From: Levilactobacillus brevis
GTDB taxonomy: Bacteria > Bacillota > Bacilli > Lactobacillales > Lactobacillaceae
Length of the DNA stretch: 64,000 bases
Direction: 5' to 3'
Assembly: GCA_003666485.1 (NCBI GenBank)
Contig: CP032931.1
Location: 496,001 to 560,000 of the forward strand
Each line of letters starts with the position of its first letter. Within the stretch, counting starts at the first letter, position 1. The notes beneath the pieces were generated by a model. The model was not told the DNA's origin and did not search any database. It was given only the letters and a program-made list of their open reading frames with translations. Both the position numbers and the translations under genes were made by a program. Shown one piece after another: positions 1 to 64,000 of the stretch.

Positions 1-1
1 G

Positions 2-664
2 CCACAACTATTAGTTGCGCAGTCTAACGACCAGTCCGCCGCTCAATTTTACGGGGCGGACCCGCAGACGGTGGCCGAGAAGATGGGCAGTGCCCGCAAG
101 CGACCGACGTGGTGGACTTGGGATCTCCTGGTGCCCGTCATCATTTTCGTGCTCGGCGTGATTTTACCAGCCGCGATTCTGCCGGCCGTGCCACTGCAGG
201 GATTGTTGATTGCCGTGCAGTTCGGGCTATTCGTTATCGCCATGGCTTTGGGCATCTGGCTGTCACAGCGGATGGCGCCACAGGGACAGGTGATCGGCTG
301 GCTGGTCATCGTCGTCGGCCTCGTGCTGGCGATGTGGATTGCCGCTCGGACCGTGCCGGCAGCTGGTCTGATCTACCTGACCCGTGGTGGCGGGAGCGTG
401 GCGTTACTGGTCTTTGCCGTGGCCGTCACCGCGCTGACTTGGTGGCATCACCGCCGTCACGCGGATTCCTGGTTCCCAGCCATTTTAGGTAGCCTGTGGA
501 TCACGACATTGTTGGCCTTACTGGCGCGGTTCCCGCTGACGTCAGGACTGATGGTCACGAGTTCGGGAAATTTCCTGATCGCGGTGGGCACAATCCTGGC
601 CGATGCCAGCATCCTAATCATCGGTTGGCACATTTGGCAAGTACGTCAACATAAAACGAAGTAA
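2..664 (+). CDS. DUF1129-type membrane protein, 5' end cut by window edge
   Basis: The frame is open from base 2, so the gene starts left of the window and the GTG at 71 is only an internal codon. The first visible residues (QLLVAQSNDQSAAQFYGADP) resemble the soluble N-terminal part of DUF1129 proteins of lactobacilli. After a basic stretch, about five or six hydrophobic segments follow in the rest of the protein. It ends with a short charged tail (RQHKTK). The function of this family is not known to me. A bidirectional terminator follows immediately. Family assignment is from recalled pattern only. Confidence 0.7.
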   Translation, partial: PQLLVAQSNDQSAAQFYGADPQTVAEKMGSARKRPTWWTWDLLVPVIIFVLGVILPAAILPAVPLQGLLIAVQFGLFVIAMALGIWLSQRMAPQGQVIGWLVIVVGLVLAMWIAARTVPAAGLIYLTRGGGSVALLVFAVAVTALTWWHHRRHADSWFPAILGSLWITTLLALLARFPLTSGLMVTSSGNFLIAVGTILADASILIIGWHIWQVRQHKTK

Positions 665-668
665 ACGC

Positions 669-707
669 AAAAAGTCTGGACCGCACGCTGGCGATTCAGG
701 CTTTTTT
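669..707. terminator. bidirectional intrinsic terminator
   Basis: An A-rich arm (AAAAAGTCTGGACCGC) pairs with a downstream arm ending in CTTTTTT. It serves the DUF1129 gene on the plus strand and, read on the other strand, could end the LCP transcript, which would then include the repeat at 748-800. Confidence 0.75.
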
Positions 708-747
708 GGCGTGAACTGAGATTACGCGGGCGATTAAGCCAGTTAGG

Positions 748-800
748 CCCGTCCGCCCACAGCGCCCCGACCCATATTTGACGAACGGCAGGCGGCCAGC
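748..800 (+). repeat. dispersed intergenic repeat, partial copy A (3' part)
   Basis: It carries the 3' half of the repeat family: a CCCGTCCGCCCAC block, then CCCATATTTG, then ACGGCAGGCGGCCAGC. The same blocks recur in order at 17.6, 20.3, 24.0 and 36.2 kb. It lies between the stop of the LCP gene and the terminator at 669-707, in antisense orientation to that gene. Confidence 0.75.
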
Positions 801-833
801 TTGCTTGTACTGTGTCGCTGCAAATACCTAGTT

Positions 834-1829
834 TTAAAATCCAGCAGGTTCCAGCGCATCCGTTTCAAAGGCGTTAACCGCTGGCAAATCCAGTTCCTGG
901 CGTAGCTGATTGGAGACCGCAGTGATTTCGCTTTGCGGTGCAATTTGATAGTCGATGCCGTTGATGGTCGCGGATTCGCCCTGCAACGTGGCGGACTTGA
1001 TGTGCCGGCTGGTATGGCCATCCTTGGTCCGCAGCCACATGAGGTCGTCAAAGGTCAGGTTGGTCTGCAGGTTGTGCGACAGTGATTTGAGCACCGTTTG
1101 ATACCGAACCAGTGAGCTGAGGCTGGCTTCCTTGAGGACTAACGCCTTGATAATCTGTCGTTGCCGCGCTTGGCGACCGTAATCGCCCAGTGGGTCTTGG
1201 TCCCGCATCCGCGAGTAGGCGAGGGCGCTGGCCCCGTTTAGATGGATCTTGGTGCCCTTGGTCACGTTGGCCTGTTCGTAGTGAAAGGTCAGGAGTGGGT
1301 CGACCGTGACGCCGCCGACCGCATCGATCATTTTTTCCAGGCCGCCCATGTTCAACAGCACGTAGTAGTGAATCGGCACGTTGACCAGGTGTGACACGGT
1401 CTTAAGCGTGGTCGTCGCGCCGTATAGTGGATAAGCCGCGTTGATTTTTTCATCATCCTGCTGGCTACCATAAATGTCGACCAGGGTATCGCGGGGGATG
1501 CTGGTCAGCGTGGCCGTCTGTTTCTTCGGATTGATGGTGGCCACGATCATGGTGTCCGTCCGCCCGACTTGGTGTCGCCCCAGGGCTCCAGTGTCGGTTC
1601 CGAGAAGTAAAATGGCAAATGGTTTGCCGCTGGTGATTGCCGTGTCGCTGGGCCGTCCCGCGGCCTGATAGGTCTGTGAAAAGGTTCGTTGGGCCGCATG
1701 CCAAGCGCGCCACCCCCAGACGCCGCCGACAATCAGCAGGCAACTCAACACCAGTAAGAACACGCGTAACCGCCGATGACGACGGGGTGCAAACGTTCGC
1801 CCGCGTGGTGGCAATGGTGTATTTTGCAT
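834..1829 (-). CDS. LytR-CpsA-Psr (LCP) family cell-wall ligase
   Basis: LCP enzymes attach wall teichoic acid or polysaccharide to peptidoglycan outside the cell. The 331-residue protein has a basic N-terminus, one membrane segment at about residues 21-41, then the LCP domain with GTDTG, the Arg-containing GRTDTM, SIPRDT, and the late AYSRMRDQDPLGDYGR block that binds the pyrophosphate lipid. I chose the ATG at 1829 because GGGAGGG lies eight bases upstream; the open frame runs 34 codons further without a ribosome site. Which polymer it transfers cannot be told from the sequence. Confidence 0.88.
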   Translation of the reverse strand: MQNTPLPPRGRTFAPRRHRRLRVFLLVLSCLLIVGGVWGWRAWHAAQRTFSQTYQAAGRPSDTAITSGKPFAILLLGTDTGALGRHQVGRTDTMIVATINPKKQTATLTSIPRDTLVDIYGSQQDDEKINAAYPLYGATTTLKTVSHLVNVPIHYYVLLNMGGLEKMIDAVGGVTVDPLLTFHYEQANVTKGTKIHLNGASALAYSRMRDQDPLGDYGRQARQRQIIKALVLKEASLSSLVRYQTVLKSLSHNLQTNLTFDDLMWLRTKDGHTSRHIKSATLQGESATINGIDYQIAPQSEITAVSNQLRQELDLPAVNAFETDALEPAGF

Positions 1830-2039
1830 GATAGATCCCTCCCCAATTACGTGGCCCATTATAGCCAAATCAATTGGTTGTGAGAACCAAAGCGACCGCA
1901 AATTTAAGCATTTTGGCAATTTCTTAACCAAGTGATTGACCGGTAAAATTCGTAACGGAAATTATTGGTCGAAGCGCTACCATTTGGTGTACAGTAGAGG
2001 AGTACCGAAAGCTATTAATGAAAAGGGAGTTGGCAAATA

Positions 2040-2513
2040 ATGGCAAAAGTTGAAAGTTTTACTTTAGATCATACAGCCGTTAAGGCACCTTACGTACGGC
2101 TGATCACACGCGAAACGGGCACAAAGGGTGATGTCATTTCTAACTTTGATTTACGGTTAGTTCAACCTAATGAAAATGCAATCCCAACGGCCGGTCTACA
2201 TACCATCGAACACTTACTAGCAGGTTATCTGCGTGACGAAATGAGTGGGGTCATTGACTGCTCACCATTTGGCTGCCGGACTGGGTTCCACCTGATTACC
2301 TGGGGGGAACAATCTACTGAAGAAGTTGCCAAGGCATTGAAAGCCTCTTTGCACCGCATCGCCTTTGATACGGAATGGAAAGATGTGCAAGGTACTGACA
2401 AATACAGTTGTGGCAATTACCGCGACCACAGCCTGTTCTCCGCTAAGGAATGGAGCAAGGATATCCTGGACAAGGGCATCTCTAAAGACCCATTCACCCG
2501 CGAAGTCGTTTAA
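2040..2513 (+). CDS. luxS: S-ribosylhomocysteine lyase LuxS
   Basis: LuxS cleaves S-ribosylhomocysteine to homocysteine and the AI-2 precursor DPD, in the activated methyl cycle. The 157-residue protein is full length for the family. The metal ligands are visible: His54 and His58 in HTIEH, with Glu57, and Cys124 in YSCGNY; the catalytic Cys79 is in GCRTGFH. GGGAG precedes the ATG. It is transcribed alone, divergent from the LCP gene, with its own terminator. Confidence 0.97.
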
Positions 2514-2603
2514 CGCGCTGACTAGTACGGGCGCTGATTGGCCAGTTCAACGGGTAACCCGGCTGGCTTGAAGCAATTAAACCGAGTCACTGAATCGTCC
2601 CTG

Positions 2604-2633
2604 AAGGAGCCTGAATCCCGGGCCCCTTTTTTT
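2604..2633 (+). terminator. terminator downstream of luxS
   Basis: AAGGAGCC pairs with GGCCCCTT with one mismatch, followed by a run of T. Confidence 0.6.
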
Positions 2634-2781
2634 GTCGCAATCTGTTAAGTGGGTTGATTAGGTAGCCGCGATTACCAGTCGCGGTGGGACCACACTGTGG
2701 GGGCAGGCGTGTAAACTAATCAATGAGCAAGACGATGTATTTTAAAAGCTAGCATCAGTTAAAGTGGGGGATGAATGAATC

Positions 2782-3870
2782 GTGAAAAAATTAAACTGGT
2801 GGCTGGTACTTCTGGCGGCGTTGGGTCTGGGGCTAACCGGCAGCGCAACCGTCCAGGCGTACCACACGTATCATCAAAAGGCCGCTGCCCTGAGCGTGGG
2901 GTCGCGGCGGCGCGTCAACGATAGCCACGTGCACTACGTCAAGGCGCCCAAGACCTATCGTCATGCCAAGAATACGCACGGCCACAATGTCATCAAGCAT
3001 AGCCGGGGGTCAGCGATTACCTTTAAGACCAAATACCTCCTGCCACTCCCGGGATATCACAAGCAGGCCTGGGGCAATCCGCAGAGCGTGACCACCAATA
3101 ACCGCTACCTGTACGTCCTTTACACCCCAACGGCCTGGCACAACCGCGGGCGCATCGTGCGTTATGATATGCACAAGCTGAACAAATTGGACCTGACGCC
3201 TCGTCAATTACAGACGGCGTACGCCAGCCATGCCAAGGCCCAATTGGCCAGTCACGCGGCCATCAAGGTCGGCAAGCCCTTTGAAACGGGGCATGGCCAG
3301 TCGTTGGCCTACAACTGGAAGAATCACCATCTCTACATGTGGTGCGATCGAGAGAAATCGGCCGCCACGCCCGTCAATAATTACGGTTATATCAAGCAGA
3401 TCAAAGCTAGCAGCCTGACGCCCCGGTACCAAATCCGTTTTCGGTTGAAGCACAAACACTTCGCGGTTCCTGGTGGCCACGTGCTGACGTTTGACAAGCA
3501 GGGCCGCGCCTACTTCTGGAGCCGGCCGACGACGCACACGGTCAATATTTACCGTGGCAGCATTTCGCGGCATCATGTAAAATTCCACCTGACCCATCAG
3601 GTGCTCGAGCACGGGCCGGGGACACACGTGCAGAGTATGGCGTACAATCCGCATACCAAGCGTATTTACCTGGTGGCCGACGATTCGATTGCCAGCCTGC
3701 CCGTCAGCAAACTGGCTGGTAAGGGCCATTTGACGAAGCACAACGTGAAATGGACCAAGTTCAGTTCCAAACGAGAATTTGAGGGGCTGACCTTTACCAA
3801 GAGCGGTCACGCCTACCTGTTGTGCAATCACAATCCAGAAATTTTGCGGGGCAATCGCATCAGTTGGTAA
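2782..3870 (+). CDS. secreted protein of unknown function, paralogue 1
   Basis: The 362-residue protein begins with a signal peptide (KKLNWWLVLLAALGLGLTGS, cleavage near VQA-YH). The mature part is basic and rich in His and Tyr. Blocks such as PGYHKQAWGNPQS, AWHNRGRIVRYDM, GHGQSLAYN, MWCDRE, PGGHVLTFD, EHGPGT, REFEGLTF and NPEIL suggest repeated beta-sheet blades, as in a beta-propeller. The ending (NPEILRGNRISW) faintly recalls helveticin J-like proteins, which I cannot confirm. The start is GTG behind GGGGGATG. A paralogue follows about 80 bases downstream, so this is a tandem duplication. Confidence 0.75.
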   Translation: MKKLNWWLVLLAALGLGLTGSATVQAYHTYHQKAAALSVGSRRRVNDSHVHYVKAPKTYRHAKNTHGHNVIKHSRGSAITFKTKYLLPLPGYHKQAWGNPQSVTTNNRYLYVLYTPTAWHNRGRIVRYDMHKLNKLDLTPRQLQTAYASHAKAQLASHAAIKVGKPFETGHGQSLAYNWKNHHLYMWCDREKSAATPVNNYGYIKQIKASSLTPRYQIRFRLKHKHFAVPGGHVLTFDKQGRAYFWSRPTTHTVNIYRGSISRHHVKFHLTHQVLEHGPGTHVQSMAYNPHTKRIYLVADDSIASLPVSKLAGKGHLTKHNVKWTKFSSKREFEGLTFTKSGHAYLLCNHNPEILRGNRISW

Positions 3871-3952
3871 GTTGGGCAAGTTAAAAAAGCCTTGTGACGC
3901 CATGCTGACGGTCAGTCGTTTTATACTGGCCGAAAACATTGGGGGATGAGGG

Positions 3953-5053
3953 ATGATGAGAAGAATCAGTTTACTGGGGGGATTAATTCTGGTCTTGGGG
4001 ATGATTGCCACCCCGGTGACCGCCAACGCCATGGTTCAGGTGAGGCAGACTTCCCCCGCATTAACGACGCCCAAAAACCTAACGTCGCTCGATGATCGGC
4101 AGGTTCATTTTATCCCGGTACCCAGCACATACGCTCAGGCGGCCAATCCGCACGGCGTCAACACGATTGCCAGCAATCAAGGCAGTCCCGTGACCTTTAC
4201 GACGAAGTACCAGTTGCCGATTCCGGGTTATCAGCACCAAGCCTGGGGGGACCCGCAAAGCTCAGCCGTCGTGGGCCAGTACCTGTACGTGGTCTACTGC
4301 CCAACGGCATGGTACAACCGCGGCCGCATCGTGCGATTTGACATGGCCACGCTCAGCAATCTACAGGCCACCCCGGCGCAGGTTCAACGCGTCTACACCA
4401 ACGCTGCGGCCCAGTCACCACAGGAAAAACGGATTCGTGCGGCCATCAAGGTGGGCCCCGCCTTTACGACTGGTCACGGTCAGTCGCTGGCCTACGATTG
4501 GGCGACCGGCAAGTTCTATATGTGGTGTGACCGCGAACTGGCGCCACGGATCAATTTGAGTAATGACGGCGTTCTCCAACAAATCAGTCCCACGTCGCTA
4601 AAGCCGGTCCACCAGATTCGGTTCCGGCTGAAGTCTAAATCACTGGCGGTTCCTGGCGGCCACGTGTTGGCGTTTGACCGCGCCGGGCACGCGTACTTCT
4701 GGACCCGGCCTGATCCGGTAAACGTCTACATTTACCAGGGCACGATTCACCGCAACAACGTCCACTTCCGCTTGACCAAGCAGATTTTGGAGCACGGGCC
4801 TGGAACCTGTGTGCAAAGCATGGCGTACAACCCGCACAACGACCGGCTGTACCTGGTGGCTGATGACTCGATTGCCAGTCTGCCAGTCGCTAAGCTCGCG
4901 GGCAACGGCTCGCTGACGGCGGCCGACGTGACCTGGACGGGCTTTGCCTCCACGCGGGAGTTCGAGGGGTTAACGTTTGGCAGCGACGGTCAAGCCTACC
5001 TGATGAGTAATCACAACCCGGAAATCTTAGTGGGTAATTCGTTGAATTGGTAA
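3953..5053 (+). CDS. secreted protein of unknown function, paralogue 2
   Basis: This 366-residue protein aligns with the preceding gene along its whole length and keeps the same blocks: PGYQHQAWGDPQS, AWYNRGRIVRFDM, GHGQSLAYDW, MWCDRE, VPGGHVLAFD, LEHGPGT, SIASLPVAKLAGNG, REFEGLTF and NPEILVGNSLNW. The signal peptide is different (LLGGLILVLGMIATPVTANA), so the N-termini have diverged more than the mature parts. It starts with ATG behind GGGGG and ends just before a strong terminator. Function unknown; both copies look intact. Confidence 0.75.
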   Translation: MMRRISLLGGLILVLGMIATPVTANAMVQVRQTSPALTTPKNLTSLDDRQVHFIPVPSTYAQAANPHGVNTIASNQGSPVTFTTKYQLPIPGYQHQAWGDPQSSAVVGQYLYVVYCPTAWYNRGRIVRFDMATLSNLQATPAQVQRVYTNAAAQSPQEKRIRAAIKVGPAFTTGHGQSLAYDWATGKFYMWCDRELAPRINLSNDGVLQQISPTSLKPVHQIRFRLKSKSLAVPGGHVLAFDRAGHAYFWTRPDPVNVYIYQGTIHRNNVHFRLTKQILEHGPGTCVQSMAYNPHNDRLYLVADDSIASLPVAKLAGNGSLTAADVTWTGFASTREFEGLTFGSDGQAYLMSNHNPEILVGNSLNW

Positions 5054-5073
5054 AAATAATTAATCGTTGGTAG

Positions 5074-5100
5074 AGCCTGGGCGTTTGTCCCGGGCTTTTT
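5074..5100 (+). terminator. terminator after the tandem secreted genes
   Basis: AGCCTGGG pairs with CCCGGGCT (one G-U) around a seven-base loop, followed by TTTTT. Confidence 0.85.
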
Positions 5101-5188
5101 GTGTCAAGACATGTTAGTTACACTTTAATCAGTATAGTAAAAGGTCTTAAAACCCCATTCATAGATTGCTTCACTGTGATTAAGGTTG

Positions 5189-5222
5189 ATTTGTTTTTCC
5201 TGAAAAACAAATGTGTTATTAT
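5189..5222 (+). promoter_or_regulatory. perfect palindrome and -10 of the TAC operon (candidate autoregulatory operator)
   Basis: ATTTGTTTTTC (5189-5199) and GAAAAACAAAT (5202-5212) form a perfect 11-base inverted repeat with a two-base centre. A -10-like TATTAT lies at 5217-5222, so the palindrome covers the likely -35 region. This placement is typical for repression by the antitoxin of a TA operon; binding by the HTH protein encoded here is inferred. Confidence 0.6.
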
Positions 5223-5264
5223 GTATTGTACATGAGAGGATTCAGGGATTGGATGTAGTGATTA

Positions 5265-5615
5265 ATGACTGAGCCAAATGAAGTACGCGCAATAGTCGCT
5301 AATATAAAGGCTAAGCGAAGTAACTGGAGAGTGTCGAAACGTGATAAGAATAGAGAATTGGTCAGTATCTTAGCGGTTCCACAATCGGAAATTCTAGACA
5401 TGATTTATAGCGACTTAAGTTGGCACAACTATAGCTCAGGTCCAAAGGCAGACAATCATACGCCGCAGCTCCCCGGAGATATTTGGATTTTTGGCTTAAC
5501 AATCTCTGGAATTGACTGTTACTTAAAGTTTCAAGACAGACCAAGTGGTGTCGTGATGTGGATTTCGATACACCCAGTAGAATACCCGCTGAACATGCCT
5601 TTTAGGTGGGATTAG
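5265..5615 (+). CDS. MqsR-like toxin of a toxin-antitoxin-chaperone operon
   Basis: The 116-residue protein has an N-terminal helical part with KRDKNRELVSILAVP, then the conserved core SGPKADNHTPQLPGDIWIFG, a GIDCYLKFQ strand, and the C-terminal ISIHPVEYPLNMPFRW. I recall this order (SGP..D, GxxWIFGxxI, ISxHPxEYPLxxPF) from a widespread toxin family annotated as MqsR-type in Firmicutes and Bacteroidetes, related to the RelE/MqsR fold of mRNA interferases. It is the first gene of an AT-rich trio, 27 bases before the HTH antitoxin. Toxicity is inferred from family and context. The ribosome site is weak. Confidence 0.7.
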   Translation: MTEPNEVRAIVANIKAKRSNWRVSKRDKNRELVSILAVPQSEILDMIYSDLSWHNYSSGPKADNHTPQLPGDIWIFGLTISGIDCYLKFQDRPSGVVMWISIHPVEYPLNMPFRWD

Positions 5616-5642
5616 TAATTTGAATTTCAGGAGAGTATACAA

Positions 5643-6212
5643 ATGACTGAGATAAAAAAAGAGTTTTATAATGACGAGCTTGAGGCGACTGATGTTTATA
5701 CAGAAGTTAAAGAGTTAAGATTCGTACGGGTTCGAGATATAGACAATCTTTTAGTTCTGCACCGTTATTGGAAAGACTCAAGTGGCGAGCTATGGTCAGA
5801 TTTTGATGATCCAATGGAAAATTCTAAGAAGGATTTTATTGTTTATCGTACCCGAAAAGGTTACATGACCCCAGAAAGTATAAAAAAATTGAGAGAAAAT
5901 GCTGGCCAAACAGTAAGAGAATTTTCAGACTATTTAGGGATAGGTTCATCGACCCTTTCCCAACTTGAGAACAATTTGCGGGTTCAAACGAAAGAAACAG
6001 ATGCACTACTGCAAATGGTCAATAAGTACTATAACCTAAACGGCAGGTTGCCTAGTATAGGGGTGAAAGATCTAATTGATGCGCTAAATAGCAGTTTCAA
6101 AAAGAGTGTGGTCAAAGAATCGAAATATTCTTATCAAGATCCAGTAATGTATGAGAATAATGATAGTACGTATGATAACTATAGTTTAAGAGTGAATGGA
6201 GAGGCCGCGTAA
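5643..6212 (+). CDS. HTH antitoxin with C-terminal extension (MqsA/HigA-like, possible chaperone-addiction tail)
   Basis: The 189-residue protein has an Xre-type helix-turn-helix at about residues 75-128 (KGYMTPESIKKLRENAG then FSDYLGIGSSTLSQLEN), as in MqsA antitoxins. The N-terminal 70 residues lack the zinc-ribbon cysteines of classical MqsA; the protein has no Cys at all. After the HTH a tail of about 55 residues, rich in Tyr and Asn, is dispensable for DNA binding in known families. In TAC systems such a tail (ChAD) makes the antitoxin need a SecB-like chaperone. AGGAG precedes the ATG, and the stop overlaps the next start by one base. It probably represses its own operon at the upstream palindrome. 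Confidence 0.72.
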   Translation: MTEIKKEFYNDELEATDVYTEVKELRFVRVRDIDNLLVLHRYWKDSSGELWSDFDDPMENSKKDFIVYRTRKGYMTPESIKKLRENAGQTVREFSDYLGIGSSTLSQLENNLRVQTKETDALLQMVNKYYNLNGRLPSIGVKDLIDALNSSFKKSVVKESKYSYQDPVMYENNDSTYDNYSLRVNGEAA

Positions 6213-6634
6213 TGGGAGTTTTTAAATTTGATCACTATGTAGTAGACGAGATGTCTTATATTAAAAATCAGAATTATGATAAAAGCTTGAAGAGTATTAA
6301 CTTGAAATCACAAATTAGTGCAAAAAATAGTATTGATGGCATGAATGTGGTGGTTACATTGAAAGTGGTTGTTGGGGCGTTGAACGTGGAAAATGTGCCG
6401 TTCCAGGTCAAAGTGGCCATGAGTGGTTCTTTTGAATATAATCCAGATGAAGACAATGATTCATACGGTATAGATACTTTTATTCGTAATAATGCAGTTG
6501 CGACGCTATACCCCTATGTAAGATCTTTAGTGGCTAACTTAACGATGTCTTCTGGTGAGTACCCAGGATATAATCTGCCGACAATAAATGTGAGCAAGGT
6601 CTTAGAGAAGTCCACAAATAATGAAACTGCTTGA
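6212..6634 (+). CDS. SecB-like TA chaperone
   Basis: The 140-residue protein follows the SecB pattern. It opens with FKFDHYVVDEMSYIKN, where SecB has an F-to-E/SF strand, continues with a strand pair (MNVVVTLKVVVGALN, PFQVKVAMSGSFEYN), and ends with LYPYVRSLVANLTMSSGEYP followed by LPTINVSKVL. That last block matches SecB's FPYARE...SRGTFP...LAPVNF closely. Low-GC Gram-positive bacteria generally lack a SecB for export, and SecB-like genes there usually belong to toxin-antitoxin-chaperone operons. Translational coupling to the antitoxin (ATG shares the A of its TAA) supports a role in folding that antitoxin. Acts in the cytoplasm. Confidence 0.72.
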   Translation: MGVFKFDHYVVDEMSYIKNQNYDKSLKSINLKSQISAKNSIDGMNVVVTLKVVVGALNVENVPFQVKVAMSGSFEYNPDEDNDSYGIDTFIRNNAVATLYPYVRSLVANLTMSSGEYPGYNLPTINVSKVLEKSTNNETA

Positions 6635-6705
6635 AACAGTGACTTGTTAAAGATTTATTTCGAAAATAAAATCCTTGAGAATTTAACTAAAATAATATTG
6701 TGAGG

Positions 6706-6737
6706 ATGCGGCTATCTAAAAGAGGGCCGCATTTTTT
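6706..6737 (+). terminator. terminator of the TAC operon
   Basis: ATGCGGC pairs perfectly with GCCGCAT, followed by TTTTTT. The stretch 6738-6944 holds no gene; a TTGACA (6834) with TGATAG 17 bases later could be the promoter of the next gene. Confidence 0.85.
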
Positions 6738-6944
6738 GTGGTGGTTTAATGGCGTGGAAGAGTTAGTCTGGTAGTCTTGATTAAGCCATTAAACTCGGTC
6801 AGATAGCATAACAACTGCGGGAGTTGACAATTGGTCCCGTGATTACCGGGTCCGGGTGATAGACATTTTTAAAAAATTGTCCTTTTGCGAAAAAAGTTGG
6901 TCACTAAACCGCCAGAATAGTTTAAGCTGGAGGTAACTAGAAAT

Positions 6945-7211
6945 TTGCAGAAGGTGGGCGCGATGGAATCGGACAAACGGGATTGGCAGGTCATTTATCA
7001 GGAGTTGGCAGAATTAATTGGCGAGGAGAATACGCTCAAGATTTTTCGGGACTTTCGGGGAAGTACGGTGAGCTTTCCGATGCGCTTGATGCGGCACGAA
7101 GCCTTGCTGAGCCGGGTGCAAAATGACTACCTGGCGGGCGCATCGATTCATGAACTCAGCGCGCACTACCAGCTGGCTGAGCGGACGGTGCGTAAGTATA
7201 TTCACAAATAA
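6945..7211 (+). CDS. small Mor-like DNA-binding protein 1
   Basis: The 88-residue protein (82 if the ATG at 6963 is used) has the layout of the Mor transcription activator family of small lactobacillus regulators: a helical part with YQELAELIGEENTLKIFRDFRG, the SFPMRLM motif, and a C-terminal helix-turn-helix (SIHELSAHYQLAERTVRKYI). Start choice is open: TTG at 6945 has GGAGG eleven bases upstream, ATG at 6963 has GGTGGG five bases upstream. A paralogue lies 126 bases downstream. The target is unknown. Confidence 0.65.
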   Translation: MQKVGAMESDKRDWQVIYQELAELIGEENTLKIFRDFRGSTVSFPMRLMRHEALLSRVQNDYLAGASIHELSAHYQLAERTVRKYIHK

Positions 7212-7337
7212 TGATGCAAGTAATTCGACATGCAAATACGCGTGCAGGTCTACACTGTCGCGGTGATTTTTGCATGCCAGCAAAATTTGTTATCTTGAGG
7301 TTACAATCTTTGGTAGTAAGCGGAGGTCATTAGGGAT

Positions 7338-7598
7338 ATGGACGTGGATACACAGGCATTACAGGGCATCTATAAGAAATTAAATGAATTGTTGGGGACA
7401 GAGGAAATGTTGAAGCTTTACCAGGAATTTCGCGGGACACAGCTGAATCTCCCGATGAAGTTGTACGGGCGAGACGGTACGGTGGCGGCCATTAAGAAAA
7501 AGTATCCTCAGATGACGGAAAAGGCGTTGGCCGACGAATATGGCTATTCACAGCGCTGGGTCAAGCGGGTCATTAGCGAGGCCGAAAAGCAACAGTAA
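7338..7598 (+). CDS. small Mor-like DNA-binding protein 2
   Basis: The 86-residue protein aligns with the preceding one: YKKLNELLGTEEMLKLYQEFRG, then NLPMKLYGRDGTVAAI, then the HTH (TEKALADEYGYSQRWVKRVI). It ends 18 bases before the secreted hydrolase gene, so the two are probably cotranscribed and the regulator may control that gene. This is inference from spacing. Confidence 0.65.
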   Translation: MDVDTQALQGIYKKLNELLGTEEMLKLYQEFRGTQLNLPMKLYGRDGTVAAIKKKYPQMTEKALADEYGYSQRWVKRVISEAEKQQ

Positions 7599-7616
7599 TC
7601 GGGAAAAGGAGCAAAC

Positions 7617-8435
7617 ATGAGAAGGCTTAAACGATTCGGAATACTACTCACGTTGGTGGGTGTGTTGCTGGGCGGGATACCTGCCGTCACGGCTCAGGCC
7701 AAGACGGTGGCGCAACCCGCGGCTATTAAGAAATTGGTCAAACGCGATTTCCGGTCAGTCCACGGCCGCTGGTCGGTCAAGGTGACGCGGCTAGGTAGCC
7801 CAGTGAGCATGACTACCGGCAATCGCCACGTTCAGGCGCAACGGTCCGCCAGCACCATCAAGGTCTACGTGATGCTCACCGTTTTTCAGCGCGCCCAAGC
7901 CCATCACCTGAAGCTGACGCGGACGGTCATGGGCAATCTTAAACGGATGATTTACTATTCGGACAACGCAGCCACGAACGCGTTGATCCGTAAGCTGGGT
8001 GGGTTTAAGCGGGTCAACCAAACGGCCAAACGGTTTGGGTTTAAGCACACCCATTTGCGTCGCTACATGCTGGACACCGTTGCGTTGCGCAGGGGTCACG
8101 ACAACTATACGTCGGTCCACGACCTCACACGATTCCTCACGCTAACTTATCAGCACCGGTTGCTGGGCAAGACCTATGATCGGAAGATGCTGGCATTGTT
8201 GCATCACTGCCGTAATCACAGCAAGCTCCCCAAGCTGGTGACCCACGCCAAGGTTTATAACAAGACCGGTGAGTTTCCTGCGAAGGGGGTCCAAAACGAT
8301 GCGGCACTCTTCAAGACTAAGCACGGCGTCTATACCGTCGTCGTTATGGCCCAACAAGGCCAGCAGTATGCCCAATACCGGGCAATGAACCGGCTAGGCC
8401 GGGATGTGGTGCATTATCTGAACAATCACGCGTAA
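7617..8435 (+). CDS. secreted class A beta-lactamase-fold serine hydrolase
   Basis: The 272-residue protein has a signal peptide ending near AQA-KT (residue 29). All three active-site motifs of the class A beta-lactamase/PBP-like fold are present: S79-T-I-K82 (SxxK), S115-D116-N117 (SDN) and K216-T217-G218 (KTG). Length and spacing fit the family. Such proteins in lactobacilli are usually D,D-peptidases or esterases of the cell surface; true beta-lactamase activity is not established, and the usual ExxLN omega-loop Glu is not obvious. Good ribosome site (AAAGGAG). Confidence 0.8.
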   Translation: MRRLKRFGILLTLVGVLLGGIPAVTAQAKTVAQPAAIKKLVKRDFRSVHGRWSVKVTRLGSPVSMTTGNRHVQAQRSASTIKVYVMLTVFQRAQAHHLKLTRTVMGNLKRMIYYSDNAATNALIRKLGGFKRVNQTAKRFGFKHTHLRRYMLDTVALRRGHDNYTSVHDLTRFLTLTYQHRLLGKTYDRKMLALLHHCRNHSKLPKLVTHAKVYNKTGEFPAKGVQNDAALFKTKHGVYTVVVMAQQGQQYAQYRAMNRLGRDVVHYLNNHA

Positions 8436-8447
8436 AAAAGCAGCGTA

Positions 8448-8577
8448 GAAGGACGTTTGGGAGAGAGTTCTCAGACGCCTTTGTTGTTGACTAAAATATT
8501 AAGAAAATGGTGTTTTCATTATTACGAAATTTGTATGTAAATGTTGTGTAAAGGCCCTATACGGCGGGCTTTTTCTC
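8448..8577 (+). terminator. two weak hairpins in the 8436-8692 gap
   Basis: A bulged hairpin at about 8448-8482 (GGACGTTTGGGA with TCTCAGACGCC) and a second at about 8549-8575 (AAAGGCCC with GGGCTTT, then T's). Either could end the hydrolase transcript. No gene is seen in this gap. Confidence 0.4.
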
Positions 8578-8692
8578 CGGTAAGATGGGAGTTAATCATT
8601 AGCGGCTGAGGTGATGGCTGGGGGACATCAGGTCCTTGAATCAATCGCCAAGAAGATGACAGTAACCGCCAAGAACCTGGGGAGGAATTCTG

Positions 8693-8959
8693 ATGGACGC
8701 AACAAGTTATCCTTACTTTCGAAAACGAATTAAGCACTACATGAAAACGGTGACGAACAACCAAGAACCTTTAATGATCACGCGCAAAAATAAACGTAAT
8801 GTGGTTTTAATTTCGGTTGAAGAATACAGTACGTTGTTAGAAAATCAATTTATTTTGAGCCACCTGGAAAGCCGGGCTTGGCTGCAGACGGCCGCGGAGC
8901 CCGAAGTGGTTGCTGAATCCATGGCGGAGTCGGCAGCTACCGAAGTCGAAGAGCCTTAA
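8693..8959 (+). CDS. Phd/YefM-type antitoxin-like protein, no toxin partner
   Basis: The 88-residue protein begins like Phd/YefM antitoxins: a short helix, then NNQEPLMITRKNKRNVVLISVEEYSTLLE, the hallmark of that DNA-binding dimer. The C-terminal third, where the toxin-binding segment would be, is an Ala/Glu-rich acidic tail (AAEPEVVAESMAESAATEVEEP). No RelE/YoeB/Doc-like gene follows: a terminator comes nine bases after the stop and an exonuclease-like gene after that. It is either an orphan antitoxin or a free-standing regulator. Confidence 0.7.
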   Translation: MDATSYPYFRKRIKHYMKTVTNNQEPLMITRKNKRNVVLISVEEYSTLLENQFILSHLESRAWLQTAAEPEVVAESMAESAATEVEEP

Positions 8960-8965
8960 GGAAGA

Positions 8966-8996
8966 GGTCTGGGATAGTATTGCCCAGACTTTTTTA
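8966..8996 (+). terminator. terminator after the Phd-like gene
   Basis: GTCTGGG (8967-8973) pairs perfectly with CCCAGAC (8983-8989), followed by TTTTTT. Confidence 0.88.
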
Positions 8997-9022
8997 GACA
9001 GGTCATCACTTAGAAATGGGGG

Positions 9023-10249
9023 ATGGACGTGACTAGTAGAATCGTGTACTTGGAGCAAAAGGCCGCCAGTAACGCGCCTGCCCAGACGCACAATCTATTT
9101 CTGGTGGGTTATGCGATTTTTCAGGTTGATCAGGGGGCCACACTGCGACCGGCATTAAATAGTTGGGGCAAGGTCCAAACGATTGTCGTGGACCACAAGG
9201 ACCGCTTTCGCATCACGTTTAGTTCGGGCCGGGTCTTTGTGTTGAGCCAAAAGAAAGTACTGACTTACGAAACCGACCGGGATGAGTTGACCCTGACGGA
9301 GCGGCTGCAAGACCACGGGTTAACGCTACCGGAGACGACACCGGCCCCAACTGCGCAAGCACCAGAGCACTTAACTCGGGTGTGGCCACAAGTAAATCGC
9401 CTGACCAGTATTCCCCGCAGTTACGTGGTGATCGACTGCGAATTTGGGGTCTTATTCAAGACGCAGCGTACCGGCGATGACGTTGCCATGACCCGCACCA
9501 CGATTGCCGGAGAGAAGGCGGGGATTTTTCAGCTGGCAGCTCTGGGCTATCAGGGTACCCAACCGCTGGATATCTTTTTCAATCGCTACGTGGACAATCC
9601 TAATTTTTCAGCAGACATGAAGCTACGGGGCCTGAAGGAAACGGGCGTCACGCTAGACAGATTCGAGCAACAGGCCTGGCCCCTAACCGTGGTGCATGCC
9701 TTTATCCAGCAAGTGCTGGCCCGTCGTTTGCCGCTAGTCTTCTGGGATCAGGGCAATGACTTGCGGTTACTGCAAAACACCTTGGCACAGGACTATGCGC
9801 AATTGACGGCAGCAGAACGCGCCATTTTGCAGGCCCCGCTCGCCGTCTTTGATGGCAGCCTGTACACCAACGAGGTCATCAATCGCAGTAATCATCAGCA
9901 TGCCAGTCGCCATTTCCTGCCGTTGAATGGGGTCGCGGGGTTACTGAATATTTTCAACCCGCACCAGCACAACGCGCTGTGGGACGCACAAACGACCCAT
10001 TACGTGGTGAACGCACTGGACCGGTTTAAGCGGACAGCGCCGTTGATCTTGACGGCACCGCAGCCCCGTGCGCCGCTTCAGTTACCGGCGCCTCAGCCAA
10101 CCGCAGATGTTCAGTCAGCTGCGCCAGTTCAGTTGGCCAAGTTGCAGGAACTTCGGGCAGCCGGTCAGACTTACCGTGAAATTGCCGGGCAATTGGGGAT
10201 GAGTCCCAGTACGGTCTGGCGAGCAGTGAAGCGGCATCAAGAGCGTTAG
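9023..10249 (+). CDS. DEDDh 3'-5' exonuclease-like protein fused to a C-terminal HTH
   Basis: The 408-residue protein has three parts. Residues 1-120 are a beta-rich domain I do not recognise. Residues 133-335 carry the DnaQ-like nuclease motifs: D138 and E140 in VVIDCEFG, D246 in QGNDLRLL, and H316 with D321 in HNALWD (H-x4-D). A Pro/Ala/Gln linker leads to residues 371-408, a helix-turn-helix of the resolvase/transposase kind (GQTYREIAGQLGMSPSTVWR). The fusion suggests a nuclease directed to particular DNA, but no substrate can be named. It stands alone. Confidence 0.72.
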   Translation: MDVTSRIVYLEQKAASNAPAQTHNLFLVGYAIFQVDQGATLRPALNSWGKVQTIVVDHKDRFRITFSSGRVFVLSQKKVLTYETDRDELTLTERLQDHGLTLPETTPAPTAQAPEHLTRVWPQVNRLTSIPRSYVVIDCEFGVLFKTQRTGDDVAMTRTTIAGEKAGIFQLAALGYQGTQPLDIFFNRYVDNPNFSADMKLRGLKETGVTLDRFEQQAWPLTVVHAFIQQVLARRLPLVFWDQGNDLRLLQNTLAQDYAQLTAAERAILQAPLAVFDGSLYTNEVINRSNHQHASRHFLPLNGVAGLLNIFNPHQHNALWDAQTTHYVVNALDRFKRTAPLILTAPQPRAPLQLPAPQPTADVQSAAPVQLAKLQELRAAGQTYREIAGQLGMSPSTVWRAVKRHQER

Positions 10250-10343
10250 GCTTGATAATTAAATTTATGAGACGTTTAACACGAACCCGCTCTGGAAACT
10301 CGTATAATAAGGAGTAATCAATGGGTGTAGGGGGTAAGTGTCA

Positions 10344-11663
10344 ATGACGGGAAAGCGAGCACCGCTGCGGGGACTGTGGCGGCTGAATCAGCGAATCGAA
10401 CAGTGGCGTGCCATGCGGGCAATCAAAGAAGCCCTGCGTGTCGCGTACCCATTTATCTTAGTCATGACCTTGATTGACGTGGTGGGCCAAGGCCTATTAA
10501 CGAAAAGTGGCTTTTTCTTTCAGATCTATCACGTTGGTAGTTGGCTGCCAGGGCTAGAGTTGTGGCGGCAGTTATTTCAAGTCATTAGCCTGGTGATCAA
10601 CGGCATCGTCGCGGTCATGGTGGCTTTTACCACGGGGCATTATTTGGCGCGAACTTATCGTGGTGATGCGCTGGCTGTAGGGGTCATGAGCGCGTTAGCC
10701 TTTCTGACGTTGAACGTGAATTATGATGCATTGAATACGCCGGTGCGAGGGAATGGCGATGACATCCCACAATTCATGGAAAATAACCTGGGACCACAAG
10801 GCATTTTTCTCGCCATTGTGGTGGGATTAGTGGTCGGTTGGTTCGGCTGTCATTTGATGAGTTGGCTGGGTAAATGGGCCTTGAAGCATCCCCAATGGGG
10901 CCAGCTGTCCTGGACCAGCCGGGTGGCCTGGCCGTTGGTCGTGGTTTTGACCCTCACGGTCGGCATGGGCTATGGTCTGAGTTGGCTGAACAGTGGCGGT
11001 TTGAATGGCTTGGTCTATCAGGGCTTGAACGCCTTGGTCACCAACCCAGGACACCGGGGGGTAATCATTCTTGCCGTGACGGCCATTAATAACGGCCTGT
11101 GGTGGCTGGGCTTGATCGGGCCCATTTCACTAGCAGGGAATAGTTCCGTGACGTCGCTGCAAAATCTGGCGTACGCGGTCCAACATGGCTCTGGTTGGAA
11201 TGCCCCCAATCCCATCACGTTGCATACGCTGGGCGATGCCTATGCCAACTTCGGCGGCGCGGGGATGACCTTGGCGTTGCTGCTGGCAATCTGGATCGGC
11301 TCCAAGCAGGCCAGTTACCGTCGCGTGGCCAATCAGACCTTTTTACCGAACCTGGTCAACTTGAACGAACCGACTCTGTTGGGCTTACCGCTTCTCTACA
11401 ACCCACTTTTACTGATTCCCTTTATCGTGGCACCAGCCGTGAATATCGTCGTGGCGTGGTGCGCGATTACGTGGAAATTGGTGCCGCCCATCGTCTATCC
11501 GGTGCCGCGAACGACGCCGGGACCACTGATTGCCTACCTAGGCACCGGTGGGGATTGGCGGGTGCTACTGTTGAGTCTGATCTGCCTAGCCTTGTCCGTG
11601 GCCATTTACCTGCCGTTCGTGCGGTTGGCCAATCTGGCAGGAGGTGATGACCATGCGGCGTAA
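10344..11663 (+). CDS. PTS EIIC-like sugar permease (lactose/cellobiose family)
   Basis: The protein (439 residues from ATG 10344; a GTG at 10338 is also possible) has about ten membrane segments and the signature of PTS IIC proteins of the Lac/Chb family near residues 340-360: LNEPTLLGLPLLYNPLLLIPF. No IIA or IIB gene is nearby, so it would rely on components encoded elsewhere. Its end overlaps the start of a DUF915 hydrolase gene. A -10-like TATAAT lies at 10303-10308. Substrate unknown. Confidence 0.8.
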   Translation: MTGKRAPLRGLWRLNQRIEQWRAMRAIKEALRVAYPFILVMTLIDVVGQGLLTKSGFFFQIYHVGSWLPGLELWRQLFQVISLVINGIVAVMVAFTTGHYLARTYRGDALAVGVMSALAFLTLNVNYDALNTPVRGNGDDIPQFMENNLGPQGIFLAIVVGLVVGWFGCHLMSWLGKWALKHPQWGQLSWTSRVAWPLVVVLTLTVGMGYGLSWLNSGGLNGLVYQGLNALVTNPGHRGVIILAVTAINNGLWWLGLIGPISLAGNSSVTSLQNLAYAVQHGSGWNAPNPITLHTLGDAYANFGGAGMTLALLLAIWIGSKQASYRRVANQTFLPNLVNLNEPTLLGLPLLYNPLLLIPFIVAPAVNIVVAWCAITWKLVPPIVYPVPRTTPGPLIAYLGTGGDWRVLLLSLICLALSVAIYLPFVRLANLAGGDDHAA

Positions 11664-12546
11664 TTGGTGGCGTTGGGTGCTTGGTGTACTCGTGGTGCTG
11701 GCCATTTTCCTGCCCAGCACGGCGTGGATGCACCAACGAATTACCCAGTATAAGTCAAATTATAAAACGCCGTTGAACCCAACCATCATGGTTCCTGGGT
11801 CCAGCGCGAGCCAAAATCGGTTTGATTCGTTGATCACGCAATTGCGGCAGGAGACCAAGGTAGCCCACAGTGTGCTGAAGGTCAAGGTTGCCGAAAATGG
11901 CCAGCTATCCTATACCGGTTCCATTCGGCGAGGGGATAATCAGCCCTTTATCGTGATTGCTTTTGAGAACAACCGTGATGGCTATGAAAATATCAATAAG
12001 CAGGCCCGCTGGTTGAACGTGGCTTTCAAGGATCTCGTGAAGACCTACCACTTCAACCATTTCTCGGCGATGGGTCACTCTAATGGTGGTCTGATTTTGA
12101 GCCTATTCCTAGAGAAATACTTTGCCCAGACACCGCACGTAGACGTGGATCGGTTGATGACGATTGCCACGCCATACAATATGGAATCCAACAGCACGAC
12201 GACGCAAACGGCCATCCTAAAGGAACTGATTGCTGGTCGGCGACAGTTGCCCAAGAAATTGACCGTCTACTCGGTTGCTGGTACTGAAAATTATTCGAGT
12301 GACGGGACGGTACCCGCTAATAGCGTGAACCAAGGAAAGTACGTCTTCCAAAATCAGGTGGCCCATTACACGCAGATCACGGTGACCGGTGATAACACGA
12401 CGCACTCGGATCTGCCGCAAAACAAGCAGATTGTCCTCCTGATTCGGCAATACCTGTTACAAGAAAATCTTCCCGCCAAGGACCGAGCACAGAATCAAGC
12501 CGACACCAAACGCCGGTCACTTACCGGTGAGACCGGCCTACCTTAA
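11653..12546 (+). CDS. DUF915 alpha/beta hydrolase, membrane-anchored or secreted
   Basis: The protein (297 residues) begins with one membrane segment (WWRWVLGVLVVLAIFLPS). The body is DUF915-like: NPTIMVPGSSAS forms the oxyanion-loop strand, GHSNGG holds the nucleophile Ser, and a late THSDLP motif probably supplies the His. The ATG at 11653 is eight bases after AGGAGG, so the gene overlaps the IIC gene by eleven bases and is translationally coupled to it. It probably acts outside the cell as an esterase; substrate unknown. Confidence 0.78.
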   Translation: MRRNWWRWVLGVLVVLAIFLPSTAWMHQRITQYKSNYKTPLNPTIMVPGSSASQNRFDSLITQLRQETKVAHSVLKVKVAENGQLSYTGSIRRGDNQPFIVIAFENNRDGYENINKQARWLNVAFKDLVKTYHFNHFSAMGHSNGGLILSLFLEKYFAQTPHVDVDRLMTIATPYNMESNSTTTQTAILKELIAGRRQLPKKLTVYSVAGTENYSSDGTVPANSVNQGKYVFQNQVAHYTQITVTGDNTTHSDLPQNKQIVLLIRQYLLQENLPAKDRAQNQADTKRRSLTGETGLP

Positions 12547-12550
12547 TCAT

Positions 12551-12561
12551 TCTGGTATAAT
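12551..12561 (+). promoter_or_regulatory. extended -10 promoter of the LysR gene
   Basis: TGGTATAAT is an extended -10 element, 26 bases before the GTG start of the LysR-type gene. Confidence 0.5.
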
Positions 12562-12587
12562 AAGAAAAAACGGTGGGAGGTCTTCAC

Positions 12588-13445
12588 GTGAATTTTCGGC
12601 AATTGGAATATTTCTTAGCGGTGGCTAACGCCGGTCAGATTACGGCTGCGGCGCAACAACTGCACATGGCCCAACCGCCCTTGAGTTATCAACTCAAGCA
12701 GTTGGAGGCAGAACTCGGGGTGACGCTCCTGAACCGCTCGGCAACTGGGACGACCTTGACGCCAGCCGGTCAGCTATTGCGAGACTATGCCCAACAATTG
12801 ATAGACCTGCGAGAACGTGCTGATAGCCAGGTTCGCTCGCTGGGCCAAGGCCTGGCCGGTGTGTTGTCAGTTGGGGTCATCTCCTCATCCATCGGGGCCA
12901 CGCCCAACGCCAAGCTGCGTACGCTAACCCGTCACTACCCCAAGGTGCAGATTCGCCTATTTGAGGACAATACCTACGGCCTGATTGACCGACTGGACAA
13001 ACGTCTGATCGATGTGGCCATTGTGCGGACGCCCTTTACAGCACCGGGGCTGGCCAGCAAGGAATTGGCGACGGAATCGATGGTGGCGGTGGTTCCCAAG
13101 AAGTATGACCACTTTCCGGCGGCGACACTCAAGGTCGAGGACCTCGCCAGCGTACCCCTGATTATCTACCGGCGCTTTGAGCACCTGTTTCAAACGACCT
13201 TTGCGGCCAAACGGATGGCGCCCTTTATTGCCTGTACCTGTGACGATGCCCGGACCGCTGTTCAGTGGGCGGAGTCACGGATGGGGGTCGCGGTGGTCCC
13301 ACAGTCAGTTGCCGAGCAGACCAGTGGTGCCCAGACGGCCGTTCGCTTGATTCGCTACCAGCCGTGGCGAACCACTCTGAAATTGGTCTGGCCGGAACAG
13401 ATCACGCCGAGCCCACTGTTACAGCGCTTCATTGATAGTTATTGA
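12588..13445 (+). CDS. LysR-type transcriptional regulator
   Basis: The protein (285 residues) has an N-terminal winged HTH (FRQLEYFLAVANAGQITAAA then QPPLSYQLKQLEAELGVTLL) and a substrate-binding domain. GTG at 12588 (giving MNFRQLEYF) is chosen because GGGAGG lies eight bases upstream; the longer frame from 12573 begins inside that ribosome site. It follows the IIC/hydrolase pair in the same direction and could regulate it, though LysR genes more often face their targets. Effector unknown. Confidence 0.88.
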   Translation: MNFRQLEYFLAVANAGQITAAAQQLHMAQPPLSYQLKQLEAELGVTLLNRSATGTTLTPAGQLLRDYAQQLIDLRERADSQVRSLGQGLAGVLSVGVISSSIGATPNAKLRTLTRHYPKVQIRLFEDNTYGLIDRLDKRLIDVAIVRTPFTAPGLASKELATESMVAVVPKKYDHFPAATLKVEDLASVPLIIYRRFEHLFQTTFAAKRMAPFIACTCDDARTAVQWAESRMGVAVVPQSVAEQTSGAQTAVRLIRYQPWRTTLKLVWPEQITPSPLLQRFIDSY

Positions 13446-13465
13446 ATATATGCTAAATACAAAAT

Positions 13466-13507
13466 AAGCCACCTAGCCATATTTATTTTATATGGCTAGG
13501 TGGCTTT
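13466..13507 (+). terminator. strong terminator after the LysR gene
   Basis: A perfect stem of about 17 base pairs (AAGCCACCTAGCCATAT with its complement) around a short T-rich loop, followed by TTTG. The rest of the gap to 13773 holds no gene; a TTGACT at 13594 with CTATAT 18 bases on is a possible promoter for the TauE gene. Confidence 0.8.
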
Positions 13508-13773
13508 GTCGTGAAAGCGATTCACCACCAATAACCGCGTTGCTTATCCGGTGTGCTTAGACGTGCGGACAAGTATCTTGGCCAAATTAATATTTGACTT
13601 TTAGTGAACAAACAGAGCTATATGTAAAGATGAACGTTGATATTCAAGTAAATCAACAAGTGAGTAAAATCACAATCGTTTCTAAAATCACAAGCTGACA
13701 AACTTGCCGCCAGCCCAGCAAAGGTTGATAATCAATTAAGTGATTTCGATTGATTAGGAGGGACAGCACACTT

Positions 13774-14619
13774 ATGATTCATACAGCTATTATTATGTTG
13801 GCCGTGGGTATCTTCGCCGGAATTGCCGGCGCTATCCTCGGTATCGGCGGGGGAATGATCATCACGCCGATTCTAACCCTTGGGATGGGATTAGACATTA
13901 AATACGCGATTGGAGCCAGCATCATTGCCGTGATTGCGACCAGTTCCGGGTCAACGATTGCTTATTTGCGCGACAACGTCCTTAACTTGCGGGTCGCCAT
14001 GTTCTTGGAAATCGCGACGACCATCGGAGCCATTGTTGGCGCCCTGTTGACGGGGGTTCTGGACCCGAAGTACCTGTACTTACTCTTCGGCTGCCTATTG
14101 GTCTTTTCTGGGTGGAACATGTACCGAAAGCTCCGGCGTGGTCAAGAGGTCTTACAACGGGTCGAACCCGATAAGATTGCAGCCAAGCTCAAGCTCAACG
14201 GCACCTATTTTGATAAAGCCGAAATGAAGGACGTCGACTACCAGGTGGAAAATGTGCCCGCTGGTTTTTCCGTGATGTTTGGGGCCGGGGTTGCCAGTGG
14301 CCTACTGGGCATCGGTTCCGGGGCGTTCAAGGTCATGGCATTGGATACCTTCATGAAAATGCCGTTGAAGCCTTCCAGCTCGACATCTAATCTGATGATG
14401 GGGGTCACCGCGGCCGCTAGTGCGACGGTGTACTTCTTTAACGGTGCCATCCTGCCGGGGATTGCGGTACCGATGGCCTTGGGAATTTTGGTGGGGGCCG
14501 TGATTGGCTCACGCATCATGCAAGTACTGCCAGCGCGGTGGATTCGTATCGCGTTCATTCCCATTATCTTGTACATTGGTTTTGAAATGTTATTTAAAGG
14601 ATTGGGGGTTCACTTCTAA
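13774..14619 (+). CDS. TauE/SafE-family anion exporter
   Basis: The protein (281 residues) is a membrane permease with the TauE/SafE pattern: two similar halves, each with a Gly-rich turn (GAILGIGGGMIITPIL near the start; ASGLLGIGSGAFKVMAL in the middle). The family moves sulfite, sulfonates or other small organic anions; the substrate here is unknown. ATG at 13774 follows GGAGGG; the upstream in-frame codons lack a ribosome site. Its stop overlaps the DUF1634 start by one base (TAATG), the usual pairing in lactobacilli. Confidence 0.85.
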   Translation: MIHTAIIMLAVGIFAGIAGAILGIGGGMIITPILTLGMGLDIKYAIGASIIAVIATSSGSTIAYLRDNVLNLRVAMFLEIATTIGAIVGALLTGVLDPKYLYLLFGCLLVFSGWNMYRKLRRGQEVLQRVEPDKIAAKLKLNGTYFDKAEMKDVDYQVENVPAGFSVMFGAGVASGLLGIGSGAFKVMALDTFMKMPLKPSSSTSNLMMGVTAAASATVYFFNGAILPGIAVPMALGILVGAVIGSRIMQVLPARWIRIAFIPIILYIGFEMLFKGLGVHF

Positions 14620-14993
14620 TGGAGGAAAAACCAACAACGGCCAGAGAAATGGCCCAGGTCGAAACGATCATTGGCCGCATCTTACAGGTCGGCGTCATTT
14701 TCTCAGCAATCATCATGCTCATTGGCTTGGCTCTCTTCTTGGTCACGGGCTACTCGGGCTACGCAGGTGATTTTGTGCCCCGGCAAATGGGCATGATTCT
14801 GGCCGGCACTTGGCAGTTAAAGCCTTACGCCATTATGATGTTGGGTGTTTACTGCCTGATCTTAACGCCGGTCTTACGGGTCGTCGTGTCAATCTACGCG
14901 TTTTACAAAGAAAAGGATCATTTGTACGTGGCCATCACCACTTTGGTATTGATTATTTTATTAATCGCCCTAGTGATTGGGGTCAAGGGTTAA
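14619..14993 (+). CDS. DUF1634 membrane protein, partner of TauE
   Basis: The 124-residue protein has three hydrophobic segments with a short soluble N-terminus. Motifs such as EMAQVETIIGRILQVGVIFSA and a middle LKPYAIMMLGVYCLILTPVLRV match DUF1634 proteins, which almost always follow TauE/SafE genes. The one-base overlap implies coupled translation and probably a complex with the transporter. Molecular role not known. Confidence 0.8.
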   Translation: MEEKPTTAREMAQVETIIGRILQVGVIFSAIIMLIGLALFLVTGYSGYAGDFVPRQMGMILAGTWQLKPYAIMMLGVYCLILTPVLRVVVSIYAFYKEKDHLYVAITTLVLIILLIALVIGVKG

Positions 14994-15017
14994 CCACAGA
15001 ATAGAAGCGTATCACGG

Positions 15018-15045
15018 GGTCTGGGGCAAAAGTCTCGGACCTTTT
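15018..15045 (+). terminator. terminator after the TauE-DUF1634 pair
   Basis: GGTCTGGG pairs with CTCGGACC with two G-U pairs, followed by TTTTG. Confidence 0.6.
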
Positions 15046-15159
15046 GTGTCTCCGAATATATGGTGTTGAAACCTGGCCCAACGCATTCGTTAAATTACTT
15101 GATTCTGGCAGCGGTGTGCTAAACTATTAAGTAACGAGATTACGAGAGAGGCGACGAGC

Positions 15160-16404
15160 GTGGGGACACGGAAAACGGAACAGTGGCGGCGAAATTTAGC
15201 GGTATTGTGGTTAGGAACCTTTATTGCCGGAATGGGCTTCAGTGAAATCATGCCCTTCATTTCGCTATATGTGGATGACCTGGGCACCTTTACCCGGGGC
15301 CAACTGACCATGTATAGTGGGGTGACCTATGCGGCGACCTTCCTGGTGATTGCGGTGGTTTCCCCGTTGTGGGGCAAGTTAGCGGACCGTAAAGGCCGAA
15401 AATTAATGCTACTGCGGTCGTCGCTGGGGATGGCCGTCGTGATTGGCATGATGGGCTTCGTCAGCAACGTTTGGGAGCTGATTGGTCTGCGATTCCTGCA
15501 AGGCTTTTTTGCCGGGTATATCCCTAACGCCAGCGCCTTGATTGCGGCGGAAACGCCTAAGGCCAAGAGTGGCAACGCGCTGGGCATTTTGACCACCGGG
15601 TACGTGAGTGGCAACCTGATTGGGCCGGTGCTGGGCGGCATCTTGGCGCAGGTCTTTTCGATTCGCTGGACGTTTATTCTAACCGGGATTTTCCTGATTA
15701 TCGTGTTCTTCCTTAGTGCTACGCTGGTTCACGAACACTTCACGCCCGTTAGCAAGGAGAAACAAGCCCAGGCTGGTTTTTGGCTGAAACAGGTCAAGAA
15801 CCCAACGCTGATCATAGTCCTGCTGGTATCGACGATGTTCATTCAGATGGGTAATAACTCCATCACGCCCATCATCAGCCTGTACGTGCGGGAGCTCATG
15901 CACCATACTGGGCCGATCACCCTGGTGGCCGGCATCATTGCGGCGTTACCCGGAATTTCCACGCTGCTAGCGGCACCCAAATTAGGGGAGTACGGCGACC
16001 GGCACGGCACCCAACGCGTGCTGATCTTTGGCTACGTCTTTGCCGTGATCATGTACTTTCCGCAGGGCTTCGTCACCAGCATTTGGCTCTTGGGGATTCT
16101 GCGGTTCATGATTGGGGTTTCCGATGGGGCACTGTTCCCGGCGGTACAAACGATGCTGACCAAGAACGCGCCGCACTCGTTGACCGGGACCGTCTTTAGC
16201 TGGAACCAGTCCTTTCAGGCCCTCGGCAGTATGCTGGGCGCGATGCTCGGTGGGGTCGTGGCCAACTGGTTCGATTACAGCGGGGTCTTCACGTTTACCG
16301 CGATTACCCTGTTATTAAATTTCTTATTACTGTGGTGGCTCGTCCCCGAAATTCGGCAGTGGCGCGGTTCATCCACTTCAAGGAGCAATACTACCCATGA
16401 CTAA
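15160..16404 (+). CDS. MFS multidrug efflux transporter (MdtG-like)
   Basis: The 414-residue protein has about 12 membrane segments and major facilitator motifs, including PLWGKLADRKGRKLMLLRSS (motif A between TM2 and TM3), a motif A-like GEYGDRHGTQRVL in the second half, and GFFAGYIPNASALIAAE. The pattern fits the drug:H+ antiporter group. Start is GTG with GAGAGG upstream. Its last eight bases overlap the relP start, linking efflux and alarmone synthesis in one transcript. Confidence 0.85.
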   Translation: MGTRKTEQWRRNLAVLWLGTFIAGMGFSEIMPFISLYVDDLGTFTRGQLTMYSGVTYAATFLVIAVVSPLWGKLADRKGRKLMLLRSSLGMAVVIGMMGFVSNVWELIGLRFLQGFFAGYIPNASALIAAETPKAKSGNALGILTTGYVSGNLIGPVLGGILAQVFSIRWTFILTGIFLIIVFFLSATLVHEHFTPVSKEKQAQAGFWLKQVKNPTLIIVLLVSTMFIQMGNNSITPIISLYVRELMHHTGPITLVAGIIAALPGISTLLAAPKLGEYGDRHGTQRVLIFGYVFAVIMYFPQGFVTSIWLLGILRFMIGVSDGALFPAVQTMLTKNAPHSLTGTVFSWNQSFQALGSMLGAMLGGVVANWFDYSGVFTFTAITLLLNFLLLWWLVPEIRQWRGSSTSRSNTTHD

Positions 16405-17059
16405 TCAAAATTTACCCGTGCAATTTCCCAATGACCCGACCTCACTCAAGGCGCTAGACAACTTCCGGACGTTGATGCTGAATTACCGCAGCGCCGTGCA
16501 AGTTGTGGAGACCAAGATTCACTACCTGGACCAGGAATATCAGATTCAAAATGGCCACACGCTGGTCGATAGCTTGCAGTCACGGATCAAGTCGCCCGAA
16601 AGCATTTTGGAAAAGGCCCAGCGCAAACACCTGGACTTTAACTTTGAGTCGTTGCCCCAGCAGATGCACGATATCGCTGGTATCCGCATAATTGTGCGGT
16701 TTGAAGACGACATTTTGGCAATGGAACGGCGGCTGGAAAAGCAACCGGACATCAAGGTGCTGCAGCGCAAGGATTACGTGGCTAAGCCCAAGGCCAATGG
16801 CTACCGCAGCCTGCATTTGATTTTGGCGATCCCGGTCTATCTGGCGGCCGGTGTGCAGGCGGTCACGGTCGAGGTGCAGATTCGCACGATTGCGATGAAT
16901 TTCTGGGCATCGCTGGAACATGAATTGAGTTATAAAAAGAACGTGAAACATCAAGATGAACTGCGCCGCGAGCTGATTGCCAAGGCAGAATTGGTCCATC
17001 AACTGGACCAGGATATGAATGGCATCAAAAATCAAATCCGGGCTCAGGAAAATCAGTAG
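16397..17059 (+). CDS. relP: small alarmone synthetase RelP/YwaC (GTP pyrophosphokinase)
   Basis: The 220-residue protein is a single RelA/SpoT synthetase domain with no hydrolase or regulatory domain. Visible motifs: HDIAGIRIIVRF, the substrate loop KDYVAKPKANGYRSLHLI, and EVQIRTIAMNFWASLEHEL. These match YwaC/SAS2 of Bacillus more closely than YjbM/SAS1. It makes (p)ppGpp from ATP and GDP/GTP, typically under cell-wall or alkaline stress. It overlaps the MFS exporter gene by eight bases. Confidence 0.9.
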   Translation: MTNQNLPVQFPNDPTSLKALDNFRTLMLNYRSAVQVVETKIHYLDQEYQIQNGHTLVDSLQSRIKSPESILEKAQRKHLDFNFESLPQQMHDIAGIRIIVRFEDDILAMERRLEKQPDIKVLQRKDYVAKPKANGYRSLHLILAIPVYLAAGVQAVTVEVQIRTIAMNFWASLEHELSYKKNVKHQDELRRELIAKAELVHQLDQDMNGIKNQIRAQENQ

Positions 17060-17153
17060 GTTTGTTCGTAATGCGAGCTTGCAAACGCGTGCGCGAATGA
17101 TGCGGGTCCCCCTTAACCAATGATACGATAAATGCTGGAAGGGGTGGCGCGTT

Positions 17154-17546
17154 ATGTTTAAGCAAAAATTGGTGACGACATTAGCCGTAACGGCTCTAAG
17201 CCTGGGCGTGGGGGCGTTTCTGGTCCAGCCCCAAATGGCGATTGCACAAGGGGTGAGCGACCAAATCCCACAGGCCTATCGAGGCCACTGGCGGTTAGCG
17301 CATTGTAATTGGAACTTGAAAAAGGGGACGCGGCTCACGATTGGTGCCCGGTCGTTTCAGAGCAAATTTGGGACGTATCAAGGCGACCAACTGGGCGTTG
17401 ACATTGCCCCGCAGGCTATTGGGGTCTTTCAAGCGGCTAACGGCATGCAGGTTAGCCCGGAGAACACGTTGCAGCTCACGCATTATCAGCATCACGTGGC
17501 TTTGAAGTGGACCTACAACACTGGGGTGGCTTACTACATCAAGTAA
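17154..17546 (+). CDS. small secreted protein (PxxxRGxW family)
   Basis: The 130-residue protein has a signal peptide (cleavage near AIA-QG, residue 32) and a beta-rich mature part beginning IPQAYRGHWRLAHCNW. This opening and the general size match the small secreted proteins clustered at 42-45.6 kb (VPKSLRGTWY and similar), so I place it as an outlying member. GAAGGGG precedes the ATG. No function known. Confidence 0.65.
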   Translation: MFKQKLVTTLAVTALSLGVGAFLVQPQMAIAQGVSDQIPQAYRGHWRLAHCNWNLKKGTRLTIGARSFQSKFGTYQGDQLGVDIAPQAIGVFQAANGMQVSPENTLQLTHYQHHVALKWTYNTGVAYYIK

Positions 17547-17619
17547 GCTTTATAAGATAAATCATTAAATTTCGGTCGGATGGTTATTTCGCCATTAAGA
17601 TTGGCGAAACCAGATGCCT

Positions 17620-17668
17620 CCGCCGTCCACCGCGTTCCAGCTCATATTTGGCGAACGGTAGGTGGCAT
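17620..17668 (+). repeat. dispersed intergenic repeat, partial copy B (3' part)
   Basis: It contains CCGTCCACCGCGTTCCAGC, CATATTTGGCG and ACGGTAGGTGGC in the family order. It lies between the stop of the small secreted gene and the terminator at 17727, in sense orientation. Confidence 0.7.
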
Positions 17669-17726
17669 TCATACCGGGTGGCCAACCACCTTTTGTTGCA
17701 GGTTGGTCATTTAAAATTAACGCAAA

Positions 17727-17762
17727 AAAGTTTGGGCGCGTCTGTCCCAAACTTTATTTTTT
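17727..17762. terminator. bidirectional terminator between convergent genes
   Basis: AAAGTTTGGG pairs perfectly with CCCAAACTTT, with A-rich and T-rich flanks. It serves the secreted gene (plus) and the CadD-like gene (minus). Confidence 0.85.
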
Positions 17763-17805
17763 CCATGCAGTTGTGTTCGCACAGGCGAGTCTTAAAAGTG
17801 GCCGG

Positions 17806-18417
17806 CTACAGGAACCGTAATAATTGGGCAATCGTGCCGTTATCCAAGATGATAAACAGTCCCAGCCCAATGTAGATGGCCGAAATCACCCAGCGGTTGT
17901 AGCGCTCGATGAATTCGCCGATGCGGGGGAGGCAGGAAATTTTCTGTGCGCTAAAGACCAACAGATAAATCATGATGAAAAATGTCAGTAGCGTGGCCGC
18001 CAGTTGGGCGCGGTCGAGCGTCACGAAGTATGGGACGAATAGCCCCAGGTTATCGGCCCCGCAGCTGCCAATCGTGACGATGGCGACGGTCTGCGTCAAT
18101 TTGCTCAGGCCCTTGGTGTTCAGCCGCGATTCCGCGCGCTCTTCCCCCGTATCCGCCACGAACCAGACGCGAATCCCGAAGTAGATGGGAATCAGCCCCA
18201 GCAAGCCCAGGAGCCATTTCTCAGGCACGTAATGCAAGACGAAAGCAAAGAACAGACTCACTGCAATCAGCGTCAGTGACCCCAGGTATTGTCCCAGATA
18301 AATGTCACGAATCTGCCGTTTGTCCGTCACTCGCGCAAAGTAAATCAGCAAGATGACGAGTAAATCCACGGCGGTGGCGGTATATAGCATGATGGCGGTC
18401 AGGATGGTCTGCAACAT
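17806..18417 (-). CDS. CadD-family cadmium resistance transporter
   Basis: The protein (203 residues) has about five or six membrane segments. Motifs match the Cad family: an N-terminal AVDLLVILLIYFAR, YLGQYLGSL, a middle LLGLIPIYFGIR, and TIGSCGADNLGLFVPYF. Members export or sequester Cd2+ or related cations. I moved the start to the ATG at 18417, eight bases after AGGAG; the longer frame would begin directly on the ribosome site. No metal-responsive regulator is adjacent. Confidence 0.82.
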   Translation of the reverse strand: MLQTILTAIMLYTATAVDLLVILLIYFARVTDKRQIRDIYLGQYLGSLTLIAVSLFFAFVLHYVPEKWLLGLLGLIPIYFGIRVWFVADTGEERAESRLNTKGLSKLTQTVAIVTIGSCGADNLGLFVPYFVTLDRAQLAATLLTFFIMIYLLVFSAQKISCLPRIGEFIERYNRWVISAIYIGLGLFIILDNGTIAQLLRFL

Positions 18418-18500
18418 GGGGGGCACTCCTATCTGTAGTGAAAGCTCTTACAATTGCAGTGTAGCACACTTGTCGCCTGGATTGGAAACGAATTTTGGCC

Positions 18501-18531
18501 AAAATAAAAAGCCTCAGCGTCAGCCAAGGCT
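18501..18531 (-). terminator. terminator of the DUF2929 gene
   Basis: Read on the minus strand, AGCCT and AGGCT form a short stem followed by TTTTTATTTT. Confidence 0.65.
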
Positions 18532-18558
18532 CGGTCTATCGATCATGCTTAACGTGAA

Positions 18559-18768
18559 TTATTTTTCACTGGAAGCTTGGTCGTCACGGCTAAGTAGCGT
18601 GATCCCGTTGACCGCGATCACAGCGACAACTGCCATCCAGATCCCAATTTTCATGGGTTCCCAAGTCATTTGTTCCAACGTACCACCGATGTAACCCATA
18701 ACTTCGCCGAAGATAACGGACCAAAAGATCACGACTAAATTAGATTCAAGCCACTTCACACGTGTCAC
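18559..18768 (-). CDS. small membrane protein, DUF2929-like
   Basis: The 69-residue protein has two hydrophobic segments (NLVVIFWSVIFGEVMGYIGG and IGIWMAVVAVIAVNGITLL) and a charged tail. Layout and wording fit the DUF2929 (YjzD-like) proteins of Bacilli. A GAGGTGA ribosome site precedes the ATG. Function unknown. Confidence 0.65.
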   Translation of the reverse strand: MTRVKWLESNLVVIFWSVIFGEVMGYIGGTLEQMTWEPMKIGIWMAVVAVIAVNGITLLSRDDQASSEK

Positions 18769-19002
18769 CTCACAATCGTTATTAGTTTACCACGATTAAC
18801 GGCTGAGCGGGTAGTTAAGTTTTGCTTGGGTCAGATTTTTCTCTTAGGAATGCGTCTGGGTTGCGGGTTGACGTGAATTCAAGTATACTATGCATAACTG
18901 AAAATGAGATGGTTGAAGCGGCTGCTTTCAAGAATGGTGTCTTCCTTGGGTTGGGGGGACCGTTTTTGGCGGGCGCTTTTTTCGTGCAAAGGGAGGCAAC
19001 TT

Positions 19003-20199
19003 GTGGAATTATTAAAAGACTTAACCTTAATCTTATTGGCAACGACCGTGGTCGGCCACTACTGTACGCGAATCGGCATTCCGGCCGTCATTGGCCAACT
19101 GCTGGTAGGGGTGTTGGTGGGGCCTGCATTATTGGGCTGGATCACCTTGTCCCATTCATTGGAGGGCTTTGCGGAAATCGGCGTGATTATTTTAATGTTC
19201 ATTGCCGGTTTGGAAAGTGACCTACAACTGTTGAAACGCTACTTGAAACCGAGCGTGTTGGTGGCCCTCATGGGGGTGCTGATCCCCATGATTGGGACCT
19301 ACGCGGTGGGGATGCTGTACAACTTGGGCGTGACGGAAAGCCTGTTTATCAGTGTGATCTTTGCCGCAACCTCGGTCTCCATTTCCGTGGAAGTCCTGAA
19401 GGAAATGAACGCGTTGAACAGCCAGGAAGGGACCACCATCTTGGGGGCGGCCGTGGTCGATGACGTGTTGGCCGTGATTATTTTAAGTGTCTTGGTCAGC
19501 ACTACCGGTACAGCGGTCGGTGAAAGTGCCGCGCAGTCCAGCAGCCTGTTGTTGACGACGATTGAACAGGTCATTTACTTCGCCGCCATCTACTTTGTGG
19601 TTCGCTGGTTGGCGCCTTACATGGCCAAAATCGGCGAGCGGCTCATGATTCCGATGGGACCGACGCTGATGGCCATCATTCTGTGTTTCGGGATGGCTTA
19701 CGTGGCCGAATTGGTGGGCTTAAGCGACGTGGTTGGTGCCTTCTTTGCCGGTATCGCCATTTCCCAAACATCGGCCCGCTCAACGGTCGATCGGCACATC
19801 GAACCCGTGGGTTATGCGCTGTTCATTCCCGTTTTCTTCGTCAGCATCGGGTTGAACATGGACTTCAACGGCCTGGGCAAACAACTCGGCTTTATCGTCG
19901 TCTTAACGATTGTCGCCGTCCTGACCAAGTTAGTGGGGGCCGGCAGTGGGGCCAAACTCGCTGGCTTCAGCTGGGGTAGCGCCACGGCGGTCGGCGCTGG
20001 GATGGTCTCCCGGGGCGAAATGGCGTTGATCATTGCGCAAATCGGGTACCAGGCCAAGCTGATGTCGCCGGTGCGCTACTCCGCCATCGTCGCCGCCATC
20101 ATTGTAGCCACGCTCCTGGCGCCATTCCTGTTGCGGTGGACCATGGACCGCGTGCACCAGCATGACGTGGATCGGTCAAAGATTCGGCCGGCTGAGTGA
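19003..20199 (+). CDS. napA: CPA2-family Na+/H+ antiporter (NapA-like)
   Basis: The protein (398 residues) has about 12 membrane segments. The unwound-helix region and the paired aspartates of electrogenic CPA2 antiporters are visible in GAAVVDDVLAVIIL, with ATSVSISVEVLKEM just before. It would extrude Na+ in exchange for H+. I chose GTG at 19003 (TTG at 19000 is possible) because AAAGGGAGG lies nine bases upstream; the 33 codons before it are basic and unlike the family. There is no cytosolic TrkA/NAD domain, so it is not KefB-like. Confidence 0.85.
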   Translation: MELLKDLTLILLATTVVGHYCTRIGIPAVIGQLLVGVLVGPALLGWITLSHSLEGFAEIGVIILMFIAGLESDLQLLKRYLKPSVLVALMGVLIPMIGTYAVGMLYNLGVTESLFISVIFAATSVSISVEVLKEMNALNSQEGTTILGAAVVDDVLAVIILSVLVSTTGTAVGESAAQSSSLLLTTIEQVIYFAAIYFVVRWLAPYMAKIGERLMIPMGPTLMAIILCFGMAYVAELVGLSDVVGAFFAGIAISQTSARSTVDRHIEPVGYALFIPVFFVSIGLNMDFNGLGKQLGFIVVLTIVAVLTKLVGAGSGAKLAGFSWGSATAVGAGMVSRGEMALIIAQIGYQAKLMSPVRYSAIVAAIIVATLLAPFLLRWTMDRVHQHDVDRSKIRPAE

Positions 20200-20274
20200 G
20201 TAAATTTGGTTGTGGCTGATTGCTAAAATTAGTGAGATCAGGCGTTTGTTTGCGCACATTTCGACTGTGAGGCC

Positions 20275-20390
20275 ATTTTGAGACGCGACCTTCGGCTCAA
20301 AGGCGAGGCGGCGAGACCGCACCTTGGCTCGACCCGTCCGCCCACAGCGACCCGACCCATATTTGGCGGACGGTAGGCGGCCAGTCTCCG
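20275..20390 (+). repeat. dispersed intergenic repeat, copy C (lacks the 5' arm)
   Basis: It shares TTGAGACGCGACC and TTCGGCTCAAAGGCGAGG, CGAGACCG, TTGGCTCGACC, CCGTCCGCCCAC, CCCATATTTGGCGGACGG and TAGGCGGCCAG with copies D and F, in the same order. It lies between the napA stop and the terminator at 20440, in sense orientation. Confidence 0.8.
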
Positions 20391-20439
20391 CTATGAAGCT
20401 GTAAACGACTTTAGACGCCTAACATTCAATAACTGGACA

Positions 20440-20477
20440 AAAACAGCCACCGCTGAAAACGAAGCGGTGGCTGTTTT
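20440..20477. terminator. bidirectional terminator between napA and yfhO
   Basis: AAAACAGCCACCGCT pairs perfectly with AGCGGTGGCTGTTTT around an eight-base loop. Confidence 0.92.
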
Positions 20478-20481
20478 AACG

Positions 20482-23223
20482 TTAGAATTTACGTGATTCT
20501 GCGTGACGCGCACGTTCGGCGACTTCCTCGTGGTGCTTGAGGGGCTGGCGCCATTCGACCGTGAACCATAGTAGCGCGAAGACAATGAAGCTGGCCAAGC
20601 TGACGATGATGCCTAACTTGAGTCCTGGCGTGGTGTAGCTCAGGGTGACGTGGTTCTTGCCGACCTTCAGCGGCACGCCAATCATGCCCTTATAGTTTTG
20701 ACGAACAGGCAGCAACGATTGCGCGTGCATCACGGAACGAATCGCAACGGGGTGGCCGTTGACTTTGGCCGTCCAGCCCGGCGTGTTTGGCACGGCCAGG
20801 TACAGCAGGGAACGTTGTGGCGTCCCGGTTACATCACCGTCCAGCCAGGTGACCCCACTCTTGGCGCGTAGCTTGAAGCGTTGTTGTTTCAGGCTAGTTA
20901 CGAGCTTTTCGTAGCGATGCTGGTTGAGCGTGGCAAATTGATTACCATAACCCTGTAGCGGTCCTTGGGTGACGTAGCTGATTTTGAGGACCTCGCCCTT
21001 TGTATGCTGGCCGAGGTTGACCAGGTAGCGGTAGCCATCCGCGTTGATCGCTGGTTTCAGCGACTTGCCGTTGACCTTGAGGCTAGAGTACACGATGGTG
21101 TTGGCCGGCGAGTATCCGTGAAGCAAGCCCGTCGCGTTGACCCGCACGGTAAAGGTTTGGATGAAGCGCTGGTTGGGCAGCTCAGTCTTCTTGGACACGT
21201 GCTTGAGGTCACGGGACACGGCGCGGTGGGTTTTAACATTTAACACGGTGACGGGTGCCATCGTGCCTGGCGTGGCGCCCAATGCGGTGAGCACGTGTTC
21301 CTGGTTGATCATCGCGTTTTGGTCATCGAGTTGCAGACTGGCCAAACGGTTCGGTACCGCAAACCCAATGCCCGCGTAGGCATTCAACTGGTTGACGACG
21401 GGATGCTTGGCGGGGTTCAGGCGGTATTTCACGCCCATCAGCGTATCGGACAGGTGTGAGAAACCTTGGGTGCTGATCCGGCGAACGTTGGGACTGAAGT
21501 AGCCCAAGTCGTGCTGGAAGACCCGCGCCTGTTCGATTAGCGTGGAACTGTAAGAACTCACGCCGGGATAATTGTACATGACCGGATCATTGTAGTGGTT
21601 GTAAGCACCCTGGTAGGATTGCCCAATTTCTGCGTGAGAAAAGTCGATGCGGTGCAGGTTGGGTTTGGTCTTAGATGCCGACACCTTCGCCAGCGTTTGG
21701 GTATCGCGGTGGAAGTACTTTTCAAATTTCGGTTGCGACCCAAATTCCATCGTGTGCGTGGCAAGTAGGAAGTTGCCGCCCAATTCGGCGAACAACAAGA
21801 GGCCTAGCAAACCGATGCGGACCGGCCGCCATTCACTGACGAACAGGAGCATCGTGTTGAGTAACAAGAGCCCCAGGGCTGGCCAGACCAGGTGAAACGC
21901 GGGTTGACTGAGCACGTAGAGGTCATGGTTGTAGTTGGGCAGCAGATGGTCCCAAACGACCGGAATCACCTGGGCACTCAGGAAGCCGATGACCAGCAGG
22001 CCAGCTCCCCAGACCAGCGCAAGGACCTTTTGCGGGTCGTTCATCGACTGGGCGGGATGCGTTTGCCAAGCCCGGTAGGCCGTGACCAGCGCCAAAAATG
22101 TGAAGAAATAGACGTTACGGTACGGGAAGCCCGCGGGTTGTTGGAACATGTGCCAAGCCGTGTTCAGCAGCGTAACGAATAGTCCCAGGCCCATGACGAT
22201 CAACAGCCACATGGTCCGGTTCTTCTCGACCGCTTTAACTTGCGGCGAGACGAAGAAGACGATTAGTAGCAAGAACATCAGCGTGCCCATGAAGAGCGAC
22301 GGCGCGTGGTACAGGTGTGAGGCGTAGCTGCTAGTGCCCGGTGCAAACTGGGCCAAGACTTCCGGTCCAAACATTGGCGTCGGCAGGTAGTTATTTAAGA
22401 AAAAGTTGCTCTTCCCCGTCAGCAGCATGCCTTGTGCCGTGGGAATCAAGACGATCATCGACATCCCACCGGCCAGCAGCGACCCCAGTGTGAACTGCCG
22501 AATCGCCGGCCAGTGCATGTGCCAAACGTCCTTGAATGGCGTGGGCGTCGGTTGGTGTTCAATGATCAAGTAAATGAAGTACATGACGGAGAACAGACAG
22601 GTCATATATCCCATGTAATAATTGCAAATAATCGTGGCGGTCAGGCTAACGGTGTACAGCCCGTAATGGTGCAGGCTGACCAAACGATGCAGCCCCAAGG
22701 CCACCAGTGGCAGCCAAATCAGGGCGTCCAGCCACATCATGTCGTAGAAATACATGCTGACAAAGCCGCTCAGACTAAATGCCGTGGTGAACAACAGCAT
22801 GGACCAGCCGCTGCGCAAAAAGGTGTGGCGAATGAAAAACGCCATGGTCAGCCCAATCGTACTGATCTTTAAGATGATGATCCAGGTGACCGCAATCGGT
22901 AATTTGGTCGCCGAGAATGCAAAGATCAGTAGGTTAAAGGGACTGATGACGTAGTAGGTCAACAGGGGAATGATCCCGCTCCCAGACCCCAGCGAAAAAG
23001 AAAAGAGATGAAATTGGCCGTGCAGTAGCGTCGACCGTAAGTTTTCCAAGATGGGCACGTACTGTGTCCCCATATCACTAAATAATAGGTTTCGTGGGCC
23101 AAACGGCGTAATCTTAAGGTGCCAAAAAATCACGCACAAAATGGCGAACGGAATCAAAAATGCTCCCCCATACACCCAGCGGCTAACACGCAATGCCGTC
23201 AGGGTGTGCCGTTGTTGTTTCAT
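20482..23223 (-). CDS. YfhO-family membrane protein
   Basis: The protein (913 residues) has about 12-14 membrane segments, mostly in the first 500 residues plus one at the C-terminus, enclosing a large extracytoplasmic beta-rich part. YfhO proteins are GT-C-type glycosyltransferases or partners that put sugars on lipoteichoic or wall teichoic acid. Family signs include the early PFGPRNLLFSDMGTQYVP, the DMMWLDALIWLPLVALGL region and YPYRNVYFFTFLALVTAYRA. ATG at 23223 (MKQQRH) is chosen because GGAGGGG lies seven bases upstream. Confidence 0.88.
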   Translation of the reverse strand: MKQQRHTLTALRVSRWVYGGAFLIPFAILCVIFWHLKITPFGPRNLLFSDMGTQYVPILENLRSTLLHGQFHLFSFSLGSGSGIIPLLTYYVISPFNLLIFAFSATKLPIAVTWIIILKISTIGLTMAFFIRHTFLRSGWSMLLFTTAFSLSGFVSMYFYDMMWLDALIWLPLVALGLHRLVSLHHYGLYTVSLTATIICNYYMGYMTCLFSVMYFIYLIIEHQPTPTPFKDVWHMHWPAIRQFTLGSLLAGGMSMIVLIPTAQGMLLTGKSNFFLNNYLPTPMFGPEVLAQFAPGTSSYASHLYHAPSLFMGTLMFLLLIVFFVSPQVKAVEKNRTMWLLIVMGLGLFVTLLNTAWHMFQQPAGFPYRNVYFFTFLALVTAYRAWQTHPAQSMNDPQKVLALVWGAGLLVIGFLSAQVIPVVWDHLLPNYNHDLYVLSQPAFHLVWPALGLLLLNTMLLFVSEWRPVRIGLLGLLLFAELGGNFLLATHTMEFGSQPKFEKYFHRDTQTLAKVSASKTKPNLHRIDFSHAEIGQSYQGAYNHYNDPVMYNYPGVSSYSSTLIEQARVFQHDLGYFSPNVRRISTQGFSHLSDTLMGVKYRLNPAKHPVVNQLNAYAGIGFAVPNRLASLQLDDQNAMINQEHVLTALGATPGTMAPVTVLNVKTHRAVSRDLKHVSKKTELPNQRFIQTFTVRVNATGLLHGYSPANTIVYSSLKVNGKSLKPAINADGYRYLVNLGQHTKGEVLKISYVTQGPLQGYGNQFATLNQHRYEKLVTSLKQQRFKLRAKSGVTWLDGDVTGTPQRSLLYLAVPNTPGWTAKVNGHPVAIRSVMHAQSLLPVRQNYKGMIGVPLKVGKNHVTLSYTTPGLKLGIIVSLASFIVFALLWFTVEWRQPLKHHEEVAERARHAESRKF

Positions 23224-23565
23224 GAATACCCCTCCGTTAATCAATCAAAAATCATGGATTTAATGTTTCCAGACGGCGTTGGCGGTCGGCTAGTCGTCAC
23301 GCACTAGCATGATTGTGGACCGTAGTGGTTAGTCTCCCCAATAGTCGTTGGACACAACGAACTTACCCCAAGCATCTGTCTCTATAAGAATACCATAGCA
23401 AGTTGCCTTGATAAAAGTCTACCGCAAATTGCTGATAGTTCCGTGAGGGAGACGTTAAACTTCGCAAAAACTTAGCCTTTGGTAAGGCCAATAACTTAAG
23501 GTTCTGTTATTGTTAATGGTGTAGGGTATAATTTTACTTACCCGTGATGTGGTAAACTTTAGCCA

Positions 23566-23718
23566 GCACTGGTGAAAACTGGTGGGGGGCGCCCCGAGCC
23601 AAAGACCGGTCTCGGTGCTTGCTTTGAGCCAGAAAGTCGCTGTCTCAAAGTCACCAATTTACCAGCCAAGACCGCTGCTAAATTCCCCGGCTGAGCCTAG
23701 TTTCGCGCCACTCTCGGC
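23566..23718 (-). repeat. dispersed intergenic repeat, copy G (inverted, diverged)
   Basis: Read on the minus strand it shows GCCGAGAGTGGCG, GGCTCAGCCG, CTTTGAG with CTCAAAG around a 15-base loop, CGAGACCGGTCTTTGGCTCG, and a degenerate right arm, in the order of copies D and F. It is about 160 bases upstream of copy D, in opposite orientation. Confidence 0.65.
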
Positions 23719-23874
23719 TGACCGTAGTGAGCTGACAATGCAACTAGTTATAATTGTTACGTTAGCTGTTTATACGTTCCGGCTTCAACTGGGCATTTGA
23801 AAAGGTTGACACCAAGTGCACAAACGATAGGAAAATAGTTTGCATGAATCTGTGTTGGTCATGACCGCTACAGT

Positions 23875-24065
23875 ACCGAGAGTCCGTCAAATCTGAGCTC
23901 AGCCGTGGGAGTTACCTTAGCGGCGGGGTTATGCCGCTTAGGTAACTGGCGTCTTTGAGACGTGAATTTCGGCTCAAAGGCGAGGTGTCGAGACCGTTTC
24001 ATCAGGCTCGCCCCGTCCGCCCACCGCGTTCCAGCTCAGGTTTGACGGACGGTAAGGCGGCCAGC
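23875..24065 (+). repeat. dispersed intergenic repeat, full copy D
   Basis: Outer arms 23884-23899 (CCGTCAAATCTGAGCT) and 24033-24048 pair along all 16 positions with one G-U. Inside are GTTACCT/AGGTAAC (23911-23917 with 23940-23946) and CTTTGAG/CTCAAAG hairpins. It begins with CCGAGAGT and ends with GGTAAGGCGGCCAGC. It lies 70 bases before the response regulator start. Confidence 0.85.
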
Positions 24066-24136
24066 AAAGGAAAAAAGTTGCCAAAGAAACTATTAATGAA
24101 TTAAAACAAAGAAGAAATCTCAAGGAGGAATGCCCG

Positions 24137-24829
24137 TTGGGTACTACTGCGAAAGTATTAGTTGTTGAAGATGAAAAGGAATTGGCCGCTGATATCGTGG
24201 AATTGATCAAGCCAATCTGTGAAACCACGACGGCCTATGATGGCGAGCAGGGGGAATTTCTCGCGAGCCAGGGCGTATTTGACGCCATTATCCTCGACCT
24301 GATGTTGCCGGGTGAGAGTGGGCTGGACCTGCTGTTGCACATCCGGAACAAAGGTGTGAAGACCCCCGTCTTGATTTTGACGGCGAAAGATACGATTGCC
24401 GATAAGTTGCGGGGCTTCAATGATGGTGCCGATGACTATGTCACCAAGCCGTTCCACCGCGAAGAATTGTTGGCCCGTATGAAGGCGTTATTGAAGCGGA
24501 CAGGCCATTTGAACAGTAGCGATGTCATTACCCTCGGTCAGTTGGAAATCAACACCAGCAAGCATCTGGCGACCTTTAACGGCGAGCCACTGACCTTGAA
24601 GGGCCGCGAGTTTGACTTGCTGGCTTATTTGGTCGCCAATCCTGGGACCATCATTACCAAGGAACAGATCTTCAATCGCTTGTGGGGCTTTGATTCCGAG
24701 ACCAGTCTGTCCGTGGTCGAGGTCTACATGAGCAATTTACGCAAAGAATTAAAGAACGCCGGCAGCGACCTGTCGTTACGGACCATCCGCAATGCGGGGT
24801 ACATCGTGGAGGCCCCCGATGAGCAATAA
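24137..24829 (+). CDS. OmpR/PhoB-family response regulator (CiaR-like)
   Basis: The 230-residue protein has a receiver domain with the acidic pair E11/D12, phospho-acceptor D54 (IILDLMLPG), T82 and K104 (DYVTKPF). A C-terminal winged helix follows (LKGREFDLLAYLVANPG, WGFDSETSLSVVEVYMSNLRKEL, RTIRNAGYIV). Start is TTG, eight bases after AAGGAGG. Resemblance to streptococcal CiaR is by eye, and cell-envelope stress control is inferred. The histidine kinase gene overlaps its end by eleven bases. Confidence 0.92.
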   Translation: MGTTAKVLVVEDEKELAADIVELIKPICETTTAYDGEQGEFLASQGVFDAIILDLMLPGESGLDLLLHIRNKGVKTPVLILTAKDTIADKLRGFNDGADDYVTKPFHREELLARMKALLKRTGHLNSSDVITLGQLEINTSKHLATFNGEPLTLKGREFDLLAYLVANPGTIITKEQIFNRLWGFDSETSLSVVEVYMSNLRKELKNAGSDLSLRTIRNAGYIVEAPDEQ

Positions 24830-26162
24830 AGTCAATCGCGCCCAGCAGTGGCGGCTGTTTTGGAGCAGCTTCATTGGGTTCACGGTCATCTTCGTCTTGC
24901 TGGGGGTCATCGTGTTCGTGCTCTTTCGCCGCACGATTCTGACCAGCGTGGACCAGACGTTGCGGGTCGAACGCAGTGCGCGCTTAGCCGGACCCCCTCG
25001 TCAGACGACGACGCAGCAGCCGTTCGGGCAAAATAACGCGAACCAGGGTCTACAACAACAGCATAAGGTCGTGCATCCGTTCATGACCACGACCATCATT
25101 TTCAATCGTAATGGCAAAATTCTCAACCAAGGTCAGTTGGGGTCACGCTACGAGACATTGAAAAATATCACGCTGGATACCAGCCAAAAGGGCGAGCTCC
25201 ATACGATTACGGTCAATGGCAAATATAATTTCCGAACGTTGCTGGTCAAGGTCCCCGTCACCAACGCGGATCAGACGGTGGCCGGAAAGTATCTGTTGAT
25301 CTTAGAAAATATTGATCCGCAAAAGGCTGCCATGCGGACGTTTACCAAGGTCATGTTGATTACGATGGGCGTCTTCTGGCTCTTGTCAATTCTGATGAGT
25401 GTCTGGATGTCGCGGTTGACCATGCGGCCGATTCTCCGGTCGTGGGGCCGGCAGACTGAGTTTGTGGGCAACGCCGCCCATGAGTTACGGACCCCCTTGA
25501 CGATTATCCAAAATAAATTGGAACTGCTGTTGACCAAACCGAACGATAAAATTATTGATCAAGCAGAAAACATTGCGATTGCCAGCAGTGAAAGCCAACG
25601 CCTGCAAAAGCTTACGCAGGATCTGTTAGCATTGGCCCGGTCGGATTCGAATACGTTGCAGACGAACTTTGAGAAAACTCACGTGGCCAGCTTCTTGGAT
25701 CACACGGTGGAGCCGTACACGGAGATTGCCGCTAGCCAGGGCAAAAAACTAGTTTTGGCCCCCGTTGCGGATTTTGCGGTCACGTTGGACCAAAACTTGA
25801 TTCACCAATTGATGAATATTCTAATTGATAACGCCATGAAATACTCACCGAAGGGCAGTACCATCACGGTGTCAGCCAAGTTGCTCGGCCGTAAATGGCA
25901 ACTGACTGTGGCGGATCAAGGTATCGGTATCAAGAGCGCTGATCGCCAGCGGATCTTTGATCGGTTTTACCGCGTCGACTCGTCCCGGAGCCGTAAGACT
26001 GGGGGCAATGGGCTCGGTTTGTCAATTGCCAACTGGATCGTCGGCCTGCACCATGGCACGATTGTGGCCAAGGAAAATCAGCCACAGGGGACCCAGTTTG
26101 TGACCACGCTACCGGTCTCGCCCAACACCAGTCTGGGCAGTCGCCACGAAAAGAAAGCCTAA
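24819..26162 (+). CDS. sensor histidine kinase (CiaH-like)
   Basis: The protein (447 residues) has two membrane segments (about residues 16-36 and 177-197) around an extracellular sensor of about 140 residues with a Gln/Asn-rich stretch. The dimerisation box carries His221 (FVGNAAHELRTPLTII). The ATPase domain has the N box NILIDNAMKYSP, G1 VADQGIGI and G2 GGNGLGLSIANWIV. There is no HAMP domain of note. ATG at 24819 lies six bases after GGAGG, inside the end of the regulator gene. It phosphorylates the upstream response regulator. Confidence 0.92.
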   Translation: MSNKVNRAQQWRLFWSSFIGFTVIFVLLGVIVFVLFRRTILTSVDQTLRVERSARLAGPPRQTTTQQPFGQNNANQGLQQQHKVVHPFMTTTIIFNRNGKILNQGQLGSRYETLKNITLDTSQKGELHTITVNGKYNFRTLLVKVPVTNADQTVAGKYLLILENIDPQKAAMRTFTKVMLITMGVFWLLSILMSVWMSRLTMRPILRSWGRQTEFVGNAAHELRTPLTIIQNKLELLLTKPNDKIIDQAENIAIASSESQRLQKLTQDLLALARSDSNTLQTNFEKTHVASFLDHTVEPYTEIAASQGKKLVLAPVADFAVTLDQNLIHQLMNILIDNAMKYSPKGSTITVSAKLLGRKWQLTVADQGIGIKSADRQRIFDRFYRVDSSRSRKTGGNGLGLSIANWIVGLHHGTIVAKENQPQGTQFVTTLPVSPNTSLGSRHEKKA

Positions 26163-26167
26163 TAGCA

Positions 26168-26205
26168 ACAGTCCCAGCGGATGGATTTTCGCTGGGGCTG
26201 TCTTT
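26168..26205 (+). terminator. terminator of the two-component operon
   Basis: ACAGTCCCAGCG pairs with CGCTGGGGCTGT with one G-U, followed by CTTTG. Confidence 0.75.
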
Positions 26206-26499
26206 GTGTTGTGGACGGATTGCAGGGTAAAAAATCTATCTCAACTTGTAACTTGGCGGGATCTTTTTCAAGGAGGCCGATTTTCTAAAAGGCTAAAATT
26301 ACGGCCAAGCAAACGTCCGCGGTTAAACAATATTTAGTGCCACGCTTGGCAATGAAACGAGTGACGAGTAAATCCGAAAAAGCACGGCTGTTGATGTGAA
26401 CATTGTTATCGCATTAGTGTCAATCGTTGAAATATAGACATCTTGCCAGAAATGACTAGTCTGCCGGAGGAGGCCAGGGGTGTAGCCAGCTGTGTCGGC

Positions 26500-26692
26500 G
26501 GTGTTGGCTGAGGTTTTTTCTCAGCCTACAGCGTGGGGCGACTTGGGAGACTGGCGGTCTTTGCCAGGCTTCCAAGCGAGGTGGAAGCCCATGCTTGGGC
26601 TGGAGCCGTCCCCCATAGCAGACGGGACCCCTGGCAGCCGCAGGCACTGGCACGTCGGTTGCTAGATTTGACGCCACGGTAGGCGGACCAGA
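26500..26692 (+). repeat. diverged relative of the dispersed repeat (E), highly structured
   Basis: It contains perfect hairpins GGCTGAG/CTCAGCC, GGCTTCCA/TGGAAGCC, AGCCCA/TGGGCT and CCGTC/GACGG in sequence. Phrases ACTGGCGGTCTTTG, AAGCGAGG, CTTGGGCTGGAGCCGTC and the tail ATTTGACG then ACGGTAGGCGGACCAG echo the order of copies D and F, but the outer left arm is not found. No gene is seen in the gap 26163-26805. Confidence 0.5.
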
Positions 26693-26805
26693 AAACACAA
26701 CGTCGCAACCGTAAGCAAACCGGGAAAAAGTTTCAATGGCGGCCGTTCTATGGTAAGGTGGTTTCATCAAGAACTATGTGAGAGCACAAGGAGTATGCGA
26801 GAAAA

Positions 26806-27771
26806 ATGTTAACTATCCGCGACATTGCGGCGAAGGCTGGTGTGTCCGTTTCCACGGCCTCGCGCGCGTTAAACAATAATCCCCGTATCAGTCAGGCGAC
26901 CAGAGAACGGATTCAGGCCTTGGCGGAAGCGGAGGGGTATTTACCCAATTACAATGCTAAAAATCTAACGGCAGGCGAGGCCAATGCCGTAGGGGTCGTC
27001 TTTCCCACGGCCGACCGCAGCCAGCCCGAGAACCCGTTTTACATCGATCTGTTGCGGGGCATCAATAGTCAACTGATGCAGCGTCATTACGTTCTGTCGG
27101 TCGCCATCAGCAAGACGGCCGATGAGCTACTGGAAAACGTCAAGTCGATGGTGGCCCAGGGGAAAATCAAACGGTTCGTGTTGATGTACGCCCACCACGA
27201 CGACCCGATTGCGGCGTTTTTACGTAAGCAGCAGCTGCGGTTCGTCACGATTGGCCAGCCCGATGACAATCCCGACGACTACTTCGTGGACAACGATAAC
27301 CTGGAAGCCGGCATCGGTGGGGCAACCTACCTGCTGGACCAGCTACAGGTCAGACATCCCGTCTTCGTGGAGTCCGGTCATGACTGGGCCTACGAACAAC
27401 AGCGTCGCCAGGGCTACGAGCGGGTAGCCGCGACCTTTAACGCGGAACCGCTGACCTGCAAATTGGGCGAGCTGAACCGGGTGCGGTTATTCATCAAACA
27501 ACATCCAGAGATCGATGGCATCATGGCCACGGATGACTTCAATGCGATTGAATTTTACCGTTTAGTTCGTGAACAGTCGCCCGTCCGGCATTTTCCCATC
27601 GTCAGTTTTAACCACTCCCTACCGGAAGGGCTGACCGACGCCAACCTGCATTCCATCAACCTTTTCCCGGAAAAAATGGGTTCGGCGACCGTCGCGTTGT
27701 TGTTCAGTGACCGCGAACCATTGGCCACCCCGACGCCGGGCAGAATCAAAATTCCGTACGAAATTAAATAG
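26806..27771 (+). CDS. LacI-family regulator of the maltose genes (MalR-like)
   Basis: The 321-residue protein has the LacI HTH (TIRDIAAKAGVSVSTASRAL) and hinge (YLPNYNAKNLTAG), then a periplasmic-binding-type effector domain. It sits directly before the maltose transporter and phosphorylase genes, whose promoter carries a LacI-type operator, so it most likely represses them in the absence of maltose or a derived sugar. The start ATG follows GGAG. MalR identity is inferred from context. Confidence 0.88.
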   Translation: MLTIRDIAAKAGVSVSTASRALNNNPRISQATRERIQALAEAEGYLPNYNAKNLTAGEANAVGVVFPTADRSQPENPFYIDLLRGINSQLMQRHYVLSVAISKTADELLENVKSMVAQGKIKRFVLMYAHHDDPIAAFLRKQQLRFVTIGQPDDNPDDYFVDNDNLEAGIGGATYLLDQLQVRHPVFVESGHDWAYEQQRRQGYERVAATFNAEPLTCKLGELNRVRLFIKQHPEIDGIMATDDFNAIEFYRLVREQSPVRHFPIVSFNHSLPEGLTDANLHSINLFPEKMGSATVALLFSDREPLATPTPGRIKIPYEIK

Positions 27772-27779
27772 TTTTTTCA

Positions 27780-27822
27780 GGTTCGTTCAACTGGCGCTAA
27801 ATCCCGTGAGCGAGCCTTTTTT
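27780..27822 (+). terminator. terminator after the LacI-type gene
   Basis: GGTTCGTTCA pairs with TGAGCGAGCC (two G-U), followed by TTTTTT. Confidence 0.75.
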
Positions 27823-27865
27823 AATTGTCAGAGGCATTTGAGTTGGTGAAAAGTCTCGCAAAAAA

Positions 27866-27908
27866 GTTTGCGCAAACGGTTGCATTAAAATTAAAGCGGT
27901 GCCATAAT
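27866..27908 (+). promoter_or_regulatory. malT promoter with overlapping LacI-type operator
   Basis: -35 TTGCAT (27880-27885) and -10 CATAAT (27903-27908) are 17 bases apart. Two overlapping palindromes cover the -35: the perfect GTTTGCGCAAAC (27866-27877) and GCAAACGGTTGC (27872-27883). Both have the central CG-type dyad of LacI/MalR or cre sites. Confidence 0.75.
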
Positions 27909-27965
27909 AAGCAATGTAATCGTTTTCAGCAATTATTATTTGTTAGTTTGAGGAGGTATTTTCAC

Positions 27966-29339
27966 ATGTCAGATGTTGCTTCTGCAAAGGCACCAACAGC
28001 TGAAGCCAAGCCAAAAAGCGGCTTGCCTAAACTGCCTGCCAGTACCATTTGGATGATCAACTTTGGTTTCTTGGGGGTCCAAACCGCCTTCACGTTACAA
28101 AGTTCCCAAATGAGTCGGATCTTCCAAACGATTGGGGCCGACCCGAACAGTCTTGGGTGGTTCTTCATTTTGCCACCACTGGCTGGGTTAATCGTCCAAC
28201 CAATCGTGGGTTATTATTCTGACCGGACTTGGGCACCTAAATTAGGTGGTCGCCGGTTGCCATACCTGTTGTTAGGGACTATCGTCGCGGTTATCGTGAT
28301 GTGTCTGTTGCCGAACTCCGGGAGTATGGGCTTTGGTTACGCGTCACTCGCGGCCTTGCTGTTCGGGGCCATCACCGTGGCCTTCCTGGATCTGTCTTCT
28401 AACGTTGCGATGCAACCATTCAAGATGATGGTCGGGGACATGGTCAACGATGACCAAAAGAGCTATGCATACGGGATTCAAAGTTTCTTATCCAACACGG
28501 GTGCCGTTTTAGCGGCGATCCTGCCATTCCTGTTCGCTGCCATTGGAATCGCCAACACCGCTTCTAAAGGGGTCGTTCCCGCAACAGTTAAAGTTGCCTT
28601 CTACGTTGGCGCGATTCTGTTAGTCATCACCAGCCTCTTCACTATCTTCCGGGTCCACGAATACGATCCAGATACCTATGCGAAATACCATGGGATCAGC
28701 AAGGAAGATAACGCTGAAGGTGGGAACTGGTGGACGTTACTGAAGTCCGCACCAAAGGTCTTTTGGACCGTTACCTTAGTGCAATTCTTCTGCTGGGTTG
28801 CCTTCCAATACCTGTGGACTTACTCCGCTGGGGCCATCGCTGCCAACGTTTGGCACACGACGAACGCCGCTTCTGCTGGTTACCAGGCTGCTGGGAACTG
28901 GTACGGGGTCTTGGCCGCCGTGCAATCCATCGCCGCTGTTGTTTGGTCTTACGTCTTGGCTAAGTTGCCAAACAGTGTCCACAAATTGGGCTATGCCGGA
29001 AGCTTAGGCTTAGGGGCCATTGGGTTTTTATCCGTCTTCTTCCTGCACAACCAATACGCTTTGATCGTATCATTTATCTTAGTTGGGATTGCTTGGGCTG
29101 CGATGAACACTTACCCATTAACTATGGTCACCAACGCTTTGTCTGGTGCCCACATGGGGACTTACCTGGGCTTGTTCAACGGGTCCATTTGCTTGCCACA
29201 AATCGTGGCTTCCCTGGCCAGCTTTGCTTTATTCCCATTATTGGGTGGTGCCCAAGCCAACATGTTCTTGTTAGCCGGTGTTATCATGGCTATCGGGGCG
29301 GTTTCCGTTGGTGCTATCAAGGAAACGTACAAGGCTTAA
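27966..29339 (+). CDS. MFS maltose transporter (SLC45/GPH-like)
   Basis: The protein (457 residues) has about 12 membrane segments. It has a short Ala/Lys-rich N-terminus, then WMINFGFLGVQTAFTLQSSQ, which recalls the SLC45-type sugar:H+ symporters, and a DRTWAPKLGGRRLPYLLLG loop between TM2 and TM3. Its place between a LacI regulator and maltose phosphorylase points to maltose uptake by proton symport. The ATG at 27966 follows AGGAGG; the longer open frame crosses the promoter and is not coding. Confidence 0.85.
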   Translation: MSDVASAKAPTAEAKPKSGLPKLPASTIWMINFGFLGVQTAFTLQSSQMSRIFQTIGADPNSLGWFFILPPLAGLIVQPIVGYYSDRTWAPKLGGRRLPYLLLGTIVAVIVMCLLPNSGSMGFGYASLAALLFGAITVAFLDLSSNVAMQPFKMMVGDMVNDDQKSYAYGIQSFLSNTGAVLAAILPFLFAAIGIANTASKGVVPATVKVAFYVGAILLVITSLFTIFRVHEYDPDTYAKYHGISKEDNAEGGNWWTLLKSAPKVFWTVTLVQFFCWVAFQYLWTYSAGAIAANVWHTTNAASAGYQAAGNWYGVLAAVQSIAAVVWSYVLAKLPNSVHKLGYAGSLGLGAIGFLSVFFLHNQYALIVSFILVGIAWAAMNTYPLTMVTNALSGAHMGTYLGLFNGSICLPQIVASLASFALFPLLGGAQANMFLLAGVIMAIGAVSVGAIKETYKA

Positions 29340-29553
29340 TCGTTTAGAATTGCTGGATTAACGTTTAAACTTCAGAAAATTAACGTAATTAACTTTGGTC
29401 GACAACACAACTGTCTACCGGGTGAGCGGCCTAGCGGCTTAACCGAAACTGGGTCATGGATTGCCATGATGCAGGAGGCTGACCACCAGGGTCGCTCTTT
29501 TCTGTGACAGAACTGTTTGACTAATTGACTTAAATAAAGGAGACATGTTAACC

Positions 29554-31824
29554 ATGAAACGTATTTTTGAGGTACAACCATGGAACGTCATTACCCATAC
29601 TTTTGACCCCAAGGACAAGCGCCTGCAAGAATCCATGACTAGCCTGGGTAACGGCTACATGGGTATGCGTGGTGACTTTGAAGAAGGGTACAGTGGCGAC
29701 TCACTACAAGGCATCTACTTAGGTGGTGTCTGGTACCCTGATAAGACGCGGGTCGGCTGGTGGAAGAACGGCTATCCCAAGTACTTTGGCAAGGTCGTCA
29801 ACGCGGTCAACTTTATTAAGCTACCGATTGAAATCAATGGCCAAGCGGTTGATTTAGCCAAGGACACTTTCAGCGACTTCACGTTGGACCTGGACATGCA
29901 ACAAGGCGTGTTGAACCGGTCATTTACCATTGAACGAGGCGACGTCAAGGTTGCCTTGACCTTCCAACGTTTCTTGAGTGTGGCGCAACAAGAACTCTCC
30001 GTGCAAAAGGTCACGGTCAAGAACTTGAGCGCTGACAGCGTGGACGTCACCATCAAGCCAAGTATCGACGCCGATGTCAAGAACGAAGAAGCCAACTACG
30101 ACGAACGCTTCTGGGACGTCTTAGCCGCAGAACAAGGCCAAGACAGTGGTAGTGTCGTTGCCAAGACGACGCCGAACCCATTTGGCACGCCTCAATTCAC
30201 TTCCGGTATGGAAATGCGGACGGTCACGGACTTAAAGAACGTGGCAGTGACGCAGCCTAACGATAAGGAAGTTGTCAATGCCTACACGGGCAGCCTGGCA
30301 CCGCAAGCTGAAACGACTCTGGAAAAGCGTGTCATCGTGGTTACTTCCCGCGATTACGACAGCCAAGCCAAGCTGACCGCCGCAATGCATGACCTCAGCG
30401 ACCAAGTTGCCAAGTCTGCCTACGCCGACCTCTTGGCAGCGCACACCGCAGTTTGGGCCAAGCGTTGGGAAAAGTCTGACGTCGTGATCAACGGCGACGA
30501 CGAGTCACAACAGGGGATTCGCTTCAACCTGTTCCAACTTTTCTCCACTTACTATGGCGAAGATTCCCGCTTGAACATTGGGCCTAAGGGCTTCACCGGC
30601 GAGAAGTACGGTGGTGCCACTTACTGGGATACCGAAGCCTTCGCCGTACCCGTTTACTTGGGGATCACGAACCCTGAGGTTACCCGTAACCTGTTGATGT
30701 ACCGCTACAAGCAATTGGACGGGGCTTACATCAACGCCAAGGAACAAGGCTTGGACGGGGCACTCTTCCCAATGGTGACCTTCGACGGGATCGAATGCCA
30801 CAACGAATGGGAAATCACCTTCGAAGAAATTCACCGGAATGGCGACATTGCCTTTGCCATTTACAACTACACCCGTTACACGGGCGATACCAGCTACGTC
30901 TTGCATGAAGGGGCCAAGGTCCTTACCGAAATTTCCAAGTTCTGGGCCGACCGGGTTCACTTCAGTAAGCGTAAAAACCAGTACATGATCCACGGGGTCA
31001 CGGGTCCTGACGAATACGAAAACAACGTTGATAACAACTGGTACACCAACATGTTGGCACAGTGGACGTTGAAGTACACGTTGGAGATCTTGGGTCAAGT
31101 CGACAAGGATACCGCTAAGAAGCTGGCTATTTCCGCCGACGAAAAGGCCAAGTGGCAAGATATCGTGGACCGGATGTACCTGCCTTACGACAAGGACTTG
31201 AACATCTTCGTGCAACACGATGGCTTCTTGGACAAGGACATCGAACCCGTCAGTGCCATTCCAGACGGTCAACGGCCAATCAACCAGAACTGGTCGTGGG
31301 ATAAGATCTTGCGGTCACCTTACATCAAGCAAGGGGATGTGCTGCAAGGCATCTGGGACTTCATTGATGACTACACGCCAGAACAAAAGAAGGCCAACTT
31401 TGACTTCTACGAACCACTGACGGTGCACGAATCCAGTCTGTCACCAGCTATCCACTCTGTTTTGGCGGCTGACTTGCATTACGAAGACAAGGCCGTTGAA
31501 CTGTACAATCGGACGGCTCGGTTGGACTTGGACAACTACAACAACGATACGGTCGATGGCTTGCACATCACGGCCATGACTGGTGGTTGGATTGCCGTCG
31601 TTCAAGGCTTCGCTGGCATGCGGGTCCGCAATGATCAATTGCACTACGCCCCATTCCTGCCAAAGCAGTGGCAGAGCTACAGCTTCCGGCAAGTCTTCCG
31701 TGGTCGTCTGATCGAAGTCAGCGTCCACGCCGACGGGCCACACTTCAAGTTGATCAGTGGGGAACCATTGACGATTGACGTGGCTGGCGAAAAGGTTGAA
31801 TTGAGCAGCGCGGTTACTGAGTAA
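29554..31824 (+). CDS. mapA: maltose phosphorylase (GH65)
   Basis: The protein (756 residues) is full length for GH65 maltose phosphorylases, which convert maltose and phosphate to glucose and beta-D-glucose-1-phosphate in the cytoplasm. Visible blocks: LGNGYMGMRGDFEEGY near the start, GATYWDTEAFAVPVYL, the catalytic region CHNEWEITFEEIHRNGD with the general-acid Glu, GPDEYENNVDNNWYTN, and the phosphate site HESSLSPAIHS. ATG at 29554 (MKRIFEVQPW) is preferred, eleven bases after AAAGGAG. The 214 bases before it contain no clear gene or terminator. Confidence 0.95.
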   Translation: MKRIFEVQPWNVITHTFDPKDKRLQESMTSLGNGYMGMRGDFEEGYSGDSLQGIYLGGVWYPDKTRVGWWKNGYPKYFGKVVNAVNFIKLPIEINGQAVDLAKDTFSDFTLDLDMQQGVLNRSFTIERGDVKVALTFQRFLSVAQQELSVQKVTVKNLSADSVDVTIKPSIDADVKNEEANYDERFWDVLAAEQGQDSGSVVAKTTPNPFGTPQFTSGMEMRTVTDLKNVAVTQPNDKEVVNAYTGSLAPQAETTLEKRVIVVTSRDYDSQAKLTAAMHDLSDQVAKSAYADLLAAHTAVWAKRWEKSDVVINGDDESQQGIRFNLFQLFSTYYGEDSRLNIGPKGFTGEKYGGATYWDTEAFAVPVYLGITNPEVTRNLLMYRYKQLDGAYINAKEQGLDGALFPMVTFDGIECHNEWEITFEEIHRNGDIAFAIYNYTRYTGDTSYVLHEGAKVLTEISKFWADRVHFSKRKNQYMIHGVTGPDEYENNVDNNWYTNMLAQWTLKYTLEILGQVDKDTAKKLAISADEKAKWQDIVDRMYLPYDKDLNIFVQHDGFLDKDIEPVSAIPDGQRPINQNWSWDKILRSPYIKQGDVLQGIWDFIDDYTPEQKKANFDFYEPLTVHESSLSPAIHSVLAADLHYEDKAVELYNRTARLDLDNYNNDTVDGLHITAMTGGWIAVVQGFAGMRVRNDQLHYAPFLPKQWQSYSFRQVFRGRLIEVSVHADGPHFKLISGEPLTIDVAGEKVELSSAVTE

Positions 31825-31835
31825 TTTAGGATATG

Positions 31836-31876
31836 AAAATGGCGTTCACCGGATTGTTGGTGGACGCCATTTTTGG
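31836..31876 (+). terminator. terminator after maltose phosphorylase
   Basis: AAAATGGCGTTCACC pairs with GGTGGACGCCATTTT with one G-U, followed by T's. Confidence 0.88.
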
Positions 31877-31978
31877 TTTTGGTTGAGCGCGTTAGTGAGG
31901 CGGATGCTTCGCAATTTTAGAGTGGCTAAGATATACTCTGGAAGACGGAATAGACTAGCTAAAACGAGGTGGTATATG

Positions 31979-32266
31979 ATGACGCACAACGTCGTAACCT
32001 ATCCAGCTGTTTTTAAGCGTGACCCAGATACGAGGCGCTTGACGATTATTTTTCCAGATGTTCCTGGTGCGATTAGTGAGGCGGCGTCTATGAATTCGGC
32101 GTCAGCCAATGCGGCAGCAGCACTGGGGTTGATTCTGTATGACGCACCTAGCTTGCCAGCGAGCACGCCATTAGCCGAAGTGCAACGGGCCTATCCGGGT
32201 GAGACTGTGCAGTTAATTACTGCTGATCTAGCTGAAGTAGTTCGGACGGTGACCAACTTAGCATAA
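31979..32266 (+). CDS. HicB-like antitoxin, no HicA partner
   Basis: The protein (95 residues from ATG 31979) has the partial RNase-H-like HicB fold: TYPAVFKRDPDTRRLTIIFPDVPGAISEA, then a helix rich in Ala (SANAAAALGLILYD). HicB normally neutralises HicA, an mRNA interferase encoded beside it. Here the neighbours are maltose phosphorylase and a terminator, so no toxin is present, and the usual C-terminal DNA-binding part is also missing. GAGGTGG precedes the start. Confidence 0.78.
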   Translation: MTHNVVTYPAVFKRDPDTRRLTIIFPDVPGAISEAASMNSASANAAAALGLILYDAPSLPASTPLAEVQRAYPGETVQLITADLAEVVRTVTNLA

Positions 32267-32268
32267 GC

Positions 32269-32308
32269 AAAACAGACTGTGATGGTTGACCACAGTCTGT
32301 TTTTTATT
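32269..32308. terminator. bidirectional terminator between hicB-like and lysR genes
   Basis: AAAACAGACTGTG pairs perfectly with CACAGTCTGTTTT, followed by TTTTATT. Confidence 0.9.
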
Positions 32309-33221
32309 GAATCGACCGGGTCAACTCAGCCGTCAGAAAGGCCGTGAGCCCCTGAACAGCCGCTGAAGCCGTCTGTAAGCACATGATAGAAGTGTCGGTG
32401 CGGATGAAATTAGTCGGCAGTGGAATCAGATTGTACTGGTGGGCTGGCAGGTTGAGTGCCGCAATCTTACGGGTGGTGATCGTCGTGGCGTTTGGCAGTT
32501 TGGCAACAGTTTGCAGTGCGCTGGCTGGTGTTGGCAAGAAGAGTTTGTTGCGGGGCTGAATGCCCACCCGTTTGAACAGGGAGTCCACGTAGGCCTGAAA
32601 CTCGGAATGCCCAGACAGCCCGACGTAGCGACAGTGACTGATGCCTGTTAAGGTATTCTTTTCAAATGGCAGCGTTAGGACGTCTGGGTTGAAGGGCCGA
32701 CACTGGGCAAATAGCGGTAGGTAGTAAACGGGCGAAGGCAGGTCAGCAATCAAAATATTCGCGGCATTCCAGCGCTGATCGATCACAATGTCAATAGCGC
32801 CTTCGTTGAGATTATTTGCCACGTTGCGTTCAGCCGGTCGCGTCAGTTCGATCACTGTGTCAGGATGCTGCTCCACGTAATCGGCAATGGCGGTGGCGAG
32901 GTAATCGGTCAGAAATGGATTGCTGTTGCTGATACGAATGGGCCGGGCTTGTTGAGACTTGAGATTTTCCAAACTGGTGGTGAGGCTGTCCTCGGCACTG
33001 GCGATTTTTTTTAAATTGGTCAGCACGCTACTACCAAATTTCGTCAGTGCAATCGGCTTGGCTTTGCGGTCGACCAGCGTGACGTCGTATTTGGCCTCCT
33101 CGTCCTTCAGAATGCGACTGACATAGGGCTGACTGAGGTACAAGCGGTCGGCGATTTCGGAAATTGTGGTGGAATAGGTAACAGCTTGTAAAATACTTAG
33201 TAAAGTACGTTGCTTACTCAT
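32304..33221 (-). CDS. LysR-type regulator, divergent from nitronate monooxygenase
   Basis: The 305-residue protein has an N-terminal winged HTH (SEIADRLYLSQPYVSRILKDEE) with the K/T-rich wing (VTLVDRKAKPIALTKFG), then a type 2 substrate-binding domain. Its lone Cys residues are scattered and suggest no obvious redox switch. AGGAGG lies nine bases before the ATG. It faces the nitronate monooxygenase gene across 157 bases, the usual layout for a LysR activator and its target. Confidence 0.85.
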   Translation of the reverse strand: MSKQRTLLSILQAVTYSTTISEIADRLYLSQPYVSRILKDEEAKYDVTLVDRKAKPIALTKFGSSVLTNLKKIASAEDSLTTSLENLKSQQARPIRISNSNPFLTDYLATAIADYVEQHPDTVIELTRPAERNVANNLNEGAIDIVIDQRWNAANILIADLPSPVYYLPLFAQCRPFNPDVLTLPFEKNTLTGISHCRYVGLSGHSEFQAYVDSLFKRVGIQPRNKLFLPTPASALQTVAKLPNATTITTRKIAALNLPAHQYNLIPLPTNFIRTDTSIMCLQTASAAVQGLTAFLTAELTRSIQ

Positions 33222-33285
33222 GGTGGGAAAGCCTCCTTAATACAGGGTTATTACACTTTGGTTATAATCCTGATTGATTTTCATA

Positions 33286-33315
33286 TTGGCGAGTCGTGTC
33301 ATTTGCTAATATAAT
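33286..33315 (+). promoter_or_regulatory. promoter of the nitronate monooxygenase gene
   Basis: -35 TTGGCG (33286-33291) and -10 TATAAT (33310-33315), 18 bases apart. Just upstream, 33248-33267 holds an imperfect dyad (TTATT...GGTTATAA) that could bind the LysR protein. Confidence 0.6.
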
Positions 33316-33378
33316 AGCACTTGTAAACGAAATAACAAGTTGCCAATTTAATCAGATGTTCCCAGGAGGTTATAACCC

Positions 33379-34350
33379 ATGACAAATAGAATTTGTGATA
33401 TTTTAGGTATCGAAAAGCCCATTATCCAAGGCCCTTTACTGTGGTTAACGGACGCCAAGCTGGTCGCCGCCGTCAGTAATGCTGGTGGCCTGGGGATGCT
33501 AGGTTTTAACGCTGGTCAGACGGAACCGACGAAGTCAGTCACGGAAACCATGGACCGGATGCGCCGCGAGATTCGCAAGACCAAGGCGTTGACGACCAAA
33601 CCATTTGGCCTCAACTTTGGGCCTACCGAGGATTGGCGCAACGATGCCTTCACCGAACCAACGCTACAATTGCTCATCGACGAGCACATCCCCGTCGTCA
33701 GCTACGTCGGGCCGGTGATTCCCGAACTATTTACTAAGCTACATGAAAATGACATTAAGATTGTTTACCGCTACATCACCCCCACCATTGAAAACGCACG
33801 TGAGGCGGAGGCTAATGGTGCCGATATCATTGTCGCTACTGGTTTTGACGAGGGTGGTACGGTCCCCGAACGGACGATTGGGACGCTGTCGATTGTGCCA
33901 ATGATTGCCGATGCCGTGGACGTCCCCGTCATGGCAGCCGGGGGAATCACCGACGCGCGGACGGCCAAGGCGGTGATGGATTTAGGCGCCGAGGGTGTGT
34001 ACTGTGGGACTGCCTTTCTGGCCAGCGAAGAATCACGGCTAGCCGACAACATCAAACGGGCCATGCTCACAGCCAACGCCGAGGACCTCTTGATGTACCG
34101 GACGTTGCCTGCTTTCTACCGGTCCTTGCCGGGTGAAGTGCCCAATCATCTAGTCGAACTCGACCAACAGGGAGCCACTAAGGAAGCCATTTTCACGGCA
34201 GGTAACCGGTATGACGGGATGCGCCAGGGGATGCTGTTTGGCGACCTCAGCAAGGGTTTTGCCTCATTCGGCTTGGGTATCTCCAACATTCACGCCATCG
34301 AGCCAGTCCAAACGATTGTGGACCGCTTGGCTGAAGGTGTTGTCGTTTAA
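33379..34350 (+). CDS. nitronate monooxygenase-like FMN enzyme
   Basis: The 323-residue protein is a TIM-barrel flavoenzyme of the nitronate monooxygenase/FabK superfamily. It shows KPIIQGPLLWLTDAKLVAAVSNAGGLG at the start, then GADIIVATGFDEGGT, the FMN-phosphate loop PVMAAGGITDARTAKAVMDLGAEGV and CGTAFLASEES. These enzymes oxidise alkyl nitronates with O2; a FabK-type enoyl-ACP reductase role is less likely without fatty-acid neighbours. AGGAGG precedes the ATG. Confidence 0.85.
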   Translation: MTNRICDILGIEKPIIQGPLLWLTDAKLVAAVSNAGGLGMLGFNAGQTEPTKSVTETMDRMRREIRKTKALTTKPFGLNFGPTEDWRNDAFTEPTLQLLIDEHIPVVSYVGPVIPELFTKLHENDIKIVYRYITPTIENAREAEANGADIIVATGFDEGGTVPERTIGTLSIVPMIADAVDVPVMAAGGITDARTAKAVMDLGAEGVYCGTAFLASEESRLADNIKRAMLTANAEDLLMYRTLPAFYRSLPGEVPNHLVELDQQGATKEAIFTAGNRYDGMRQGMLFGDLSKGFASFGLGISNIHAIEPVQTIVDRLAEGVVV

Positions 34351-34375
34351 AATTTGAAATGATTTGTCACAAAGA

Positions 34376-34408
34376 AAAACGCCTACCGCAATTTGGTAGA
34401 CGTTTTTT
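34376..34408. terminator. terminator between convergent genes
   Basis: AAAACG-CTACC pairs with GGTAG-CGTTTT around one mismatch, followed by T's. Confidence 0.7.
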
Positions 34409-34413
34409 GTGAA

Positions 34414-34851
34414 TTAAAAATCTTTCGGTAAGTTGGTGCGCTGCTGTTCCTTGGTGCGAACCAAAGGCGCCTCGTCCTGCCAGTAGGTCAGCCACTCACC
34501 ACTGGTGGTCAAGCTTTCGAGTTCCAGTTGTTCGGGCACTAACAAGTCCTGTTCCAACCGGTTCTTGAAGGTCGAGATGAGCTGTTGAATGACGCCAAGA
34601 TTTTCCGCCAAGTCGGGGCCGCCTAAGCTGTTTAGCTGCATGGCGAATTGCGTACGAACGGCCGCTTCAATGTCGCGGAGCTTGCGTTCATTAGCCCGGG
34701 CCAGCTTGGGTTGGTTGTGCACGTCAAACGCGACGGCCGGGGTCACGCCGACAAATTGGGCGTTGATCTTGGGGGTGTCGATGCCGTAAGGGGAGGCGTC
34801 GCCGTTGCCGAAGACGTCGAATTCCTGTAGGATGGTGAGAACTTCTGCCAT
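34414..34851 (-). CDS. conserved-looking hypothetical protein
   Basis: The 145-residue protein is soluble, acidic and mostly helical after residue 50. It has no signal peptide, no membrane segment and no motif I recognise; a proline-poor N-terminal part (FDVFGNGDASPYGIDTPKINAQFVGVTP) precedes a helical region ending in EQQRTNLPKDF. AAGGAGC precedes the ATG and a terminator follows, so it looks like a real single gene. Confidence 0.6.
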   Translation of the reverse strand: MAEVLTILQEFDVFGNGDASPYGIDTPKINAQFVGVTPAVAFDVHNQPKLARANERKLRDIEAAVRTQFAMQLNSLGGPDLAENLGVIQQLISTFKNRLEQDLLVPEQLELESLTTSGEWLTYWQDEAPLVRTKEQQRTNLPKDF

Positions 34852-34992
34852 GATTTAAATTGCTCCTTCGTTTTTGCGTATTGGCCCTAGTTTACGGCAT
34901 AGAAAAACCCACGTCAAACGGTACTGCGTAATAGATCTGACTGCATTCAGGGATTAACTCAAAATGGAAAAGCAAAAGGGTTAGGATGTAAA

Positions 34993-35211
34993 TTACTCAA
35001 CCTCACGCCAATAAACGTCAGACCATTCTTCAGCCATGTTTTTTGAGCCGGGGGCTTGTGTGTATGGATTTTTCATTTTAGGGACTAAAGTGAAAGACTT
35101 TCCGTCTGCAGAAGGGATTAGTAACCAGTGTTGACCTTTTTTAAAGCAATTATCTTTCGGTAAACTCAGTGCTAAGGAACCACCGTGGCCTATGGTTTTT
35201 ACTTTCATCAT
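34993..35211 (-). CDS. MazE/AbrB-type antitoxin-like protein, no toxin partner
   Basis: The 72-residue protein begins with a swapped-hairpin AbrB-like DNA-binding fold (MKVKTIGHGGSLALSLPKD then GQHWLLIPSADGKSFTLVPK), as in MazE/PemI antitoxins. A C-terminal tail with acidic and aromatic residues (MAEEWSDVYWREVE) looks like a toxin-binding segment. No MazF/PemK gene follows (34852-34992 is empty) or precedes it. AAGGTGG precedes the start. Confidence 0.7.
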   Translation of the reverse strand: MMKVKTIGHGGSLALSLPKDNCFKKGQHWLLIPSADGKSFTLVPKMKNPYTQAPGSKNMAEEWSDVYWREVE

Positions 35212-35329
35212 GGTAAGCCACCTTTTTTAACATAGTGTAACACCCATTAAACCAATTTATGTGCCTATTGACTGGGAAGCAGTTTACGATACTTGCTGTG
35301 CTACCACAATTATGGAATTTAAACTACAA

Positions 35330-35372
35330 AAATCCCGCCCCTAACCAACAAACGTGATTAAGAGTGGGATAG
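35330..35372 (-). terminator. possible terminator downstream of rpsN
   Basis: On the minus strand ATCCCACTCTTAA and TTAGGGGCGGGAT form an imperfect stem followed by TTTTTG. It is about 110 bases after the rpsN stop. Confidence 0.45.
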
Positions 35373-35483
35373 ATAACTGATGTTTTTAAAACGTAGTAAT
35401 CGCGCTGTGGCTCGATTCAGTAACTAGCCTGTGCCAACGCGTTTTTCGTGAGCGATGGGCAGTCAGAACTACGGATAATGAAA

Positions 35484-35753
35484 TTACCAGCTAGCCTTAC
35501 GCACGCCAGGAATCTGGCCTTTATGAGCCAGCTCACGGAAGTTCAGCCGTGAAAGCCCGAACTGGCGCATGTAGGCGTGGGGCCGACCATCCAAATGATC
35601 CCGGTGGTGCATCCGAGTGGGAGACGCGTCACGAGGTAACAGGGCCAAGGCCGCGTAGTCGCCGGCAGCCTTCAGTTCTGCTCGTCGTTCCGCGTAACGC
35701 TCAACGGTCGCTTCGATTCGTTTTGCTTTTGCAATCTTTGACTTCTTTGCCAT
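35484..35753 (-). CDS. rpsN: 30S ribosomal protein S14, zinc-independent (C-minus) form
   Basis: The 89-residue protein is S14: [43 protein letters not shown] is typical. It has no Cys, so it lacks the zinc ribbon of the short C-plus S14 that normally sits in the main ribosomal operon. Such paralogues replace the zinc form when zinc is scarce. It lies alone, outside any ribosomal cluster, and a Zur-box-like palindrome precedes it. AAAGGAG lies 12 bases before the ATG. Confidence 0.93.
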
Positions 35754-35779
35754 GAATCAGTGATACTCCTTTATATTTA

Positions 35780-35802
35780 GAATAGTAATAATTACGTTTT
35801 AC
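35780..35802 (-). promoter_or_regulatory. Zur-box-like palindrome upstream of rpsN
   Basis: GTAATAATTAC (35785-35795) is a perfect odd palindrome, flanked as GAATA and GTTTTA. It matches the remembered Firmicutes Zur consensus (AAATCGTAATNATTACGATTT) at nearly all positions. It lies 27 bases before the rpsN start. The regulator itself is not in this window. Confidence 0.7.
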
Positions 35803-35861
35803 TAATCTATCATAGGGTCAAGTTGCCTGTCAACGAAAACGACCTGAGAAGGCGTAGAAAA

Positions 35862-35916
35862 TAGCCACCGCCAATTCCGATTGAGTTTTAGGGAGTTGAC
35901 GGTGGCTATTAGACTA
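35862..35916 (-). terminator. hairpin, probable minus-strand terminator of the galM transcript
   Basis: AATAGCCACCG pairs perfectly with CGGTGGCTATT over a long partly paired loop; on the minus strand it is followed by TTTTC. It would place repeat copy F in the galM 3' untranslated region. Confidence 0.55.
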
Positions 35917-36033
35917 ATGATTAGGATTAAGTTTGGTCAGTAGGTACGCATTCGAATTCGGCTACCAGACCAGTCGCAGTTGAGAGCACGACCTGATGGA
36001 CTAAGCCAATCCGCCAATCGACCACGAATCGTA

Positions 36034-36221
36034 GCCGAGAGTGGCGGCAAATATGGGCTCAGCCGTGGGAGTTCCCTTAGCGGCGTGGTTCATGGCGCTT
36101 AGGGAACTGGCGTCTTTGAGACGCGATTTTCGGCTCAAAGCGAGGACGAGACCGTTCTTTGGCTCGACCGGTCCACCCACCGCGTTCCAGCCCATATTTG
36201 CCGCCGCGGCAGGCGGCCAGC
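36034..36221 (+). repeat. dispersed intergenic repeat, full copy F
   Basis: Outer arms 36043-36059 (GGCGGCAAATATGGGCT) and 36189-36205 are perfectly complementary over 17 bases. Inside are GTTCCCT/AGGGAAC (36071-36077 with 36101-36107) and CTTTGAG/CTCAAAG hairpins. It begins with GCCGAGAGTG and ends with GGCAGGCGGCCAGC. It lies between galM and rpsN. Confidence 0.9.
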
Positions 36222-36235
36222 TAAATACCACTTTA

Positions 36236-37267
36236 TTAGTAAGTCAGATCATAAGTGATTTCGTATTGCTTGGTCTCGCCGGGGGCCAGCTTGACGTCGC
36301 CGAATTCAGGGAAGTTCTGGGAGTCCGGTAAGGTTTGGGCTTCCAGAGCGACCCCCATGTAAGGTTGGCCGGCACCGGTCGCTAATTTCATATTCGACGT
36401 GAAGGAGTTGGCGGTGAAGACGACCAAGGCGTTGCGCTTGGACTTGATGGTCACTGCGCGGCCAGATTGTGGGTCGGACAGCTTGGCAATCGTGTCGTCG
36501 GCACCGGGGGTCACGTGGTAGACGTCATCGAAGCCCTTTTCGGGGATGTCTTGTAAACCACGGATGGCCTTGCCTAGGTTTTGCCCGTCAGCGAAGTCAT
36601 AAGGCGTACCGGCATTGGCGACCATTTGACCCGTCGGCAATTTTTCGCTGTCTAAGTCCAAATGTTCTTGGCTGTTGATCTGCAGCGTTTGCCCGGCAAT
36701 CAGTTGGTCGTCGCCGACGTTGAAGTAGACGTGCAGCGTTGGGTTAAACAGCGTCAACGCGGTACTGTTCCCTTCGAAGGTCAGGGTGATGCGGTCGTGA
36801 TTGTCGAGCGTGTAAATCATTCTGGCAGTCAGGTCGCCAGGGAAGGAGTCATCCGCGCCCTTGAAGGTGTGAGTCAAGATGATCCGCGCCTTGTTAGGGT
36901 CAGTCGTGTCCAGGTCGCCCGCCCAGTTGACCGTGTTGAACCCATGCGGGCCACCATGCAGGGTGTTTTGGCCTTCGTTAGGATCAACGTGGATCGTTTG
37001 CCCGTCGAGATCAAACGTCCCCCGGGTGATGCGACCGGCAGTTCGGCCAATTCCCATGCAAACGTAGAACGGATTATCTAAATAATCGGCCATCTTGTGG
37101 TAAGATAGCACCAGATTCTTATCACCCTTGTCTGTCGGTACCGTTAACTGATGTAAAGTGGCACCCCAGCTCAAGATAGCAAGCTTCACACCATGATCAT
37201 TTTCGATTGTATATTCTGTGACGGCTTCGTTTTGGTAAGTATCCCAATGTTTCGTAGCAGTTTGCAT
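36236..37267 (-). CDS. galM: aldose 1-epimerase (mutarotase)
   Basis: The 343-residue protein is a GalM beta-sandwich enzyme that interconverts alpha and beta anomers of glucose, galactose or maltose. Motifs: KLAILSWGATLHQLTVP, GIGRTAGRITRG, NTLHGGPHGFN (catalytic His), LTLFNPTLHVYFNVG (second His) and a late YMGVALEAQTLPDSQNFP containing the catalytic Glu. GAGGA precedes the ATG. It probably serves the maltose phosphorylase pathway a few kilobases away. Confidence 0.93.
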   Translation of the reverse strand: MQTATKHWDTYQNEAVTEYTIENDHGVKLAILSWGATLHQLTVPTDKGDKNLVLSYHKMADYLDNPFYVCMGIGRTAGRITRGTFDLDGQTIHVDPNEGQNTLHGGPHGFNTVNWAGDLDTTDPNKARIILTHTFKGADDSFPGDLTARMIYTLDNHDRITLTFEGNSTALTLFNPTLHVYFNVGDDQLIAGQTLQINSQEHLDLDSEKLPTGQMVANAGTPYDFADGQNLGKAIRGLQDIPEKGFDDVYHVTPGADDTIAKLSDPQSGRAVTIKSKRNALVVFTANSFTSNMKLATGAGQPYMGVALEAQTLPDSQNFPEFGDVKLAPGETKQYEITYDLTY

Positions 37268-37291
37268 AGCAAGTCCTCGATTCTAATTTTC

Positions 37292-37344
37292 TGAAGCGGT
37301 TTCATTTTAACCCTATCATATATTTTTATCCGGATAATTGTCAA
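37292..37344 (-). promoter_or_regulatory. galM promoter with downstream cre/LacI-type operator
   Basis: On the minus strand -35 TTGACA (37339-37344) and -10 TATGAT (37315-37320) are 18 bases apart. Between -10 and the start, TGAAACCGCTTCA (37292-37304) is a LacI/CcpA-type dyad with a good left half. Its position downstream of -10 suggests roadblock repression. Confidence 0.65.
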
Positions 37345-37548
37345 ATGCATTTTGGGGGTAAAGACATTTTGAGATGGTAGGGAAAAGTAATGATGACTGC
37401 GAGGAGGCGACTTAATTACCGAAATTAATTTATGCGGATGAATTTTTGAACAATTGGTTAACATAAAGGATTGTTTTTCTGCACGAATTTTCACTTGTAC
37501 GCAATGAAAAGAACTGGCATAATAGATAAGTTCAAGGAGGGTTGCGGT

Positions 37549-38379
37549 ATGGCTAGTAAATTACATGCGCTACCAATCGTTTTAGGGGCTGGTTGGTTCG
37601 GCCTTCACTGGGCTAGCCGCCAGGGAACACCGGCTGAACCGTTGGCTCGGCGGCGTTCGGCCTGGCCGTACAGCGTGACACCAACTCTCTTTGTTCCCGG
37701 CTGGGGCGGCAACGCGTGGACCTATAATGGTCTGCTACGGTGGCTGGCTCGGCAGGGATTGGGACACAAGGTCATGACCGTTCGGGTCGATCGCCATGGT
37801 GGGTTGCATTTTTCGGGACATTGGGAAAATACAGCTAGCAATCCCCTGATCCAAGTGCTGTTTGACCACACCTTTACGGCGGACTATCAGCAGCAGATCA
37901 CCTGGATTACAGCGATTCTGCGGACGCTAAAAAGCCGCTACCAAGTCACGACCTATAATCTGGTCGCGCATTCTTGGGGCGGCAGTGCAGCGGTGAGTAG
38001 CTTGTTGTTACACGGTTCGGAAGCGACCATGCCGCAATTGAACCGGATGGTCTTACTGGGGGCACCCGTCGATGAGCATGATCGGACGCAACCAGTTGAT
38101 GCAGCCTTTGAGCGGCTTAGAGCCACGCGAGGACAGCTAGGTGAATTGGGTCCAGGAACGATCCACAACGTCTACGGGACGCTTTCAGGCCGTTTAACGG
38201 ATGGTTCCGTCCCGGTCTACCAGATTACGGCGCTCCGATCGGTCGTTGCCGACAGCCCACTGACCTATCAGGAACACCACGTTCCCGGTGTTGGTCACGG
38301 CCGGCTACACGCTTCGCCCACAATGTGGCGGTTGATTGCGCGGTTGTTATGGGCAACAGATCGACCAGCGACTAAGTGA
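37549..38379 (+). CDS. DUF915 alpha/beta hydrolase
   Basis: The protein (276 residues) is an alpha/beta hydrolase of the DUF915 group: TPTLFVPGWGGNAWTYNGLL (oxyanion region), the nucleophile elbow AHSWGGS, an Asp-containing GTLSGRLTDGSVPV, and the catalytic His in HHVPGVGHGRL. A short hydrophobic N-terminus (LPIVLGAGWFGLHWA) may be a membrane anchor. ATG at 37549 is eight bases after AAGGAGG. It is a distant paralogue of the hydrolase at 11.7 kb. Substrate unknown. Confidence 0.8.
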   Translation: MASKLHALPIVLGAGWFGLHWASRQGTPAEPLARRRSAWPYSVTPTLFVPGWGGNAWTYNGLLRWLARQGLGHKVMTVRVDRHGGLHFSGHWENTASNPLIQVLFDHTFTADYQQQITWITAILRTLKSRYQVTTYNLVAHSWGGSAAVSSLLLHGSEATMPQLNRMVLLGAPVDEHDRTQPVDAAFERLRATRGQLGELGPGTIHNVYGTLSGRLTDGSVPVYQITALRSVVADSPLTYQEHHVPGVGHGRLHASPTMWRLIARLLWATDRPATK

Positions 38380-38406
38380 ATCAAGCTGCGAATGGTTTAG
38401 TTGCTT

Positions 38407-39225
38407 TTAAACTTCACCGGCTAAAATGGCATCAATGACGTTGAGGACCCCGTCGTGATTATTATCCGTTGGGGTCACCAGGTCGGCGACGGCCTTGACG
38501 CTGGCGGTCCCGTTTTGCATGGCAACGCCGAGACCCACGTGGGCCAGCATGTCGCGGTCGTTATCGTTGTCCCCAAAGGCGGCGATTTCATCAGGCGTGA
38601 TATCCCAGCTCTGCGCGAGTTCAGTCAGGCCAATTGCCTTATTCATGTGGGCAGCCACGATGTCGATGCTCCCAAAGCCACTGGCCATCGCATTGATCTG
38701 CCCAGGAAAACGGGCGTTGAGTTGGGCGGCTAGGGTGCGAATGGTTTCGTTGGGCCACTCACCGTTGATTTTGTAAATGGTGTCGTCGACCTGGGTGAGG
38801 TCATCGACCCGAACGATGTTGTTGAAGAAGTAGGACTGTGCGGCGGCATCGCTGGGCTGGTCATCTTTGGGGATGTACGTCCCGTGGGCACCGGACAGGC
38901 GTAAGACCTGGGGCCGGAGCTGCGGGTCAGCCAGAATGGCGGTGACCACGTCTCTGACCAGGGGGAGCGGTAAGGCGGTTTCCAAACGGGTCTGGCCGTG
39001 GTCCACGATTTGGGCACCGTTTTCGGCGACGAATGTTTGGACACGCGGGGTCGGGGCAAAGACCTGTTCCAGGTGGCCGAGGTGGTTACCGCTGGCCACG
39101 ACGAAGCGAATGCCAGCCGCGGTCAGGCGGGTCAATTGTTGGTCGAAACGGTCATGATTGTATTGTCGTTGTTGATTCAAGAACGTCCCATCGACGTCAG
39201 TTGCAATCAGTTTAATCTGTGTCAT
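38407..39225 (-). CDS. Cof-type HAD hydrolase
   Basis: The 272-residue protein is a HAD phosphatase of the Cof/YidA type with a C2 cap. Motif I is IATDVDGTFLN (nucleophile and acid Asp), motif II VVASGN, motif III Lys lies near the cap end, and motif IV is FGDNDNDRDML. It would dephosphorylate a small sugar phosphate or similar; substrate unknown. AAGGAG precedes the ATG. Convergent with the DUF915 gene. Confidence 0.9.
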   Translation of the reverse strand: MTQIKLIATDVDGTFLNQQRQYNHDRFDQQLTRLTAAGIRFVVASGNHLGHLEQVFAPTPRVQTFVAENGAQIVDHGQTRLETALPLPLVRDVVTAILADPQLRPQVLRLSGAHGTYIPKDDQPSDAAAQSYFFNNIVRVDDLTQVDDTIYKINGEWPNETIRTLAAQLNARFPGQINAMASGFGSIDIVAAHMNKAIGLTELAQSWDITPDEIAAFGDNDNDRDMLAHVGLGVAMQNGTASVKAVADLVTPTDNNHDGVLNVIDAILAGEV

Positions 39226-39471
39226 CGTATTCTCCTTGATGTTTTAAGAATTTCTAATTTTAATGATAAAGGCTTCAAGTAGGGAATTCAATGGTGTAGG
39301 TTAACTGAAGAGTAGAAAAAGGGTTCGAATTACTAGTGTTTTTAACCAATATGCTATAAACTATTAATGAATCAGTAACATAAAGACTGAAAATAAGGGC
39401 TATAATAAATGGTTAGCGGGTCAGATGAACAGTGGCCCACTAATTGCAATGCAGAAAGGAAGAAAGATTAA

Positions 39472-39855
39472 ATGACGCAAACGAACGATTTAAACCAATC
39501 CTTGGAATGGTTCTCTCAACTCCAAAAGATCATGCGGCCAGTAACCACAATCAAGACGGAGGAAATTACGATCTCGTTGGAACAATTTAACCTGTTACAC
39601 GCCATCACGGACCAAAAAGACGAATTTACCCCAACGAAATTCGCCGGCCAAATCGGCGTTTCCAAGTCCATGATCTCCGGTCAGATCTCACGGCTACTGC
39701 GGGCTGGTTTAATCGAAAGTATCGCTTCTCAAGTCGACCGTCGGCAACACAACTTGAAGTTAACGCCAGATGGTGTCAAGGTTTATACGCAAGTTCGTGG
39801 CCAAGTCGTTGAACGGCTGGCTGGTTTGCACGATGATATTGCCAAGTTAATGTAA
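39472..39855 (+). CDS. MarR-family transcriptional regulator
   Basis: The 127-residue protein is a winged HTH of the MarR family: LEQFNLLHAI, TPTKFAGQIGVSKSMISGQISRLLRAGLI (recognition helix) and the wing SQVDRRQHNLKLTPDG. It lacks Cys. GGAAGAAAG precedes the ATG. The neighbour downstream is the secreted beta-helix gene, with its own -10 region, so control of that gene is possible but unproven. A weak AAGGC/GCCTT hairpin follows the stop. Confidence 0.88.
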   Translation: MTQTNDLNQSLEWFSQLQKIMRPVTTIKTEEITISLEQFNLLHAITDQKDEFTPTKFAGQIGVSKSMISGQISRLLRAGLIESIASQVDRRQHNLKLTPDGVKVYTQVRGQVVERLAGLHDDIAKLM

Positions 39856-40005
39856 GGCAATCGCCTTTCTCAATTTTTGAAAATAAGTCCCCTTTACGAC
39901 TGGAATCTTTCAATCGTGTGACAATTTGGTTAAGATGACCCAACGCTTTCATGTCTTGGCTATAATGGAACATGTGGAAAGAATTTTGGAACTGGAGGGG
40001 ATTTT

Positions 40006-41856
40006 TTGAATCTGAGGAAAAAACTGGGCCTGCTGGTAGTCGTTGCGACGGGGGCAACGCTGTTAGGCCTAAGTCCGGTAGGTGTGTTACCGGGACGGAC
40101 AAGTGGAACCACGGTTGCGCAAGCAGCTTCCACGATTAACGCAAAGCACCAGGGGATGGTCGGCGATGCTAAGACGACAAACAATGACGCCTTACAAGCC
40201 ATGATCGATAAATGGAGCGGGAGTGTCACGATTCACGTGCCCAAGGGGACTTACCTCTTTGACGCGGGTGCCATTAAGCTACATTCGAACATCACGTTTA
40301 AATTTGACAAGGGTGCCGTTTTCCGGATTACAGATGGGAATCGTGTAAACTTTGTTTATCCGAGTCCGGAAGCCGGTTACGACGGCGGTATCAGCAATGT
40401 GACCTGGAAGGGTGCCACGTTCCAAGGCGATAACACGTCGAAGGGCCAAAGCGTCTTCACCCAGAGTATCCACCACGCCACGAACGTTAATTTTGACAAG
40501 TGTGTCTTTGATAACGCCGAATCACCGACGGGCCACTACATCGATATCGATGGGAGCCACAATGTGAACATCACGAACTCAGTGTTTACTGGCTTCAACG
40601 GCTCACAAGACTTCAAGGAAGCTATTCAAGTGGACTACTCCAACAAGAAAGCGATGTCATACAAGAACAAGGGCGATCAATACGATAACTTACCAAGTTA
40701 TGACGTAACGGTCGATAACAACCAGTTCTTGCCAGTATCTAAGAAGTCCGGGCAAGTCTCATCTTACGCACCAAACCCTATCGGTGAACACGCTATCTAC
40801 GGCCATGGGAAGGCCGGCATCATTCACGATGTCCACTTCACCAACAACACGGTCGTTGATCCCAAACCATTGATGGATGACGGGGTCGCCACGATTCACT
40901 TCAAGGGTATCTCCAACCTGTGGATCACCGGGAACCAGTTCATCAACCAACACGTGTTGGGTTCTGGGAACTACATTTACCTGTTGAACTCCGAACCAGA
41001 TTACACGATGACGAACCTGAACATCACGGATAACACGTTTACCAACGTTAATCCGACTAAGCAATACGTCTTCTTGGACAGCAAGTCTAGTGATAACCCG
41101 ATGACCGATGTCACCATCACCGGCAACAAGGCCATCACCCAAAAGACCGGTGCCACCTTTGTTAAAGGGAACTTCCCGTTAACGGGAGACACCATCAACA
41201 TCAGTGATAACAAGATTACCAAGGGCGACGTCGTGAACACTAACGTCACGTCGCAACAGACCATCGCCAACACGACGGTCCACAAGCCATCGTCCAACTC
41301 GAGCTCCAGCAGCAAGCCGAAGCCTCAGAAGCTGAAGAAGCGTAAGCAAACGAACAAGAACGAAACTTACGTGGCGGGCTTGAATACACAACACGCACAA
41401 TTGGCGGACAACTTCGATACGTATTCCTTATACAACCATATTCGTGGTCATAAGAACTGGAATATCATGAAGTACAACTGGAAGAAGCAAAAGAAGATGC
41501 GGGTCTACATCGACATGCGGGCCACGGCCGATACTGGTAAATGGTACCGGATCCGCTTCAGCAAGAAGTCGACGACGAAGTACTGGATTCGGGCCAAGGC
41601 CTTGGTCTTTGATACCTTCACGAGTGAAGAATACAGTCGTGATTTGACCTTGATGAAGATTTACCCAGTCTACACGCGGCCATTCGATGACCCACTGTTG
41701 GCTAAGCAAAAAGGCACCACAGCCGACATCGCTGAACGGCGTGTCACCATTACGCACCGGGTCAAGCGGACGGATTCCAACGGCAAGGTTACGACTTATT
41801 ACCAAATGAGTAATGGGTTGTGGACCCGGGCATTGGCATTTGATTTAGATTCATAA
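40006..41856 (+). CDS. secreted right-handed beta-helix protein (pectate lyase-like)
   Basis: The 616-residue protein has a long signal peptide ending near AQA-AS. Residues about 45-410 begin like the pectate-lyase superfamily (KHQGMVGDAKTTNNDALQAMIDK, IHVPKGTYLFDAGAIKLHSN) and continue with parallel beta-helix coils of the DVTVDNNQF and NLNITDNTFTNV kind. A Ser/Lys-rich linker leads to a C-terminal beta domain of about 150 residues rich in Lys and Tyr, possibly a wall-binding SH3-like or S-layer-type module. TTG start lies five bases after GGAGGGG; TATAAT at 39961 is its likely -10. Glycan cleavage or binding is inferred. Confidence 0.8.
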   Translation: MNLRKKLGLLVVVATGATLLGLSPVGVLPGRTSGTTVAQAASTINAKHQGMVGDAKTTNNDALQAMIDKWSGSVTIHVPKGTYLFDAGAIKLHSNITFKFDKGAVFRITDGNRVNFVYPSPEAGYDGGISNVTWKGATFQGDNTSKGQSVFTQSIHHATNVNFDKCVFDNAESPTGHYIDIDGSHNVNITNSVFTGFNGSQDFKEAIQVDYSNKKAMSYKNKGDQYDNLPSYDVTVDNNQFLPVSKKSGQVSSYAPNPIGEHAIYGHGKAGIIHDVHFTNNTVVDPKPLMDDGVATIHFKGISNLWITGNQFINQHVLGSGNYIYLLNSEPDYTMTNLNITDNTFTNVNPTKQYVFLDSKSSDNPMTDVTITGNKAITQKTGATFVKGNFPLTGDTINISDNKITKGDVVNTNVTSQQTIANTTVHKPSSNSSSSSKPKPQKLKKRKQTNKNETYVAGLNTQHAQLADNFDTYSLYNHIRGHKNWNIMKYNWKKQKKMRVYIDMRATADTGKWYRIRFSKKSTTKYWIRAKALVFDTFTSEEYSRDLTLMKIYPVYTRPFDDPLLAKQKGTTADIAERRVTITHRVKRTDSNGKVTTYYQMSNGLWTRALAFDLDS

Positions 41857-41868
41857 TTGTGAATGAAA

Positions 41869-41910
41869 GGACGTAACCAACGTTTTGACGACGCTGGCTA
41901 CGTCTTTTTT
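41869..41910 (+). terminator. terminator after the beta-helix gene
   Basis: GGACGTA-CCA-CGT pairs with ACG-TGG-TACGTC around two mismatches, followed by TTTTTT. Confidence 0.8.
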
Positions 41911-42092
41911 GTGTTTACTCACGTGCAGAGTTACCCGCAACTCTGCTGGTCGGAAGAACTGTTATCGGCCAACCGGGTTTGCTATTCTTTGGGAGGGCGA
42001 TTGTGAAAACGGTTAATTAACTTGACCGTCAGCTATTGTCGCAAGTCAGTAAACACGGGGCTGGTGTATGACCAACCCGAGGAGGATTACAT

Positions 42093-42608
42093 ATGAAAAA
42101 GGTGAACAAACAGCTACGTCAGGTCGGCGTGGTGTTGGTTGCATTGGTTAGTTTGGGTGCTGCGGCGCCGGCAACGACTGCGGATGCAGCGACGAGAACC
42201 GTACCGCAAGCGTTGCGTAAAACTTGGTTTGCGTGGGGTGGTGAGTCTGGACTTCATCGTGTCAAGATTACGGCCAAGACATTAACGGATAGCTTTGGCT
42301 TATACCAACATGGCAAATGGGTCATCAATGGTACACAGCATACGCTTCGACTGGGTAAGAAGGTCAAGAAAAACAAGACCTTTACGATAAGTAAGAAACC
42401 AGATAAAAAAGGGTTCTACACCTTAAGGGTCAAGTTCACCTACTCAGATGGAACTCTCCAAGATGGGAATGTGACTAGAAAAATTAAACGCATCAAAGTA
42501 AAGGGTAAGACTCGTTTGAAGATACAGTTGCGTTTTCCAAAAACTGGAACACGTACGGATACTTACTTACCGATAACGAAGGAAATTCTTACAACTACGA
42601 TGAACTAG
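42093..42608 (+). CDS. small secreted protein, family type A (member 1)
   Basis: The 171-residue protein has a signal peptide ending near ADA-AT. The mature part is very basic and begins VPQALRKTWFAWGGESGLHRVKIT, the type A opening shared with the next genes (P..LR.TW). A middle KKVKKNKTFTIS block also recurs. Such proteins could bind the negatively charged wall, which is inference. GGAGG precedes the ATG. It is the first gene of a tandem array running to 45.6 kb with very short spacers, so probably one operon. Confidence 0.72.
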   Translation: MKKVNKQLRQVGVVLVALVSLGAAAPATTADAATRTVPQALRKTWFAWGGESGLHRVKITAKTLTDSFGLYQHGKWVINGTQHTLRLGKKVKKNKTFTISKKPDKKGFYTLRVKFTYSDGTLQDGNVTRKIKRIKVKGKTRLKIQLRFPKTGTRTDTYLPITKEILTTTMN

Positions 42609-42635
42609 TTTGGTTGAAGGATAGGAGAATTACAA

Positions 42636-43160
42636 ATGAAAAAAACGTGGATTATCGCCGCAACGTTAATGGGTTTTGGCGTCCTCGGCGGGTTAGGTCA
42701 AACGCAAACGGCGTCAGCAGCGACAAAGTTAGGGACGTCCGTGCCGAAGTCTTTGCGGGGGACTTGGTACTCGCAGACTAGTCAGGCTGGGATAAGGCGT
42801 ATTCAAATTACTGGCAAAACATTTTATGTTTCAACTGGATTCTTCAATAAAGGAAAATGGCAACCTAATTGGAATGGTGGCAAGGTGTATAAGTTAAGTG
42901 ATAAGGTCGTATTGAACAAAACTTTCACAATTTCAGCTAAGAATAACAAAGCTGGCTACCGAACCATTTCAATGAGGCATGATAAACTTTTGCGTGCAAT
43001 TCATTTAATGAAGCGTGTAAAAGGCGGATTGCGAAACAGAACTAGGACTTATTCTAATGCCGGTGTATTGAATACTGATGAGAACTATCTTGTATTTAAG
43101 CAGCATGCTAATGCCGCTAAATATTTTAAGGTGAACTTCGGTATGGGAAGCTACAAGTAA
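42636..43160 (+). CDS. small secreted protein, family type A (member 2)
   Basis: The 174-residue protein has a signal peptide (LMGFGVLGGLGQTQTASA-AT) and the type A opening VPKSLRGTWYSQTSQAGIRRIQITGKTFY. The middle block is LSDKVVLNKTFTISAKNNKAGYRTI. AGGAG precedes the ATG; 13 bases separate it from the next gene. Base composition drops visibly in its second half compared with the preceding genes. Function unknown. Confidence 0.72.
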   Translation: MKKTWIIAATLMGFGVLGGLGQTQTASAATKLGTSVPKSLRGTWYSQTSQAGIRRIQITGKTFYVSTGFFNKGKWQPNWNGGKVYKLSDKVVLNKTFTISAKNNKAGYRTISMRHDKLLRAIHLMKRVKGGLRNRTRTYSNAGVLNTDENYLVFKQHANAAKYFKVNFGMGSYK

Positions 43161-43173
43161 GGGGGAAGAAGAA

Positions 43174-43677
43174 ATGCTGAGAAAACATAGCGTTGTTTTG
43201 CTAATCGTGGCAACCATGCTTGGTCTGTGGGGGTTCGGTATGCAGAATGCTTCTGCAGCTAAAACGGTTCCAGCAAACATGCGTGGAAGTTGGTATCAAA
43301 ATGGCGGTGAAGAACAGGGAACTATCCTTAGAATTAAAATGTCTGCCACTACCTATAGCATCTCGTTGGGACACTTTGTAGGAAATCGCTTTGTTGGCAA
43401 TTGGAACGCCAATAAGACTCTGAAACTAGCCAAAAAAGTTAAGCGTAACAAGACGTTTACGCTAGCCAAGAAAGGTAAGAAGTACGTAATAAAGACAAAT
43501 ATGTCTGATTGGGGTCCAATCAATTCGACTTTATGGGTACGTAAGAAGCACTTGCGTTTTGATTGGCAGAAAAAATTTAAAGGGAAAATAGTAGCTGGCA
43601 TACAACTGGGAAACCTAACTAAGCACACCGATCCAGCGGGCTACTTCTTTCAATTGTTTGGCGGAAATGATCAGTGA
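43174..43677 (+). CDS. small secreted protein, family type A (member 3)
   Basis: The 167-residue protein has a signal peptide (HSVVLLIVATMLGLWGFGMQ) and the opening VPANMRGSWYQNGGEEQGTILRIKMSATTY, with LAKKVKRNKTFTLAKKGKKYVI in the middle. The order and spacing of blocks match members 1 and 2. GGGGGAAG precedes the ATG and 12 bases follow to the next gene. Function unknown. Confidence 0.72.
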   Translation: MLRKHSVVLLIVATMLGLWGFGMQNASAAKTVPANMRGSWYQNGGEEQGTILRIKMSATTYSISLGHFVGNRFVGNWNANKTLKLAKKVKRNKTFTLAKKGKKYVIKTNMSDWGPINSTLWVRKKHLRFDWQKKFKGKIVAGIQLGNLTKHTDPAGYFFQLFGGNDQ

Positions 43678-43689
43678 GGCGAATAGAAA

Positions 43690-44124
43690 ATGCATAAATT
43701 TATGAAATTAGGGGTTGCGGCACTGATTGCTGTTAGTTTTGGTGGATTAACTGAAATGACTGCGGATGCGGCTACTTGGCACAAGGGGGCACCAAAATTT
43801 GTACGGAATAAGAAATTCCGGACTAAATTTGAGAATAAGTATAAAGACTATACGTGGGCCAGAGGTACCAAGCATACTTTTGCGATTAAGCATACGCAGG
43901 CGGGTATTACGGTTGCCAAGAATGTTAAATACCAGAAAAAAGGTAAGACTTATCTTATCAAGGGGATTTATGTGGATCCGGGCTTAAAGCGGCACACTGT
44001 TTATTATCGCGTCCGAAAAATCAGTAACAAGAAAATCAAAGCTGGTTTTGGCAAGCACGGGAAATTGATGACGATGACTAAGTTTAAGCGTTTCCCACGA
44101 GCTCAAGGCCATATCTGGAACTAA
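43690..44124 (+). CDS. small secreted protein, family type B (copy 1)
   Basis: The 144-residue protein has a signal peptide ending near ADA-AT and a mature part of a second kind: TWHKGAPKFVRNKKFRTKFENK, YTWARGTKHTFAIKHTQAG, VKYQKKGKTYLIKG and YRVRKISNKKIKAGFGKHGK. It is very rich in Lys. It closely matches the gene at 44686, so the two are recent duplicates. Lies 14 bases before the type A gene at 44139. Confidence 0.75.
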   Translation: MHKFMKLGVAALIAVSFGGLTEMTADAATWHKGAPKFVRNKKFRTKFENKYKDYTWARGTKHTFAIKHTQAGITVAKNVKYQKKGKTYLIKGIYVDPGLKRHTVYYRVRKISNKKIKAGFGKHGKLMTMTKFKRFPRAQGHIWN

Positions 44125-44138
44125 AAAGGACGTTTAAA

Positions 44139-44642
44139 ATGAAAAAAATTATTTCAGCAGTAGCGTTGTCAGCAGCGTTTCTGGGTGTCGGGTTAGCCAT
44201 GTCAACCCAAGCTCAAGCAGCTAAGGTAACGGCAGTTCCTAAGAGTTGGAGATCTAGTTGGGGTTGCAAACCTGAAGATTATTACCTCGTTAAATTTACT
44301 AAAAATAGCTATGCTTTTTCCAATGCTCGTCAGTCGAAGAAGGGTAATTGGATTCTAAACAAGAAGAACAATGAATATGTAAATCTCAAGTTAAGCAAGA
44401 AACTTCGGGTCAACAAGACCTTTACACTTGGAACAGCAAACAAGCATGGTTACCGGAAACTGCAGTACAAAGTTAAGTCAGCCGAAACAAAGAAGGCCTT
44501 TACGACTACATTTTATTACAAGCTTAGTGGCAAGAAGCTCAGGGTGAATTGGTTTAATCGTGGTGATGGTTTTAGTATATACAACAAGTTGCCAACGCTG
44601 GCTAGTCGTAATGCTTACTTCAATAATTTAAAAGCAAAGTAA
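44139..44642 (+). CDS. small secreted protein, family type A (member 4)
   Basis: The 167-residue protein has a signal peptide (VALSAAFLGVGLAMSTQAQA-AK) and the opening VPKSWRSSWGCKPEDYYLVKFTKNSY, then KLSKKLRVNKTFTLGTANKHGYRKLQ. It ends in KLPTLASRNAYF. Its duplicate at 45139 is frameshifted. The pair type B (43690) plus this gene was copied as a unit. Confidence 0.75.
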   Translation: MKKIISAVALSAAFLGVGLAMSTQAQAAKVTAVPKSWRSSWGCKPEDYYLVKFTKNSYAFSNARQSKKGNWILNKKNNEYVNLKLSKKLRVNKTFTLGTANKHGYRKLQYKVKSAETKKAFTTTFYYKLSGKKLRVNWFNRGDGFSIYNKLPTLASRNAYFNNLKAK

Positions 44643-44685
44643 TTGTAGGGTAAACGTGATTTTTAATAAGTGAGGAGATCAAAAG

Positions 44686-45123
44686 ATGAATAAAGCATTT
44701 AAATTGGGTGTAACTGCTTTAGTTGCTGTTAGTTTTGGTGGATTAGCCGTAACGTCCGCGGACGCGGCTACTTGGCATAAGGGATTGCCAAAGTTTGTGC
44801 GAAACAAGAAATTCCGGACCAAATATGAGAACAAGCAAAAGGACTATACCTGGGCTAAGGGTACCAAGCATACTTTTACAATTAAGCATACACAGGCAGG
44901 TGTGACGGTTGCTCAAAAAGTTAAATATCAAAAGAAAGGTAAGACTTATCTCATCAAAGGTGGGTACCCGGATCGGGCCACTTTAAAGATGCACGCTATC
45001 TATTATCGTGTTCAAAAAGTTAGCAACAAGAAGATTAAGGCCGGTGAAGGCAAGCACGGCAAACTGCTGACGATGCATAAGATCAAGCACTTCCCACGAG
45101 TTAACGGCCAGATTTGGAACTAG
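44686..45123 (+). CDS. small secreted protein, family type B (copy 2)
   Basis: The 145-residue protein matches the gene at 43690 nearly throughout: the same signal-peptide core (LVAVSFGGL), WHKGLPKFVRNKKFRTKYENK, YTWAKGTKHTFTIKHTQAG and VKYQKKGKTYLIKGGY. Differences are mostly conservative, so both copies seem to be under selection. GAGGAG precedes the ATG. Fifteen bases separate it from the frameshifted type A copy. Confidence 0.75.
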   Translation: MNKAFKLGVTALVAVSFGGLAVTSADAATWHKGLPKFVRNKKFRTKYENKQKDYTWAKGTKHTFTIKHTQAGVTVAQKVKYQKKGKTYLIKGGYPDRATLKMHAIYYRVQKVSNKKIKAGEGKHGKLLTMHKIKHFPRVNGQIWN

Positions 45124-45138
45124 AAAGGACTATTGAAA

Positions 45139-45634
45139 ATGAAAAAGATTATTTCAGCAGTAGCATTGTCAGCGGCATTTCTCGGCATCGGCCTAGCAGC
45201 CCCTAACGACCGCACAAGCAGCTAAGTTAACCGTGGTTCCCAAGAATTTTCGGAGTGGTTTTGGAGCACCAGGTGAAGTGGACACCATGTATAAGTTTTC
45301 CAAGAATACTTATACATTTGGTATCGTTATGCAAAACAAGAAGAAAAATTGGATAATCCAAAAGGACAGCCAGTCTGATTATCATCATCTTAGGCTATCA
45401 AAAAAACTCAAGAAGAATAAGACTTTCACGCTCACTACGAAGAACAAGTATGGGTATCGCAAACTACAGACGAAGGATAAAACGTCTGGCATGAAGAAGG
45501 CTTACATTTCTACCAAATATTACAAAATTAAGGGGAATAAGCTTAGGGCCAGCGATTTTGCCAATGGCAAGGGATATAGTGAGTACACGAAGGTACCAAC
45601 ATTAGCTAGCCGTAGAACTTTCTTCGGCAAATAG
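45139..45634 (+). pseudogene. frameshifted type A secreted protein (copy of the gene at 44139)
   Basis: From ATG 45139 the frame reads KKIISAVALSAAFLGIGLAA and then stops (TAA) soon after a CCCC run at 45200-45203. Removing one C restores a normal signal peptide end (LTTAQAAKLTVVP) that joins the frame running to 45634. That frame matches the 44139 protein (RLSKKLKKNKTFTL, KYGYRKLQTKDKT, KVPTLASRRTFF). The rest is intact, so this is a very recent lesion, a phase-variable site or a sequencing error. Confidence 0.75.
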
Positions 45635-45645
45635 ATAATTATTAC

Positions 45646-45688
45646 AAGATGAACGTCGACTAGCTACGTGTTAGCCCACGTTCATCTT
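45646..45688 (+). terminator. hairpin between the secreted array and the lipoprotein gene
   Basis: AAGATGAACGT pairs perfectly with ACGTTCATCTT over a 21-base loop. There is no T run, so termination is uncertain; it could also be an RNA-processing or stability element. Confidence 0.5.
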
Positions 45689-45716
45689 GCCATACATAGA
45701 AAGAGGTTTAATAATC

Positions 45717-46895
45717 ATGAAGAAGAGAAAGATTGTCTGGGCCAGCCTGATTGCCGTGCTCGCTCTCGGCGTTGCTGGGTGTGGCAACCATAGCAAGTCA
45801 GCCGCCAGCCATAGTAAGAACGACCAGTCCGCCAAGATAGCGGATAAGACCAGCGCTAAGAAAACGGCGACTAAGGTTGAAACGCCGAAGCCATCCGCGG
45901 TGACAACGCTATTGAAGCCGCTGATGGGCAAGAATGCCGAAGACCAAAGCACCCAGGGTGACCAGGGGATGACCTACTCGTAGTTCTACTACCACCAAGG
46001 TAACTGGCATTGGCGGGTCACCACGAAGTCGAGAACGGTGATTGACGCGAAGGTCGTTAGCCTAGGAAAATCAGAATACGGCGAATCCCAATTGAAGGTC
46101 CAGAAGCGTAATGGCGATAACGATACTGTCGACCTCAGTCGGCCAGATCAAGGTGCCTGCTACTCCGTTAAATCCAAAGCACTGGGCCATACTGCCATTT
46201 ACTTAATTGGTGATACCAATGGCAATTGGACTGCCGGCGCACCTTCTGAGCTGACCGGGACTTGGTCGACACATATTTATTCCGTGACTGATAGTAGCAG
46301 TCAAGATCCGTATGAACGGACAAGATTCTTTATTAGCGATAAGGGTGTAGATGGTCAGAAAGATACCTTTACTTCACGGTATACGGTCGCTAATACTGGT
46401 GCCGGCTGGGGAGCTAATGATGAGACGCAGTACAAAAAGTTGGCTGACAACAGTTACTTGCTGAAGACCTATTCTCAGAGGCGTTTTGTCAGTGCATATA
46501 GTGCTGTTTTGAAGAATAATCAGCTAACAGTTAACGACGGCGTTGATCGGCTAGCTAATTTGTATAAGGCGTCTGTCAAGCCTGGTCAGGCCTTTGGATT
46601 TGATAATAGTTCTGCTAAAAATTTGACTTCCAAGCAATTAGAAGATTGGATTGGTCGGCATTTAAAGGACTTTAATCAAGGTAAACATCAATTTGAAGGT
46701 ACTATATATTTGCCAAGTACGGATAAGCAAGGGCGTGCCCGGGTCGATGTTTATGAGGATAAAGCCGATAGTCCTGTAGCAGCGACTATTGGGTTCTTCC
46801 GAGTTAGTGCAATGGGCGTGTTGGAAGCACAGATTCCGGGGGATCCAAATACTGGTGACGAGTGGTACCCCGTCTCCGATGACCCCAAGAATTAA
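45717..46895 (+). pseudogene. lipoprotein gene interrupted by an in-frame TAG
   Basis: The ATG at 45717 opens a lipoprotein signal peptide with lipobox VAGC (Cys at residue 22), then a Ser/Lys linker. After GMTYS the codon at 45981-45983 is TAG, and the same frame continues as FYYHQGNWHWRVTTKS to 46895. This is what an intact lactobacillus DUF4767-like lipoprotein would show: FYYHxGNW, later ELTGTWSTHIY, and the end TIGFFRVSAMGVLEAQIPG. The lost codon was probably CAG or TGG. An alternative start at about 46038 has no signal peptide, so the two halves are one broken gene unless TAG is read through. Confidence 0.75.
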
Positions 46896-46912
46896 AATCT
46901 AAATACCCCAAT

Positions 46913-46952
46913 ACAACCCAGCCAAAATACAAATTTTTCGCTGGGTTGTTAA
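46913..46952 (+). terminator. terminator after the lipoprotein gene
   Basis: ACAACCCAGC (46913-46922) pairs perfectly with GCTGGGTTGT (46940-46949). The remaining gap to 47287 holds no gene apart from the promoter and operator below. Confidence 0.75.
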
Positions 46953-47179
46953 GTTTTCCTTCAAACTTGATTCATATCAAGGACAGTTTTCGAATGAAAA
47001 TGGTACACTGTTTCCAAGCTCGATGGTCATCTTCAAATAATCTTCACGGTTCTACCGTAAAACGGTTGCATTCCCTTGGTAGAGTATATTGTAAGCCCTT
47101 GAAAATGGGTGATCGACTACCGAATTTCGTGAGAATCTGAAGAAATTGTTAAAAGGTGGCCTAGACCGAGTAAAATGGG

Positions 47180-47245
47180 TTCCATCATCGCGAATTGTGG
47201 TGTACAATGAGAAACATAATTAGCACTCAAGAAATAGAGTGCTAA
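47180..47245 (+). promoter_or_regulatory. CIRCE-like HrcA operator with promoter
   Basis: TTAGCACTC (47220-47228) and GAGTGCTAA (47237-47245) are the two perfect half-sites of CIRCE, separated by 8 bases instead of the usual 9. They lie just downstream of a -10 TACAAT (47203-47208) with a TTCCAT 17 bases before it, the normal CIRCE position. HrcA repression is inferred. Confidence 0.85.
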
Positions 47246-47287
47246 AACAAGTACCTCATCGAAGATAGACAATTGGAGGGCGATTTT

Positions 47288-47710
47288 ATGATCAAAATGT
47301 ACTTTCATGCTAAAACCACTGCGGTAACGAAAGCTATGAAATGGCTGGCTAACCATGATGCCATCTTTACTGCACGTGATATTAAAAAACAACCTTTAAC
47401 CAAGGATGAAATTCTTTACATGCTTTCTTTGACTGAAGAAGGCACCGACGACCTGATCTCAACGCGTTCTAAGGCTTACAAGGCCTTGCCTGCGTCCGTG
47501 CAAGACATGGGGATGAACGAATTAGTCGATCTCTTGCAAAAGAATCCGGGGATCTTAAAGAACCCGATCGTCGTCGACCGCAACAAATTAGCCACCGGCT
47601 TTGACCTGGAAACCATCCGGGAATTTGTGCCTGCCTCATACCGTAAGAAGGAACTGGCTAGTTTCTTCAAAATCTTAAACGGCGGCAACAACAAGACCGC
47701 TTTGGCTTAA
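47288..47710 (+). CDS. Spx-family regulator lacking the CXXC redox switch
   Basis: The protein (140 residues) is an ArsC-fold Spx protein: DIKKQPLTKDEILYMLSLTEEGTDDLISTRSKAYKALP matches Spx, including the RNA-polymerase-binding face, and NPGILKNPIVVD is typical. Spx has Cys10-x-x-Cys13; here positions 10-13 are T-T-A-V and the whole protein has no Cys. It cannot sense disulfide stress the usual way. ATG 47288 follows GGAGGG by eight bases. The CIRCE-like operator upstream points to heat-shock or protein-damage control. Confidence 0.85.
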   Translation: MIKMYFHAKTTAVTKAMKWLANHDAIFTARDIKKQPLTKDEILYMLSLTEEGTDDLISTRSKAYKALPASVQDMGMNELVDLLQKNPGILKNPIVVDRNKLATGFDLETIREFVPASYRKKELASFFKILNGGNNKTALA

Positions 47711-47730
47711 ATCAGCATGATAGAAGAGCG

Positions 47731-47768
47731 AAGCACCCTGACCACACAATCGTGGCGGGGTGCTTTTT
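47731..47768 (+). terminator. terminator of the Spx-like gene
   Basis: AGCACCC pairs with GGGTGCT across an 18-base partly paired loop, followed by TTTTTG. Confidence 0.75.
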
Positions 47769-47775
47769 GTTGGAT

Positions 47776-47805
47776 CAAAAAAGGCTAGGACCGTAGCCCT
47801 AACCT
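47776..47805 (-). terminator. terminator of the NlpC/P60 gene
   Basis: On the minus strand GGTTAGG pairs with CCTAGCC (one G-U), followed by TTTTTT. Confidence 0.7.
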
Positions 47806-47817
47806 AGAAATTCACAA

Positions 47818-48594
47818 TTAACTTAACGTTGCTGGCCGAGAGTAGCCGACCGTGTGCCACCAAGAAACGTTGGTGGCTTCGTTGATGACACCGCGGAGTT
47901 GGGCGTCGATCATCTTATTGTTGCCTTTGTAGATACCCACGTGGGTGATGTTGTTCTTGCTAGTCCCGAAGAAGATCAGGTCGCCGGCCTTGGCGTTGGC
48001 TGCGCTGACGTGGGTGTAAGCGTCGTATTGCGACTGTGCAGTCCGGGGCAACGTTTGCCCAAGCGCCTTACTGAAGACGTACTTGGTGAAGCCGGAACAG
48101 TCAAATGAGCTGGGACCGTTGGCACCATACACGTATGGTTTCCCTAATTGGGCCTTGGCTACCTGGTAGAGGTCACTGTAAGACCCAGTGCCAGTTGTCG
48201 CTGTACTCGTACTGGTATGGGCGTAGCTCTTTTTTTGCAGGTAACCGTGCCAAATCCAGCCAGAAGCCGTTTTCCGGCCGTTCGTCACGTAGTAGTACAA
48301 GTACTTCACGCCGTTTTTCTTAACGATGTAGCGCTTCTTAGTGGCGTGCCAGGTGGTGTTGGGGTAGTTCTTCAGGTAGTGGGTCTTCTTGCCAAAGGTC
48401 ATGTTGCTGGCAGTGCCCCCTAAGTTATAGGTCCAGCCAGTCGCGCTCTTCCGCGTGTAGGCGGTGTCGGTCATGTTGCTGGTGCTGACAATGGTATTGG
48501 TCGAATTGGCCTGAGCGGTGGTGCCTTGGCTCAGTACGGGTACTAGCGCGGCAGCAAAGGCTACGGCGAAACTAATTTTTTGCAGTGTCTTCAT
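47818..48594 (-). CDS. secreted NlpC/P60 peptidoglycan endopeptidase with an SH3-like domain
   Basis: The protein (258 residues) has a signal peptide ending near AQA-NS. A middle part with aromatic repeats (YLKNYPNTTWHATKKRYIV, YYYVTNGRKTASGWIWHGYL) looks like a wall-binding SH3_8/SLAP-type domain. The C-terminal NlpC/P60 domain has catalytic Cys in FDCSGF, His in ITHVGIY and a later polar residue. It cuts D-iGlu-diamino acid bonds. The ATG at 48594 or 48606 may be used; the ribosome site GAGGG fits 48594. Divergent from glpF. Confidence 0.85.
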   Translation of the reverse strand: MKTLQKISFAVAFAAALVPVLSQGTTAQANSTNTIVSTSNMTDTAYTRKSATGWTYNLGGTASNMTFGKKTHYLKNYPNTTWHATKKRYIVKKNGVKYLYYYVTNGRKTASGWIWHGYLQKKSYAHTSTSTATTGTGSYSDLYQVAKAQLGKPYVYGANGPSSFDCSGFTKYVFSKALGQTLPRTAQSQYDAYTHVSAANAKAGDLIFFGTSKNNITHVGIYKGNNKMIDAQLRGVINEATNVSWWHTVGYSRPATLS

Positions 48595-49001
48595 GTGGTT
48601 ATCCATCCCTCTTATGTAATCGTTAAATGCGCTTGCTTACAGTTACTAAGATAACCGTTGGGCGTTACAGAACGGTTACGCTAGAAAATCATTGCGATTA
48701 CCGTTCTGCGGGCGGCCGTAATATTACAAGGGTTGGTGGACTTACAGCGCGACTAGTTCTACTAGTGGCTTGATTGGTGGGGCGGTTCAGACAAACTATG
48801 CGACCAGGTAGCGACCCAAGTTGACCCCTAGGTAGACGTTAGTTTTGATAACAAACTTTGACAGAATTCGCCCTGATTTCTCATATAAAAATCATAATCT
48901 GTAACCGTTATCATTTCAGTATCTACAATCATTACAGAATGTGCTAGACTATGACTAGCTCTTATTTAATCCATTACATATTTAAGAGGACGGTGTTTTA
49001 C
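48595..49001. other. 407-base divergent gap with repeated TAACCGTT motifs
   Basis: TAACCGTT or its complement occurs at 48652, 48671, 48698 (one change) and 48902. Two of them form an inverted repeat CAGAACGGTTA (48668-48678) with TTACCGTTCTG (48698-48708). The copies lie between nlpC and glpF. No gene is seen. Confidence 0.5.
48858..48913 (+). promoter_or_regulatory. glpF promoter region with a cre site
   Basis: TTGACA (48858-48863) is followed at 17-18 bases by TCATAT. TGTAACCGTTATCA (48900-48913) fits the cre consensus TGWAANCGNTNWCA at every fixed position, so CcpA control is likely. Confidence 0.65.
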
Positions 49002-49712
49002 ATGAGTGGTTTTATCGGTGAATTTTTTGGAACTTTGATTCTGATTCTGCTAGGGGTCGGGACCATGGCGAGTGTTAACTTGAACAAAGCGTATGCCAAA
49101 GGGGCCAACTGGACCTACGTCTGCGTGGCCTGGGGTATGGCCGTCACGATGGGCGTTTACGTGGCTGGCTTATTGGGCTCACAAGGCCATTTGAACCCAG
49201 CCGTGACGATTTGTTTCGCGGTGTTCGGTTACTTCCCGTGGGCTGACGTCGTTCCCTATTTGCTGGGACAATTCTTAGGTGCCTTCGTCGGGGCAGCCCT
49301 GGTTGTTATCCATTATTATCCTCATTTTCAAGCATCACCTGACGAAGCAAACGGCAATCACGTGGGTATTTTTGCCACGAAACCAGCCGTTAAGAATCCT
49401 GTCTTTAATTTCCTCTCTGAAACGATCGCCACTTGGGCTTTCGTCTTCATTCTCCTGAACCTCGGGAACTTTACCACCGGGTTGAAGCCCTTCATCGTCG
49501 GCATAGTCATCATGGTCGTCGGCATGGGCTTGGGGTCGACCACTGGATTCGCCTTGAATCCGGCCCGTGACTGGGGTCCCCGGTTGGCGTACACTATTTT
49601 GCCGATCCCACACAAGGGCGTCGCAGAATGGAACTATGCCTGGGTCCCAATGGTTGGCCCGCTGGTTGGGGGCATCTTGGCTGCCGGCCTGCAATTCTGG
49701 ATTACCTACTAA
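49002..49712 (+). CDS. glpF: glycerol uptake facilitator (GlpF, aquaglyceroporin)
   Basis: The protein (236 residues) has six membrane segments and both pore motifs, HLNPAVTI and LNPARDWGPR. The D after NPAR (NPARD) marks glycerol facilitators as opposed to water-only channels. ATG 49002 lies behind GAGGACGG; the longer frame is upstream non-coding sequence. It would let glycerol or lactic acid/water cross the membrane. A cre site upstream suggests catabolite control. Confidence 0.93.
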   Translation: MSGFIGEFFGTLILILLGVGTMASVNLNKAYAKGANWTYVCVAWGMAVTMGVYVAGLLGSQGHLNPAVTICFAVFGYFPWADVVPYLLGQFLGAFVGAALVVIHYYPHFQASPDEANGNHVGIFATKPAVKNPVFNFLSETIATWAFVFILLNLGNFTTGLKPFIVGIVIMVVGMGLGSTTGFALNPARDWGPRLAYTILPIPHKGVAEWNYAWVPMVGPLVGGILAAGLQFWITY

Positions 49713-49754
49713 TTTTAAAATCTTGATGGATGGATTGAGAGCAGTAAAAGAGCC

Positions 49755-49788
49755 TGGAGGGCAACTCCCCAGGTTCTTTTGCGTTGAG
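49755..49788 (+). terminator. terminator after glpF
   Basis: GAGCCTGG pairs with CCAGGTTC (one G-U), with an inner stem, followed by TTTTG. Confidence 0.7.
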
Positions 49789-49864
49789 GGGCAATCTGAC
49801 TAATGTTAGATTAACAATTGATGAAAGCTTAAAAGAAAAAACGGTATAAAAAGGAAGGCGTAAA

Positions 49865-50002
49865 ATAAATAATTTGATAAGAAGGTTAATCGAATTACGT
49901 GTGGTTATTCCAGACGAATTAGCAATTATTAGTAGCGGCGAGATTGATTTTAATATTATAAGATTAATAAAAGACGATAAAAAAGTTTTACACAATGCGT
50001 AG
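49865..50002 (+). CDS. possible small ORF before the first surface protein gene
   Basis: In the AT-rich gap 49789-50131 a frame reads NNLIRRLIELRVVIPDEL then AIISSGEIDFNIIRLI, about 45 residues, behind GGAAGG. The start would be ATA (49865) or TTG (49874), both poor. The amphipathic, charged look is protein-like, and the gap has no other gene. It could also be a gene remnant. Low confidence. Confidence 0.25.
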   Translation: MNNLIRRLIELRVVIPDELAIISSGEIDFNIIRLIKDDKKVLHNA

Positions 50003-50131
50003 ACTTTGTGTGACCTTCCCGGTATAATCAAAATCAGACGCTATATAAAAAACGAGCCTGATATTTTGGCTATAAAATGGGGATTAAAGGAAGACCAGAA
50101 GCATTCGGCAAATGTGGGGGAGGACTGGCGT

Positions 50132-52702
50132 GTGATTGAGGTAGAAAATAGAGGTAAATATAATTTTACATATAAAACGGGTAAAATTGCTTTTAACTTT
50201 GGCGTTTTGACACTTGCTATGGGGTGGGGGCTAGCTGACGCACGTTCCGTGAATGCTGATGTGAGTACAGAGACGGACATCCAACACGAACATGTTGTAA
50301 ACCGTCCTGCCAATCAGATGACTGCCACCGAATCAATTTTCCTGCAGAAAAAAACAGACAATCAGACTGATCGTCAAGACAGGCTAGATACGTTGACAAA
50401 TGACGACATAGCTGCGATGAGTTCAGATGATAGCATTGATGCGCAGGAAACCCCAGAGGAAGGTAATCCAGCAAGACTACCAGTAACCAACAGTGAAAAA
50501 TTGTCGTCAACTGAACCGTCTAAAAAGACAAACATAGCGTCTACCGAACGTGTCGAACAGGCAAAGCAACCAATAGACAGGCAACGGCTAATTAGGACAA
50601 CGGCGCTACGTGAGAAAACGCCCACGGACGTCGAGACCACGTTGCCTGCGCCTCAAGTTACAGTGTCGCAGGTTGCGGCTCCTTCACCTACAGTCGTTGG
50701 TGACATGATTGACGACTGGATGCCAGATAGAAATTTGCAACAGATTGTCCTCCATCAATTACAAAGGGATCAAGATATTTCTTCAGTTAATCAGATCACG
50801 AAGGCGTTAGTTTCTAAAATGACGATTTTGTTTGTTGACCCGACATTTGAATTAAACAATCGTGCATATCATAACGCAGTCGTTGGTATTCGATCCTTAA
50901 AAGGGTTGGAGTATGCGGTCCAACTGGAAAGGTTGAGTATCTTCCCTGATGTTGGTGCGTCTCTTGATTGGGACGATCAGTTTATGCATGGAAACCTTTT
51001 TGATATTAGTGCCTTAGCGCAGTTGTCGAAACTCTCTGAGGTCACTTTGCAGATGAATCAGCTTGCGGATATTTCTGCGCTAAGCCAGTTAAAATTGACA
51101 GATGTGTCGTTGGATAATAATAGTATTTACGATTTATCACCATTGAAGAATTCTGCGGCAACCTTGTCACCTTATTTACCGCTGAGTGATCAGTTAGTGA
51201 CGTTACCTAAGGTCATACTGAATGCAAACACCACAGATTTTACACTGGCATTTGGGGTAACGAATATTCATGGTGAAAGTGTGCCGATAAGTCCGGAGGA
51301 GACTTCAGAGGACTTCTTTAATAGCACGGGGACTGGTACTAACGTTGATACGCAGACAATTACTTGGCGACTTAACAAGCCTGAAGGGCAATTGTTGTTA
51401 AAATGGTCCGTTGGCAGTGCGGGGTATCCATTTAGCGGGGAAGTTTGTATTCCTTACGAAATGAGCAATACGGTCGGAAATGTGGCGGTTAATTTCAAGG
51501 ATAGAAATGGATCTGTGTTGGCACCACAACTGACGCTAGCTGGGACTTTAGGCGAGAAATTTGATTTAAGCAATATGGCCAGTGTCAATGAGATCGTTCA
51601 CCGCTTGGCTCAAAAGGGATATACCATGGTGGGAACCGAAAATAATGTGGCGACAACCGGGACTTATGCAGAAAAGATGATGCATGTGACGTTCCTGTTT
51701 GATGTTAAGCCCGTTCAGACAACCCTCAATTTCTTAGATGAGCAAGGTGAACAGATCTCAAAACCGCAGCTTCTAAGTGGTAAGCCAGGAGAACAGTGGC
51801 AGACGACAATACCAAAGTTGAAGGGGTATGCCTTTCAAAAAATCAAACAAAAAGAGGCCAATGTAGCAGTGTCGACGGACCAGCTATCAGGGACTTACGT
51901 GACCGATTCGGCAATCGACTTAGTTTACAAAGCACGGGAGGAGTCAGCGACAATTCACTATGTTTATGCCAATGGTAAACAGGCGGCCCCACAGCAAGTT
52001 GTTACTGGAAAGTATGGTGAAAAAATTAATTTTCCAGCTTCGCCAGCTATCGCGGGATACACTGCGAGCCAGCTTTTGCCAGCTAGGTTTGGTGATAGTG
52101 AAGGGGCCAATTCATTTACGGTAATCTACACGCGGCAGAAGACAACGGCACCAGCGGAGACTGCACCGCCAACCGATACGGCTAATCAGAACATCACGGT
52201 CACAATTCATTATCAAACGGCAACTGGTACACCTGTTGCACCGGATGACCGATTGGTTGGCAAAGTTGGCGATCCTTATAGAACCCGGCCGGCGATTAAT
52301 GTTACAGAGGGTTATCGACTAGTGACGACGCCAATCAATGCGACAGGGACGCTAGGTCATCACAATGTCACAGTGACTTACATTTACGCGTGGATTGGTG
52401 CAGGAAATAATCAGGCAGAACTGAAACCTACCTTTACAGCTCCAGTGGCTGATTCTGATGAACCGATTGGTAACGACGCAATGCAAGCGGGTGCGGCAGA
52501 CGCCGTGGTAATCAGTGAGGCGGCTGGTCATATGACCAATTCATTGACGCGTCAGCCATTATCTGATCAGGCAACCAAGCGCTTGCCGAGAACCAATGGC
52601 CAAGCACTTTCGCCGTGGTGGGGGATATCCCTACTGAGTATCATTTTTAGTTTGGTAGGGATAGGGTGGCATCGCCGAAGAAGATTAGATGCTGATTCTT
52701 GA
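50132..52702 (+). CDS. LRR-MucBP surface protein with LPRTN anchor (SP1)
   Basis: The protein (856 residues) has a KxYKxGK-like signal peptide (YKTGKIAFNFGVLTLAMG). A Thr/Asp-rich linker follows, then a cap motif (IDDWMPDRNLQQIVLHQLQ), leucine-rich repeats (DISALAQLSKLSEVTLQMNQLADISALSQL) and about four MucBP-type modules (VAVNFKDRNGS, TTLNFLDEQGE, ATIHYVYANGK, VTIHYQTATGT). It ends in LPRTN (818-822), a hydrophobic segment and RRRRLDADS. GTG 50132 follows GGGGGAGG; the 42 codons upstream are not coding. Likely sortase-anchored adhesin. Confidence 0.82.
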   Translation: MIEVENRGKYNFTYKTGKIAFNFGVLTLAMGWGLADARSVNADVSTETDIQHEHVVNRPANQMTATESIFLQKKTDNQTDRQDRLDTLTNDDIAAMSSDDSIDAQETPEEGNPARLPVTNSEKLSSTEPSKKTNIASTERVEQAKQPIDRQRLIRTTALREKTPTDVETTLPAPQVTVSQVAAPSPTVVGDMIDDWMPDRNLQQIVLHQLQRDQDISSVNQITKALVSKMTILFVDPTFELNNRAYHNAVVGIRSLKGLEYAVQLERLSIFPDVGASLDWDDQFMHGNLFDISALAQLSKLSEVTLQMNQLADISALSQLKLTDVSLDNNSIYDLSPLKNSAATLSPYLPLSDQLVTLPKVILNANTTDFTLAFGVTNIHGESVPISPEETSEDFFNSTGTGTNVDTQTITWRLNKPEGQLLLKWSVGSAGYPFSGEVCIPYEMSNTVGNVAVNFKDRNGSVLAPQLTLAGTLGEKFDLSNMASVNEIVHRLAQKGYTMVGTENNVATTGTYAEKMMHVTFLFDVKPVQTTLNFLDEQGEQISKPQLLSGKPGEQWQTTIPKLKGYAFQKIKQKEANVAVSTDQLSGTYVTDSAIDLVYKAREESATIHYVYANGKQAAPQQVVTGKYGEKINFPASPAIAGYTASQLLPARFGDSEGANSFTVIYTRQKTTAPAETAPPTDTANQNITVTIHYQTATGTPVAPDDRLVGKVGDPYRTRPAINVTEGYRLVTTPINATGTLGHHNVTVTYIYAWIGAGNNQAELKPTFTAPVADSDEPIGNDAMQAGAADAVVISEAAGHMTNSLTRQPLSDQATKRLPRTNGQALSPWWGISLLSIIFSLVGIGWHRRRRLDADS

Positions 52703-52740
52703 TAGTAATCGCCAAGTAAGGCGAAACTGATCAAATTATT

Positions 52741-52809
52741 AAAAAACACACTAGGATTAGCTCTGTAAAACCCGAATCGGGTTTGCGGAGCCAATCCTAG
52801 TGTGTTTTT
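52741..52809. terminator. strong bidirectional terminator
   Basis: AAAACACACTAGGATT pairs with AATCCTAGTGTGTTTT, and GCTC pairs with GAGC within; an inner CCCGAATCGGG forms the tip. It ends SP1 and, on the other strand, the TatD-like gene. Confidence 0.93.
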
Positions 52810-53518
52810 AGCTTAAAAAGCGTTGTAAATTCTGGTAGACCTGGTCCTCCAACTCAACAGGGGCCATGCCACGGAGATTTGCGACGATGCGTAGGCTTTG
52901 TCGCAAAATATCCGGGTACTCCTTAACCTGTACGGGCCGGTGTTGGGCCCAGGCCACGGCGGAGAGGCCGTCCGTTTCAATTAATAGCCGGTTCAGTGGA
53001 ATGGTCTTGGCCAGTTGCGTGACGGCAGGGTCGGTCAGCACGTCCGGGCCAATCGTGAAGTAGCAGTCCAGCCGGATGTAATCAGCTTGATACTCGGGTG
53101 AGGCATACCAGTGGATCAGGTAACGGTTGGGGTATTTGCGAATAGCCGTCAGCACCGCGCGCTCGCATCCCTTGGTGTGCAGGATAACTGGCTTGCGGTG
53201 GTCGTGGGCAAAATGCAGTTGCGCTTCAAATAACCGGGACTGATCAAGCAGGTTCACGTCGGTCCACACGCTGTCGAGGCCAATTTCCCCCACAATCTGC
53301 GTGGCTTCCAGGTAGGGCGTAACTGTGGCCCACCGCAAGTCGGTCGCCTCCCACGGATGAATGCCAAAGCTCAGGGGCTGTTGCGTGCCCACAAGTGTCC
53401 GATTGGTTTCCCATTCGGCAGGAGACTGACAATTAATGATTGCCAAAATATGTTCGTCACGCTGCAGCGTTGCTAACTCAGCGTTGCCATCCAAGTGACA
53501 ATGGGCATCAGATAACAA
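52808..53518 (-). CDS. TatD-family metal-dependent hydrolase
   Basis: The 236-residue protein is a TIM-barrel metallo-hydrolase. Metal ligands are visible in SDAHCHLD, GEIGLD, LHTKG, LIHWY and IETDGL. The family includes DNases and D-aminoacyl-tRNA deacylase-like enzymes; the substrate here is unknown. TTG start lies eight bases after AAGGAGG. It is the only gene of the minus strand inside the surface-protein cluster and is shorter than typical TatD (about 260 residues). Confidence 0.85.
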   Translation of the reverse strand: MLSDAHCHLDGNAELATLQRDEHILAIINCQSPAEWETNRTLVGTQQPLSFGIHPWEATDLRWATVTPYLEATQIVGEIGLDSVWTDVNLLDQSRLFEAQLHFAHDHRKPVILHTKGCERAVLTAIRKYPNRYLIHWYASPEYQADYIRLDCYFTIGPDVLTDPAVTQLAKTIPLNRLLIETDGLSAVAWAQHRPVQVKEYPDILRQSLRIVANLRGMAPVELEDQVYQNLQRFLS

Positions 53519-53907
53519 TTTGCTCGCCTCCTTTGGATCACCGCTAGTGTAGCATGGTTCGCACTGCAGTCCCAGTGAACAGCTGGGTTAGCGGGGAGAA
53601 CTTACTAAGTAGAACAGTCGCGCAAAGTAACGATTTCGGTAGTTTGTAAGGTCACTTATTCAAGAAAAAATTAACCAACCTAGATATTCTGGTTAAAATA
53701 CTTCCAAGCCTAAATATTAGTCTTTGTATAGTTAAAGATAACATAATTAATAAAATAGGGAATTAAGTTCATTATCTTATTAGTTGTGCACAAGTATAAT
53801 TGGTGGTTAAACTAGTTATGCTGTATACTTACCCTAACGAGTCGATAATCAGGTGATAATTTTAGTTGTGACACCCTAAGCGCAATCCCGATGAAGGAGG
53901 AAATATC
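53519..53907. other. 389-base AT-rich gap before SP2 with a candidate promoter
   Basis: No gene is seen. TCGATAATCAG (53842-53852) directly before TGATAAT (53854-53860) also occurs 5' of SP4 (59111-59128), suggesting a shared promoter element. Confidence 0.45.
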
Positions 53908-56142
53908 GTGTTCAATTTAAATGATGAGAAGCGGCATTATAAGATGTACAAAAAAGGAAAACAGTGGCTGTTGGCGGGAATCGTGACGGCGACACTGACG
54001 TGCGGGGGTGTGGTGACGGCATCTGCAGCCACGGAGACGCATGATGATGACCCTGCGTCAGCCGAGAGCGTTGGCACCAGTGAGCCAGACCAGGTGGCCA
54101 CGCTGCGTAACACCGCGGCCCCGGCGACAAAAGAAACGGCGGTTCAACCAGTTGACGAGCCGGCGGACAATGTGACAGAAGAGGCGGAACTGCCGACCGA
54201 AGAATCAGGAACGCTTGAAGCCGACCCCGTTGATGATGACCAGCCGGGACCGGCAACTGAGCCAGTTAATACAGCTAAACCGGATGAGGCGGAGAAACTT
54301 GAGACGCCGGCGGACAGTCAACGCAATCAGCCGGCCCCTCAAGCGCCAACGCTAGACCGGAAAGAAGCCGTTGAGAATGATAAAAAACAGGTGACACCAG
54401 CGCCAGCAGTCGCCACGCCTGTTGCATTTACGACCGGTTTGGCAGCGGTTCCAGCGGCGCCAGTCGTCGACAATTTTATCGACCAATGGTTGCCAAACCA
54501 GACATTACAAAATGAAGTATTATCGGAGTTACAGCAGTTGGGAACCCAAGCCGCCAATGGCCGTCACTGGGACAGCGTGGCTGACATTACCCAAGACGAC
54601 ATGGCGTTAGTCACCTCGTTGTCGGTTTCCGGTGGGGGTAGTTTCCCCGATACCTACATTGATGGCAAGACGCCGTTTTCATTAAAGGGGCTGGAGTATG
54701 CCGTTAACCTGAAAAGAATTCATTTCTCAGCAGCACAAAATACGTCGACTATGGTCTTCGGCGACATTGTGGATATTAGTCCGTTAGCGGGATTACGAAA
54801 GCTGGAATACGTAGACTTATCGGGGAATCGCATCAGCGACATCACTCCGCTGGCTGGCTTGACGAACATTAAGGAACTTTCCCTGGCTTACAACGGGATC
54901 ACCGACTTCTCCGTGTTGGCAGGGCGGCAGTTTGACCGACTCACCACGGATTGGCAGTATATCATCTTGCCCACGATACGGGTGAATAGCCAGACACGGA
55001 CGGCAGATATTTCGCAGTTGTATGTGAATAGTGATGGCCAGGTGGTTACCTGGAGTTCGGGGAATAGCTTTACGATGCCGTACCGAATGCTTAGTAATGG
55101 ACAGAACGTTAAGAAACTCTTTTACCGTGGTGTGACTTATGACAAAAATTTAAACCCACGTAAAAATGCTGATGGTAGTCTGACATTTACCGGCATTTAC
55201 GACCAGGAACCGGGGCCGACGACCACTAGCTCAAGCTATACCGTGGAACCACAAAAAAACAAATATTTCTTAATTGGCCAACTGAGTAGAAAAGATGAGG
55301 CTACTAATGCCAGTATTGTTATGGCCGCAATCTTCCAACCCTATGAAATTGCCGACGAGGCCGCAACCGTGACCGTCCATTATCAAGATGAGGCGGGAAA
55401 GACCTTGCGTGATGATGAGGTGCTACCAACGGGGCTAGTAGGCGATAGCTACGAAACGCATGCTCAGGAGATTACGGGCTACCAGCTGAAAGTGGTGCCA
55501 GAAAATGCCACGGGTCTTTATGGCGTGGATCCCATCGATGTAGTCTACGTTTATGAAAAAACAGCGCCGGTTCAACCGCCAGTCGTGACCCCCGTCGCGG
55601 AAATTAAAGTGACGGTCCATTATCAATTGGCGGATGGCACACCGGTCGCGGGCGACACGAGCTTCACGGGGAAGACCGGAGAAGCGTATACGACAACGCC
55701 ACTGGACTTGAGTGACCAGGGTTGGGAACTGATCGGCACTCCAGCAAATGCGAGTGGGACGCTGGGTGAGGCGGATATTGCGGTGGTCTACATTTACCAG
55801 GCCAAGGATGCCCCGGGCGAAGAGGGGGCGTCAGGCGATGAGCTGGCCGATGATCCCGTGGACATGACCAACGATGACGCTGTCAACGAGTCCGGTATGG
55901 GCGCGGACATTGCTATCAATCGGCCGCGGAAGCAATCCCGGCCGCAAGTCACCTCGGTTGCAAAACCGGCCCGGACTCGGGTCCAACCAGCTGTTAAGCA
56001 GTTGACACAGAAACAGAACGAATCAGAACAAGCAACGCTGCCGCAGACCGATGAAGCCCAACTCTCATCGAAAGTAGGTTGGCTAGCGCTGGCGACGTTG
56101 GTAGCCGGCCTGGGTGCGGGCTTACTGCGAAAGTGGCATTAA
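53908..56142 (+). CDS. LRR-MucBP surface protein with LPQTD anchor (SP2)
   Basis: The 744-residue protein has a KxYKxGKxW signal peptide (HYKMYKKGKQWLLAGIVTATL, residues about 11-32). An acidic Glu/Thr/Pro linker runs to about 170. The cap IDQWLPNQTLQNEVL is followed by internalin-like LRRs (DIVDISPLAGLRKLEYVDLS, RISDITPLAGLTNIKELSL), a beta domain, and two MucBP modules (VTVHYQDEAGKTL, VTVHYQLADGTPV). LPQTD begins at 711, then a hydrophobic segment and RKWH. GTG start lies eight bases after AAGGAGG. Confidence 0.88.
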   Translation: MFNLNDEKRHYKMYKKGKQWLLAGIVTATLTCGGVVTASAATETHDDDPASAESVGTSEPDQVATLRNTAAPATKETAVQPVDEPADNVTEEAELPTEESGTLEADPVDDDQPGPATEPVNTAKPDEAEKLETPADSQRNQPAPQAPTLDRKEAVENDKKQVTPAPAVATPVAFTTGLAAVPAAPVVDNFIDQWLPNQTLQNEVLSELQQLGTQAANGRHWDSVADITQDDMALVTSLSVSGGGSFPDTYIDGKTPFSLKGLEYAVNLKRIHFSAAQNTSTMVFGDIVDISPLAGLRKLEYVDLSGNRISDITPLAGLTNIKELSLAYNGITDFSVLAGRQFDRLTTDWQYIILPTIRVNSQTRTADISQLYVNSDGQVVTWSSGNSFTMPYRMLSNGQNVKKLFYRGVTYDKNLNPRKNADGSLTFTGIYDQEPGPTTTSSSYTVEPQKNKYFLIGQLSRKDEATNASIVMAAIFQPYEIADEAATVTVHYQDEAGKTLRDDEVLPTGLVGDSYETHAQEITGYQLKVVPENATGLYGVDPIDVVYVYEKTAPVQPPVVTPVAEIKVTVHYQLADGTPVAGDTSFTGKTGEAYTTTPLDLSDQGWELIGTPANASGTLGEADIAVVYIYQAKDAPGEEGASGDELADDPVDMTNDDAVNESGMGADIAINRPRKQSRPQVTSVAKPARTRVQPAVKQLTQKQNESEQATLPQTDEAQLSSKVGWLALATLVAGLGAGLLRKWH

Positions 56143-56153
56143 ATTTTTAACGG

Positions 56154-56191
56154 AGACTCGTTTGGTTGGAAAATTAAACGAGTCTTTTTTC
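56154..56191 (+). terminator. terminator after SP2
   Basis: AGACTCGTTT pairs perfectly with AAACGAGTCT, followed by TTTTTT. The remaining gap to 56500 is AT-rich with a TTATAAT at 56394-56400 as the likely SP3 promoter. Confidence 0.88.
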
Positions 56192-56500
56192 TACACATGT
56201 TTATAGTTGTAACATTTAAAATTTGGGCTGATTTTCAGCGAAATGTCTGAAATGGTTAAAACGTATTACCTGTAGTGTATACCGCTACACCAACATTCTA
56301 ACTACAAACTAAATACGGGAATATATCAACTCGATTAACACAAAAATAGCAAAATCGTTTTATATGTTGTCTGGATTTTTAGATGAAAAGACGTTATAAT
56401 TCATTTGTAAAGGATCTACACCGTTTAGGATAGTAATAGGTCAGATGAATGGGTCATTATGCGAAAAAACTTAATAGCATGTTTTAGAGGGGTGTTATTG

Positions 56501-59014
56501 ATGCTTAATGGGATGAACACGAAGGAACATTATAAGATGTACAAGAAAGGTAAGGCTTGGGTCTTCGCCGGTATCGTTACAGCCACGTTAGCCCTGGGTG
56601 TTACCGGTGGCCAGACGGCTCATGCGGATACCACTGGGGATGCGGCTTCGGAACAGGAAAACACTTCTAGTCAGAGCGCATCACCAGCCAAGGAAGTGAC
56701 GTTGACGCAAAAATCAGCGGCAAATGCAGCTGATACGACGACAGTATCTGACGCCACGAAGACCGATGAACCAGCTAATACGGATGGACAGAACCCGGAC
56801 ACGACTAAGTCTAGCGAAGAAGCTACTGCGAGCGAGGGAAACCCGGACACGACTAAGACCGGTGAGCCCACAAGGACAGGTACGAAGACGACCGTCACAC
56901 TAACTACGCCGAAAAAAGCGGTGACTGAGACGGTTAAAGCGCCGGCCACAACAACCAAAGATGTAACCGATACCATAAAAGAACCAGCCACGAAGGTCAC
57001 CACGGCTGTGACGCCGGATATGAAGATTCAGGCACCAACCCAGGCTAAGATGAAACACACTGCCCGGATGATGGCACCGGCTGCACCGACCGTGACGGCG
57101 GCCGTCGTGGCAGCCCAACCGGTATCGACAACTGATGAGTCGATTGATCAGTGGATGCCGAATAAGACGTTGCAGAGAGCTGTGTTGGGGACATTGCAGG
57201 ATGCCATCACCACTGGTAATCAAGCAGTGGTGGACTCTGGAAAGAAATGGAACAGCGTGGACGATATTACCCAGGCTGATATGGCATTGTTGACGAATTT
57301 TAGTATTTCAGCGATGGGATTAACCACATACGTTGATGGCAAAAATTCGTTTTCACTTGAGGGCCTGCAGTATGCGATTAATTTGAAAGAGCTTGATATT
57401 TCAAATAGTATGAATTGGGCGCCATATATGTTGCGTGGCGACATTACTGACTTGACGCCCCTTGAAAATTTGCAAAACTTGGAGTGGTTAGAATTCACTG
57501 GTAATCGTGTATCGGACATTACACCGGTTACTGGATTGAAGAATCTGAAATCACTTAATTTTGCACAGAATAATGTAGCTGACTTTTCTTCCATGAACTT
57601 AGCCCAGTATACAAGTTATGAATTTAGGCAACAGTTCGTCGAAAATAAGCCAGTTTATATTCCGAAGACCGGAAGCTATGTCATGGACAATCCAGTGAAG
57701 GCGCCTCAAGGGCTGACCTTTACCATGAGCAATGTTGCTAGGCTGGGTGTCCCTATCTCCAACCCGGTTGGTAATAATCCGACGCCGACTGTACGTATTT
57801 TTTGGGGTGGGGCAGATACAGTGACGATGGATGGTAATCAACTTAGCTATAAGGGGATTAAAGATCAAATTATGCCGGGGCCAACAGAAAATCCGTTTGA
57901 TTTCATGTATCCTAACTTGGTTCAAGAAGAGTATACCTATTTCTTAATTACCCTGTTTGATGGTGCTCCAAATGGTGTCGCAAATACGCAGGTTATGATG
58001 GTCACACCATATATCCAGGCAGATGCAGCCAAAGATGTAACTGTCAATTACATTGATGAGACAGGTAAGGCTTTAGCGGATCCAGATACATTGACAGGAT
58101 TTGTGGGGGAAGGCTACACCGCTACGCCTAAGGAATTCGCAGGCTACACGTTGACCACCATCCCAGCCAACGCCACCGGGACCTTCTCTGACACGGCTCA
58201 GACAGTTACTTTTGTCTATAAAGAAGCCGTTTCCGCAGTCACTGTTCATTATCAAGATGATCAAGGCGCAACTATCAAGCCTGATGATACTGAAACGGGT
58301 AAGGTTGGTGACGCTTACGCGATTGACCATCCGGCAATTTCTGGCTACACCTACAAGGAAACGGTTGGGGATGCCACAGGGACTTATGCGGATACGCCAA
58401 CGGAGGTTACCTTCATTTACACCAAGGATGCTGTCACACCGCCAATTGTCACACCAACGACGGATGTAACAGTTACTGTCCATTACCAAACGGCCGATGG
58501 CACGCAGGTCGCTCCAGATGTAGTCATCACTGGTAAGACTGGTGACGCCTACACAACCAGTCCGGCGACTAACATTCCCGACGGCTACGAACTGGTCACC
58601 ACACCAGCCAACGCTACCGGGACCATGGGCGACAGTGACATTACTGTTACCTACCTCTACGCTGAGACTGGTGGGGATGGGGATCAAGTGAATCCCGGTC
58701 CTGACAAACCAACGACACCGACGAAACCAACCGAGCCAACGACCGAACCCGATAAAGTCACGCCAACGAAGCCGGCTAAACAACCGGCCAAAGGCGGCCA
58801 AGCTGATCGTGTTACGACGGGGCAACGGACGCCAGCTAAGGGTGGCACGGCCGCAACCGTTGCTTTAGCCGCAAAGCCTGATGCAAGTGCGCCTTCCGCG
58901 AATGCCAAGACTACCTTGCCACAGACGGATGAACACACCATTTCACCACTCTGGGGGCTGGCACTCTTAGGCGGCCTGCTGGGGTTAGTTGGATTCCGTA
59001 AGAAACAACGCTAA
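56501..59014 (+). CDS. LRR-MucBP surface protein with LPQTD anchor (SP3)
   Basis: The protein (837 residues) has a KxYKxGKxW signal peptide (YKMYKKGKAWVFAGIVTATL). A Thr/Lys-rich linker includes short repeats (NPDTTKS, NPDTTKTGEPT). The cap IDQWMPNKTLQRAVLGTLQ and LRRs (DITDLTPLENLQNLEWLEFT, VSDITPVTGLKNLKSLNF) follow, then three MucBP modules (VTVNYIDETGKAL, VTVHYQDDQGATI, VTVHYQTADGTQV), a Pro/Thr/Lys-rich wall-spanning stretch, LPQTD at 806, a hydrophobic segment and RKKQR. ATG 56501 follows GAGGGG. Confidence 0.88.
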   Translation: MLNGMNTKEHYKMYKKGKAWVFAGIVTATLALGVTGGQTAHADTTGDAASEQENTSSQSASPAKEVTLTQKSAANAADTTTVSDATKTDEPANTDGQNPDTTKSSEEATASEGNPDTTKTGEPTRTGTKTTVTLTTPKKAVTETVKAPATTTKDVTDTIKEPATKVTTAVTPDMKIQAPTQAKMKHTARMMAPAAPTVTAAVVAAQPVSTTDESIDQWMPNKTLQRAVLGTLQDAITTGNQAVVDSGKKWNSVDDITQADMALLTNFSISAMGLTTYVDGKNSFSLEGLQYAINLKELDISNSMNWAPYMLRGDITDLTPLENLQNLEWLEFTGNRVSDITPVTGLKNLKSLNFAQNNVADFSSMNLAQYTSYEFRQQFVENKPVYIPKTGSYVMDNPVKAPQGLTFTMSNVARLGVPISNPVGNNPTPTVRIFWGGADTVTMDGNQLSYKGIKDQIMPGPTENPFDFMYPNLVQEEYTYFLITLFDGAPNGVANTQVMMVTPYIQADAAKDVTVNYIDETGKALADPDTLTGFVGEGYTATPKEFAGYTLTTIPANATGTFSDTAQTVTFVYKEAVSAVTVHYQDDQGATIKPDDTETGKVGDAYAIDHPAISGYTYKETVGDATGTYADTPTEVTFIYTKDAVTPPIVTPTTDVTVTVHYQTADGTQVAPDVVITGKTGDAYTTSPATNIPDGYELVTTPANATGTMGDSDITVTYLYAETGGDGDQVNPGPDKPTTPTKPTEPTTEPDKVTPTKPAKQPAKGGQADRVTTGQRTPAKGGTAATVALAAKPDASAPSANAKTTLPQTDEHTISPLWGLALLGGLLGLVGFRKKQR

Positions 59015-59025
59015 TCATTTTCGAA

Positions 59026-59061
59026 AATGGACTAGCCAACAAATAGACTAGTCTATTTTTG
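59026..59061 (+). terminator. terminator after SP3
   Basis: AATGGACTAG pairs with CTAGTCTATT (one G-U), followed by TTT. Confidence 0.75.
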
Positions 59062-59223
59062 TACAATTCTTTACACGGCATTAATCATTTAAACTATACT
59101 AGATTTTAGATCGATAATCAGTTATAATAGGGCTTAGTTAGGGATTGCCAATAACACACTAATAACCGATTTCGTAACACAACGGTGCACTGACTACTGG
59201 TCAGTAGATTGAGGAGGATTAAT

Positions 59224-61401
59224 GTGCTAAGGACAATTGCGTCAAAACGACAGATGAACATAATGAAACGGGGACGGACGTGGGTGTTTGCCAGTTTGGT
59301 GACAGCCACATTAGCCATCGGCACGGATCGAGTAACGGCCCAAGCCGACACGTCCGCGCCACCGGTTGCGCCGACAGCGGCGACGGGGGCGGCAAGTCAA
59401 ACGGAATCAGAAGTAACATTATCGCCGACGGCAACGCAGCCAACGGATACAGCAACGGCGAGTACGGATGAAGCGACGATTGTTGATGAAAATGAAAGCG
59501 ATAACACAAGTAATTCTATAGCCGATGAAGTAACCACGGAAACGCTGGCAACAGAATCAACCGACCCAGAGTCAATGGACACGGTAAATTCGGACGTAAC
59601 AGTCACGGTGGACACCGAGACACCAGCACCCGCCGTCGACACCAAGCCGGTGGCCATTAGCGCGCCTGTAGAATCGAGCCCGCAAGCCGTGACGGGTGCC
59701 GCACCGCAACTCAAGGCCGTGAAGCTGGTCAAGGCTGAGGTGACCAAGCCCGCCACGGTAAAATTGGCTCACCAACAAAAGGCAGCAACGATTGACGACT
59801 GGATGCCCAACACCACGCTTCAACAGGCGGTGCTTAAGGCCTTACGGGCACAGAACCCGGGGCAAAGCTGGGCGAGTGTCGCAGATATCACACAAGTCGA
59901 TATGGCGTTGTTAAAGACCCTTTCAATCCAAGCCGGCGCGGGCACCTATATTGATGGCAAGACGGACTTTAAATTGGACGGATTGGAATTTGCCACGAAC
60001 CTGACCAGCTTTTCTGCTGGAGGGAACTTAAACGGTACGCCGGGGGCTTACTATGGCGATATCGCTGATGTGACACCGCTGGCCGGCCTGGAAAAATTAA
60101 CGAGTCTGGACCTGCAACACAACCGGATCACGGATGTGACGCCGCTAGCTGGGTTGAAGAATCTACGGACACTGTATTTGGCGTTTAACCGGATTCAAGA
60201 TTTTTCCGTGCTGAAAGGAAATAATTATCAAACATTTCATGCCGGCTCTCAAGCAGTCGTCTTGGACCCAATCAAGGTGAGCGCCACCAAGCGGTCTGCC
60301 CATCTGAAGGTGCAATTTATCACGATTGACGGTAACGTGATTCAGCTGGAACCGGTGGCAGTGCGGATTGCCGATCCCGTCTTTTACAATAACGGCGCCT
60401 TCACTTACCGGTTCTACTTCACTGGGGGCACTGGGGTGAGCGATGGTCAGGGCGGTCTGAACTACACGGCACTCAAGGACCAGATTCCGGGGATTACGGA
60501 ATATCCTGGCGTGACGGTCGATGTGCAGGAAAATAATTATTTTATGACCGGTAAAGCCGAGGGCAATGACGCGTACGGCAGTTATTTGTTCGTGGCCATG
60601 CAGGGATATGACATCGCTGAGGAGGCCGCGGCGGTCACGGTCAAGCACCAGGACGAAAATGGCACAGCGCTCGTTGATGACGTCGTCTTACCAGCGGGGA
60701 TGATTGGCGAGGACTACCAGACGGCGCCAGTGACCATCCCCGGCTACAAGCTGAAGACAACGCCGGCAAACGCCACTGGGAAGTATGGCGCGGACCCCGT
60801 TACCGTAATTTACGTGTACGAAAAGGAGGGTGGCGGTACCGTGACGCCGCCCGTGGTGACACCAGTCGAAGACGTGACGATGACGATTGACTACCAGCTG
60901 GCTGACGGAACCACAATTGCGGATAGCCAGACGATCAGTGGCCAACCAGGCACGGCGTACACCACCAGTCCGTTGGCGATTGCCGGCTACACGCTGGTTG
61001 CCACACCGGACAATGCAACAGGGGTCTTTGGTGACACGGATGGCCGCATTGTTTACGTCTATGAGAAGACGGGTGACGAAACCGATAGCGGTGATGGCGA
61101 CCAGGTCATTGACGGTGGCGATGGGGATGAGATTACTGACGGCGGGGATGACGTGGTAACCGGTGGCTCAGATGGACCAACGGCTACGGAAAATGGCGGC
61201 GCTGGTGATACCATAAGTGGCCGGCCGATTCATACGGAACAAAGCACAATCACCAGTCCCACAGCCTTGCCGCTGACAACCCAGAATGCGACTACCTTAC
61301 CCCAGACCGATGAGCGCCATACGTCTGCTTGGTGGGGTGTTGCGTTACTGGCAGTGACGGTAGCTGGTGGCTGGTTAGGCAAACGCCGGTGGCTGAAATA
61401 G
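59224..61401 (+). CDS. LRR-MucBP surface protein with LPQTD anchor (SP4)
   Basis: The protein (725 residues) has a signal peptide of the same kind (MKRGRTWVFASLVTATLAIG). After a Thr/Glu linker come the cap IDDWMPNTTLQQAVLKALR, LRRs (DVTPLAGLEKLTSLDL, RITDVTPLAGLKNLRTLYL), a beta domain, and two MucBP modules (VTVKHQDENGTAL, MTIDYQLADGTTI). A short Asp/Gly repeat (SGDGDQVIDGGDGDEITDGG) precedes LPQTD at 692 and the RRWLK tail. GTG 59224 follows GAGGAGG; the ATG one base earlier is out of frame and would stop after two codons. Confidence 0.87.
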   Translation: MLRTIASKRQMNIMKRGRTWVFASLVTATLAIGTDRVTAQADTSAPPVAPTAATGAASQTESEVTLSPTATQPTDTATASTDEATIVDENESDNTSNSIADEVTTETLATESTDPESMDTVNSDVTVTVDTETPAPAVDTKPVAISAPVESSPQAVTGAAPQLKAVKLVKAEVTKPATVKLAHQQKAATIDDWMPNTTLQQAVLKALRAQNPGQSWASVADITQVDMALLKTLSIQAGAGTYIDGKTDFKLDGLEFATNLTSFSAGGNLNGTPGAYYGDIADVTPLAGLEKLTSLDLQHNRITDVTPLAGLKNLRTLYLAFNRIQDFSVLKGNNYQTFHAGSQAVVLDPIKVSATKRSAHLKVQFITIDGNVIQLEPVAVRIADPVFYNNGAFTYRFYFTGGTGVSDGQGGLNYTALKDQIPGITEYPGVTVDVQENNYFMTGKAEGNDAYGSYLFVAMQGYDIAEEAAAVTVKHQDENGTALVDDVVLPAGMIGEDYQTAPVTIPGYKLKTTPANATGKYGADPVTVIYVYEKEGGGTVTPPVVTPVEDVTMTIDYQLADGTTIADSQTISGQPGTAYTTSPLAIAGYTLVATPDNATGVFGDTDGRIVYVYEKTGDETDSGDGDQVIDGGDGDEITDGGDDVVTGGSDGPTATENGGAGDTISGRPIHTEQSTITSPTALPLTTQNATTLPQTDERHTSAWWGVALLAVTVAGGWLGKRRWLK

Positions 61402-61426
61402 GCAGTTGTAATTGCATACTTGAGAG

Positions 61427-61452
61427 AACAGGGCAGATGCTCTGTTTTTTTA
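61427..61452 (+). terminator. terminator after SP4
   Basis: AACAGGGC pairs with GCTCTGTT (one G-U), followed by TTTTT. Confidence 0.75.
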
Positions 61453-61607
61453 GATTAATTATAAATATATTGTTACTATGATAAATAATTAATATTATAG
61501 TAGTTCTAAGGCTGTTTTTGTCGTATACTAAATAATAACTAATCGCTGACTTGGGTGATAACATAACGCTAAAACAATGGCTATTTGAAATTCGGGGGGA
61601 TTTTACA

Positions 61608-63653
61608 ATGCGGATTCGACGACACATACGACGGTGGCAAGACAATGATAGTACTGCTAAGTACGGGCTTATGGCGGCGATAACGCTACTGAGTGTTGGG
61701 TGGCAATTACAGGCGGCGATTCCAGCCGCAGCAGATCAGGCGCCGGCTAGTGTGGATGATCCGCGACCAGTAGTTTCATTGGCAAAGGGTGAAGTGTCTG
61801 CCGATGACGCTGTGCAACCGACGACGGATGATGAGACACAGGAAAAGCCGTTAAAACAAGCCAAAACAGCACTAACGCCGGATACTACCGTCGATCAGCC
61901 AGCAATTGCGCGAACGGTGGCTCGGGCGACGCAATCAGCTGTAACGCCGGAAATTAATCATCAACAGCAAACAACGCCTGTTCCTAATGAGACAGCGGTT
62001 CAACCAACTGATCCAGTGACTACGCCCGCCGCAGTTGGACCAGTCCCAGCCATTACGGACGACGAGCTACCGACAACGCCGGTTCAAGCATACACGAACG
62101 AAACGATTGACCAGTGGATGCCAAATCAGATTTTACGAAAAGCCGTTTGGTTAGCGCTACAAGATACGCACCCAAAGGATGGGAAGACCTGGGCCACCCC
62201 AGAAGAAATTACCCAACAAGATATGCAGCGACTTGAGGCTTTGCGTATTACAGGAAACCAGGAATCACATGGCATCAATAGTTATATTGATGGAAAAACT
62301 GAATTTTCACTCAAGGGATTAGCCTATGCTGTGAATCTTAAAATAATTTCGTTGGGCGCTGGACTCAATAGTGAGCTTGATACGAGCAAGCCCTTCCAGA
62401 TCCATGGCGACGTGGTCGATATTTCACCGCTGGCGTATATGCCTGAACTGGAATACGCGGCCTTGGATAATAACCGAATTACAGATATTTCGCCGTTACG
62501 TCATCTGCAGCAGTTGGATCGGTTATATTTAACGTTTAATCATATCGCTGATTTTAGTCCGTTAATGGATCATGAATTTCGCGAACTGACAATTACTAGG
62601 CAATTGGTGACGTTGCCTGCGATTAAGGTGGACGCCCAGACGCGCAGAGCCCAAATAGCGTCACCCTACATACAGCCGAATGATCCTTGGGCAGTGGCGG
62701 GATTGGGAACGATGGCTACTAATTGGTTACGACAGAATATTTCATTTCAACTAACTGAGACGGGACATAGTTGGAATTTTGTTCGGTACCATACCATGCC
62801 GGGGACTGACATCGATATGGGTGTGACTGATGATGATTGGGACGTTCTGTATTTTAAAAATATTCCTGATCAGTTGCCAGGTGATTATGGCGGTCTGCAG
62901 GTGAATGAGTTCAGTCGCCAGATTGCCTTACCGGATTATTATTATCTGGTGGGGCAGGCTTATCCGGATACGACTGAGTTTAAGACGACCGACGGGGATA
63001 TCGAATGGTACGTGGTGCAACCCTACACCATTGCCCAAGAGGCGGGTACCATCACGGTCCATTACCAGGATCAAGCAGGACAAACGTTAGCGCCGGATCA
63101 GACACTACCGCAGGGGGATGTCGGGGATTCCTACGACACGAGTCAATTAGCGGTGACCATCAAGGGGTATACGCTAATGACACCACCCGACAATGCGGTG
63201 GGAACCTACACCGCTGCGCCAATCTCAGTGACGTACGTTTACCGAAAAGATCTAGTGAAGCCAGATACAACCCGGCCGCCAGTACCTGAGGTGCCAGGGG
63301 TACGACCGCCAGCTGAAGTTATTCCGCCGGAGATCACCCCGCCAAATCCCGTGACGCCACCAGAGATAACGCCACCGGTTGTGACTGAGCCGACCGAAGT
63401 TGTACTGCCGGAGACGCCACCAACTGTTGTGTTGCCAGTACCTACGTCATTGGGTGATGCCGATGGGATTAGCGAGTCACTCAATAGTGATCAGCAATCG
63501 CCACAGCAACCAGGACTCTCTCGACCGTTGCCATCACAGAGCCTTAGCCTGCCACAGACCAATGACCAGCAAAGCTCATCTTGGTGGGGTGTAGCATTGT
63601 TAGCCATAACGACGGTTGGCGGCTGGCTAGGGAAACGCCGCTGGTCAAAATAG
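61608..63653 (+). CDS. LRR-MucBP surface protein with LPQTN anchor (SP5)
   Basis: The protein (681 residues) has a signal peptide of a different kind (STAKYGLMAAITLLSVGWQL). The cap IDQWMPNQILRKAVWLALQ, LRRs (DVVDISPLAYMPELEYAAL, RITDISPLRHLQQLDRLYL) and beta domain match SP2-SP4, but there is only one clear MucBP module (ITVHYQDQAGQTL). A Pro-rich stretch (PEITPPNPVTPPEITPPVV) spans the wall before LPQTN at 648 and the RRWSK tail. ATG 61608 follows GGGGGGA. Confidence 0.87.
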   Translation: MRIRRHIRRWQDNDSTAKYGLMAAITLLSVGWQLQAAIPAAADQAPASVDDPRPVVSLAKGEVSADDAVQPTTDDETQEKPLKQAKTALTPDTTVDQPAIARTVARATQSAVTPEINHQQQTTPVPNETAVQPTDPVTTPAAVGPVPAITDDELPTTPVQAYTNETIDQWMPNQILRKAVWLALQDTHPKDGKTWATPEEITQQDMQRLEALRITGNQESHGINSYIDGKTEFSLKGLAYAVNLKIISLGAGLNSELDTSKPFQIHGDVVDISPLAYMPELEYAALDNNRITDISPLRHLQQLDRLYLTFNHIADFSPLMDHEFRELTITRQLVTLPAIKVDAQTRRAQIASPYIQPNDPWAVAGLGTMATNWLRQNISFQLTETGHSWNFVRYHTMPGTDIDMGVTDDDWDVLYFKNIPDQLPGDYGGLQVNEFSRQIALPDYYYLVGQAYPDTTEFKTTDGDIEWYVVQPYTIAQEAGTITVHYQDQAGQTLAPDQTLPQGDVGDSYDTSQLAVTIKGYTLMTPPDNAVGTYTAAPISVTYVYRKDLVKPDTTRPPVPEVPGVRPPAEVIPPEITPPNPVTPPEITPPVVTEPTEVVLPETPPTVVLPVPTSLGDADGISESLNSDQQSPQQPGLSRPLPSQSLSLPQTNDQQSSSWWGVALLAITTVGGWLGKRRWSK

Positions 63654-63724
63654 CTGCAGCGATGTACATTTACCAAGAGTCAGTGCAGTGGCTAGCAGGA
63701 CCACAAAAGAGAATAGAGACCATT

Positions 63725-63757
63725 GAGCACGCCAGAAATGTTGGGGTGCTCTTTTTC
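63725..63757 (+). terminator. terminator after SP5
   Basis: GAGCAC-CC pairs with GG-GTGCTC around one mismatch, followed by TTTTTC. Confidence 0.75.
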
Positions 63758-63887
63758 TCGACAAATTTTGACTAAGTAAAGTGGAATAACAAACATAGGG
63801 GTAACGAGTTTCGCATAACCACGGTTAAATTCTGGAACGGAACACTACCAATCATACGCTCGGAAATTGGCATGGAGGGGACTGAAA

Positions 63888-64000
63888 ATTAGCCTTAATA
63901 AATTAGGTAAAGCCTTTGATGAAACACGAATTAACAGCATCCAAAAGAAATATTTTTCAAGAAAACAAGTGGTCACACAAAATAGTTTTGTTTACTTATA
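63888..64000 (+). CDS. possible gene start, cut by the right window edge
   Basis: GGAGGGG (63874-63880) is a strong ribosome site, and seven bases later a frame opens with ATT: SLNKLGKAFDETRINSIQKK then YFSRKQVVTQNSFVYL to the window end. No ATG, GTG or TTG is suitably placed in this frame. Either ATT is a rare start codon or CTG at 63882 is used. The peptide is basic and coiled-coil-like; I do not recognise it. Confidence 0.4.
   Translation, partial: MSLNKLGKAFDETRINSIQKKYFSRKQVVTQNSFVYL

Follow-up and report, generated by a model that had tools for sequence, protein, structure and literature searches.

A dispersed, covarying intergenic repeat of Levilactobacillus belongs to a MITE-like mobile unit

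The repeat in the window and in its own genome

The window (the whole stretch of 64,000 nucleotides analysed here) comes from a Levilactobacillus contig. Among its genes are those of a cadmium transporter (17806-18426), a Na/H exchanger (18904-20199) and a response regulator (24137-24829), together with a neighbouring histidine kinase (Pfam HisKA/HATPase_c) whose nearest named records, at 94% and 92% protein identity, are from L. angrenensis and L. suantsaiihabitans, respectively. The product of 53908-56142 is a large surface protein in which a KxYKxGKxW signal is combined with leucine-rich repeats and MucBP domains; the large ORFs that follow it contain repeated DNA, which suggests a cluster of paralogues.

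The window also contains several copies of a repeat (Table 1) that the original prediction, made from the letters of the window, had described as about 190 nt long. A profile search with nhmmer recovered all the copies it had named, the one placed at 748 being the match at 704-798. What had been missed is a second, homologous type of domain and the larger mobile unit described below. We refer to the two types as A (about 190 nt) and B (about 186 nt). Copy F of type A has neither a recognised partner nor a recognised terminal inverted repeat (TIR) in its surroundings. Copy D forms the right half of a divergent pair and lies upstream of the response-regulator gene; its left-hand partner is a diverged minus-strand domain, the spacer between them being about 156 nt. 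The pair is possibly part of the 5' leader of the response-regulator and histidine-kinase genes. The outer arms of copy F are perfectly complementary, as predicted, and those of copy D (23884-23899 and 24033-24048), which had been called complementary too, pair except at one T-G wobble. The inner hairpin indeed reads GTTCCCT/AGGGAAC in F (36071 and 36101) and GTTACCT/AGGTAAC in D (23911 and 23940).

Table 1. Repeat domains of the window, with a block of genes that is rearranged in relatives.
Feature	Position	Strand	Support or remark
Type A domain, copy F	36031-36219	+	nhmmer 185 bits; model R1 173 bits
Copy F outer-stem arms	36043-36059 / 36189-36205		17 nt, exact complement
Type A domain, copy D	23876-24062	+	nhmmer 174 bits; R1 164 bits at 23873-24061
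Diverged type A domain	23580-23719	-	nhmmer 52 bits; R1 84 bits at 23538-23720
Type B domain, homologue of A with the same architecture	26462-26646	+	176 bits with the B profile and 47 with the A profile; 35-copy own-genome alignment
Weak candidate for the remnant of a minus-strand partner, to the left of the B copy	26267-26339	-	nhmmer E 0.002, 12.8 bits
Type A 3' part, model positions 78-190	20271-20383	+	nhmmer 98.6 bits
Type A 3' part, model positions 97-190	704-798	+	nhmmer 38.3 bits
Type A 3' end, model positions 141-188	17620-17666	+	nhmmer 34.0 bits
Rearranged block	window 17812-20202; L061 2854-5244; L062 2400-4977		

The repeat is abundant in the rest of the genome. The 18-nt signature of type A (CAGCCGTGGGAGTTNCCT), allowing up to 2 mismatches, was found 184 times (96 forward and 88 reverse), against 0+0 for the reversed pattern used as control. 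BLAST of copy F against its own genome gave at least 41 matches, 83-100% identical, among those listed (the best 40 of 285 candidates scored). The observation is confirmed, and what was observed is larger than first described.

Predicted fold and covariation

Each domain, whether A or B, is predicted to fold into an outer stem that closes three hairpins. On the plus strand copy F has a folding energy of -102.2 kcal/mol, which is 6.5 SD below that of dinucleotide shuffles; on the minus strand it has -91.1 kcal/mol (5.3 SD below). RNAalifold predicted 52 pairs from 49 A copies (from the own genome and other Levilactobacillus species) and again 52 from 46 B copies, of which 40 and 41, respectively, have double changes that keep the pair. 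When the A structure was fixed, 95.1% of the cells were paired, as against 79.0% in shuffles, and covariation scored 0.471, compared to 0.169 in shuffles and at most 0.114 when the structure was slid along the alignment. None of 500 shuffles scored as high on any of the five structure measures used for A.

Because relatedness among the copies inflates the count of double changes, we have used a tree-aware covariation test. This is a home-made, R-scape-like test and not R-scape itself: an APC-corrected G statistic is compared with 40 alignments in which the inferred substitutions are replayed on a tree made with FastTree. In the A alignment, significance was reached by 10 of 14,365 column pairs, all 10 belonging to the 52 pairs of the structure (with another seed 9 were significant, all within the structure). 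For B, the figures were 10 of 15,753 column pairs, 10 out of 10 within the structure. The original prediction had claimed, from paired changes in two copies, that structure is being kept, and had proposed covariation as the check; the claim holds for both types, every significant pair falling inside the predicted stems. That the fold is kept in many lactobacilli suggests that the folded strand does something.

The strand that folds

The two strands are not equivalent. The consensus fold of A has -59.8 kcal/mol on the plus and -39.0 on the minus strand, and that of B -79.8 and -58.0 kcal/mol. Among the cells of the predicted pairs, G-U outnumbers A-C by 239 to 30 in the 116 own A copies and by 80 to 15 in the 35 B copies; once the pairs with more than 20% G-U are removed, the ratios are 134:29 (A) and 56:14 (B). 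Counted by pairs, those with more G-U than A-C compare with the opposite as 29:2 (A) and 23:6 (B), the sign-test p values of 5e-7 and 0.002 being indicative, as copies are not independent. Mutation in double-stranded DNA would give both mismatches alike, so that the asymmetry argues for a single strand. It points to a folded form that would be one defined single strand, RNA or, less likely, ssDNA. Of the two options in the original prediction, RNA or cruciform DNA, the single strand is thus favoured (with ssDNA added to RNA) and the cruciform disfavoured, since there both strands would count alike.

These counts bear on a quite different explanation, in which the covariation would be mainly mutational, produced by copying from arm to arm in imperfect palindromes or by gene conversion, with no selection on the fold. 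Blocks of double changes accompanied by few loop changes are what such copying would leave, and they do occur (loci L063 and L066 at 14746 have 8 double changes, with 3 of 84 loop positions differing). However, a roughly fourfold excess of G-U over A-C is unlike palindrome correction, the significant pairs are spread over several separate helices, and there are unpaired positions, such as the loop AGACC...GGCT of the third hairpin, that are invariant in the 49 copies. We consider a mainly mutational origin very unlikely.

Type B and the spread across Lactobacillaceae

The left flanks of many A copies bear the second element, B (186 nt; 35 copies of the own genome were aligned). We have treated A and B as one superfamily because iterated profiles, built on 28 named Levilactobacillus loci, recover each other's members. 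These loci (up to 21 kb) contain 146 merged elements, 87 B-like and 59 A-like, present in 25 of the 28, with no elements in the loci of L. brevis, L. acidifarinae and L. suantsaii. The A signature was counted 137 times in L. suantsaiihabitans, 118 in L. angrenensis and 122 in L. wangkuiensis (controls 1, 0 and 1); in L. brevis it had 0 matches (control 1).

A scan of the genome and its relatives with a covariance model, as proposed with the original prediction, placed the family beyond its own genus. The core model, whose E-values are rough, had matches in 70 of 251 genomes of the Lactobacillaceae, which represent 12 of 40 genera, the own genome and genus included. In a draw at the level of the order (295 genomes), 13 had matches to the core model, one of them outside the family and with weak scores. 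Among 52 loci fetched from outside Levilactobacillus, the A profile matched none, and neither did the core model, which was run on 26 of these 52.

Two-domain layout and genomic position

To describe the arrangement of the elements we have used a 216-kb stretch of the own genome and a 187-kb contig of L. suantsaiihabitans, with home-made gene calls. The 46 and 43 element matches found there, some of which are pieces of one element, never overlap a called gene. In every gap that holds both orientations (28 of 28, 15 in the own genome and 13 in L. suantsaiihabitans) every minus-strand match stands to the left of every plus-strand one, whatever the directions of the neighbouring genes. The same order was found in other genera, where 12 of 20 fetched loci, from five genera, carry both orientations and 12 of 12 have minus left of plus (one of these had already been visible as a pair before selection). 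The pair of copy D in the window shows this layout as well. Where both elements are full-length, 11 of 18 spacers between minus and plus measure 72-101 nt. Promoters were predicted in 7 and 2 of the 18 spacers, by direction, versus 2.9 in shuffles, which is no clear excess, the control upstream regions giving 13 of 28 versus 8.6. Upstream of both domains of the window pair, at 23508-23540, there is a promoter-like TTGTTA followed by TATAAT, in a stretch that is conserved in two relatives. A '-...+' pair 1.9 kb apart in genome G254 was rejected as one unit, being two units around an ordinary gene.

The cores make up 3.17% of the own stretch and 3.27% of the L. suantsaiihabitans contig, or 12.5% and 13.0% of the non-coding DNA. 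Their position is biased: among gaps of at least 100 nt, the convergent ones hold elements most often (17 of 39), followed by the tandem (29 of 143) and the divergent ones (4 of 45), and the median distance to gene 3' ends is 75.5 and 98 nt, while to 5' ends it is 211.5 and 240 nt. Both the preference for convergent gaps and the proximity to 3' ends would be expected if the units were terminators or 3'-end protectors of the neighbouring genes, in the manner of REP/BIME. The same bias would nevertheless arise from selection against insertion into promoters alone, and the fold is more elaborate than such a role requires. A T-run follows the hairpin in just 1 of the 116 A copies and in 0 of the 35 B copies, on which ground the intrinsic terminator was rejected. 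Overall, a terminating or protecting role appears unlikely.

Inverted ends, target duplications and empty sites

A comparison of 93 orthologous gaps between the own genome and L. suantsaiihabitans gave 4 occupied in the own genome only, 5 in the relative only, 10 in both and 74 in neither. Alignment of filled and empty sites revealed the true ends, which are the TIRs CTRAAGGTTGMAA. We have then collected pairs of these ends from the fetched loci of Levilactobacillus and other genera (non-nested, 250-4000 nt apart, up to 2 mismatches per end). Among the 30 pairs, 7 have perfect 8-bp target duplications (L163, L190, L218, L219, L255, L258 and L240), while 0.31 were expected after shuffling; 3 have a duplication with one mismatch (0.42 expected) and the other 20 have two or more mismatches. 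In L219:10056-10682 the duplicated target is ATGATTTA, and L240 is a short unit of another genus that has both the TIR and a perfect duplication. Examples with two domains measure 605-749 nt, and shorter ones with one complete domain (271-440 nt) also have duplications. No unit in the two contigs described above contains a called gene.

The repeat hence belongs to a MITE-like mobile unit, by its ends, its duplications, its short length, its many copies and its want of a transposase. The original prediction had opposed kept structure to a transposable MITE with target duplications and no covariation; a transposable unit with duplications is what we found, with strong covariation as well. No recognisable TIRs surround the copies in the window, which would make them old insertions or copies that have lost their ends, and none that were convincing were found at 12 two-domain loci of other genera. 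The ends of the core itself were tried as insertion ends and rejected, as there is no excess of direct duplications 2-12 nt long in the 116 A and 35 B copies.

The searches for a parent transposase yielded none with matching ends. The 67 TIR 14-mers listed included 0 inverted pairs 0.9-4 kb apart. None of the inspected copies of IS200 (5 of 5), IS256 (8 of 20) and ISL3 (6 of 11) had these ends, and the search for a parent transposase found no IS6 family member. The own genome has 5 Y1 transposases, with no link to the repeat seen. Distant blastn of the L163 unit gave no match that would indicate a plasmid or phage origin, and neither did megablast of window positions 33379-37300 against plasmids.

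The L163 unit (629-1018), 390 nt long, is bounded by exact inverted ends and by a perfect 8-bp duplication. It contains one domain, the left end of which resembles the right end of a minus copy. It looks like a two-domain unit whose interior would have been deleted between repeated stem arms. In L220:9395-10111 the A domain is interrupted by another palindromic repeat (GTGCGCCAACAGGCAACTGGTTCCGC...), and a similar sequence is found to the right of the unit at position 79527 of the L. suantsaiihabitans contig. The flanks of L191:396-1010 repeat 13 of 14 bases (ctggcgtaacgtaa / ctggcgtaacctaa), beyond the usual 8-bp duplication.

Conservation at fixed sites

A way to see what happens to the fold after insertion is to compare single elements of closely related species at orthologous sites. 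In 39 of 44 such comparisons, some of which share a species and one of which (L069:2362 with L088:14549) is probably not orthologous, similarity is higher in the core than on average in its 90-nt flanks. Another 12 rows between the own genome and relatives, all favourable, were set aside, several of them matching one element to multiple places. Over all 44 comparisons, 60 single changes keep the pair and 71 break it, 74 double changes keep it and 22 break it, and 328 of 2908 loop positions differ. When loop divergence is limited to 15% (31 comparisons), the single changes are 40 between Watson-Crick (WC) and G-U, 21 between WC and A-C, 16 between WC and other states and 7 among non-standard states; the double changes are 20 from WC to WC and 10 others, and 144 of 2960 stem positions changed versus 140 of 2191 in loops. 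Stems do break at orthologous sites, yet changes that wobble or compensate are favoured. Where copy F stands, compensatory changes distinguish the own genome from L. suantsaiihabitans, both in the outer stem and in the first hairpin; in L. angrenensis this site is occupied by a B element.

The terminal arms behave differently from the core. For that of the recent own units, the own genome gave 26 matches (85-100% identical) and the 34 other Levilactobacillus genomes searched gave a single weak one, so that arms are species-specific while the core reaches 12 of the 40 genera. We read these patterns as probable constraint in place, to which gene conversion or palindrome correction may contribute.

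The persistence of the fold beyond fast-changing arms in a lineage could also be understood if it mattered as plus-strand ssDNA during transposition or replication, recognised by the transposase or a host protein, the resident copies being functionless and decaying. The domains are located at both unit ends, as recognition sites would be, and since ssDNA also tolerates G-T pairs, the strand asymmetry is in keeping with it. On the other hand, TIRs with 8-bp duplications suggest a transposase that works on double-stranded ends, copies with no recognisable TIRs, like F, retain an intact fold, and at fixed sites the cores remain more similar than their flanks. We regard this explanation as rather unlikely.

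Relation to known families

Bacterial MITEs, such as RUP of pneumococcus, the Correia elements and bcr1 of Bacillus cereus, are short, non-coding, multicopy and intergenic, have inverted ends and a target duplication and can be folded. The unit described here shares all these properties. It differs from those three in having two large, homologous, multibranched domains facing outward in each two-domain unit, and also in the tree-aware covariation, the strand asymmetry and the presence in 12 of 40 sampled genera. It is MITE-like by its ends, and the paired multibranched domains and the wide reach set it apart from them. REP/BIME and REPIN repeats are inverted intergenic pairs of folding repeats, associated with RAYT (Y1) transposases. 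The likeness lies in the inverted pairs of folding repeats between genes, and the own A copies often start with GTAG. In contrast to REPs, which are palindromes of 20-40 bp (as given in the abstract of PMC3733652), the domains here are about 186-190 nt long and are parts of units that carry TIRs and 8-bp duplications.

The mobile or repeat candidates of PMC11109978 are also covarying, structured multicopy motifs with an orientation independent of genes; the example presented there is a single long stem, unlike the domains described here, and the main text names no lactobacillus. The stem-loop families of PMC2267715, an article that also names RUP, are likewise dispersed intergenic repeats predicted to fold. 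In the available part of its text, the genome table has L. johnsonii as the sole Lactobacillus, and there is no description of this family. Searches against Rfam 15 gave no match at any of the limits used, which were gathering scores for the window, E up to 1 for the surroundings of copy F and E up to 0.5 for four unit loci. A literature search, with thin coverage of subscription journals, found no description of this repeat family. Both agree with the original prediction, in which the repeat was not recognised as a known family.

A proposed role for the folded domains

The reading that we prefer, with a probability of roughly 0.6, is that the repeat is half of a non-autonomous transposon with domains that fold as a single strand, the folded RNA perhaps acting in cis. 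The two-domain unit is ordered as TIR CTRAAGGTTGMAA, arm, minus-strand domain, spacer (often 70-100 nt), plus-strand domain, arm and TIR, flanked by the 8-bp target duplication (which several units show), and it would be moved by a transposase supplied in trans. Each domain is predicted to fold, single-stranded, into the outer stem and its three hairpins. Since the domains face outward, a transcript crossing the unit from either side would carry exactly one domain in the folding orientation, the downstream one. The folded RNA might then act in cis on the crossing transcript, for instance as an element for its processing or stability that would render insertions tolerable. Of the roles that the folded RNA could have, we favour this cis action on the transcripts that cross the unit, though tentatively, as taken by itself it is less likely than not. 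Equally doubtful, if attractive, is the wider proposal of a class of mobile elements, present in much of the Lactobacillaceae, whose defining cargo, an outward pair of RNA domains, would act in cis on hundreds of transcripts and be selected in place. If true, this would amount to a genome-wide layer of RNA regulation spread by a transposon.

A multibranched fold with covariation, retained at fixed sites, would represent a large unannotated part of genomes of food use, and the alignments and the model permit its immediate annotation. Why a transposon should maintain an RNA-like structure becomes directly testable.

Gene-order inversions

L. angrenensis has the block formed by the cadmium-transporter and Na/H exchanger genes (Table 1) in inverted orientation. 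In L. suantsaiihabitans the order of these genes is swapped and the first alone is inverted. The breakpoints of the block fall in gaps that bear elements, which suggests that recombination between inverted copies of the element caused the inversion. The element may drive local inversions of gene order.
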